Source: Owenia fusiformis (Eukaryota; Annelida; Polychaeta; Sabellida; Oweniidae). Taken from it: DNA of 64,000 nucleotides. Within the stretch, counting starts at the first letter, position 1. Every line of letters begins with the position of its first letter. The stretch spans positions 2,046,001 to 2,110,000 of the forward strand of contig CAIIXF020000005.1 in the NCBI GenBank assembly GCA_903813345.2. The letters are read 5' to 3'. Made by a program: the position numbers and the translations under genes. A model generated the notes under the pieces. The model worked only from the letters and a program-made list of their open reading frames with translations. It had not been told where the DNA came from and did no database searches. Shown here piece after piece: positions 1 through 64,000 of the stretch.

Positions 1-172
1 AGTTGCACATATAGAACCTGACATTGATTAATAATTATTGCGGAATCTAATAACGGATATATGTCTTACTGATATGTACCTGGAAAATATAGATTTACAA
101 TACAGATAAGTTCAGAACTTTGGTCTTCCAGCCATCTCTGAGTTGTTAATGTTTGTTAACAGAGTACCCTTA

Positions 173-1180
173 CCCAGCCATATCGAGCGGTTTGTTCACC
201 CCTCCCCCTTGTCATCGAGGTGTTGGCAAAGCACCACCCTAGCTGTATCAAACAGTTATTCAGTACCCCCAACTATATTTAGTGGTTAGCTCAACACTCC
301 CAGCCATATCAAGTGGTAAATTCAATTCCCATCCCCTACCTATATCAATCGGTTGGCTTAACACCCCAGCCATATCAAGTGGTAAACTCAATACCTACCC
401 CCTACCTATATCAAGCGGTTAGCTTAACACCCCCAGCCATATCAAGTAGTAAACTCAATTCCCACCCCCTAGCTATATCAAGCGGTTAGCTCAACACCCC
501 CAGCCATATCAAGCGGTAAACTCAATTCCCACCCCCTAGCTATATCAAGCAGTTAGCTTAACACCCCCAGCCATATCAAGTAGTAAACTCAATTCCCACC
601 CCCTAGCTATATCAAGCGGTTAGCTCAACACCCCAGCCATATCAAGCGGTAAACTCAATTCCCACCCCCTAGCTATATCAAGCGGTTGGCTTAACACCCC
701 TAGCCATAACAAGCGGTAAATTCAATTCCCATCCCCTACCTATATCAAGCAGTTAGCTTAACACCCCCAGCCATATCAAGTAGTAAACTCAATTCCCACC
801 CCCTAGCTATATCAAGCGGTTAGCTCAACACCCCTAGCCATATCAAGCGGTAAACTCAATTCCCACCCCCTAGCTATATCAATCAGTTGGCTTAACACCC
901 CAGCCATATCAAGCGGTAAACTCAATTCCCACCCCCTAGCTATATCAATCAGTTGGCTTAACACCCCTAGCCATATCAAGCGGTAAACTCAATTCCCACC
1001 CCCTACCTATATCAATCGGTTGGCTTAACACCCCAGCCATATCAAGTGGTAAACTCAATTCCCACCCCCTAGCTATATCAATCAGTTGGCTTAACACCCC
1101 TAGCCATATCAAGCGGTAAACTCAATTCCCACCCCCTAGCTATATCAATCAGTTGGCTTAACACCCCTAGCCATATCAAG
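173..1180. repeat. Tandem array of about 67-bp units
   Basis: About fifteen copies of a unit made of two related halves. One half reads like AGCTATATCAAGCGGTTAGC and the other like AGCCATATCAAGCGGTAAAC, each followed by a C-rich linker such as CAACACCCCC or AATTCCCACCCC. The first copies, before about 300, are the most diverged, and the centre is nearly homogeneous, as expected for an array that expands and contracts by unequal exchange. No open frame or splice-like signal was recognised in it. Confidence 0.92.
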
Positions 1181-2504
1181 CTGAAGCAAGCTTAGCAAAA
1201 ACAGACATCAATATTATGTATAAGCTCCATAATAAATAACTAATGCTTTGGTTAGTTACATAGAAAACTAATTTAATCTTGATGATCATAATTCTGGTAT
1301 TCATCTAATACAATTACAAATATATAATGTCTGGTCTGGTCAACATTCTCTTTCACTGTCTACATCCCTGTCATAAAATCAATTATGGACCATAAATATC
1401 AAGTTAATATCTTTCTAATTTTTAGATATTCTGTTAGGGAAATTAAACAAATATAGAAATATGAATAATGTTTTCATAATGAATCATATTCTAATCACAT
1501 CTATTTGTCGCAACGTATTCTGATCTTATATCTGCACTTAGTAAATTAAAAAACTGAATGTATGCTTAGGGGTTTTACATTAGCAGCAGGCCACAGGCGA
1601 TTTTCACTGGTTGTTTTCACAAAATCGCATGTTGTTTTTAACGTTTCAATGTTAAATTCATGATTTGCATTAATTTTGCCTTTTGTTTTCATTTATTTAG
1701 CCTTTTGTGAGAAATTCTAGTGAAAACCTGGTATGCTTGTAATTCAAGTTTTTTAGTCCTTGTCTTTTATTTAATCATCAATCACTGCAAAGTGCATTAA
1801 GTCAGTGCAAATACATTACAATGTACTTTCTGCTTAATCTGCTTGTCTGCTTTCCCTAGATCATAAAATACAAATCCATAATTTTGTGCATCATTACATA
1901 AAGTAATTTCTTTTGGTGTATATTTAAAGTAAAAAATGTAAAAATAACTTATCAGTACAGCTCATTTGGTTGATGTCAAGATTTACAACTATACATTGCC
2001 TTTAAGATTGCTCGATCGAGTTTTACAAATGGATTAGTTTAAGTATTTCCTTCAATGTTCGGCCTTCCTTATTAGGTTGGTGCTAATGTTATTTTTGAGT
2101 CATGTTGGAATTAATGCCTGATGGATGATTCGCCCTGAAGAGAGTATTATTTACTGATTCTCCCGCATATAATATTATTTGCTGATGATTTATTCTTTTT
2201 GAATGCAATATCATTGATTCTCCCTGAATATTATTTGCTGATGAAGGAGTTTTTAAAGTGAATATCCTTGCCTGATGGCAGATACAATATAATTTTCAAG
2301 AAAACGAGAGTGTTGAAATATATTTTCACTTAATTCCCTCATTAACTATACAAAATATATTTAGTTTATAGTAAAACAGAATTACCAGAAAATACATACA
2401 TCAATATTGTCACTTATCTAAAAAATTCCAAGATCAGGCCATATTATTAAATAATTGAGAAGCAACTGAAATAGGTTATTAGTTTCTGCCAGGTAAGAGG
2501 TCTT
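1181..2504. other. Unassigned AT-rich intergenic DNA
   Basis: No coding exon, RNA gene or clear repeat was recognised. Between about 2120 and 2270 there are loose repeats of TGATTCTCCC and ATTATTTGCTGATGA, too irregular to name. Confidence 0.5.
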
Positions 2505-2509
2505 ATGAT

Positions 2510-3400
2510 CACGCGGTAGTATCTCTTCGGGACGTATCGAAACCACTCCGTCCCGAAAAACCGTTAATTTGAATTTAAAACCTACCCCAGTGTTTGAAAA
2601 TCAAGGATTGTGAGTCTCACACTTCACCGTTTTTCTTCAAACTTGTTCCGTACAAAGCTTCACAGAAATACCTTTCAGTCGATACATTGTTTTCGTGTAC
2701 AAAGTACCTCGTTTTAGCGGCGTTTTGGTCCCCAGCTGTGAGATAAAGCAAATTTTCATAACTTTCAACTGTAAGTCAAGTTATCTCGTCAGTCTTTTAC
2801 CCATTCTCGCCCATAATTTCAGAATGGACTCCCATTACAACCTTCCATCGCTACGTCTTGATTTTTGGGCATCAAACGCAGCAGTTTCTAAATCATCCAC
2901 ACATCTCTTCAAATTTGACTAATACGTCCCGTCACCTTCCACTACGCCCCGCCGAGTCTATCTATTAGTGGAAGATGACGGGACGTATTGGTCAAATTTG
3001 AAGAGATGTGTGGATGATTTAGAAACTGCTGCGTTTGATGCCCAAAAATCAAGACGTAGCGATGGAAGGTTGTAATGGGAGTCCATTCTGAAATTATGGG
3101 CGAGAATGGGTAAAAGACTGACGAGATAACTTGACTTACAGTTGAAAGTTATGAAAATTTGCTTTATCTCACAGCTGGGGACCAAAACGCCGCTAAAACG
3201 AGGTACTTTGTACACGAAAACAATGTATCGACTGAAAGGTATTTCTGTGAAGCTTTGTACGGAACAAGTTTGAAGAAAAACGGTGAAGTGTGAGACTCAC
3301 AATCCTTGATTTTCAAACACTGGGGTAGGTTTTAAATTCAAATTAACGGTTTTTCGGGACGGAGTGGTTTCGATACGTCCCGAAGAGATACTACCGCGTG
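2510..3400. mobile_element. Palindromic DNA transposon (foldback MITE), 5-bp target duplication
   Basis: Two arms of about 430 bp are near-perfect inverted copies around a short centre near 2955. The ends read CACGCGGTAG and CTACCGCGTG, and the element is flanked on both sides by ATGAT (2505-2509 and 3401-3405), a clean 5-bp target duplication. Mirror-image open frames of 75-85 codons in the arms are a by-product of the palindrome. CAC...GTG ends with 5-bp duplications are what Transib/RAG-type transposases leave, so that superfamily is a possible source; no transposase is present. The arms are so similar that the insertion looks young. Confidence 0.88.
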
Positions 3401-3405
3401 ATGAT

Positions 3406-4018
3406 ATAATTTAAAATTGTTGGACTATGCCATCATATATATATGATATATAACTGTATAAATGTAGTTTGTATAATTGTAGTCTGGCCATGCCCTTATA
3501 ACACAATGGCCGTGCCTTAATAATAAATTCTAAATTCTATATAATCACCACTAATAATTGTTAATATTAGCTGATGCAACATCATTCAAATATTTAATAA
3601 AAAGTCCAAGAAAATGAAATTCAGATTCTTCAAAGCACATAGACCTATGAGTAATAGACTATTACCAGCTCATTATATCCAATGGAACAATTGGTAGGAA
3701 TACAAAGAAGCCATCCAACTATCTTTTTGGGAAGAATAAGATTGCTCTAACCCCAAAATATTGTATATAAAAATCCATTCATCTGTCTGACTTTGTTGGT
3801 TACATACCCGCAGAATACTAAAATAGTAGTTGTTGGATTTGGTTTAAATTTTATAGGCTGATGGTTATGCTTATATGCCATAAATCATTGTCCAATATGT
3901 GTCAAAAGGAAAATTTCTCAATTCAAAATGGGTGTATAGTTATTGTCAAATGTGTCTACTGACTGATTACAGTCCTGAGTCCAGCAAGAAAGAATCAAAA
4001 TGATTGATTTGAGGAAAA
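3406..4018. other. Unassigned intergenic DNA
   Basis: AT-rich sequence between two transposons. A short TATATA run lies near 3436. No gene was recognised. Confidence 0.5.
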
Positions 4019-4020
4019 TA

Positions 4021-5011
4021 CAGGGTGTCCAAAAAAACAGGACCGTAAGAAAGTTGAATAACTCAGTCAATTTTGCATAATTTGCCTTGAAATTTTAGAA
4101 TCATTTAGTTCATTCAATGTGAATTTTGTTCTGAAAGTTTGATGATAATCTGTTTATTGTGTCAAAAACTACAGTACTTTACAAAACATGCTCAAAGTGG
4201 GCACTTCTCCTCTCTATGCACAAACGAATCCTGCGAACAAAGTTGTTAATGACCCTGACCCTGACCCTGTGGATGGTAAATATTGGGGTCTTTATTGCCC
4301 TCTTAAGATTGTTAGGGGCCTGTCAGTATACACATTGGCTTTGAGAAATCCTCAAAGATAAAAATTTGAGGGATTTAGATCAGGCGAATGAGGTGCCCAT
4401 ATGGTTTGCGTTCTGCAACTGATGAGCTGACCACCAAAGCATTGCCTAAACCATTTCAGCAGATCATTTGCAGTGTTGGGGTGGTATTGGCTTGTTGAAA
4501 CCACTGCTTAATTATCTCCTTAGATGTCTTTTCTGGTGCTTAGTGACCTCCAAAACTTGGTGAGAACTTACTGGTCCTTGTTCATGGTGATAGCACATCC
4601 CCAGTCACCTTCGAACCAAAAGGGACTGATGATTCCATGTTTCCCCATTGCCACCCAGACAGTGCATTGTTCAGAATGCAATGGATGCTGTAACACTTCA
4701 TCAGGAGGATGTAAGCCCCAGTAGCAATTGTTTTTTGAACAAACTTGTCCATTCAGAAAGACATGTGTGTAGGAGGATCATCAACAACTTTGTTCGCCGG
4801 ATTGAATTGTGCATAGAGATGAGAGGTGCACATTTGAGGCATGTTTTGTAAGGAGCTGTAGTTTTTGACTCAATTGATAGATTATTATCAAACTTTCACA
4901 ACAAAATTCACATTGAATGAACTAAATAATTCTGAAATATCAAGGCAAAATATGCAAAATTGACCGAGTTATTCAACTTTCTTACGGTCCTGTTTTTTTT
5001 TGGACACCCTG
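4021..5011 (+). mobile_element. Tc1/mariner-type transposon relic
   Basis: Terminal inverted repeats of about 160 bp start CAGGGTGTCCAAAAAAACAG and end in the complementary CACCCTG. They are flanked by TA on both sides (4019-4020, 5012-5013), the target duplication typical of Tc1/mariner elements. The interior carries broken plus-strand stretches resembling the C-terminal part of a mariner transposase, ending around 4790-4850 with peptide FVRRIELCIEMRGAHLRHVL, but no long open frame remains. It is a dead copy, or a deletion derivative movable only in trans. Confidence 0.82.
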
Positions 5012-5013
5012 TA

Positions 5014-5674
5014 CTATGTTTGATGGGATCCAATACTCCGAAGAATTGCTGTTTCTCTATTTGACAGTATTAATGAAGGCAATACACTGGAGTATATCCT
5101 TGATATGCTGTGTATTTGCGAACAGGATATCAGAGGGGGTAAGAAAGGTGAGAGAACTCAATATGATGACTAACATATGAAAAATCACGTAATTATGTAC
5201 CCCAGGCAGTATAGGCAGACCAACTTCATCTTCACTGTGTTGTTACAGGTATACAGGATATTATTGAAGGAAGTGCTCCAGGTGGGGTGTATAACCCATG
5301 GCTTGCCTCATTATAGTGCAATGCTTCATTGATTAATATAGATCCTTACTGTATTAGAAATCAACCAGTGTGTTGTAATGTATCCCATTATTACCTCTTA
5401 TATTGTGGCAGATAGGCGCAGCAGCTGACAGATTCAATATCGTTTATTGCAAATTGAATCAAGCAATTACCTATAGAAACATCTGCTGGGAATTGCTGCA
5501 GTGTAAAGCAAAATATTAGATAACATTAGATCAGATCAGAAAGAATTAAGCAAACATAATCAAGTGTATGATCGATCTTATTTCCAGGTGAATGGAATTG
5601 CGGAATCTGATGGATGGCTTAGGACTGGAGTGAATATACTGTAGGACCACAATTTGCAGCGAAAAGAGCTCAAA
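5014..5674 (+). promoter_or_regulatory. Upstream region and 5' UTR of the RING gene
   Basis: No repeat was recognised. A splice-acceptor-like TTATTTCCAG ends at 5588, so the final 5' UTR exon may begin there and run to the start codon at 5675. The context before the ATG is CTCAAAATGG, acceptable for initiation. The transcription start was not located. Confidence 0.35.
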
Positions 5675-8136
5675 ATGGCTTCAGCACCAGACAATCGATT
5701 TGATTCGGCCACAGTGCTTGCAATTCTACTTGCAGCTACAGAGGATATCTTAACTGGTCCATTTGAGGCTCCTGAGCCACGGGGTCCAGAGTTGCCCCCT
5801 GGGGTAACAGCTGGGGGTTACCCTGAGGAAATGTTCCTGGGTCTTGTAGAGGAAGCTAAACACAGAATTGAATGTGGCATATGGTGAGTCAATTGCATTT
5901 GTACATTAAGCCACTCAGTTAAATACTAAAATATAAGTTAAAAAATCAATGAGCTCCAAACATATTATGTAAATTGCAAATGTATTAACCCTCTGATACC
6001 AATCACGTCTTTCTGTTTTGCAACTTAAGATGCTCTGATTTAATGTGACCACTTTCCTGATCTGAAAATCTGACATGAAACTGTTCTGGAATTCAAATAT
6101 TAGCTAATATAAAAAAATGATTTCGATAAATTTTATTCTGACTCGTCTCTTTTAATAGTTCCAGTCTATTATATGTTTATCATGAGAATATTGACTCATA
6201 TTATTGGTAATATTCTCAATAGGATTGTGTGTTGTACAAATATTTGTCACAAACTGATTTTGCATATCTCTGTTTTCATAATTCCAGTTACAACATTCTG
6301 AAGAACACTCGTAGATGTAGTAATGAACACAAGTTTTGTACAACATGTATCTATGCCTGGACTACTACAGGGGGCGCTGGCAATGATAAATGTCCAGTAT
6401 GTCGTACTAAAGGATTCTATGTGAAAGACCCTGCTCTCGATGAACAAATTGGAAAAGAGAGAGTAAAATGTGTAAATGAATCATGTAAGTGGCAAGGACT
6501 GTTAAAGGACTTTCAGTACCACAGACATGGATATGACATGCACCCTAAACAGGAGGCTGAAATCAATGCTTTGAATAAAATAGGAGTTGGTTATTTATTA
6601 AACAGGCAAAATGACTCAAGGAATACACTGGAGGATATACTAGTCCCAGGATCTCAGTCTAGGCACAGAGCTGATGGGATATCACCATTTGCCTCTGACA
6701 CTGTGCCAACTGCTGAGGAATCTGATCACGAGGATGATGAAAATGATAATGCTCTCCCTCATATATTTGGATTCCCTCATCTCTCATCAGGGTTTAATCC
6801 CCGTGGTGAAGCAGAGCGATCAAATCGTAGAAGACGTCACCAAAGAATGACCCATCAGCTGCAAGAAGGTCGTGAAAGGCTGGCTAATTTGATGGATATT
6901 TTCAATCAGCAGTTGTTAGTACGTCGTGCGAATATCCTTGCCTTACAACAAGAGCGAGAGCAACGAAGGAGGCAACAATTAGCTGAAGTGAGGCATATAG
7001 GACAGAGGTTGGAAGATGTTTCCAGCAATCTCATGTCTTTGTTAACTGACATGGATGGTCAGTTGGATGATTCACGGGCCTATATCAATAATCAGAGATC
7101 TGAGACCCAGCGAGCCAATGATCTGTTGAGGCAGCCACTGCGGCAGTCTTCTTTACGCCGTGATGAAAATTTGACGGCAGAGGAATCTCAGAGACTCAAT
7201 GAGATTCTAGATGAATCACAAGAATCATCTCCTAGGAATCCATTCAGAATTTCAGTGGATCATACACCCAATCTTAATAGTGGAGCACGGTTTAGAGCAT
7301 CACAAGCTCAGAATGACACATCCCAAAATCAGAACAGTCCCAGAGGAGGTCATTTAGTCCCATTAAGCAACTCACCCAGGGAACCTACAGGTAATTCACG
7401 CGGGTCTCATCCCAGTAGGGTCTCCAGAAGCCCTGTAGCCCCTGCTCCTTTAAGTATGGACAATGCACCAAGCAGCCTTAACACCCCTAATGTTCTGAGG
7501 ACAGTCAATAGAAATACAGACATTAGAAGTAATACTGAGACATCAAGTATAAATGCTTCAAGATTTCAAGAGAGAATACAAAGGTCTTCACCAGACAATA
7601 TCATCCATAGGCCCTCAAGTAGATCACGGAGGTCTATAGACTCCAGACCCAGTAGTGCCACACCATCCAGATTGCCAACATCTAATCCCACTAACACTAC
7701 AAGCTCTCTACCAGGACCACCACCCTCTAGTACTGCCCAGAGGGTGCTGGATACAATGTCTTCACAGGAGCCCCAGTCACCAAGTAGGAACCCATACAGA
7801 ACTGTCGTAAACAGAGTGCCTTCTGCACGGTCACAAACTGGACAATCTACAGAGATTCATTCTGGTGTCCGAATCCCACCAAACACAGAGAGTTCTTCAA
7901 GGCCAACTATGCACGTTGATACAAGCCCCCGACGACGTGTTGTGCTGCCCTCTAGTGACCCATCACAGGTGAATGATCAGCGATTTGGAACATTGTCACG
8001 GTCGTTGGACAGGGGTCAATCAGGTGCACGACTTAATGGATCTCAAGACTCCTCAGGTTCTCGCAATCATTCCATGTCGCCTAGGAGACGCCTACGGAGG
8101 AGTCAGACAACAAGAAACAATCTACAGGGAAATTAA
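5675..8136 (+). CDS. RING-finger protein, probable E3 ubiquitin ligase, 685 aa, two coding exons
   Basis: Coding exons 5675-5883 and 6288-8136. The intron (GTGAGT ... TTCCAG) splits a Cys codon of the RING domain, and joining restores CGICYNILKNTRRC followed by SNEHKFCTTC and CPVC. The zinc ligands are C67, C70, C80, H84, C87, C90, C105 and C108, a C3HC4 RING. A second Cys/His cluster follows (C131-x4-C136-x-W, H148, H150), like the extra zinc finger in TRAF-type ligases. Residues about 250-350 are a charged, Gln/Arg-rich coiled coil. The rest, to the stop, is Ser/Pro/Arg-rich and looks disordered, with several SPR/SRSP-type sites. RING domains of this type recruit E2-ubiquitin; the substrate is unknown. 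I could not assign an orthologue. The start is the first Met of the frame, 66 residues before the RING. No other gene is nearby. Confidence 0.82.
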
Positions 8137-9829
8137 GAAACTTTTTATATTCCTATGTAAGATGACCACTTGATTTATACAACAAGAGTCATTGCCTTGA
8201 TAATCTGCATTTGGTTGTGTGATAAAATAGACATTTTCCATAGATTCAGACTTAAGTTGTCTTAAGTTGGGTGTTTTTCTAAGTTGGTGAGGTATAAATC
8301 AACATTAGCAGAGCCTGCTTGTAGTAGAGTTCTGGATAGATATAGTTTCAAAACTGTTAATATTATATATATTATAATATTTTTCTATAAATTGTACATT
8401 ATTTTTTAATTACAACAGGGTTCAGCATTTGATATTACATTTGTTCTTAGCTTTTGTAAATAGATTTATAAGCATTTGTATTGACCAACTATTGATTAAT
8501 GAATAAGTAATTTTGCCACAGGGAATTCATACAGACACATAATGCCAAATGGACCGTGATTTTGTTTAGCATTATCTATTGGACCTTATGCTCTGGTCTC
8601 AGAGGTGTTAAGTCGTGAGCATGACTTCTCTTAAATTGTTCAGTTTTCTGATTTATTTCCCTGTTCCTAGTCTAGCTACAAGCCCCTGTGACCCCCTCCC
8701 ACTCCTTGACTACACAGGTATGAAAACTTGTCTCTCTGGGAGTTGCGTAGTGGGGGAAGACACAATAGAGGAGTTTCTAAATAGCTTTGAAATCTCGCTA
8801 ATTCTCGTTTTTACATGAGATTTTAAGAGATTTGCACGTTTTTCCTCTAATGAATTACTTTTCTTTATTTTTGATAGCATATTTGGATTCAGTGTCAATT
8901 TTCTCCAATTATAGCTTTGATTTACACAGTTATGTCATTTAAATCATTTTCCATGACATTTAAAAAAAACTTGGGCCAAATCTCCATTGGTGCAATGCTG
9001 AAATTCATTAAAACCTTGATTTATTCGTATGACAACCAATATTTTCATGCTTAATCACAATATGTACATTGACAGGGCCATCCAATAGTATTCCATTCAA
9101 GTTTCAGACAGATTCAACCAACACCTTTTGATAAATCATGAAATTAAGTGACTGTTGCAAGTTTCTAATATTGAAGTGAGTGGAGATCTGGCCCTAGAAA
9201 ATCAAAGACAAGCAAGGGTGACATCTATTATGTAAGCATTTTTCAGCTATTTAGAAACTATACAATTAGGCTTGTAGTAAAAAGTGTCCTGTTGCTTTTG
9301 CTGAATACACTTTATACTGTTGCATATAGAGATAGACACAAAATATCGTCTATTCGTCTTATATTTGGCTATTAGTCTAATGAGAATTTATATCCAGACT
9401 GCGGCCTTATCCCGTATGTTCGAATCATAGTGAAAACAAATCCAAGCCTAAATTGTTTATGTGGCTTAGCAATATGCAGATTAGAATGTAAAGGGATTAG
9501 GGGAGGAAGACCTTATCCATGGGTCGGCTTTCTTTATTAAACATAAGATGAATACGGGGCAAATTAATGATTATCCTGGGATTAACATAGGATATTCATG
9601 TCAGGGTTGTCTAGCCTATTCTTTTTCATAGGATTAAGCCAGTCTGGGAAATACGCAGTTTTATGTCTGGTAAATTTGTTCACAGACTTTGAAACACCCC
9701 TGTGAACATACTTTTCAGGAGCAGTCAAAATGATGGAATCAAAGCATTAATGACATACTGTAATATCTCAAGACAACTTGTCCACATATATGTACAGTGC
9801 TTTGAAACATTATGACCAGATTTTATTTA
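8137..9829. other. RING gene 3' UTR, then unassigned intergenic DNA
   Basis: The sequence just after the stop is AT-rich with possible AATAAA-like signals. The rest has no gene or repeat I could name. Confidence 0.4.
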
Positions 9830-9836
9830 GATCAAT

Positions 9837-11491
9837 ACGGGGTACCATCGAATAATTTTGGCAACGTACCGGAGAACGACATTTTACTAAGAAATGGCAA
9901 TAATTTAGCACAATATATTTTTTAACTAGAGTTCTATTTTGATTTTGACAAAAGTAAGTATTCCATGCAATAACTATTTCATTCATGAGTTTGTAGGAAT
10001 TCTGTTGGAACCCAGTTCTGATCAAGTACGAAGTTATTGAAATTGGCGCAGACGGACTTTACTCCGAAAGCTGGTTTTTCGATTATAACTTTTTACAACA
10101 TTTAAGTATAGACTTTTGAAAAAAGTACAGAATAGTCCTTATACTATTGAATAATTCTGTTATTTCTGATTCACACGACTCTGATTTGTTTAATTAAAAA
10201 AAAGTTTTAAAAATATTACTTAGGAACGTAACCGGAGCTGGGAACGTAACCGGAGCAGATCAGTTGAATTATATAATTTAAAAAAATAAAATATATGATT
10301 TAAAGCATATATATTATTTACAAACACATATGTCAGCTTACTTGGTGTGATAGAATTATAGAACACTGTCTATTAACGACTGAAAAGCAATGTTCTGTAG
10401 TTTAACTAGAAAAAATCATTCACTTTCTTACTTGCTTAATGACCCACGCCTAGGTTTATCGAAACAAAGATGGATAACAACTGGTTTTGCATAAAACAAT
10501 AAACGGGCACTCACTCAAACATCTTACGTTTATATGGAGGGGGGGGGTTAGGTGAAGAATTTCAGAAAGCATATGTTGATTCGATTTGGTCGAGCACATG
10601 ACAAGTACTTAACCTACGTACTATACCTACGCTATATACAGTTCGTTGTATCCTAACTTTTTTAATAATCTAGCATTTAAATGCTTTTATTTCCCCTGAA
10701 AAAGAGAAGTTGTCTTAGAAGTATAATACATGTATGTATAAACAGTATATATATACGAAATTAGTATAACAGAGTGGGTTCTAATAGTTCGCTGAACAAA
10801 TACAATGGGTGAAATCAAATGGAATTATTTGCTTACTACATTTAATCACTTCATTCTCCATACAATGATTGTTCTATGTTTGATAGCCTTTCTAAGGTAA
10901 GTGCACTTATGCATGGTAAATACCAAATTTAATTTTTCACAATGGATAATTTTTTTTCTTTAAATAAAATGTAATAAATACGCATTCGAACAATCCCGTA
11001 TGTTTTTAAATTAGTATATGTGTTTTAAATCATATATTTTAATTTTTTTGATTAAATAATTCAACTGATCTGCTCCGGTTACGTTCCCAGCTCCGGTTAC
11101 GTTCCTAAGTAATATTTTTAAAACTTTTTTTTAATTAAACAAATCAGAGTCGTGTGAATCAGAAATAACAGAATTATTCAAAAGTATAAGGACTATTCTG
11201 TACTTTTTTCAAAAGTCTATACTTAAATGTTGTGAAAAGTTATAATCGAAAAACCATCTTTCGGAGTAAAGTCCGTCTGCGCCGATTTCAATAACTTCGT
11301 ACTTGATCAGAACTGGGTTCCAACAGAATTCCTACAAACTCATGAATGAAATAGTCATTGCATGGAATACTTAATTTTGTCAAAATCAAAATAGAACTCT
11401 AGTTAAAAAATATATTGTGCTAAATTATTGCCATTTCTTAGTAAAATGTCGTTCTCCGGTACGTTGCCAAAATTATTCGATGGTACCCCGT
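9837..11491. mobile_element. Non-autonomous DNA transposon with about 470-bp terminal inverted repeats
   Basis: The left arm (9837 to about 10310) and right arm (about 11020-11491) are near-identical inverted copies with ends ACGGGGTACCATCG and CGATGGTACCCCGT. Inside each arm is a pair of GGAACGTAACCGGAGC motifs. The 700-bp interior is AT-rich and has no transposase frame. Flanks are GATCAAT (9830-9836) and GATCATT (11492-11498), a probable 7-bp target duplication with one mismatch. The superfamily is not identified. Confidence 0.85.
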
Positions 11492-11498
11492 GATCATT

Positions 11499-14126
11499 TG
11501 TCCACTTTTGAAGCCTTATTTGCCACTCTGTCCGATTAGTTTGAGTGGATAGATGTATGTCACCATGCTTTAAACAACCTTTTAATAATTCAAGTTATTA
11601 AATGATGATTTACGACATTTTCTTTCTTTGATCTGTAAAATCAACATCAAAACCTTTTCAGGGGTAAATAAATCACATATACAAACAATGAGTATCTGTA
11701 TGCCCAAATCATTCGGACTATTAATCAATTAATTTTCCTGAGACCTAATGCTGTGAGGTTATAAACATAAATCTCATTTACTCGCATGGATTATTCCATC
11801 AAATCCAGTAGATAAATTAGTACATTGTTCAAGTTGATGCAATTCAAGAGTCACTACAGTAAAACCTGCCTTAGCAGAATACCTTTGGTACCTCTAAAAG
11901 GTGTTCCACTTATAGAGGTTCATTATACATTAAGTTGGTCTTGTGACTCTGAAGTGTTGTACTAATAGAGGTGTTCCACTTCTAGAGGTGTTCCACTTTA
12001 CAGGTTTCACTGATATCTGATTATTCTCTCTCGGCTGCACTTTCACTATTTAGATGTTACACATATGGAAATGTATTATATTATACAGGGTAACCCCTAT
12101 TGTGGTCACTTAAAATAATTTGGCAATTTTTTGCAACCAATGGAACACAATTGTTGAAAGGGTTGATAAGTCCAAAATTAACTCAAATCACAAAAGCATT
12201 TTTTGTTAAATTCTTTTTGGTATTTAATTTTCTCCAAATAGTGGTCACCATGTATGTTGGACAGCATGTCCATATTCCCACATGTTTTTTTTGAGACATG
12301 TTTATCTCATCTCAACAAGGTTTCACTTCACAATGTTATATTCCATTTCAAGGTATATCTACATGCATATTCCAAGAGGACATCATTCCTGTGACACCAG
12401 TATTAATGAAACATGATTTTGAAGCTACTGAAAATATTGGAACGTTGTAACTCAGCAAGGTTAAATTGCTCTGATACGAAGCGTTCTGGTAAAAATGTTG
12501 TGCCTGGATAACACCTCAAACATTCTTCATAATAAAGCTTTTTTGTAAAAATGCTTTGTAATGAAGTAATTAAACAATTGTGTGTTGTGTTAAACATACT
12601 GTAATTCTTGATCATTGTTTTATAACAAGTGTATTGTAAAGTGACATTTTTTTTGTTCTAAGAGATGAAATCCTTGATTAATGGCAAGGACCATTCAGGT
12701 ATGCTATCATTCAATGCTTCAGTTAACTCCATTTACAGTGTAATCTTTGGAGATATATTCACTATATTGTGCAAGATTTACTGATTTGCCAATCAGAGGT
12801 TTTACAATTATGTCAACATTTTTAACCTGAAAGCCATTCATTCCCAAGAGTTGAATCATGTTAAAGAAAAGCTATGTGATAAAAGTTTATAAGATAACAT
12901 TTCTATTTTCATTTATTGTTTAATTTATTCCATATGCACATTGTATCAAAGGTGTAGATATGAGTATAGTATAAAATAAACATTTTCTATGATCTGATAT
13001 TTAATAGATATTTTTTGTTATTCTTTTCTCAGCGTCTAACATTACAGTAACCATGGTAACAGTTAAACTTATACAGCAGTATCAGGTTATGTGTAATATA
13101 TGTTTTATTGTTTTAAACAGTGACTGAATTCTGAATTCTTGAATAACTACCTTAACCTCCCCGAGGAAAATAAAGGAAAATATTTCCAATGAGGAAAATT
13201 AAATGGGTTCCATATTTAACTTTGATTTTTCTAAAAAATGATTAAGATTTACTGGGAATCATTTTCCTTAATGTTTGGAGCATTTCAAAAATGATCCAGG
13301 TAATTTTGATGGAGATACGAGTACATACACTAAATATTCAACTGTGGTATATTTGCTATCTTTAGGGGTAAACATGTAGTTAGTTTGAGATCAAAACAAT
13401 AATCTTTTCTTCCTTCAATCAAAGACTAAACTTTACATAGATTTATTTTGCCTAATGGTTTTGTACAATATTTGTATCATTGCAATTGCAGAGTGGTTGA
13501 AATAGCAAATGGAAATCGAGCTCAACATCTCTACTTTCTTAAATCATGATCACAAGCATTTTATGTTCCAGTCCATCACATCAGGGTTCTATGGGCATAT
13601 AAAGCCATACATACATACAAATACAATACATGTGTGTCTTCATACATGTACTCCCCCTTTGTATTCAGTATGTGAGGGTCAGTCAAGAGCACCATGAAGA
13701 TTGCAGATTATTACACTGTAGAGACCTTAGGTTCTACATGTATCTTAATATGACATCATTCATGAGATACATGCCATAATATGACATCATTCATGATACA
13801 TGCCATAATATGACATCATTCATGAGATAGTGTTTATGAATGTCATTATATGACATCATTCATGAGATACTGTTCATGCATGTCATAATATGACATCATT
13901 CATGAGATAGTGTTTAAGTGTGTCATAATATATGACATCATTCATGAGATACTGTTCATGCATGTCATATTTTTGACATCATTCATGAGATTGTGTAAAA
14001 TGAGTGTCAATATGACATCATTCATGAGATACTGTGTATGCATGTCATAATATGACATCATTCATGGGATAGTGTTTATGAATGTCATATTTTTGACATC
14101 ATTCATGAGATTGTGTAAAATGAGTG
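11499..14126. other. Intergenic DNA downstream of PRMT6, with one small MITE
   Basis: At about 11857-12010 lies a small element with ends CAGTAAAACCTG and CAGGTTTCACTG and internal repeats of AGAGGTGTTCCACTT, resembling pogo/Tigger-type termini. A partial relative starts at 50464. From 13748 the PRMT6-associated minisatellite begins. No gene was recognised between. Confidence 0.5.
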
Positions 14127-17411
<3,285 letters not shown>

Positions 17412-18074
17412 ATTGTCTATATTGTGTGAATACTGCCTAATTGTCTTGTGTGAATCCATTAAGTGACAACTCCATTATGCGATTCACATTACCTGAAATA
17501 AAAAAAACTAGATCTAGATTCTACCCCAGCAGAGCCATACTCTCTAGAAAAGTGGTAGGATCATTAACATGCCATTGGAAATATGAAACTCAGGGCAATG
17601 GTCATGAAATAAATGCTGAGTGTGAACATGAAACTGAAAGTCAAACTGAAAAAAATATAAAAAATTATGAAGTCTATAATTTATTAGCTGAAGATCACAG
17701 CATTGTGACAACACATTCATTACTTGACACAGGTTTCGCTCAACATATTTACATATGTTAACATTATCATCGAAGCTTGATAAAGTAGATAATTGAAGAA
17801 AATAAAAAATAAAATATTCTTCATTTACAAACCGGAAGTTAAATTTGAAGAAGTAATCTAAATGGGTACTTGGTAAAACGAAGATGAAGATCATAAATAT
17901 AATATTTCAAGACAATTACAGTTGTTGATAGAAATATTCATGTTTAAATTGTAATCCATCTTTTATTGATATTATTATCAATTGAATTGTTGAGTAAATC
18001 TGAGGAAACTTATTAAAATATAGTATTTTCGTTCATTTTACCACGTTGCAACATAGAAGACCCGGAAATAAAAA
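17412..18074. promoter_or_regulatory. Shared divergent promoter region, PRMT6 / CCDC51
   Basis: Only 663 bp separate the two start codons, which point away from each other. An ETS-type site ACCGGAAGTT lies at about 17831, and a second, CCCGGAAAT, lies just before the CCDC51 start. No TATA box is evident. A two-way housekeeping promoter is inferred; the start sites are not known. Confidence 0.5.
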
Positions 18075-21000
18075 ATGAGTATTCTGAGGAAACTTCAGTT
18101 TATCTCCAGATTATCTCAGATTTCAAGCTGCAAAGTGGCTCATATTCCACAATGTTGCAGTTCCAGTATAACAGGACACGAGAAGGCGGACAAAGCACTC
18201 GAGACTGTGACTGGGGGTAGAATATTTAGCTGGCTACAGGTTTATGAAGATGTTGTTGGCCTCACTGAAGTCAGGGAGGCTCAGGAAAAGGTCATCAAAG
18301 TAAGAAAACAATACATTTTTAAAGTGAATGCTACTATACTACTCTAGTATGTAAAATTTATATTGAGCATTTTCTTTGTATACTGTTGTTGTTATTGGAA
18401 TAATTGGTCAGTTTTTGTGTCACTTTATTTGTCTCTCTGTGCTTGCGGAATCTTGGAGCTCTATTGCCAAGTTCTATGTACTAGGCCTATATTGCGTGGT
18501 TTTGATTTACATGTACATAGGTTGGTAAATAAATGTCAGTTACAGCTGATGAGACTCTAAGACACACTCTCTAAGATATACCTTTATGCGTTTTCACTAT
18601 CGTCTCACACTCTCTTTTGAAAGCCCATGATTGGGATCAGTTTGCATGGCAGGCGGGTATGTTTCCATAGACTCTATCCTCTAAAGTCAGATTCATAATT
18701 CCATTGAATACTATCTAAAAGTAAGCAATCAAAGGACCACATTGAAACAACTTGCTATCAAGTGTCGCTACCCTATCCCCCTTTTGAGAAGACCACGCCC
18801 TCGTGATCAGCCCTGCTTTCCCTAGCAGTGACTTACCACACACACACAAGTGCAAAGGATACAACCAATGCTTTGATCCCACATATGACACCAATGTAAT
18901 GACCCGAGGGTGCCCTGGGGAAAGACTAACCAATGAGCATAGTATACCAAGTCAGATAAAGAAATTGAAAGAAAGTGTGTTAAATTCAATACCCCGTGTG
19001 AGATTCCAAGCTAGGACCCTTGGATCCAAAGTCTGATGCTCCACCGACTGAGCTATAAGGGCTTAAGCCACCACAGCTGGGCTGTAGTAGCAACTTGCTA
19101 TCAAGGTCGTTACAAGGCCAAAGTTTTTCTGCACATGATACGTAACTAACTATCTGAAATATACAAAAGTTAGGCCTTGAACATCTGTTTCTATTTTTTT
19201 CCATATATTGTTGCAATATGGTCATTTAATTGCTTATTTTTTTAATTCCACAGGCAGGTATCTCAAAATTGTCCGCTGTGATGGAGCATGGTATTTTTCA
19301 TAAAAACACTAAGAAAACTTCACAATTTATTTTTTTAACTCTTATATTTCTTTATACCAAAGACGATTACCTACTCCATGCAATGGGTATAACATTAGCG
19401 GGCAACCTTCCCTACTGTTTGAAGTCAAATAATGCTAGGTGTAAAAACTATTGAAAACAACGCCAGAGCACCTTAAATGTTCTATTTCCTTTTTAATGGG
19501 ACAATAAAGTGACACAATTATATTTACATATATGTTTTCAGTCTAAATCTGATGGTATTAATAAGATCTGGATGCAGGGTCTTTTGAATTTTTTTCATGA
19601 AAATTAATGTTTAAGTTTTTTGTCCGCTGTGACGGAGCAGTTTAAAATGTGAACTGTGTTAAGAAATTAAAAAGACCAAATACACCCAGATCTCACTAAT
19701 ACCGTCAGAGTTATGCTGAAAATATGTGTGAATATTTCCATGTCACTTTATAGTACCATTAAAAAAAAGTAAAGAAAGAAATGGTACATTTTAGCGTATC
19801 ATACTCTGACGCCGTTCTCTAAGCATTACTCCTAGCGTTATTGGACTTCAAACAGAAATGTAGGTTACCCACAAATGATATTGCATGGAGTAAGTACTTT
19901 TCTTTGGGAAAAAGAAACATATGAGCTAAAAATAAATTATGAGTTTACTTAGTGTTTTTATGAAAAATAGCATGCTACATCACAGTGGACAAATTTTTCG
20001 ATACCTGCCTGTGTCAATTTTGAATTTTGAATCGGACTGTAGTCTGATATATTTTTTTGGTTGGAAATATTCAGACTGAGTTCTTATTAGTCTGTTGGAT
20101 ACATACTATGAGTTTCCCACTTGTTAATTGTCTATGCATTTCCAGGCAAACAGTTTGAAAGGTTGATTTCATTTTTTCAGGTTTCTTAGTATGAAAATCT
20201 CGAACTGACACTGCATGTCTGTTAAAGTAAGTCTATGTGTTTCCAGGTGAACTGGATGAAATTCTCATTGTCACATTGATGTTTCTTGTATCAAAATTTC
20301 GAACTTGGATATTTTTTGGACACTAGTTAAATGTTAAGGTGGCTATTTTGTACTTTCTGTCCCAAAAATTGTCTATTCTATTCAAGGGTGCGATACTATT
20401 CACCTTGTGTCTTGTTTTATATTTCCAGGCAGAACATCAGTTTTTAGATGTACAAGAGATCCGACGTGAAAAACAAAAATTGATGACAGAGATACATGCA
20501 GAACTGAAAAACATTGCGAGTGAACTTGACAAAGTGCAACGAGGGGATGACAGATACCTTAAACTGCTTACAGAAGAGCATACAATAATTAAAAAGGAGA
20601 ATGAACTAAAAGAAGACATTAAGGTATATGAGAAGCAGGAGCTCCATAGCTTCACTGCTCTATCAAATGCTGTAAGGGAAAGCCACGAAAAGGAGCGATC
20701 ACGAACTGAAAGAACCAAATACTGGTCTGTGATTGGTTCCATAATTGGAGCTGCAATAGGCATAACTGGGACGTCAATTAATAATTACCTCCGAATGAGA
20801 GAGCTTCGGGGAATGATCAAAGAATCTACAGCAGGGGGAGTAGATCTGAAGAACATTGTCGCTCAGTTGTCAGATACAATGAAGAACCAACACCACCAGA
20901 TAACAGGCTTTGTAGGTGATCTTAAGAGTCTATTACTGACAGACCTATCAGCTAAGATAGAAGATCTACCACAAATTGATACAGCAGAACAAACTATAAA

Positions 21001-21280
21001 GATAGATACCAAGAAGTTGTTAGATACAGTTGGTAGGAACAATGAAGAGATAGCTAATGAGATGAAAGACATCAAGAAGTTGGTTGCAATGCATTCTGCG
21101 GAACAATCTGAGAATAATGTCATTTATATAGGGCCAGAGGTAGAAGGCTTATTAAAGAATACAGAATCTAACTTAGAATGGAAAATGAAGATGAATTCTT
21201 TGTGGACAGCTACTTTTTTGTATGGAGCTTTTGCTCTGACATTACCTGTGTTGTACCAAATATTCAAGGGTGGATCTTGA
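18075..21280 (+). CDS. CCDC51: CCDC51 / MITOK, mitochondrial potassium channel protein, 358 aa, two exons
   Basis: Exons 18075-18299 and 20429-21280, joined in phase 0 (VIK then AEHQF). MITOK forms the pore of the ATP-sensitive K+ channel of the mitochondrial inner membrane. Seen here: an Arg-rich, acid-poor N-terminus (MSILRKLQFISRLSQ) suited to mitochondrial import; the family block YEDVVGLTEVREAQEKV; a long coiled coil (about 76-165); the hallmark AVRESHEKERSRTERTKYWS; a first membrane segment at about 174-191 (VIGSIIGAAIGITG); a second coiled-coil stretch; and a C-terminal membrane segment at about 331-352 (FALTLPVLYQIF). Human CCDC51 is 411 aa; the region between the membrane segments is shorter here. 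The 2.1-kb intron hosts a SINE and a MITE. Confidence 0.94.
18763..19090 (-). mobile_element. tRNA-derived SINE with 15-bp target duplication
   Basis: On the minus strand the head reads CCTTATAGCTCAGTCGGTGG (Pol III A box in a tRNA D-arm) followed by GAGCATCAGACTTTGGATCC, a tRNA-like anticodon arm, but the T-arm is degraded. A non-tRNA body of about 230 bp follows. CAACTTGCTATCAAG flanks it at 18748-18762 and 19091-19105, a perfect 15-bp target duplication that shows LINE-mediated insertion. It lies in the CCDC51 intron, antisense to the gene. Confidence 0.85.
19249..20013. mobile_element. Palindromic MITE, related to the one at 38512
   Basis: The ends are CACAGGCAGGTAT and ATACCTGCCTGTG. 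Arms of several hundred bp are inverted copies. TTGTCCGCTGTGAYGGAGCA occurs near both ends and again near the centre (about 19620). It is the older of two copies in this window; its flanks (AATTC and TCAAT) show no matching target duplication. It lies in the CCDC51 intron between the SINE and exon 2. Confidence 0.82.
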
Positions 21281-21924
21281 TAAAGTGACACTTTAACAGT
21301 TACAGACCAAAGTTAGTTTCATCATGTGCTTCACTGTATCTGCCAAATGATTTCCTTGATGTTTCTATACTGGAACTTAGGTTACATGTATTTTGATGCT
21401 TATTAATTTGATGAAATACCGTCTGATTTTGGCTGATGGTGGTTAGTTACTGCACTTGTTCAATTATTTTCGAAAAAGAGTACATGTACGTTGTATTTGT
21501 TTTGTATTCACCATGTCACAAGTAATCAATTAGTCCAAGTTATTGTAGTTTTTGCAAATCAGCACTTTCCTTCTCGAAACAAAATATTAAAAAGATTAGA
21601 CAACTTGAGGTATGTTTTATGCTCTGGCTTTTAATAGCTGTTATACAATCTGAATCTGTCTAAAGATAGAACCTCAAAATCTTAGATGCCTAGAGGGCTT
21701 ATTACAAGAAAATGATTTTCAATGTCTCTAGGTGACCCTTGATATTTTGAACATTGAATAGACCACACTCAATGCCAGTGAAAATAAACTTGATTTTCAA
21801 TGTGGGTTTTTGAGCTGTCTTTGGTGTCAAATGAAAGTTAATGTCAATGAGTATTAATCCATTTTTTGCTGAAGAACACTGAAAAGTATGCATGGAATCA
21901 ATTCAGTTGATGTGATATTTATTA

Positions 21925-22790
21925 TCCCAACGAACGAAGTCCGGTAGGGATATAGTGAAGCCTTTTGTCCATCCGTCCGTCCATCATCCAGCCTGTCAGT
22001 CCGTCCGTCAGTCATTCCGTCTGTCTGGAAGATAACTCGATTACAAGTGGATGGATTTCTTTCATATTTTATGGAAAGATGTATATTGTATATATACATT
22101 TTTCAAGATGGATGCCACTTTTAAAATGGTAGGACTTTTTCACAAAAATATTAAGTTTTTCATTTAAACCAAAGTGATAAATATTATTGTTTGAAATGTT
22201 GGTAGTATATTCACAACCTCTATCTATTTTACATATTATATTCCTTGTTTTCCATCCTGACCCAGTGGGAAAACAGAAACAACTGTATTATACTCAAATG
22301 AAAAGCAATTTAGAGTAGATTGCAAATATTGTATTGTTTTTCTAATTTGAGCCTCTGAAAACTCAAATTGGCTGCCCAATGTGATTTTACGCAATACTTT
22401 CCTGATCTATTCAAAGTATGGCTATATTATTATCAAATTGAAGGAGTTTCAGAGTAGATCACAATTATGGTAGTGTTTTTTCTGATTCGTGCCTCAGAAA
22501 ATTCAAAATGGCTGCCAAGAGTAGGAATTCAGTATTACTCGTAGATCTCTTCAAAGTAAGGTTACATTATACTATATTAGATCTCAAATATTGTATTGTC
22601 TTTATGATTAGTGCCTTGAAACTCCTAAATGGTCACCCAAATGCTTAAATCGGTAAAAAATATGATCTCTTAAATATGTCTTTTGATCAAGGGTAGAGTA
22701 GATGGTAAATACATGTAATTACTTCGTGACATTACAGATTCATAAATATATATCGTTTGTTGGGATTTGCTACTCCGTGGAGTTGACAAT
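21925..22790. mobile_element. Interspersed repeat, relative of the element at 32180-33545
   Basis: It begins TTATCCCAACGAACGAAGTC followed by GGTAGGGATATA, then a CCGTCCGTCC-rich stretch, then AAAATGGCTGCC-type units. The same parts in the opposite orientation form the end of the larger element near 33440-33545 (CCGAACTTCGTTCGATGGGA). The right limit, near TTGTTGGGATTTGCTACTCC, is approximate. Confidence 0.6.
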
Positions 22791-23540
22791 TTCTAGTTTG
22801 CATTTGACTTAGCTTCTACACTTTCTAAGAGAAACTTCTGAATTCACCGATCCAGGACATTTTCTAGATATCGTAATTCGCTCTGGACAGTCATTATTTA
22901 CCCAGTATTGACCAACATTATTTAAACATTATATAAACATGAGACATGTAAGACTGATATATAGTAATATCAGACTGATATTTTTCATTCTGGCCAAATC
23001 CCTACTGAGAGTATTTCGATGAGTAGCCATTATTTCAGGTATGCCAAATGTTGTGTGTGTATTAGAGACCACGAAGATGCAGTAATAAAATAAATAACAA
23101 AAATACTTCTATCTGTATGTTCAACTCCTGTTTATTCCTCAACAATGTAGTATTTCAAGTACACATTCGCATATATTATTATGCAAACTCAACAAAGCAG
23201 TGAAAATAAATCATTCATCTTAAATAACAAAATATTGGCAATTGGCAAATATGGTAGAGTTATCCAAAGAATCTACATTTGTGAAATATCCCCAATGCCT
23301 GAACAGATGAAGAAATGTTGGCAAATACAACCAACATGTTGTCCATTTTATTAAAATTTTCTCTAGTATCAAAATTCAATAAATGTTTCACTTTAAAAAC
23401 ATTACATTTATGTTCCAAATGAATTTCTGAATGCTTTTCATAATACTTCATTTGATAGTAAATAGTTGTTCATTCATTCACAAAAAATGAGAGTTCACTC
23501 GATCTACATTTTTCAGTCATACATTTCGTTTGCATTGATA

Positions 23541-23660
23541 CTGTAAGTCAACTTAATTTGGTGACCAATTTAATTTGGCGAATTGGAATTGCAAAAATTT
23601 GCCAATTCAAATCCTTCGCCAATTTTTTAGAAATTGGGTCAAATTGAGTTGACTTAACAG
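23541..23660. mobile_element. 120-bp MITE with TA target duplication
   Basis: The ends CTGTAAGTCAACTTAATTTG and CAAATTGAGTTGACTTAACA(G) are inverted, with further inverted AATTTGGCGAATT-type repeats inside. TA flanks both sides. It is probably a Tc1/mariner-mobilised MITE. Confidence 0.75.
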
Positions 23661-25030
23661 TATGTGATTTTCATTAATACATAAACAATGTTCAAAAATG
23701 TCTCTATCAACACAGCAAAGGACATGTTACATCAGAGATTGACCACCAAAATTAAAATATAACACGAGTAATCATTAATAATACAAAAATAAAGAGCTCC
23801 ACCACAAAGCTGGAATAAAAAGTATTCCATGTACAAAAGTGCAATCCTAAGGATCATTTCAGTAAATCTAGAAATGCCAGACGTTTACCATAAATGTAAA
23901 GGTTTCCTCTCAGGGAGTTAGCTCCATCCCTACCCATGCCCAAAAACAAAACAAATATATACTCTTAAGAAATCTCAGTTCTAGTACCAAAAATACTGTA
24001 TTTACTTTAAAAAGTGCACAATACACTCCCAAAATTAACATGGAAAAGGGGAAATATAGGAAATTCCAAAAACCAAGAGTAAATCTTTATGTATTTGTCA
24101 TATGAGGTTGTATTCATGCTCACTACTCTTTATACAATGACCCTGCTCTATTTTTCCAGTTATAAAGGAGTACGCCTGTCATGTCAGGAAATCAAGAATG
24201 AAATATAGATGTTAAATAAATAGCTCAATATAAGTGAAAACAAAATACACCAGCAATTCTATTGCACAACTGAGTCACATGCTTCATATTTCAAAGTATG
24301 AGAAATAAATAATATACAGAGAATCATACATTTAACTGACTACTTCAACAATGTTACAATTAATAACATTCTTGGAGTTATTTTTTATGAATACGGAGTT
24401 CCAAATTTTGTTATCAACTATTTGTTATGATGATTTGATTCTCCATTTAAAAATTTCAATTTTCCATATAAATTTTCATCCAGGGGTTCATTTATCAAAA
24501 TATGTTCTGAGAAATTCATCCTTGCACTAGAAAATAAATGTCATGATTAAAGATCTACTTGGAATTAGGATTATTTTAAGAAATGTACCCCTGATTGTCT
24601 GGTTCATAAGTTGAGGTATTCTGCATAAAGCTTTACGTGAGCATTTAAATACAGCATCTTCTGTAAAACACATCCTTCTCATCTAACCAATGTGGTACAT
24701 ACGCCACAATTAGCTTATGAGTATAGCAAAAACATATGGTTGGGTCCCTAAAGGTAAAGTGTCTGTTTAGCTGGATTCTGATTATACATTAAATGGCGTA
24801 CCAGATGTACCAGATGTTTGCAAATTCGCCCCAAATACAACCGAATTTCAAAATTTTCCTGGAGGAAAACCCCCACCCCCCTGAATGCTCATTTTTGGAT
24901 TCACTCAACTCCTGTTCCTGTCGTGGTGGCGTACGCTACGCCCATGACTATGGAGGTGTTTAAATGACCCAACAGACACTGCTATACAGATAATTAATAT
25001 TCAAGGCCCCAATATAAAGAATGATTTGTA

Positions 25031-25141
25031 CTAGCTGAGTGACTCAAATCCATTGGTGTACATCTCCAGATTCATGCGATGTAGATTGTAGTCTTCAATG
25101 ATCTGTTCTCCTTCTGCATTTAAATCATAACATATCCACAT
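25031..25141 (-). other. Short open frame in the IFRD 3' UTR (36 codons)
   Basis: About 115 bp after the IFRD stop, a frame starting MWICYDLNAEGEQIIEDYNL runs to a TAG at 25031. An acceptor-like TTTAAATGCAG lies inside it. The composition is protein-like, but no IFRD donor in the right phase leads into it and I recognise no family. It is most likely untranslated sequence; an alternative terminal exon is the other option. Confidence 0.2.
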
Positions 25142-25256
25142 ATTTGAATCAATATGTCATCGTCGAGGTATTTTTGAGATGCTTCACACAAAATCAATTA
25201 TTGGCAAAATAATAAATTAATCAATAGGTTTTGATTTGGTTAAAATGAAGGTTTAT

Positions 25257-28200
25257 TCAACTATTGAAGGCAACTGATCTTTTGTCTCTGTTTTTTAATC
25301 GTGTCTTAGTCCTTGCTTTGAATGCAGCTGCATTGTATAAAGTCTGAAAGAGAAATCAAATGGCATGGTCAAGGCAAAGATCTTATACATCAAAGATTGT
25401 ATAAAGTCTGAAAGTGAAATCAAATGGCATGGTCAAGGCAAAGATCTTATACATCAAAGATTGTATAGAGTCTGAAAGTGAATCAAATGGCATGGTCAAG
25501 GCAAAGATCTTATACATCAAAGATTGTATAAAGTCTGAAAGTGAAATCAAATGGCATGGTCAAGGCAAAGATCTTATACATCAAAGATTGTATAAAGTCT
25601 GAAAGTGAAATCAAATGGCATGGTCAAGGCAAAGATCTTATACATCAAAGATTGTATAGAGTCTGAAAGTGAATCAAATGGCATGGTCAAGGCAAAGATC
25701 TTATACATCAAAGATTGTATAAAGTCTGAAAGTGAAATCAAATGGCATGGTCAAGGCAAAGATCTTATACATCAAAGATTGTATAAAGTCTGAAAGTGAA
25801 ATCAAATGGCATGGTCAAGGCAAAGATCTTATACATCAAAGATTGTATAGAGTCTGAAAGTGAATCAAATGGCATGGTCAAGGCAAAGATCTTATACATC
25901 AAAGATTGTATAAAGTCTGAAAGTGAAATCAAATGGCATGGTCAAGGCAAAGATATTATACATCAAAGATTGTATAAAGTCTGAAAGTGAAATCAAATGG
26001 TATGGACAAGGCAAAAATCTTATACATCAAAGATTGTATAAAGTCAGAAAGTGAATCAAATGGCATTTTCAAGGCGAGGATCATATACATCAAAGATTGT
26101 ATAAAGTCTGAAAGTGAAATCAAATGGCATGGTCAAGGCAAAGATCGTATACATCAAAGATAAGGAATTCAGTACCATATATCAAAGATAGGCTCAGTTG
26201 TCAAAGATCATGATCAGGACATTTATCAAATATCAACCCTACTTTATGGACTTATATTTCTGAGTCTTTATATGGTCTCTTATCTCACATTTTGTAATAA
26301 ATGATTTCATCAAAACATTTAGTGAGATTATATTTTGTTTGAAACATACAATTTTGGACAGGTCATTACTCACTCTTTCTATTTTACTAGATTTCGATAC
26401 TGGAGCAGCACCCTGAGGAATTGGTGCACCAAGGCCGAATACATCACGGACGAGATCATTCTCCTACAAGGCAAATCTTAAATCTAATACATGTATAATC
26501 AGAACATTTTTGCATCAATAAAGTAAAATGGCAAAAACACTTCGTTTTTATTCACTATTTACATAACATATAACCTACATAGTGGAGACAGTCTTGAAGA
26601 TTAACTACTGTGTAATGTGTAAAAGCCTCACCTGTAAATGTAGATTCATTCCTGTACCCAGGGCAGAACAGAACATGTCATACTGCTTCTTGCGCACCCA
26701 GCTGTAAATTTCTAAGCATTCTCTGCCGAATTTTACACTCATTTCAGGGGCATCAGCTTCCTGTGAATGGAATATAAGAAGTAAATAGATGTTTTCTATT
26801 GAAGGTAACTCACTTAATATAATGAAGGTCTTGAAAAAAACACCAAGCTGGTGAATTGGGCAAAATGCAGTGTGCTCCAGTGGCACCCAAGAGAACAGTT
26901 GATTATTTCAGCGTGAATTACATCAATTTGATGAAAACTGGTCTATAATCCAATTTGAGCCAGTAGATATTTAAGGAATAAAGACCGAGATTGTATGATT
27001 TATAGTGTGATATATGACCGAAAATTTTATTCTGTTCATTGTTAAATCGCGATTGAGGTCTTTGGCAATGACCAGAATAAAATTTGAGGTCGTACATTTG
27101 ACATAAATCATTAAATCGAGGTCTTTGCATTTGTGAATTTTAGCGGTCATACATACTTCATTATACACCAGTAAATCAATTGTTCTAGCAGCCTGAATAT
27201 CTATGCTCAGGTGGAAACAAAGGCTAAATCCGGTCTGAATGTAAACAAATCAATTTGCCATACACTGCAGTCAACTGATTGGTCTATTTACCTCTACAGT
27301 CCTGAGCACATCTCTAAAGCTAGAGCGCTGTTTCCTCCTGTCAACTTTGGCACGAAATTTGTTGCTATCGGTGGCTAGTTTCTTCAGAATATCACAGAGA
27401 TTTTCCAAGTCTTCAAACTCAAAGTCCTGAAACATAATGGCAAATTATTGTTGAATTCTGTCTAGATGATAGGCAATCTGAGATTTTGAATTGATGTTGC
27501 TGTGAAGTTGTGAAATAGATACAGTTCAGGGATAAAGTACAAAAAAATTTAGAACTCTTATACTCATTACTTTGAAATTTTCAAACAGGTGGCCATCTTG
27601 GAAATATTATTTTCATGCGAAACTATTTACCAATTTATATCTTTCACTGAATATGAAGAAAATTAGTAGTTGAGGTATTTTCTGCTCAGAAAGACAGACT
27701 GAAGGAGGGCTTTATTATATTTTGGAATAAAAATGAATCTGAACTTGAGTATATGATCAATGTTCCAACTCCATGTGGCTTTGATACACAAGTTTTAGAA
27801 TCTGGTCAAGCAGAAGCCACCTAGTCTAGTTATGTGAATACAGATAAACTTGTCAACATAAAGAGGCTCTTTGTATTTGAACATAAAGCTTTCTAAAGTG
27901 TGTTCTAAAGCTCTGGAAAAGACACAAACCTCATTTTCATCTCTAGCTAGTTCAAACAGCAGGGCTATGGCCTCCCCTGCCTCAATGCGTAACTCTACAT
28001 TATTACTTGCCAACAGCTCAGGAAGTTTTGGTAAGTGTCTACAAATATAAACAAAAAAATACTGATTTGATGGCCTGTATAGTTATAAAACCATAAAAAG
28101 TGGCACAATACTGCTTTGAAGATGATGCGTGATGTAAATATTGAGTTAAGAGTTATAAACAGACATCAGATTTGATCTAAAAATTTTAAGGTCGTTGAGG

Positions 28201-31200
28201 AGATTGTTTCTGAGATTTGCTGTTACTCACTTTTCTATAATGTCATCCAGGACAGACTGAGGTGCTATAGATACGAGTAACGTCCAAGCTGAAAGGACAT
28301 GCTCATGTAAAGATGACATCTCTGGACTCAACATGGGGGCGCCACCATCACCTTTCAAGTAAGACCCCTTAAATATGCTCTCAAAGCTTTCCATGACTTT
28401 TACAATTTCCTGAAACATGGACATTTCAACAATCATATTTAACATTACATTCAAACATAAAAATTTAGACATGGGCATTAAGTCACTTTCAAGCTCTTAA
28501 GACGGAGACATTAAGAGATTTAAAAATATAGATAAAGCGATTGTATGTTCTTTTAAAAATGGATAATTAAGCATGGCCATTTAAAAATAGACAGGTTCTA
28601 TGGGTTCACATTATTGATGCACATTTTTATTGTGTTGACCTTTGTTTCTTTTGCTTATATGTTTTAAGCAAGAACTGTATGTTACATTTGTTTCACCAGT
28701 CATCTCATCTTCAATTTGAGAAAATCTTATTCAAATGGAAGCTCTTGTTTTGTTGAATTAAACATGCATTGTATTGTATTGTATTGTATTGTATTGTATT
28801 GTATTGTATTGTATCCCTGTACAAAAAACAAATCAATAAAATTTAACACATGGCTCACCTCTATTTCTCCCCCTGCTATGAAGCTGCACATGGAAAGTGC
28901 AATGGCGCACTGTAAGAGAAACATTCACAATTTATTGAATAATTCATATGATTTATAGGTCTTAGGGTTTTGATTATATTTTCAAATACTGCCCTTTGTG
29001 CTTTCAAGCATGACAAACAGATGTTGATTTTTGATTTTGATGTTGATAACAGTTATCTTATCCTGATGAGATCACCACATCTACAACTAAAGATAAGTCA
29101 GGGTATTTCAGGTGATGTGGTTGAACTCTTGATCTTTATTTCACATATAATTCAAGTCAGTGTCATCGCAAGTAGTTTTTCTATTCAGGGAGCAGAATCC
29201 TAATTGTAATGATTTTATTTAAAAGAATTTAAGATCATTATTTCATATTCATTATTTCCATCTGATCTCAAATTCATGATAACTTACATTACTCCTAGCT
29301 TTCAGAGGTGCAGAGGCATCCATGATGATTTTAATCAGTATTGGTTTGAGCTCCTGGAAGGCTTCACCAGCCTCGTCACCAGCTCCTAGCTGTAGACAGA
29401 GATGTATGGCACACATAGAAGCACTTGAGACTTCCTCTGCTTTGCCTTTCTTCAGACATCTTGCTATAGCATCAGTCACTGTCATCCTCCTGGAATACAC
29501 AAACAACATGAATGATGAGCTTTTATGAGAAAATGTGAAAACATACATTCTAATGTCTCTAGCTTTAGATGATTTACTTCAGTTTGTACCAATACCATTG
29601 GTTACCCTTGGTCAATGGTCTCTTATCAACTGAGGTATTCTAGTTCCTCCCCCAGTTTGAAGTACATCCTGTTCTCACCTCCCAGTCCACTCCCCCGGTT
29701 TTAATTGCGCCCAACTAAGTGGAAGCCTTTAAAATTGGCTACAATGAAAGATATGTGGGAATCTAATATGAATATTACAGTGAAAACATGTGAATAATAT
29801 TATTGAAGAAAACTAAAATTTCAGAGGTGATTTAGAACACAAGAATGGCAAAGGAAATATCAAAACCATATCAAAAACAAATTATTCACAATGAGTAAAA
29901 TTATCAAAAGTCAATCCAATTAGTATTTTACAAAGCAATATGATGAAGGGACCCCTCAAGAAATGGTTTTGAGGAATAGAATTCAGAATTTTACTTGTAA
30001 ACAAATATTATGTATGAAATGAAACAAATGTTAACATGGTTAGGGTGTGCTTGGGATAGCCACAATCTTTGATTTATTTCCTCCCAAATACATGTAATAA
30101 GGCGTGTTTCAGAAAACAGCTGTCAGTTCTCAATAAACTGATTTGAACGTAGGAAACAGGTGATGTCAACTAACTTGAAATGAGGCTTGAGGCAAAATGG
30201 ACTTGTGATGTAAATAAGCAATTGGAAGCCCTGGCAAAAATATTAATGACACATTCATTACGTGTTAGCTACATGAAACTAGAGTGAAGCCAAACATATG
30301 TGATTAATTAAGTTAAAGATACACATTGACATTTTTGGATTTAAATTGGCTGAGATTGGAACACTGCTTGGACAATAATAAAAAAAACAAGGCATTACCA
30401 ATGTGAAATGTCACCTCCTGCCATTTGTTACAGAAGCCAAATGCCGAATGCCATCCACAAAAAGTTTGATACTTCTGGACACTGGTGGTGACATAAAAAA
30501 ATCAAAATCAAAATTTAATTGCTAAAGTCTACCCATTCCTCTAAATACAAGACACTTACCTGTCTACAAAAAAGTCATACAGGTATTTCTTCTTTGAAGC
30601 TTGTGCCAAACCTGTTAGACAAGTTGTACGTCCTTTAGCACTGAAATAATAAACACATCCTTTCACATCTTAGAATAGAAAATAAAAGTCGGGGACAGTT
30701 TTTTTAAATCATACAATGCTTAGAAAGGCAGTTCTCCTTTTAAAAGCTGCACATTGACTCAAGAGCAATTGCTAAGTTACTATCTCAGACATAGATCATT
30801 GATTTAATTTTTTAAAGCCTCTGTACCTCTTCTGTGTACATCCATCAATGCAGTCTTTTAACTTTTCTTCAAAGTCTTCTTGTGAGCTACTTTCATCAAC
30901 TTCCCCATTCTCCTGGATAGGTGGCGACACAATACCCACAGCTGTAAATGAATGTAACAGTTCTGTGATGCAACTACAGGTAGTATTAGTACATAAACTT
31001 GTACTGTCAGACATGTCTACACTAGTCTTGCATCAAGACTGTGGACCGCACCCTTTCTTCTTCATCAATACACCACCCTTCTCCTAGCTAAATACAAAAA
31101 CAATGTCAATGATAGGAGCTCTAACCGCTGTATTCATTTAATTAGCTTATGTCCTTTAACCAAGTGACAGCGTATTTTCTCAAGCTACTGTAATTGATTA

Positions 31201-34200
31201 CAAAACTACATGTAGATGTTCATGCATGAAGCCATGGGGCAAATAGCATTGTTACAGTAATTAATTAGAGTTTGAAAATTCATAATTTTGCTTAATCATT
31301 TTTCTTCTATTAGCTGAAGTCAAAAAATTTAGTTCTAATCAGTAATGTCCATGAGATCTCAATAATCTCAAATGAAACTTTACATTGTTTTAAATGAGAG
31401 TTTGATTTTAAAATAAATGTTAGATAGAAAATGCTGTGTTATGATGTCCAGACTATATTTTCTGTATGTACATATAGATCAAAAAATCAGTTGCTCTAGT
31501 TTCAAGTGTGTAGAGAATATAACTTACCCTTTAGTTTCAAGTGAGTGGAGAATATAACTTACCCTCTAGTTTCAAGTGAGTGGAGAATATAACTTACCCT
31601 CTAGTTTCAAGTGAGTGGAGAATATAACTTACCCCCTAGTTTCAAGTGAGTGGAGAATATAACTTACCCTTTAGTTTCAAGTGAGTGGAGAATATAATTT
31701 ACCCTTTAATTTCAAGTGAGTGGAGAATACCCTCTAGTTTCAAGTGAGTGGAAAATATAACTTACCCTCTAGTTTCAAGTGAGTGGAGAATATAACTTAC
31801 CCTCTAGCTTCAAGTGAGTGGAGAATATAACTTACCCTCTAGTTTCAAGTGAGTGGAGAATATAACTTACCCTCTAGTTTCAAGTGAGTGGAGAATATAA
31901 CTTACCCTCTAGTTTCAAGTGTGTAGAGAATATAACTTACCCTCTAGTATCAAGTGAGTGGAGAATATAACTTACCCTCTAGATCTGCAGCAAAGCTCCC
32001 AGCATCTGACAGGTTGCTGACCACACTCATATTATCTGGGGTGTCTACGTCACTAGCCTCACGTGAGCCCCCATTATGCTTCCCACCAGCTCCTGAAATT
32101 AATTTGAAAATATATTTTCAACAGAAGAAGGCAAAAGTAAGAGCTGGGAAAAATTGTATAAAAAATTACTAGGCCTATACCCTTTTCTTTCCAATTTAAA
32201 CCAGAACAACGGCAACGCCAAAGCGTAGCGAATCCCATCGAACAGCCATGGATGGCATTTTTACAAACAAAGTATATAGCAAAAATGGCAGCCATTTTTC
32301 AACATGGCAGCCTTCTACCAAAAGTGTCATAAGACCATGTGCCATGCTTATAGTATTCATATACCAAATATGAACAAAATCGCTCCACTACTTTTCAAGT
32401 TATAGTAAAAAACGTTAAAATGGCGGCTATTTTTCAAAATGGCCACCTTCTACCAAAAGTGCCATAAGACAGTGTGCCGTGCTTATTGTATTTACAAACC
32501 AAATATAAACAAAATCGCTCCACTACTTTTCGAGTTAAAGTAAAATACGTTAAAATGGCGGCCATTTTGAAAAATGACCAAAAGTTTAGACAGTGTGCTA
32601 TGCTTTCAGTATTCACATACCAAATATGTGGCCGCCTTCTTTCAAAAGTGTCATAGGACAGTGTGTCATGCTTATAGTATTCACATACCAAATATGAACA
32701 AAATCGCTCCACTACTTTTCGAGTTATAGTAAAATATGTTAAAATGGCGGCCATTTTGAAAAATGGCCGCCTTCTACCAAAAGTGTCATTACACAGTGTG
32801 CCATGCTTATAGTATTCACATACCAAATATGAACAAAATCGCTTCACTACTTTTCGAATTATAGTAAAATACGTTCAAATGGCGGCCATTTTTCAAATTT
32901 TTTTTCAAAATGGCTGCCTTCTACCAAAAGTGTCATAGGACAGTGTGTCATGCTTATAGTAGTCACATACCAAATATGAACAAAATCGCTCCACTACTTT
33001 TCGAATTATAGTAAAATACGTTAAAATGGTGGCCATTTTTCAAAATGGCCGCCTTCTAGCAAAAGTGTCTTTAGACAGTGTGCAATGTTTATAGTATTCA
33101 AATACCAAATATGAACAAAATCGCTCCACTACTTTTCGAGTTACAGCAAAAATCGTAAAATAACGAGTAAAGGCCGCCATTTTTCAAGATGGCTGCCATG
33201 TGCTTCTTTAATATCTACATTTCTAGCTTTATTAATGTCCTATATAATTTTTTTACATCTAAAACATATTGCTATTACAGTTTTACATATTGCACCTAAA
33301 TTACTGTAAATTCGGCACTAAAATGGCCGCCATTTTGAAATGAGCGGCCATTTTGAAAATCGGCTTTCGAGCAGAACTTCTATCCCCATAGGGTATATGT
33401 GTACAAAATATGAACAAAATCGGGCCAACAGTATTTGAGTTATTGCCCGGACGGACGGACGGACGTACGTACGGACGGACAGACGTACGGACGGACGGAC
33501 GGACGGAGGCGTTCCCTATATCCCTCCGAACTTCGTTCGATGGGATAACAACTTGAAAACTTTCTAGTTGTACTTTTATCAATTTTTGCCATATCAAATA
33601 AATGAATATGATCCTATACTTATTCCAATATTGTAAAAATATATCAGGGTCGTGAACCATCCTCCGATCACAGGGCTTCAAAATCCAGAATATCTTCTTT
33701 CTTTTTACCCCCTGCTATAACCAAGTTGGACGCGCCCGATTAAACTAAATCATGTGATCTTATTATGCGCCGATGACGTATACATGATTTCTGTCGCAGT
33801 GTTGCGACAGCCAATCAAATTGCGAGTTCTTAATCGGGGAAATGCTAACTGCTTATAGCAGGGGGAAGAATGAGGTACCGATTCTGGACACCTGCTTAGG
33901 AGGATGGTCGTGAACGTGATGACAGAGGAACTTGAACAATAAAAGAATTGAATATAGTGTTAAATCATCAAAACATTTAAAAACACCTTGCCAAAGAGTT
34001 TTTAGAAAATTTACCATCTTGACCAATCAGATAGCAGAATTTTGAACCACACCTACTTTTTGCCAGACACTCCAGATTACATTACTAAACTTGGAAAGAA
34101 GAAGGTATTAGGTCATGATTTTGGGTTTGCCCAAATTTATCATATTATTCTGGAGACCCTATCTGTTGCAAGACTTATGCCTGGCACAACCGTCACCATG

Positions 34201-37200
34201 TTATTAAGTGTTTTTAAGTTTCGCAAGGATCCTGCCATGATCGTGGTAGTGTTATCATAATAGCCTGGTATAACCGTGACAATGCTATGGCCTGTCATGA
34301 CCATGGTAATGTTAAAGCCTGATATGACTGTGAAAATGCTATACTATATTGCAAGGCCTGACATGAACGTGGTGATGTTAAAGCCTGATATGACCGTAAC
34401 CTAAATGGTTGAAAGGCCTGTCATGACTGTGGTAATGTTAAAGTACAATATGACCGTGACAATGATTATATTAAGTGACATTTAGTAGCATGAGAATACT
34501 GTAATTAAAATTTCATTGTTCATCTTCCTTAAATATGTAAATGACTAGACTACGACTATATGAACTAAGTTCAATAATTCATTTCCACAAACTACAATTC
34601 TAATCTCATTCAAGATCGTGAACATTGTCACAGTCATATCAGGCTTTAACATTACCATGGTCATGACAGGCCGTACAACCATTGCCACAGTCATATAAGG
34701 CTTTAACATTACCACGGTCAGGACAGGCCTTGCAATATAATATAGCATTGTCACGGTCATATCAGGCTTTTACATTACCACGGTCATGACAGGCTTTGCA
34801 ATATTGTCATTGCCATGACCGTGGTAATGTTATCATAATAGCCTGGTATAACCGTGACAATGCTATGGCCTGTCATGACCATGGTAATGTTAAAGCCTGA
34901 TATGACTGTGAAAATGCTATACTATATTGCAAGGCCTGACATGAACGTGGTAATGTTAAAGCCTGATATGACCTTGACCTAAATGGTTGCAAGGCCTGTC
35001 ATGACTGTGGTTATGTTAAAGAGGGACATGGGGTATAAATAGGAGGCAGGCAAATGGAACAGCCAAAATAATTGTATTTTTGATATTTTCACAAAGCTTG
35101 TCAATTTTCTCATATTTCACATTGATTGAGAAGATGTATTGGTTCCAATTTTGTTATGTGTATCTTTCAATGTTCTTAAGTTCATATTCTGCAGTTAGAT
35201 TTCAACTTCATCATTTTGTTTGATTGTGATAAGACATTTAAAACACTGATAACATTTTTCAAATTTAAAAGTCCTCAAGATTAGCCAATTAAAATCAAGT
35301 ATTTAGCAATGCTGTTAATTAAACTTACTTATTCTGACTATCTGTGCCATGTTAAAGTGTGGATGTAAACTGATATTTTAATGAGAGTTGCTATCAACTT
35401 TAAAACCGGCCTTTAAAGTACAATATGACCGCGACAATGGTTATATTAAGTGACATTTAGTAGCAGGAGAATACTGTAATGAAAATTTCATCGTTCATCT
35501 ACCTTTAATATGTAAATCTAGACTACGATTATATGAACTAAGTTCAATAATTCATTCCCACAAACTACAATTCTTATCTCATTCAAGATCGTGAACATTG
35601 TCACGGTCATATCAGGCTTTAACATAACCATGGTCATGACAGGTCTTACAACCATTGCCACAGTCATATAAGGCTTTAACATTACCATGGTCATGACAGG
35701 CCTTGCAATATAATATAATATAGCATTGTCACGGTCATATCAGGCTTTAATATTACCACGGTCATGATAGGTCTTGCAATATAATATAGCATTGTCACGG
35801 TTATACCAGGCTTTTACAATAACAATACCAAGGTCATGGCAGGATCCTTGCGAAACTTAAAAACACTTAATAACATGGTGACGGTTGTGCCAGGCATAAG
35901 TCTTGCAATAGATAGCATGTGTAATTCTGTTCATTATTAGCATTATATCAAAAGAAGGTATCAAGGCCAGAATACACTGGTCAGTATCAAGCAAAGGTAA
36001 CAACCGTAACCTTCGCATCTAAGATGGCGGACAGAAAGTATCATTTTCGATATTTTTAGTTTTCATAGAATTAAACTACTTAATAGTTGACGTTATGTTT
36101 TGATATTTGAACCAAATATCTTTCACCACATGTAAGTGGTGCGATGAGTGATCATCTCCGTGGCCTGTGATGCTCCGTGGGAAAATGATTTCAATGAAGA
36201 TGCTATTATCTGAGCGTTTTTTAAGCACTATAGAGTATATAGGGGCATACTCGGACATGGGCATTGTCGAGCCATCTTCAATAATTTTCGTTAAGGCTAG
36301 AGTACCGACAATATGATATGGTGGCACGCTAGATATGCTGTGTTTACACGCTAGAGGACCGACAAATATTGATTTTCGAATTTTCTGGCGCATGCGCAAT
36401 GCGCGGGGGGATATTTCAGATATCATACAGATATTTTGGGAACAAGTGCAAAACCCGGGGAGGGCATTAGCCCCGGTTACCTGGGGATTACCAAACCCAG
36501 TCAAAAAATGGTAGCCCGGGAACGGGAATGGTAGTAAACGTTGAAAACCCAATAAAAAACATGAACAAGTAAGACATTAGAGAGCTATTAATGCAGAGTA
36601 AACGGCTATATATATTCTAAACAGCCAGGATATTTCTCCTGAGCCGATCAGGCGTAGAAAGGGGCGTTTGCTACCCATTAGATAGAAGAAAATAGCTAGA
36701 ATGTTTTTTATTTGAAGCTTATGGTATGAGGTTCCAAATCCATCCGCCAAAAGGTATGACCCCTATATAGTCCATTTAAAAACCTGTGGTATCATTCTAA
36801 ATAACCCATAGTTGGCTTCTAGGGTACCTACCTAGTATGCCACTATTTGGTATCAAAATAAAGAGGAGTTCAACTTTCATTTGAATTACGAAAATAGCGA
36901 TGTAGGTGAAAATAGTTCCGAACGTGAGCATGTTTAGTACGCGTTTGCCCGTCATATCAGAATTGAGGAAGTGGTAGCAAACGCAAGTTACAATAAACGG
37001 ACGCTGATATCTCAAAAAGTAACCTGACTCCCTATAATTTGATGTAGGTCAATCGAACCCCTATATGGACAGGTGCATTTTGATATATAACACTATGGGG
37101 GGTAAGCGTTTCATAGTTGGTCACGAACGCCATATGTGCAAACTATTGTTATGAATTTTCGAATTTGGTGTTGGATTACGGTACTCATACCTTATAGCAC

Positions 37201-39459
37201 AATTTTTGATGGAAGTTGCATTTGGCTCCCTTAGTTAATGGCCACGATTCCATCTCGCATGAGAGAGCTACCAAACGCAAAGTAAACAGTGATATATTCC
37301 AAATGAGATATTTCTCCTGTGCCATGGCATAGTAAGGGTAGAGAGCGACGGGGGCGAAAGCATCCCCTCCCCTAACTGTATATATCGACCCATTAGATAG
37401 AATAAGAAAAGAGCTTTAAAATGTTTTTTAATTGAAGCTTGTAGGACAATTTTGATGGAAGTTGAATCAATTTTTGTCTAAATAAATTATGGCTCACTAC
37501 AAGTTAATGCCTGTACGATTCCATACTGCAAAAGAAGCACTATGCCTCCCCCCCTCAAAAGAAAAAAGTAGGTCCTGCCGGGATTCGAACTCGGGACCGA
37601 GTGTGTTTGAGTCGTGCTCCCTAACCACTAGGCTACCAGTGATGAGGTTATTGCTAAAGTAAAAGTAGAGCATTTATTTATGAAATTGTCGGCTCTCTAG
37701 CAAAAACACATAGCAGCCACTTGCGTACCGACAATTGTCGGTTCTCTATCTGGCACTACTAGGTGACGATAAAGTGCCGACAATTGTCGGTACCCCGGCA
37801 AATACCCCTGGACAGTCTCCAGTACCGACAATTGTCGGTCCTGGAGCCACTCCGAATAATTTTTTGTTTTACATGATTTCTTTATTGAAATGTTAAATTT
37901 AACACATTGTTTCATCAATATGGTGATATATATTGTAAAGATTCTAACAATGCCTCAGATTTTCACCTGATGCCAAGGGTTTGTCAGGGAATGCCCGATG
38001 ACTGAGATTAGATCAAAATGTTTGAAGTTTCACAGGAATCTCATAAAAAATATTTTTGGGGCAGTTTCAGAAAGGGCTGCATCCCCCCTTCCCCTTCTGA
38101 CATCCATGAAAAAGGTAAGTATTGTTCAAGGGCAGTAAGTGCACCCCCCCTTTAACAATTCGAATATACACCACAGAATATAAGAGGGAGGGGTGACCAA
38201 TACTCCCCGTGGTATTGTGTCAGACTCCAATGTCTCAGGGAAGAAGCAGATGATGTTTTCCCCTGGACAACCGAAAAGACAGAAGAGACTGTCTTGGCAC
38301 TGGTGAATTAAACTGAAGTTTTGACTTACATCAGATCTCATAACCAAAGGGCCTAAATCTCATAGGGATCATCTAAAAAATGAAGGCCTGTGCCATGGGA
38401 GATAAGTAAACCTTTCAAAAAGAAAACTTAGTGTCTAAGCATTCAAATAAGCAATACACTTAGTGTAAAATGACCTATGATTTCTTAGCTCACACCACTA
38501 GGGGTAAATATCACAGGCTAGTATCGAAAGATTTGTCCGCTGTGACGGAGCATGCTATTTTTCATAAAAACACTAAGAATGCTTCACGATTTATTTTTTA
38601 ACTCATATGTTTCGTTATATCAAAGATACTTACTTACTCCATGCAATGGATATATCATTTGCGTGTAACCTTCATTTCTGTTTGAAGTCCAATAACGCTA
38701 GGAGTAAAATCTATTGAAAACGGCGCCAGAGTATCAAACTCTAAAATATACCATTTCTTTGTTTAACTTTTTAATGGCATGATATAGTGGCACGATAATA
38801 TTAACATATGTTTTCAGCATAACTCTGAATGTATTAATGAGATATTAATGCATTGGGTCTTTTTAATTTTTTTATAAAAAATAATATTAATATTTTTTGT
38901 CCGCTGTGACGGAGCATTTTCACCATTCACATTTGCAACTGCTCCGTCACAGCGGACAAAAAAATTGAACATTATTTTTTATAAAAGAATTAAAAAGACC
39001 AAATACATCAACATCTCATTTATACCTTCATAGTTATGCTGAAACCATGTGTAAATATTATCGTGTCACTATATCGTGCCATTAGAAAGTTAAACAAGAA
39101 ATGGTAGATTTTGAAGTTTGATACTCCGGCGCCATTTTCAATAGCTTTTCTTCCCAGCGTAATTGGACTTCAAACAGAAGTGAAAGTTACCCGCAAATGA
39201 TATATCCATTGCATGGAGTAAGTGTAAGTAATTTTGTATGGTATAACGAAAGATATGAGTTAAAAATAAATCGTAAAGTATTCGTAGTGTTTTTATGAAA
39301 AATAGCATGCTCCGTCACAGCGGACAAATATTTCGATACCAGCCTGTGAATATGGTGAAATACTTGTTGAATGCTGGATGAATGAATCATTTTTTTTTTC
39401 AAAAATAATTTTTTGCGTCGCAGAATCTCACCCTTCGTTTTCTTCTTCCCTCTCGGCAT
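25257..39459 (-). CDS. IFRD1: Interferon-related developmental regulator (IFRD1/2), 440 aa, twelve coding exons
   Basis: Exons in transcript order: 39459-39432, 32092-31976, 30941-30827, 30640-30560, 29489-29288, 28909-28859, 28409-28231, 28038-27930, 27426-27292, 26760-26632, 26463-26374, 25343-25257 (1323 nt, all phases agree). IFRD proteins are ARM-like regulators linked to transcription control and to ribosome dormancy. Seen here: basic start MPRGKKKTK; RRMTVTDAIARCLKKGK; the LRIEAGEAIALLFELARDE block; DRRKQRSSFRDVLRTVE; SVKFGRECLEIYSWVRKKQY; and the conserved tail LYNAAAFKARTKTRLKNRDK. Length fits human IFRD1 (451) and IFRD2 (442); I cannot tell which, and it may predate the split. Intron 1 (7.3 kb) is full of transposons. 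Intron 2 begins, and intron 11 ends, in minisatellites made of their own splice sites. Divergent from the HEXIM-like gene. Confidence 0.94.
25344..26160. repeat. 64-bp minisatellite built from the IFRD exon 12 splice acceptor
   Basis: Thirteen units including the authentic junction. On the gene strand each reads TTTGATTTCACTTTCAG then ACTTTATACAATCTTTGATG and a 30-nt remainder containing CCTTGACC. The first 12 nt after the AG match the true exon 12. Units of 64, 63 and 64 bp form a 191-bp trimer repeated three times, which also produces three identical 62-codon shadow frames. It occupies most of intron 11. Confidence 0.95.
28769..28815. repeat. Microsatellite (ATTGT)n
   Basis: About nine uninterrupted copies of ATTGT in IFRD intron 6, some 45 bp beyond the exon 6 donor. 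Confidence 0.95.
30408..30493. repeat. Short 'TGTCACCAC' element, copy 2
   Basis: Begins AATGTCACCTCCTGCCA and ends ACTGGTGGTGACAT; in IFRD intron 4. Same family as 17085. Confidence 0.6.
31497..31980. repeat. 35-bp minisatellite built from the IFRD exon 2 splice donor
   Basis: About fourteen units. On the gene strand each reads CTAGAGG then GTAAGTTATATTC followed by TCCACTCACTTGAAA. The last seven bases of exon 2 plus its donor are the first unit. Twelve units keep a perfect AGGGTAAGT-type donor (one as AGGGGTAAGT), one has GGTAAATT, and one has lost it by a small deletion. Confidence 0.95.
32180..33545. mobile_element. Interspersed element with an internal array of about 160-bp units and a GGAC microsatellite
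   Basis: Six to seven units carry AAAATGGCGGCCATTTT, CTACCAAAAGTGTCATA, CCAAATATGAACAAAATCGC and TCCACTACTTTTCGAGTTAT. They are followed by GGACGGACGGACGGACGTAC (33448-33506) and the end motif CCGAACTTCGTTCGATGGGA. It lies in IFRD intron 1. Related sequence is at 21925-22790 and 63765-64000. No coding capacity was seen. Confidence 0.75.
33658..33906. mobile_element. 249-bp Mutator-type MITE with 9-bp target duplication
   Basis: The ends are CATCCTCC and GGAGGATG. Inner inverted parts are CCCCCTGCTATAA and TTATAGCAGGGGG. GTCGTGAAC flanks both sides (33649-33657, 33907-33915). A 9-bp duplication is characteristic of MULE elements. Confidence 0.85.
34159..35915. mobile_element. Composite foldback element
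   Basis: The outer ends are inverted: CTATCTGTTGCAAGACTTAT on the left mirrors TAAGTCTTGCAATAGATAG on the right. Inside are alternating forward and inverted blocks of a short repeat, GGTAATGTTAAAGCCTGATA then TGACCGTGACAATG. A segment at about 34440-34800 recurs directly at 35411-35800 (offset about 975 bp). No gene was seen. It lies in IFRD intron 1. A foldback-type transposon that grew by internal duplication is inferred. Confidence 0.75.
36293..37851. mobile_element. Unclassified element Y: palindromic tags at both ends, tRNA-like sequence inside
   Basis: At the left, GGCTAGAGTACCGACAAT and CTAGAGGACCGACAAAT occur. At the right, four tags built on CCGACAATTGTCGG, some joined to TAGAGAGCC or CCTGGAG, appear between 37683 and 37851. 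The interior has three loose direct copies of a segment with GATATTTCTCCTG and ACCCATTAGATAGAA (near 36630 and 37300-37400), and a tRNA-like sequence. No protein was recognised. It resembles element X at 48088 in plan. It lies in IFRD intron 1. Confidence 0.55.
37565..37645 (-). other. tRNA-like sequence in element Y
   Basis: On the minus strand an A-box-like GGTAGCCTAGTGGTTAGGGA is followed about 30 nt later by a B-box-like GAGTTCGAATCCC and then a TTTTTT Pol III stop. An anticodon-like arm can be drawn, but position 33 is not U and no acceptor stem pairs. It is a tRNA-derived relic or Pol III promoter rather than a working tRNA gene. Confidence 0.55.
38512..39348. mobile_element. Palindromic MITE with 5-bp target duplication (AATAT)
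   Basis: The ends are CACAGGCTAGTATCG and CGATACCAGCCTGTG, with AATAT at 38507-38511 and 39349-39353. The two arms of about 410 bp mirror each other around about 38930. TTGTCCGCTGTGACGGAGCA lies near each end and on both sides of the centre. It is related to the copy at 19249. It sits about 85 bp inside IFRD intron 1. Confidence 0.9.
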
Positions 39460-40311
39460 TTTATCCTATTTTCAACTTCCTAAAGACTCTGCTATATCAA
39501 ATAAATGTTTATATTTCCTTATAGTCCTTTCTGTGAATGAAAATATGGTATATTTTGATAAAGAATGTGATCGGTCGTCATTCATGTTCAACTTCGTGAG
39601 AGAACGTGAGTTCGAACTTTTCCTGATTCTCAAAAGTCCGGTTGAAGAAATCGACAATTTTTACAATACAAAAATACCCGCGAAATTCAAATTTTAGGTA
39701 GATGGTAAATTATTTTTGAGTATATTAATTTCGAAATAAGAGGAACTAGATCTTTTAGAGCCTAAAATTGTCACGTCAATGAAATGATAGTATAAACAGA
39801 AAATTTTATACCCAAAATATAACTAATAAAGAAAATTCTACAAGAATGAGGCATGTTTACGAAAGCAGCTGTACCAGCCATTGAATAAATGGTGACTCTG
39901 TATGATAGAATTCTAAAAATAGGTTGGCACGTGATTGAATACGCTGATTTGATTGGTTAGACGTCAAAGAAACGTCTCGATTTCGCAATTCTGTAGAGAA
40001 ACGTAGCAACCTCGTCATATTGAGTTCAGAACGAAAGAGTGAGGACGGGAAGAATACTAACCAGTTTGAAGCCATAATCTTTGATTATTTGGAGTTAAAT
40101 CTTTTATTGAAGTATTAAATCGAAAAGAGGATATACAGGTCTTCAATTTGAGACATTTTACGGCCAGATTAAGGAATATTTGACCGAATTTAGGCTAGAA
40201 CTGTTATCAACTGACTGAATTTTTGGTGGGAAAAACATTATTGATTTTTTGTGGGAGGACTGCATACAAATTAGTGCAACGCCTACAATTATTGTTTCGA
40301 CGCATTGTGGT
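39460..40311. promoter_or_regulatory. Shared divergent promoter region, IFRD / HEXIM
   Basis: The 852 bp between divergent start codons contain an E-box CACGTG (39928-39933), a CCAAT box in reverse (GATTGGT, about 39951) and a CRE-like GACGTCA (39960-39966), all close together near the middle. No repeats were recognised. The cluster suits a two-way promoter; start sites are inferred only. Confidence 0.5.
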
Positions 40312-41064
40312 ATGCAATTACCAAGTATCTTCATGGACAATATGGAAACTATGGAAGGTATAAATATTGAAATGAAATCTCACAGGAGGAGAAGGCGAGG
40401 AAAGGGCAAGAAACTGAAGAAAAAGTTGATGAAGAAAATGAAATCCTTTGTTGAAAGTCAGAGTGAAACAGAATCAGAGAATGAACTAGAATATCGTGAA
40501 AAAAGAGACTTTAGAGTTAACTCAGGACCTTACAACTACAATCCCAAAGCTCCTATGAACTCAACCCAGTATATAATGGACGATCATGATAATAATCACG
40601 AACTATACACAGATTTTGAAGTGTCTTCAATAAAACCTGTTGATATTGCAGTTGCGCCACACCCAGCAGACATACCTTATCATTCTCCTGCTTATGAAGA
40701 CATTAACTACGAATATGAATCGCCAGATGATGTTAGCGATTCATTTTCATTCATAGAGAAGGACTTTGAAGCCGCATTTCAAAGTGTGAGGGAAGATGAA
40801 CTCTGGGAAATGCCAAAAAATAAACTTGTGACTGGCTTCATCGATTTAGAAAATAAACTATTGCAATTAGAAAATAGATTAGAGTCATTGGAAAGAGAAC
40901 AGTTTGAAAAGGAATTTATGACATCAGATTCCGATTCAGACTCAAATCTCGATGAATCGTTTGAGGAAACTGTTCCTATCTCTACATTATTAGAGGAACT
41001 ACATCAGCTACAAAATGAAAACCAAAAATTAGAAGCTGAACATAACAGTCTAAAAGCTGTATAA
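40312..41064 (+). CDS. HEXIM1: HEXIM-like P-TEFb inhibitor, 250 aa, single exon as read
   Basis: HEXIM binds 7SK RNA through a basic arm and then holds Cyclin T/CDK9 inactive. Counting from the second Met (40333): basic arm SHRRRRRGKGKKLKKKLMKK at about 16-37; acidic/Ser stretch; PKAPMNSTQYIMDDHD at about 71-86, matching vertebrate APYNTTQFLMDDHD; acidic middle; then heptad-rich segments (FIDLENKLLQLENRLESLE and TLLEELHQLQNENQKLEAE) that form the Cyclin-T-binding coiled coil. The human protein has 359 aa. The inhibitory PYNT motif is PMNS here. The first in-frame Met is at 40312; the Met at 40333 is equally plausible. An alternative splice to an exon at 41503 is possible. I am confident of the family but not of 1:1 orthology. 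Confidence 0.85.
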   Translation: MQLPSIFMDNMETMEGINIEMKSHRRRRRGKGKKLKKKLMKKMKSFVESQSETESENELEYREKRDFRVNSGPYNYNPKAPMNSTQYIMDDHDNNHELYTDFEVSSIKPVDIAVAPHPADIPYHSPAYEDINYEYESPDDVSDSFSFIEKDFEAAFQSVREDELWEMPKNKLVTGFIDLENKLLQLENRLESLEREQFEKEFMTSDSDSDSNLDESFEETVPISTLLEELHQLQNENQKLEAEHNSLKAV

Positions 41065-41502
41065 TTTTATTCCAGGAATGATCGCTTTGCAGAAGTGACA
41101 AAATTCTACAATATGACCGACACAATTGCGCAACTAGACAAATCTACCGACAATATACACAGTTGTTACATGATGTATGTGTAACTTTTGTAACTCTGTT
41201 ACTCATTCTGTATTTAGTATTAAACTAAACTGTTATTGGTTCATCACAGCATTTCATTTTCTTATCGAAACTTTTATTTACCTATGTTGTATCATAAATC
41301 AAAGTCAATTAAAACATTATGAAAATGGCATTGACTGACTGACCTTGAAAGCCCATGCTAAGAACAAAGAGAAGATAACCTCAAATCCATAAAATACAAA
41401 AACAGTCACTATGTTGTAAAATGTAAATATTGATATTATATATGGACATATTCTGATATATATTTATTTACATACAACTAATGCTTCATACTTATATTCC
41501 AG

Positions 41503-41562
41503 GATGGTGTCTCGACAGTGCCACAGAACGCAACCGTTCAGGCAAAGAGACCCCTTGAATAA
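41503..41562 (+). other. Candidate alternative terminal exon of the HEXIM-like gene
   Basis: Follows the acceptor TTATATTCCAG and reads DGVSTVPQNATVQAKRPLE then stop, in the phase left by using GCT|GTATAA two codons before the HEXIM stop. A donor-like AAAAG|GTAATG follows. The HEXIM donor would be weak, so this is tentative. Confidence 0.3.
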
Positions 41563-43236
41563 ATAGCAAAAGGTAATGATGGTACTACTAATCCTCAGAC
41601 AGTATTGAATGTGTAATATATAATTTAACTACATTGTTTTGTAAATATGGAATACTGTAATATGGCCCACTGGTCATGGTTTGGCTAATTATAATGACAG
41701 GATGTCTCATGTTTTTCATTTTAGCCCGAGGTCTATGTTTATGTGATTTACATTTTATATAAAGTAATTAACTAGATGTGTGACATCTATTTATATGAAG
41801 TTAGTTACATAAAGATAGATCACGTCTAATTATTTTTTGCTTTAGGGAAATTATAGATTTCTTTGTATTATATAAAATCTGTTTAATTTTAAGCTGGGGC
41901 CATACAGCCATAAAAGGTTGCACTCGACTCTTCACCAAAGGGAGAATTCACACAGATGCGGCTAACTGTAAGAACTCAAAGCCATACATCAACATTGGCC
42001 ACCCCACATATGAAACCATAAAGCTACCTGATTACCAAGGTCAAATCAGCTGATCAGGTACATGCTGCGTGATCGATGTTTTGTGGTTTCTTCATCATAG
42101 ATACTGAATCAATAAACCTATTGAATCAGGAAATATTGTGAAAGGATCCATCTGATTATGTTTAACCATTTCCTTCATTTTTGTTTGCCTATACTTGTTA
42201 ATGATTACCCCCATGTCTTTATTCAATTTGTTCCTTTCTAGCTGACAGCTTTGTGCATTATGAATATTTTAAGAAATTTTAATATTTGTTTGAATATAAG
42301 AAACAAAAAAGGGTGAAATTGCAATTCTTTATTGTATTTCTGTGTAGCTATCATAAGTTTTATCTTTTTGATTTATATTTTCCGTAATGCCAGTTGCACC
42401 AGGAAGATCATAAACCAGAAAATGAGATGTATGTCTGGGTCAGCCTGTACACGCCCCAAGCTTGGTTCAGGTGTACCACAAGGCATTTATGGAAGGATAT
42501 ATATGTGTTAAAGCTTCCTGGTAAGCAGCTGGTAGGTTATGTATTGAATTGGTTGAGAAGTGTGAAATGGTTAATATTGTGAAAATAAAACTTTGTTAAA
42601 AAGGGAGGATCTTAATAACAGTACAATAGACAAGACATTTGTGATACAATAAACTGTAAAACTTTCTTTTTATTACGCATTACTAGAACAGAATTATAAA
42701 GTTATATACTATTGTTTGTTCTGACTATTTTGACTATTGTGAAATGTAGATTCTATTTTTTGTGAAAAACAAAAAAAAGACTATTGAACGAGTCTACTAT
42801 TACTCAATAAAGTCTGTCAGTGTTGAATGTTGATTCTTCAAATCTTGCTGCATATTTTTAGTCAGTTGTCAAAAGCTTCTCTTGTATAATAATAATTGAT
42901 AACTTCCATACATGATAGAAATAAAAATTACCATTGCATGTATGCATATTGTACAAAGTGAATAAAATAAGAATGAACTATTGTTTTAACAAATCAAATT
43001 GATGATGTTTTGTATTTTATTGGCAGTGTAGAGTTGAGCCAACTTGACAAAGAGCATTCCATTATATCCCCTTTCATACTACATTCAAGAATGCTTGAAT
43101 ACTTTCCCAGTGATAGTTCAAGGAATGTAGCAGGCTATGAATATATTGATGTATGAGAACAGTAATTTACTAATTAACATTCTTGGGTGGCCACCTCCCC
43201 TCAAAATGCAAGTTGGTAAAATTGTGGAATAGTTTT

Positions 43237-43330
43237 TATGTCACCACCACAAGCTGACAAGTGGTGACATATTGTAATAGTCTCCTTTTTGTGGATCCTG
43301 CTCAGTAGTTGCTGAATGTAACGAATGGTA
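43237..43330. repeat. Short 'TGTCACCAC' element, copy 3
   Basis: Begins TTATGTCACCACCACAAGC with GTGGTGACATATT soon after, and ends near AATGGTAGGTGGTG. Same family as 17085. Confidence 0.5.
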
Positions 43331-43352
43331 GGTGGTGAAAATTTACAAGTTA

Positions 43353-43770
43353 CCGGATTTTCTCGCATATATGCCCCCCTAAATTTAGGCCCATGGGCCA
43401 AAAATCGAATGTAGTACGCTTATACGCCCATAAAAAATGACTATTTATTGATTTTTTCAATAATTTCAAGAGTATTTTGTCACTGGCAGATCGTTCTGTC
43501 GTTACTTTGTTTCAACATTAAGGCCAAGGTTGTAGGTGACATTTCCTTTATAATTCTTACAAAACATGCAGTAGGACTACAACAGTAGGTACGGTAGTCT
43601 TTGAGGAAGATGGCTGATGTCCACACTCTTCTCACCTTTACGCCCACTGGGCCAAAAATCGAAAGTAGTACACTTATACGCCCATGGGCGAAAAATAAGA
43701 GGTAAAATAACAGACGAAATTACCCCTTCTTTCAGTTATACGCCCAGGGCTTATATGCGAGAAAATCCGT
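43353..43770. mobile_element. MITE with inverted ends and TA flanks
   Basis: The ends are CCGGATTTTCTCGCATATAT and TTATATGCGAGAAAATCCGT, with TA on both sides. Inside, a 40-bp segment (GGGCCAAAAATCGAA then CTTATACGCCCAT) is present twice in the same direction. It is probably mobilised by a Tc1/mariner-type enzyme. Confidence 0.75.
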
Positions 43771-44689
43771 TAATTTAATTGATGAATTATGGTATTTTGC
43801 GACATTTAAATGGGCCTGCTTGAGAAAAGTGTTTATCACAGATTCTATATTGGGCAGTTTGTTCAGTACTTTTGTGGATTCTCCTGTAGATGTTTAATTT
43901 GCCCGGATATTGAAGTAGTTCATCGATGCTGTAAGAAAATACCTTGCTACCAAATGAACTGTTACGGAGATATGTTAAGGATCCTGTTGTCAGTTGTTGT
44001 TGCTACCTAAATTCTATACTATATCTGCTACTTTAATTTTGATATTTCTAAACATAACTCTGGATGACTTTTGTTTACATTTTGCCTGTTTTATTACCAT
44101 AGACAATTATTAATTTATTCATTAAATTAGGCCTATATGAATTATTTTTTTGTAAATGTTAACATGTAATATTTTGACCCAAACTAATGTGATACTTACA
44201 ACTTCACAAAAATATTTCAAGGATTCTAGAAATGAAATGACAAATGGATCTTTTGCCAGAGAAACCAACAGGAATGAAAATCGGATCAATCATCAATCAA
44301 TCATTACAATATTTGGCAATGATTATGCACAATTGAGAGGTGAAGGACACAAAGGACATTACAATCCCAATCCAAGTTTACTCAACTTTAAATAATTGAA
44401 CAAACTGACAGCATTTTGACTACTTGAATATTTTGTGTAAACAATTGTTGACATGTTTATGGTAGAGTGACACTAGTTACAAACATAAACATACAATAAC
44501 AATTTATTCATAAAATATTTATGTTCCATGTATAAATGCCTCAAAACAAAGATTATTCATGACTGCATCAACTCGAAGGTTAGAGATGAGTGTATGAGTT
44601 GATTGCGTGTCATCCAGTCTTTGTCACAACTGAACGAAGTTATTGGTTGAAAATACAAGAGTTGATAAAGTAGTGTAATCAAGTCTTCA

Positions 44690-47600
44690 TCATGACTGTT
44701 GTAATATGCTGAAGGTTGAAGCTGCAAGAGTTGATTGTGTGTCATCCAGTCTTTGTCGAGATTCTCCCAATACTGACAGACATTCCTGGAAGCTTGTTGC
44801 TGCAGCCTGGCTCACTGACACTGGAATAACAGGAAATCTAAATATGTATATCATACCTGACACATTAAAGTGTACTATATGTACTATAATGTACATGTAT
44901 TCAAAGAAATACAAGCTACCAAAATGGCTCATAATGTTTTTAGGACTTTAGCAGGAGTGACTGGACAGCTGGAGGGAGACAGTTACTGAGCTTCAGCTTG
45001 TAGCATTTAGGTATTTGATGCTGGTCATTCTATTTACACAATCAACACTTACCAAGTTCTCCAACAGATGTTTTACTTTGACCTAGATTTGAAAATGTTG
45101 TTTCTGTGGCAGTATTTCTTGATATGATTGTTGAGTAGCTCTCTCGTATGTCACCAAGTCCTTGAAGAAGCTAGAAATATCGTTAAATATATTTAATATT
45201 CAGTCAACATCATTTTGGTTTTTTGTTGCCCGCTGCATTCATTTTATAAAGAGAGCTGCTGAATTATGGCATTCTTTAGCTCAGCAATAATGGGTTTATA
45301 TTGATTAATATGTGGACATGTTAATTTTATTGAATATTACATTAGAACAAACAAGGCAATCAGATGAAAAAATGTTACAACCTGGTCAGTTATTTTAAAT
45401 TGTTAAAAAAGTGTGACAATTTGTTTTAGACACCCACCATGTTATGATAAAAGTGTGGATATTAACAAAATAAATATCCAAAATAAAACATGATCACATT
45501 GATAGAATATTTTGTTTTGCCTTATAAATGAAGAGAAAACAGCTACATTGACCAAAGTGTTCTCTTCAGAAAAGACTGCTACATTCTGTATCAAAAAGTG
45601 ATTAATATCCAGGCTTCATTTAACACTGCACATGTATAATACTTTCTACTTAGCAATAGCAATTCAGATCAACATGCCATAAACATGTACGAAGATATAA
45701 TTTTGGATATTGTTCAACATATTTGTATTGATTATACATGTTATACAGTATTCCCCATCTTCAAACACATGAATATTCTCAATAATTTCTCACAGTTTTC
45801 AATTGAACCAATTGACTCATGAGTTTGTTTTAACAAATTCAGCTTAACTATTGTGCTCCATTCTAGTATTTACTTACTGCCGTAAATTTTTGTAACATGG
45901 AATGTACTCTTTTAAAAGCAGGTCCAAGCTGTGAGAGATTTGGGGGCGTTTTGTTACACCACTGTTTCATCTCATTTTCATAGCAGTAGGAGAAACTGGT
46001 TACCAGCTGAGAGAGTTCAGAGAGGACAATACGGAGAGTCTGGCAGACCTTAGACACTGTCCTGGGGTCATCTTGGGGATATGCATGCTGAAATAATAAT
46101 AGTAGAATACTCTTGAGACTTACTCTGAAATAATGACAGAAACATTCTCTCTTTACACGTACACGCAACAACATTTCTATTTACTCTTAGATACGGCTTA
46201 GATGCTTTTTACTCACAAGATGAAGAATGAACAACCTACCAGTTTTGTGATTTCATTTAATACTTCAGTCTGCCTAGCAATATCATCTACCAGCCTAGTA
46301 GACTCATCTAATAGTGCTTGGACATCTGGCAGTGGCCTGCAACAGTCAGAATGTACACAAACATAACATTGGAATGTCACCAACTGGTTGCAATTTGTAC
46401 CCTGGCTGTCAAACCAAACACCATTTCACAGGAAGATGCATTTGTATTAAAATTAATTGAATTTGAATACTTAATTATACTTTGATTCCTTCAAGTTCAA
46501 ATTGTTATAGAATAAAGAAATTTTGGCAAAATGACATTTTTGTGGCAGAGTTATTTGTAATCATTCGTAACTGTACAACCAGGCTGCTTGGATGCAATTC
46601 TAGGAATGTTTATCATTGCGTTCCAGTTACAAATTACAGTTTGTGGCCATATTGTATTTCTGCAGGTTCTATAAGGCATCAGACTATAAGTTGAACCTAA
46701 TCCATCAACCAGGTTTTTAAACTCATGTACTCAGTTTACATCTTTCACACCTCGTGTACTCAGTTTATATCTTGTCACACCACATGTACTCAGTTTACAT
46801 CGTGTCACACCACATGTACTCAGTTTACATCATTGTCACACCTCATGTACTCAGTTTACATCTTGTCACACCACATGTACTCAGTTTACATCTTGTCACA
46901 CCACATGTAATCAGTTTACATCTTGTCACACCACATGTACTCAGTTTACATATTGTTACACATATGTACTACATTTACATATTGGCACACTATATGCACT
47001 TACTTTATATCATGTGAAGATATTCCCTTAGCCTGCCACTGCCTGTGTACGAGTGTAGAGAGGTCATGGGGGAGGAGGGCCACTCTGCTGGAGAATACAT
47101 TGTCCAAGTCCTGTGTTGCGAGAGAATCGACATACCAGCAGTCCTTCTCAAACTGACTGTCTACCGACATAGCATCGCTGAAAGAGTTAATTGAAAATCA
47201 TGAGTACATGTATTATTAGAGTATTCTGAGTATTCCTATATTCCAAAATGTATGCGAGATATTAAGTTGCGGAATGTTGACAAGATTAGAAGGATACTGG
47301 ACAATGATGACATTTAGACTCTCTATGTGGCCACCTCAGCCACACAGGTTGACCTTGATTGGCCAAGATGTTAAAGCACATGTACTCATATTTAACAATA
47401 CATGTTCAATATTCCTCATATCACACTCTGGTTGATAAATACCCAGCCCAAATCATTCCTTCCACATTCCAAAATGTACCAATCATTAGTTCAAGAAATA
47501 TGAAACACAGTTCACCTTGATAGTTAAATAAAATAAGTTAATTTACCTGATTAGTCCAGGTGACATCATGGCTTGTTTAGAGGGGTTGTCAGCAGCATCT

Positions 47601-50600
47601 TGTACGGCAACTAGATCTATCAGTTGCTCCATGAAGGAGATTTGTTTCTTCTTCGATGATACACCCTGAAACATATGAGGGGTGATCAATAAGTAATGGA
47701 CTTTTTTGCGCACACTCTTAATATATCCCTTTTCGCAGATGATGCATCTTAACAAATATATATATCAAATCTTAATTCTGAAGACAAAGTCAAGAATTTT
47801 GATAGACTCTTTATTTCCATTTCTTGTTGATCAATCCTTGTAGATAAACAATTCAAAGACCTGCTCATGGATGCAATTAGTTATAACAGCTAGATGCTAG
47901 TCCAATAATACTAAATCATGTTAAAGGGATAGTGTTATTATATAAGACACATACAAAACCTGTGTATCTGGACATCTCTCTCTCTCAAAGGAACATTTCA
48001 TTGTGAACACTTTTTTGAGTTAAGTTTTTGATATTTAAAAACATGCCATCAAATGAAAAAGGTGTGAAAGGGGAGATATGTATATTAAAGGGCCGCGCCT
48101 GGAGAGCCTTAAAATTTAAGGCTCTCTAGCCAAATGGGTTACCAAAATGCTAAAGAGCCTTAAATTTTAAGGTTCTTTAGCATTTCGGCTAAAGAGCCTT
48201 AAATTTTAAGGCTCTTTAGCATTTTGAAAGCCAATTCTGCTAGAGAGCCTTAAAGGAATTCCAGGCGACAGAAATGACGAAATATTGCTTCTGGGACAAG
48301 ATCAAACGACTTTGACATATTCTATACCCAACCTATTTTGTAATTTAACAAATCAGCACACATATACATACCATATTACATGTATTAGCAGATATGGGAC
48401 AAATTCAAAAAGAAATATTTTTTGATCGATAAAATCACTGATTATTAAACCGGAAGTGTCTTCTCTGAGGTCCGCGAAGATGAAGAAGAAAACATATAAA
48501 GATTTCAGTCATTTCATTTTTGCCGTCGATTTGATTCATATCGTTTTGAATGATCTTCTTATGCTTACTATGACTTATATTAGTACTGTTTTGACTTCCC
48601 CACTTCATAAAAAAAACATTATCACTTTTTGCTCGACTCATAAATTTACTTCCGGTCTTCCGTGAGAAATAAAAGTTCTTAGAACTTTTTCAATCCTAAG
48701 TCTAAATTTGGCTTTTTAAAGGTTCAAACATCGATTTTGAACGAAGAGTTCATGCATATATATCGAAAATATATGTCTCTGGTTCTCCAGAGAAGGTATA
48801 CCAGGCAAATCACGTATATAGCCAGAAAATGTTATTTTTACCATTTTATCCACTATAAATCGCAACGTCCGTTTAGTAAAGATTTAAATTAACGACATTT
48901 ATTGATGGATTGGAGGCTAGGATAAAAATGTTGTTGTTGTGTAAGCCGCTGTTTGTCTATGTCAATAATCTGCAAAAGGCTAATAAGCCCATATAAAGCA
49001 GATATTTCCTCGGCAGTTCACCTCTTCTACTGTAAATTTTCTTTGTGCTCTCTCATGTGCTTAATTCTCACTTGTGAGGAAAAATTATGCACAAAAATAG
49101 TCGTCACGTGATTAATTCTAAAAAACAGCATTGAAATCTAATGGGCAATAGATTTGGAAGTGTAGTCTGTGATGTCCCTGGGCTGATGTCCCTGCATTCA
49201 CGATAAGCTGCGTCAAGATGTGCTGTATCTAGAAGAAACAAGATCCTTTTTCATCCCCAGGTCTTCATCATACTTTTTGCCATCTTAAAATGGGATTCCC
49301 TGTATTCTCGTGACTATAGCAAAGCCAATACAAGTGATTTATTTCATTAAACATTGATGATTGAGCGATGGAGCAAGCCCAAGAATTCTCGAAAAAAACT
49401 TCCAGCTTGTTATTCAAAATAAAAAAGCGCTCCGTCGGGGAATCGAACCCATGGCGCAGAAGTGAAAAGCGAGCTCCCACTATACTAGAGTATTTGTCCA
49501 TGAATGGACTAACTTTATTGCAACTCTATAGTGATATACATGTGTGAAATTTTTAAGTGGCATTCTGGGTTGAAAAACTTTCGAGAGTGTTGTTTTATTG
49601 TTTAGATGACGAAAACTTCAATAAAAAACAATATAAACACGGATTATAAACACAAAGGCTCTCTAGCCAAAACACTATGTTCACAGCTAAATAGCCTTAA
49701 ATTTTAAGGCTCTTTAGCATTTTGGCTAAAGAGCCTTAAATTTTAAGGTACTCCAGACACTTCGATATTAAGTATATTTTGTACAGTACTTACACGAATT
49801 ATATCAACATCATCGTATCTGCAAAGCCCTATCATTGAAGCAACATATAGTAAACCTGTAACCAAAGAAATGCATTTCTCAGTCCTTGAAATGATTTGAC
49901 ATTTTCCCTGATTACTAAATAATTAATATTTTCACCTTTATACTGTCTACAACATCATCGTCTCATTTCTCACATGCTTTTTATTCTTTAAAGGTTAATA
50001 ATTGTTTGCACAAATGAGATCATACATCTACAAGTAATGAAATGAAAAAATGTCACCACAATGTATATTGCAATGGTTATGAAACTTATGAAAGTATTAC
50101 TTAAAAGTGTGTTCCAGATGCGGAACTGGCAGTCACTAAAATGGTGACTTTAACAACATTTTGCCACTTCTTGGAGATAACATAAAAATTGCAAATACAT
50201 GTAAGTGGTTAATGTCTGTTTATATATAGGTTTGTAATGTGGTTCTTTGTGACTTACGTTGGATTCTAGAATCCATTTTGGAGTCCCGAGAGGCATATTG
50301 GGGATCCAGTAGGTCAGCCAGCTTTGTGTCGAACCTGCATGAAAATTCAGAGTTCGCAATAATAAGAAACATAATTCTGCAGTCTTATACAATCATATAG
50401 AATATTAAATCTACATTAAAAGAATCTCTATATAAAATGTAAACCACTAAGATACTTTACTACAGTAAAACCTGTCTTAGTGAACACCTCTCTCTAGTGA
50501 ACACCCTTCCACCGCACATTCTGTGCTCTACTGACTTCTGTATAAATTACCCTCTCTGTAGTGAAAATGTTCAATATACAAAGGTTTTGCTAACCACCTT

Positions 50601-52551
50601 CTCTATTTCAATTGTACTGCACTCGCTGTTACTGAAACGTATCCATTTCTGTAACAAGGTGACTATGGTTCCAGTTAGAAAGTTCAGTAAGATTGTTCTT
50701 TTTCCTTGATTTCTTGAGATATAGCATAAACCATCCCAACCTTTTTGGCACAAACAAGTGCAAGCATCAAATGTTTCTGGAAATCCAAGTGATATCTCAA
50801 TAATAGTTCGTGAGATGACAGAATCTTCACTATTACTACATAAATGGTAAAGGTTGGCAGGTTTAACTCATTCTGTTGATGTTATAATAGTGAGGTATTA
50901 AATCAATGAATCTGTTGGTAGATTTTCTTAAACATATGATACTGACACAAGCAAATGTTGTGGGAATTCTGCCAACAACTCGTGAAATGAGGAAAAAAGA
51001 AAAATTGTACCTTCTAGGTTCAGACATTTTGTAACTGAAACAGATCCTTTTTGGTAACTAGTTTGAAGAGTAGTACAGGTGCAATGACTACACACAACAA
51101 TTTTGTTTGTTTGGTATTTGTAATCATAGAGTGCACAATCTTTTTTCAAACATAAATTCTCACTTCCAGGGACCGGAGATGGTTGGGTGCAATTAAATGT
51201 AGAATTTGGTACAAACTTCAGAAATAGCGCTAAATACAAAAAGCCTACATGCCCTAAACCAACAGTGTCAAGATATAGGGACAGAAAATATTGGCATTTT
51301 GAAAGTTACCTTTTTTTCGTCTCTATTACAACACACAATTCGAAGACAATTTATGGGGGAAAGAAAAGTTGAAAAATGGTCAGAGTACATTTGAAAAAGC
51401 ACTACTTTGGACTTAGTCATTTTTACTGGTCTTTAACATTTCTACACAAACCTTAATGTACTGCAATGGATGATTTTTATATAACCATTTTCAAAACACG
51501 TTACTTTGCCTTAAAATCGTAACTTTATCGAACTTTAACTTTTATCAAGAAGAATGAATGACTTTTTAGGTAGGTATTTTCAAAACTTGTTACTTTGCCT
51601 TAAAAACGTAACTTTATTGGACTTTAAGGTTCAGCTGGAAAGTAACATTTTGGTAAAAAATTGCTATACCTGCACATGTTATTTTCTGGTACAAAATTGA
51701 GTATGAAGTCATGTGTGTATTTCCTTGCTTTTTTCAGGAAAGTATCATTACACTGTTTACTTTTAGAATATCTGGAAACAGGTCAATGGTAGCTCCTGTG
51801 TTGTCTGGAAACTTTGAAAGAAAATTTGGAAAAATAGAAAGTGTGAAATATCAGAATTTCCTGGAGTTCCCATTGAACCCCTACCAGATATTCTAAAAGA
51901 AGACAATGTAATGATACTTTCCTGAAAAAAGCAAGGAAAGTGACACATGCCTTCATACTTTATTTTGTACCAGAAAATAACATGTGCAGGTATAGCAATT
52001 TTTTACCAAAATGTTACTTTCCAGCTGTACCTAACTTATCATTATTTAGTGATATTAGCATTATTTCTAACTTTGAAAACAGCCATTGTAAAAGCCTGAT
52101 CCTGGCCTCTCCTGCTTTGAATACAAGTTCTAGAATCCAGGTTTCTTCAACGCCATCTGTGAATGGACAACCTAAAGCCTGCAAGAGAACAAGAAACATT
52201 TGCAGCTCTACACACAGTTTTATTGAGATAGTAATTTCGGAGATATTTTAGAACATCAAAATGCAGATTTAGACTAACCTGGATTTGTTACAAGCTCCTA
52301 GTCATTGAGTGCAAATTCATTTGATAAAAACAACAAGATCGGTGAAAAAATAAAAAATTGGCTTTTCAAAAAGTTGATTTTCACAAAATACACAAATATT
52401 TGGAAGAACTAGATATCAGAAATCACTCGAATCGTTATCTGTGTTCGTATTTAATATATAAGCGACATTTTAGAGTAGCAGACACTTTACTTACGTCAAG
52501 TTTAACCTTGAAAGAATGAGCTAAATATTTTTCATTTGAAATCGCCGCCAT
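44690..52551 (-). CDS. HAUS7: HAUS augmin-like complex subunit 7, 383 aa, ten coding exons
   Basis: Exons in transcript order: 52551-52495, 52178-52072, 50334-50258, 49855-49794, 47665-47547, 47177-47004, 46336-46240, 46087-45878, 45170-45053, 44820-44690 (1152 nt, all phases agree). Augmin binds spindle microtubules and recruits gamma-tubulin to nucleate branches. Matches to human HAUS7 (368 aa): LDALGCPFTDG with LNCPFLEG; IRLLQWLFSK with LEILEWMCTR; KKQISFMEQLID with QKQLHFMDQLLD; and LRIVLSELSQLVTSFSYCYE with LRLVTSDFHQLILAFLQVYD. Mostly helical; coiled-coil heptads are likely in the second half. The start codon sits in CAATATGGCGGCGA, a YY1-type element spanning the ATG, and a CCAAT box (GATTGGTCA) lies about 45 bp upstream. 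The C-terminus is longer than in human. Introns carry element X, a foldback and a minisatellite at the exon 6 donor. Confidence 0.92.
46726..47003. repeat. 30-bp minisatellite beginning at the HAUS7 exon 6 donor
   Basis: Nine units of TGTACTCAGTTTACATCTTG then TCACACCACA (forward strand), which diverge stepwise towards the gene. The final, most diverged unit is the exon 6/intron 6 junction itself. The array units have CT where the true donor has GT. Confidence 0.85.
48088..49762. mobile_element. Unclassified element X: palindromic tags at both ends, tRNA-like sequence inside
   Basis: At the left (48090-48250), several GAGCCTTAAATTTTAAGGCT palindromes are bracketed by CTAGAGAG, GCTAAAGAG and CTCTTTAGC. 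The same tags recur at the right (49656-49757). Outermost ends are CCTGGAGAGCCTTAAAATTT and AAATTTTAAGGTACTCCAG. The interior has inverted ACCGGAAGT/ACTTCCGGT (48450, 48650) and a tRNA-like sequence. No protein frame was seen. It lies in HAUS7 intron 4. Its plan parallels element Y, with a different palindrome core. Confidence 0.55.
49428..49500 (-). other. tRNA-Glu-like sequence in element X
   Basis: On the minus strand: CTCTAGTATAGTGGGAGC (A-box region), CGCTTTTCACTTCTGCG (anticodon-like arm with UUC), GGGTTCGATTCCCC (intact B box and T arm), then CGACGGAGCGC and TTTTTT. The T arm pairs fully, but the acceptor stem does not close. A tRNA-Glu-derived Pol III unit or relic is likelier than a working tRNA. 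Confidence 0.6.
51629..52030. mobile_element. Foldback element in HAUS7 intron 2
   Basis: Arms 51629-51777 and 51883-52030 are inverted copies, sharing GAAAGTAACATTTTGGTAAA, TATACCTGCACATGTTATTT and GGAAAGTATCATTACA. About 105 bp separates them. The right arm ends 41 bp from the exon 2 donor. Just before it, a 66-bp segment (GTTACTTTGCCTTAAAA) is tandemly doubled at about 51495-51625. Confidence 0.8.
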
Positions 52552-54320
52552 ATTGTAAATATCTAATCCGGACTGAATAGAATAATTCAATTTGATTGGT
52601 CAAAAGATTTTTGATCTATTTTCATTTTCACTTTCGATATGACATGTAAGATAAAAAACTGGTAATGCCGAACTTCTTACAGGAATAGGATTTGTGTCTC
52701 ATGAATATATGTGCGAATCAGAAAATCTTTTTGAGGGGAGGAATGAACTCTCATCAAAATTCCAAATGAGACAAATGCAAATGGTGTACAGGTATTGTAT
52801 TTGCCAAAAACATGGATAAGAAAATGTTAAACTGATGATTTTTACAATTGTGAACTCTGATCATGTCATTCTTGTCAGAAACAACAATCAATTCCAGCTG
52901 CATTCTTTCGGATATATTTTCTCATGAAGAAAAAGTGTATTATATTCGGGTTTCACCTTTCCAAAACAATTATTCAACAAACACAATCATATATTTTTCA
53001 ATAATTTATTGCTATCAACACAAGATAATCTAACACTTGTACTAGCAAAGTTTGTTTATCTAAACAACAGCAATTCAAACATGTCAAATAATATCATTCA
53101 CCAGACATGTAGTAGACTTGGGTATAAACCAAACTACAATTTGTAGTTATTTGTAGTTATTTACTAACAGGTTCAACATGTGTGTATTTATCAAAACTTT
53201 ATTTATTTCACATAATTTCATTATAGTCTGAGTAAAGAGGTTTTGTTTTAAACTTTGGTGCAGATAATGAATTAGTATAAATACAATAAAACATGTGGTG
53301 ATTGCATTGTGGTTTTCAAGGCTTTTACTATCCCAAGAAGAGGGCAGAGCCTGTAGAAATAAAACAGTTTCTCATGCCTATAATAGGGAAACCAAACATG
53401 AAAATGTTGGAGACTTGACAAAAATAAAAAAAACAACAACAATCACTTGGTTAAAACCTCTGATGTTGACAATATTATGCATGTTTGCACAAATTTTATT
53501 TACACAATTCCAAAATACTTTAAAATATAACATGTGAACTTTACAATAACATTATTTCTGTAATTACAATTTACCTTTAAAAATATACTCAATTCATAGG
53601 TAAAAATAGATTTACATTATATATTTCAAACCAGGATACCATATTTCAAGATTTGAATATCACATATATTTCAAATCTAGTAACATGCTAATGCAGGAGT
53701 GAGTGTTCCTAACTTCCTATAATATCTGAATATAGGTTAACTGTAGCTATAATACAGACCAAAGAGTAGTATAATACAGATAAAGTGCATAAATATATTG
53801 TAGGCCAAATGCACCTGTAATGCAGGCCAAGAATACATGCAAAGTAGGTCAAGTGTATCCCTAATGTAGGCCAGGCGTACATATAACATAGGCCAAGTAT
53901 ACTTATAATGTACATATTTACTATCTCCTACTTGTAAATACAAGGCATTAACATGCAAAATGTCACCACCTGCCAAAAACCCACCAAAAACCATTCACAA
54001 AAAAGTTGGAGACTATAACAATATGTCACTTCATGTGGTGGTGACAAAAAACAAAACTACCAGGTATTTGTTGCATAATTCGCACAAGTAGGTATAAATA
54101 ATAACCCTGATTTTCTGCATGTAAAGTTTCATACACACTAGCATTCTCTCTCTCTTTTTTTATTTTTTCAAACATTTTTTCATTATCAAATCATAGGAAT
54201 CAGAAATCAAAACTTCCTTTATCTATCTGAATAGTTAAGGTTAACTAAAAGATTTTGCGTTTAATAATATCGCAAGGAATTTGATTTCTGAGACCAACAA
54301 TTCCAGGAACAACCATTTCC
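52552..54320. other. Intergenic DNA between HAUS7 and the thioredoxin reductase gene
   Basis: Begins with the HAUS7 promoter (CCAAT box at about 52594). A loose repeat of GTAGGCCAAGTGTAC-like units lies at 53750-53905, and a TGTCACCAC element at 53955-54050. No gene was recognised. Confidence 0.45.
53955..54050. repeat. Short 'TGTCACCAC' element, copy 4
   Basis: Begins AATGTCACCACCTGCCA and ends CATGTGGTGGTGACA, the clearest inverted ends of the four copies. Confidence 0.6.
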
Positions 54321-54324
54321 AACT

Positions 54325-54380
54325 GGTCTTCAGACCTGACCCTCCCTGCACCAGGGTTATGGGTTTAGTCGTCATATACG
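54325..54380 (-). promoter_or_regulatory. Candidate SECIS element (form II) in the thioredoxin reductase 3' UTR
   Basis: On the minus strand ATGA (54375-54372) is followed by GACTAAACCC, then ATAA, a mini-hairpin CCCTG-GTG-CAGGG, then GGGTCAGGTC and TGAA (54332-54329). Eight of ten helix positions pair between GACTAAACCC and GGGTCAGGTC. ATGA/TGAA give the non-Watson-Crick quartet, and the AA precedes the apical mini-stem as in form II SECIS. The 13-nt spacing from ATGA to AA is slightly long. It lies about 310 nt after the UGA it would decode. Confidence 0.6.
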
Positions 54381-54677
54381 CATACATAATGCACCATTGG
54401 ATACAGTTGTTATAGTAACAATTTCATATCCCACTGTTGCCATAGAAACCACCATAGATTTTCAAGATTACGGCACCGAACAAAGCACAAATACAAGAAC
54501 AAGAATGTCTTCACACTATTTATCAGCTCATGATTCATACACGATTGTTGTCGCAGAGCTGTTTCCACGTCTGTTTGATTATAAGTCAAATCTGTAGTCA
54601 ATATATTTGTGTAATGAATGTCCAATATCATTTCTCCTCTATGTTGTGATGTGGTTTCTATGGTGACAACAGTGGGT

Positions 54678-63654
<8,977 letters not shown>

Positions 63655-63764
63655 TTAATTACTAACAGATTGATACAGTGATGCCTCAGGGGACTTTCCT
63701 AAATGCCAGCTGAGATTCAATTGAATTACATCTAAATATAGATTTATATATTAACTACTGTATA

Positions 63765-64000
63765 TAAAATGGCTGCCTATTAGCCAAATTGTCATTAGAC
63801 AGTGTTTATATTATAATGTAAAATGTATAATGGATAATGTGAATAACACACATAAATTTTTTTTTTTAAATGGCAGCCTATTCACCAAATTATCATTAGA
63901 CAGTATAATATTTGAAGTATTTACATATAAAATTTCAAAAAATGCTCCACTACTTTTTCAGTTGCAACAAATAGGTAAAATAACACACATGGATGAATGT
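63765..64000. mobile_element. Fragment of the AAAATGGCTGCC repeat family
   Basis: Two units with AAAATGGCTGCC or AAATGGCAGCC, CAAATTGTCATTAGACAGTG and TGCTCCACTACTTTTTCAGT, matching the units at 32180-33345. It is cut by the window end. Confidence 0.7.

Follow-up and report, generated by a model that had tools for sequence, protein, structure and literature searches.

Several acceptors serving one exon are familiar from NAGNAG and other close tandem acceptors, which lie a few bases apart and use one common branch point. The acceptor array described here, in contrast, has a branch-point-like stretch for each unit, intact in 11 of 13 units. Multiple splice donors in one transcript are reportedly supplied by a human minisatellite in a 1995 study, the gene being said to be 6-16/IFI6. 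Splice sites are likewise repeated at exon 12 of the IFRD gene, but there they are acceptors.

Internal tandem repeats that alter the structure of human genes have been studied (PMC2812944). The closest described systems are the mirages, minisatellites lying over an exon-intron boundary, found at either end of an exon in the Adh3 and globin genes of amphioxus (PMC3087553). According to that report, AG or GT occurs in many, not all, of the units, and the Adh3 data together with RT-PCR of globins suggest that regular splicing is not interfered with. Cryptic use of the copies was called possible, and the gain of introns or exons by way of repeat copies was proposed for the globins.

The 64-bp array at IFRD exon 12 (Table 1) resembles these systems. 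Its tandem units span the boundary and overlap the exon, their length of 63–64 bp falls within the 10–160 bp that can be gathered from the amphioxus report (PMC3087553), and AG is present in 11 of the 12 copies. The units lie on the acceptor side, as in BflGb6, while those of BflGb9 lie at the 3′ end of the exon; the unit of 64 bp compares with 150–160 bp in BflGb6, 157 bp in BflGb9 and 10–72 bp in Adh3, and the copies are more numerous than the units counted in two BflGb6 haplotypes, 6 and 3 (PMC3087553). Unlike the amphioxus cases as described there, IFRD carries an acceptor array and a donor array in one gene. No title among the literature matches listed, from searches worded without IFRD, was of an IFRD case. 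The array is best filed as a further mirage, in IFRD, with two companion arrays in the window, that is, the whole stretch of 64,000 nucleotides of Owenia fusiformis DNA analyzed.

The IFRD gene and its tandem arrays

The host gene belongs to the IFRD family and lies on the minus strand. Exons 2–12 (32092–31976 to 25343–25257), mapped with exon 1 left out and numbered as in the preliminary description of this DNA, form one open frame ending at 25257. The C-terminal 146 residues display both domains of the family, IFRD_C (PF04836, 1.3e-20) and IFRD (PF05004, 5.5e-13), each above the curated Pfam cut-off. This part also matches IFRD2 in solved structures (6mtc_v, 4.5e-42, query residues 1–141), and the tail aligns with that of IFRD2. 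The solved structures matched comprise four distinct sequences, one labelled LP04564p, and a rough joining of the N-terminal exons matched the same four. The gene model is firm. The AATAAA at the end of exon 12 probably serves this last exon as its poly(A) signal.

Table 1. Positions in the window of the splice-junction arrays and of the IFRD exons next to them.
Feature	Position	Strand	Basis
64-bp tandem array across the intron 11/exon 12 boundary, with 12 bases in exon 12; holds the authentic acceptor and 12 copies of it	25332..26161	-	Tandem Repeats Finder and unit splitting
12 upstream acceptor units, 63–64 bp each, the first partial (54 bp)	25408..26161	-	unit splitting
Last unit, authentic acceptor TTTCTCTTTCAG	25344..25407	-	unit comparison
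191-bp trimer (63+64+64), three copies: units 5–7, 8–10, 11–13	25344..25916	-	unit comparison
IFRD exon 12, last coding exon, stop TGA 25259–25257	25257..25343	-	open frame, IFRD_C match, IFRD2 tail alignment
AATAAA overlapping the exon 12 stop codon, putative poly(A) signal	25252..25257	-	motif seen; function putative
IFRD exon 11, donor AAAGA/GTGAGT	26374..26463	-	exon joining
IFRD exon 2, authentic donor AGAGG/GTAAGT at 31976	31976..32092	-	exon joining
35-bp tandem array across the exon 2/intron 2 boundary: 13 downstream donor copies; 7 bases in exon 2	31494..31982	-	Tandem Repeats Finder, donor scoring
96/99-bp array with 59 bases in an exon of the thioredoxin-reductase gene; acceptor copies at 57030 and 56934, both upstream of the authentic 56835	56777..57033	-	Tandem Repeats Finder, scoring

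The preliminary description had proposed a 64-bp minisatellite repeating the exon 12 acceptor, and its existence, with 12 upstream copies, was confirmed by Tandem Repeats Finder and by unit splitting. The program reported a period of 64 with 13.0 copies, 95% matches and a score of 1527; it also found a higher-order period, 191, scoring 1569. When the minus strand was split wherever CTTTC[AT]G precedes ACT, 13 acceptor cores resulted, and the corresponding exon starts are 26107, 26044, 25980, 25916, 25853, 25789, 25725, 25662, 25598, 25534, 25471 and 25407 for the copies and 25343 for the authentic site. In the 1.5 kb upstream of the authentic acceptor, the best second copy of its stretch from -30 to +12 shares 41 of 42 bases with it, compared with at most 25 of 42 in 100 shuffles of the stretch.

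The earlier statement that each unit carries CTTGAC and an acceptor applies to most units. The exceptions are CTG in place of AG before 26044 and an altered CTTGAC in units 2 and 3. The sequence TTTCACTTTCAG is exact in eight of the 12 copies; three are without one T, and the remaining one is the CTG copy. Twelve exon-like bases, then CTTTGA, follow every copy, but the identity with the exon start that had been asserted for all is limited to nine, the other three reading ACTCTATACAAT, a synonymous change. The authentic acceptor does, as described, differ by a single base, T for A at -8, where all 12 copies have A. Over its last 54 bases this is the sole difference of the authentic unit from units 6, 7, 9, 10 and 12. 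The announced combination of acceptor copies in one IFRD intron and donor copies in another also stood, the donor array being real.

The three copies of the 191-bp trimer differ from one another only at -8 in unit 13. The most diverged units are 2 and 3, towards the intron side. Mirages show inner homogenization with the edge units excluded; here the inner trimers are identical and units 2 and 3 diverged, but both edge units are close to the rest, the exon-edge unit being one base off and unit 1 close as well. A search for relatives of the array in viral contigs gave 21 pattern matches, none of which was confirmed.

The unit of the donor array repeats the last bases of exon 2 together with the donor. 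The authentic donor scores 10.8 bits, a value equalled or exceeded by 11 of the 13 donor copies; the other two score 8.1 and 0.9. Reading through past the authentic exon 2 donor gives EGKLYSPLT, followed by a stop.

Strength and context of the copied acceptors

The scoring matrix for acceptors was built from those mapped in the IFRD and thioredoxin-reductase genes, 22 in number once the authentic exon 12 acceptor was set aside. The authentic site scores 8.1 bits, eight of the 12 copies 7.2, the three T-less copies 4.7 and the CTG copy -0.4. When left out in turn, the 22 real acceptors score from -0.3 to 14.7, and 7.2 bits exceeds six of them; therefore the core signal hardly favors 25343. In the 20 bases before and 3 bases after the junction, the eight copies differ from the authentic site only at -8, and three others are in addition without one T. 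By core signal most copies are ordinary acceptors, while use of the CTG copy as a splice site would not be expected. A large gap in core strength between the authentic site and the copies was ruled out for these eight (0.9 bits); it is 3.4 bits for the T-less three and larger for the CTG copy.

The sequence that follows is different. Over the 85 bases that follow, the purine fraction is 0.59 for the authentic site and 0.36–0.39 for the 12 copies; beyond the 12 shared bases, GAR/AAG/AGA motifs number 9 versus 1–3 within 75 bases. A last-exon acceptor adjoining its exon is favored by exon sequence and by coupling to the poly(A) site. At the authentic site alone is there a full exon with AATAAA directly behind it. 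The choice of 25343 would thus be understandable, as it is the one acceptor followed by the full exon 12 and by a poly(A) signal about 85 bases off.

Hiding of the copies by RNA structure was considered and rejected, since local folding predicts a mean unpaired probability of 0.51–0.73 at the 12 copies versus 0.55 at the authentic site. For the AG itself the predicted unpaired probability is 0.04–0.16 at the 11 AG copies versus 0.19. The copies sit 5′ of the authentic acceptor and are transcribed first.

Junction-spanning arrays in the two mapped genes

The third array lies in a thioredoxin-reductase gene, of which 12 exons were mapped from the matches of a human query, with one exon end set by hand; the mapping leaves out the 5′ part and 59065–58139 (about residues 257–286 of the human query). 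The extra acceptors at 57030 and 56934 score 12.9 and 13.9, compared with 14.25 for 56835. No stop interrupts the frame across the two extra copies in 57030–56740 (291 bases, 97 codons), and splicing at 56934 would add 33 residues, at 57030 65 residues. These repeats may possibly be exonized. A 109-bp duplication at 60385–60605 on the minus strand ends about 40 bases before another exon of this gene (60343) and does not cross the junction. The frame ends with GGT TGC TGA GGT TAA (54678–54698, minus strand), which we take to fit the selenocysteine near the C-terminus expected of the thioredoxin-reductase family.

The mapped exons of both genes provide 44 junctions (23 acceptors and 21 donors). 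A close second copy within 1.5 kb was found at three of them, with 37, 41 and 38 of 42 bases, and these are the three arrays. Decayed mirages were looked for at the other junctions and none was convincing: 40 of the 44 stay within the shuffle maximum, and 57585 is one base above it (25 versus 24).

The two mapped gene spans hold eight tandem arrays, of which three cross a junction. Short ones are counted among the eight: a 5-bp microsatellite and two arrays measuring 37 and 40 bases. All eight were placed at random in the spans, whole exons being spared, in 20,000 trials. The mean number crossing a junction was 2.2, and three or more crossed in 38% of the trials (P = 0.38), so that no enrichment of arrays at splice junctions was detected. 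That two arrays reach 12 or fewer bases into the exon (12 and 7) has P = 0.03 under random placement, by a criterion chosen after seeing the data. Junction-spanning arrays are thus no more numerous than chance would make them in these repeat-rich genes, and no special mechanism is needed. The random-like placement and the third array in another gene argue for a by-product of repeat turnover which is not specific to IFRD.

The GC content of the window is 32–41% per 4 kb. Other long tandem arrays, all outside both mapped gene spans, occupy 265–1181 (67-bp units), 13746–14162 (40/122) and 46722–47015 (30). An identical open frame of 102 residues on 2614–2919 (plus strand) and 2961–3296 (minus strand) forms an inverted repeat, the minus copy being without a Pfam match. 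The exon at 16029–16325 on the minus strand encodes a methyltransferase domain (best Pfam match PrmA, 6.8e-08), and presumably resembles a protein arginine methyltransferase. A long open frame at 6286–8133 on the plus strand gives weak RING-finger matches below the curated Pfam cut-offs.

Proposed origin of the array and possible use of its copies

With the frame set by exon 11, splicing to any of the 12 copies would give a product ending in KIERTLYNL followed by a stop, as had been foreseen, whereas the authentic acceptor reads TLYNAAAFKARTKTRLKNRDKRSVAFNS to the stop and the protein ends in KIERTLYNAAAFKARTKTRLKNRDKRSVAFNS. The foreseen truncation of the C-terminal tail is also borne out by the frame: the last 24 residues would be dropped, including 19 of the 52 IFRD_C positions (query residues 123–141). 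The C-terminal helix of mammalian IFRD2 enters the mRNA exit channel of the ribosome, and its tail contacts rRNA, uS11 and eS26, as stated in the structural report (PMC6226290). Because the IFRD2 tail enters the channel, a copy-spliced IFRD would by analogy be expected to lose this contact.

We consider it likely that the array is a mirage whose acceptor copies are by-products, and that the spliceosome acts mainly at 25343. A short tandem duplication with one end in intron 11 and the other 12 bases inside exon 12 would have given birth to the minisatellite, and each unit would have carried along a branch-point-like stretch, a pyrimidine tract and an AG. Later expansion, lately in 191-bp trimers, may have proceeded by unequal exchange. 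Its recent date is suggested by trimers that are identical but for one base on the exon side and by diverged units 2 and 3 on the intron side. Authentic splicing would be expected in the main, perhaps with leakage, and low-level leakage to the copies could possibly yield some truncated IFRD. Counting against this reading are the near-equal core scores of most copies, their earlier transcription, the slight difference in predicted AG accessibility and the somewhat rare short exon overlap of two arrays. The array is most likely harmless. The ladder of acceptors had been named decoys, a word that would imply that the copies compete or act; it would best be read as a mirage.

Low, unregulated use of the copies with a functionless product is a sub-case of the mirage reading, and the probabilities of the two overlap. 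We hold this leakage as a tentative possibility, with a chance somewhat short of even. Copy core scores near that of the authentic site make leakage or use possible as far as the bases themselves go, and the amphioxus report allows for cryptic use (PMC3087553).

The proposal that the copies work as decoys goes further. They would take a regulated share of splicing, set by the repeat number, and produce IFRD without the C-terminal channel helix. In its favor, 11 of the 12 copies keep AG and eight have core scores near the authentic one; all lead to one product, TLYNL and a stop, in the last exon, and exon-junction-dependent decay of such a transcript is not expected because no later junction is known. 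What would be lost is, moreover, the tail whose IFRD2 counterpart enters the mRNA exit channel (PMC6226290). However, the shared outcome follows automatically from copying one unit, and the expanded units are too alike for any trace of selection to be read from them. A similar array occurs in the unrelated thioredoxin-reductase gene, and amphioxus mirages reportedly leave splicing undisturbed (PMC3087553), a result that may not carry over to the host of the IFRD array. We regard working decoys as very improbable. It is still less probable that the number of repeats governs how much IFRD lacks the helix plugging the ribosomal mRNA channel, and that individuals or even cells come to differ in this ribosome-silencing factor through a mutable repeat.

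Very unlikely, too, is an intermediate of intron or exon gain, in which a copy becomes a new exon or a repeat a new intron, for although such a model was published for globins (PMC3087553) and the thioredoxin-reductase array is open through both copies (96 and 99 bases), every IFRD copy meets a stop after five codons, so that its units cannot serve as internal coding exons as they stand.

Regarded as a mirage, the IFRD array is a natural experiment on the choice of a last-exon acceptor by core signal, exon sequence, poly(A) signal or transcription order, and a useful one because most copies are nearly equal in core strength. The thioredoxin-reductase array, being open in frame, could add coding sequence. 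Three arrays in 64 kb, about the random expectation, suggest that minisatellite-bearing DNA in general may often contain mirages.
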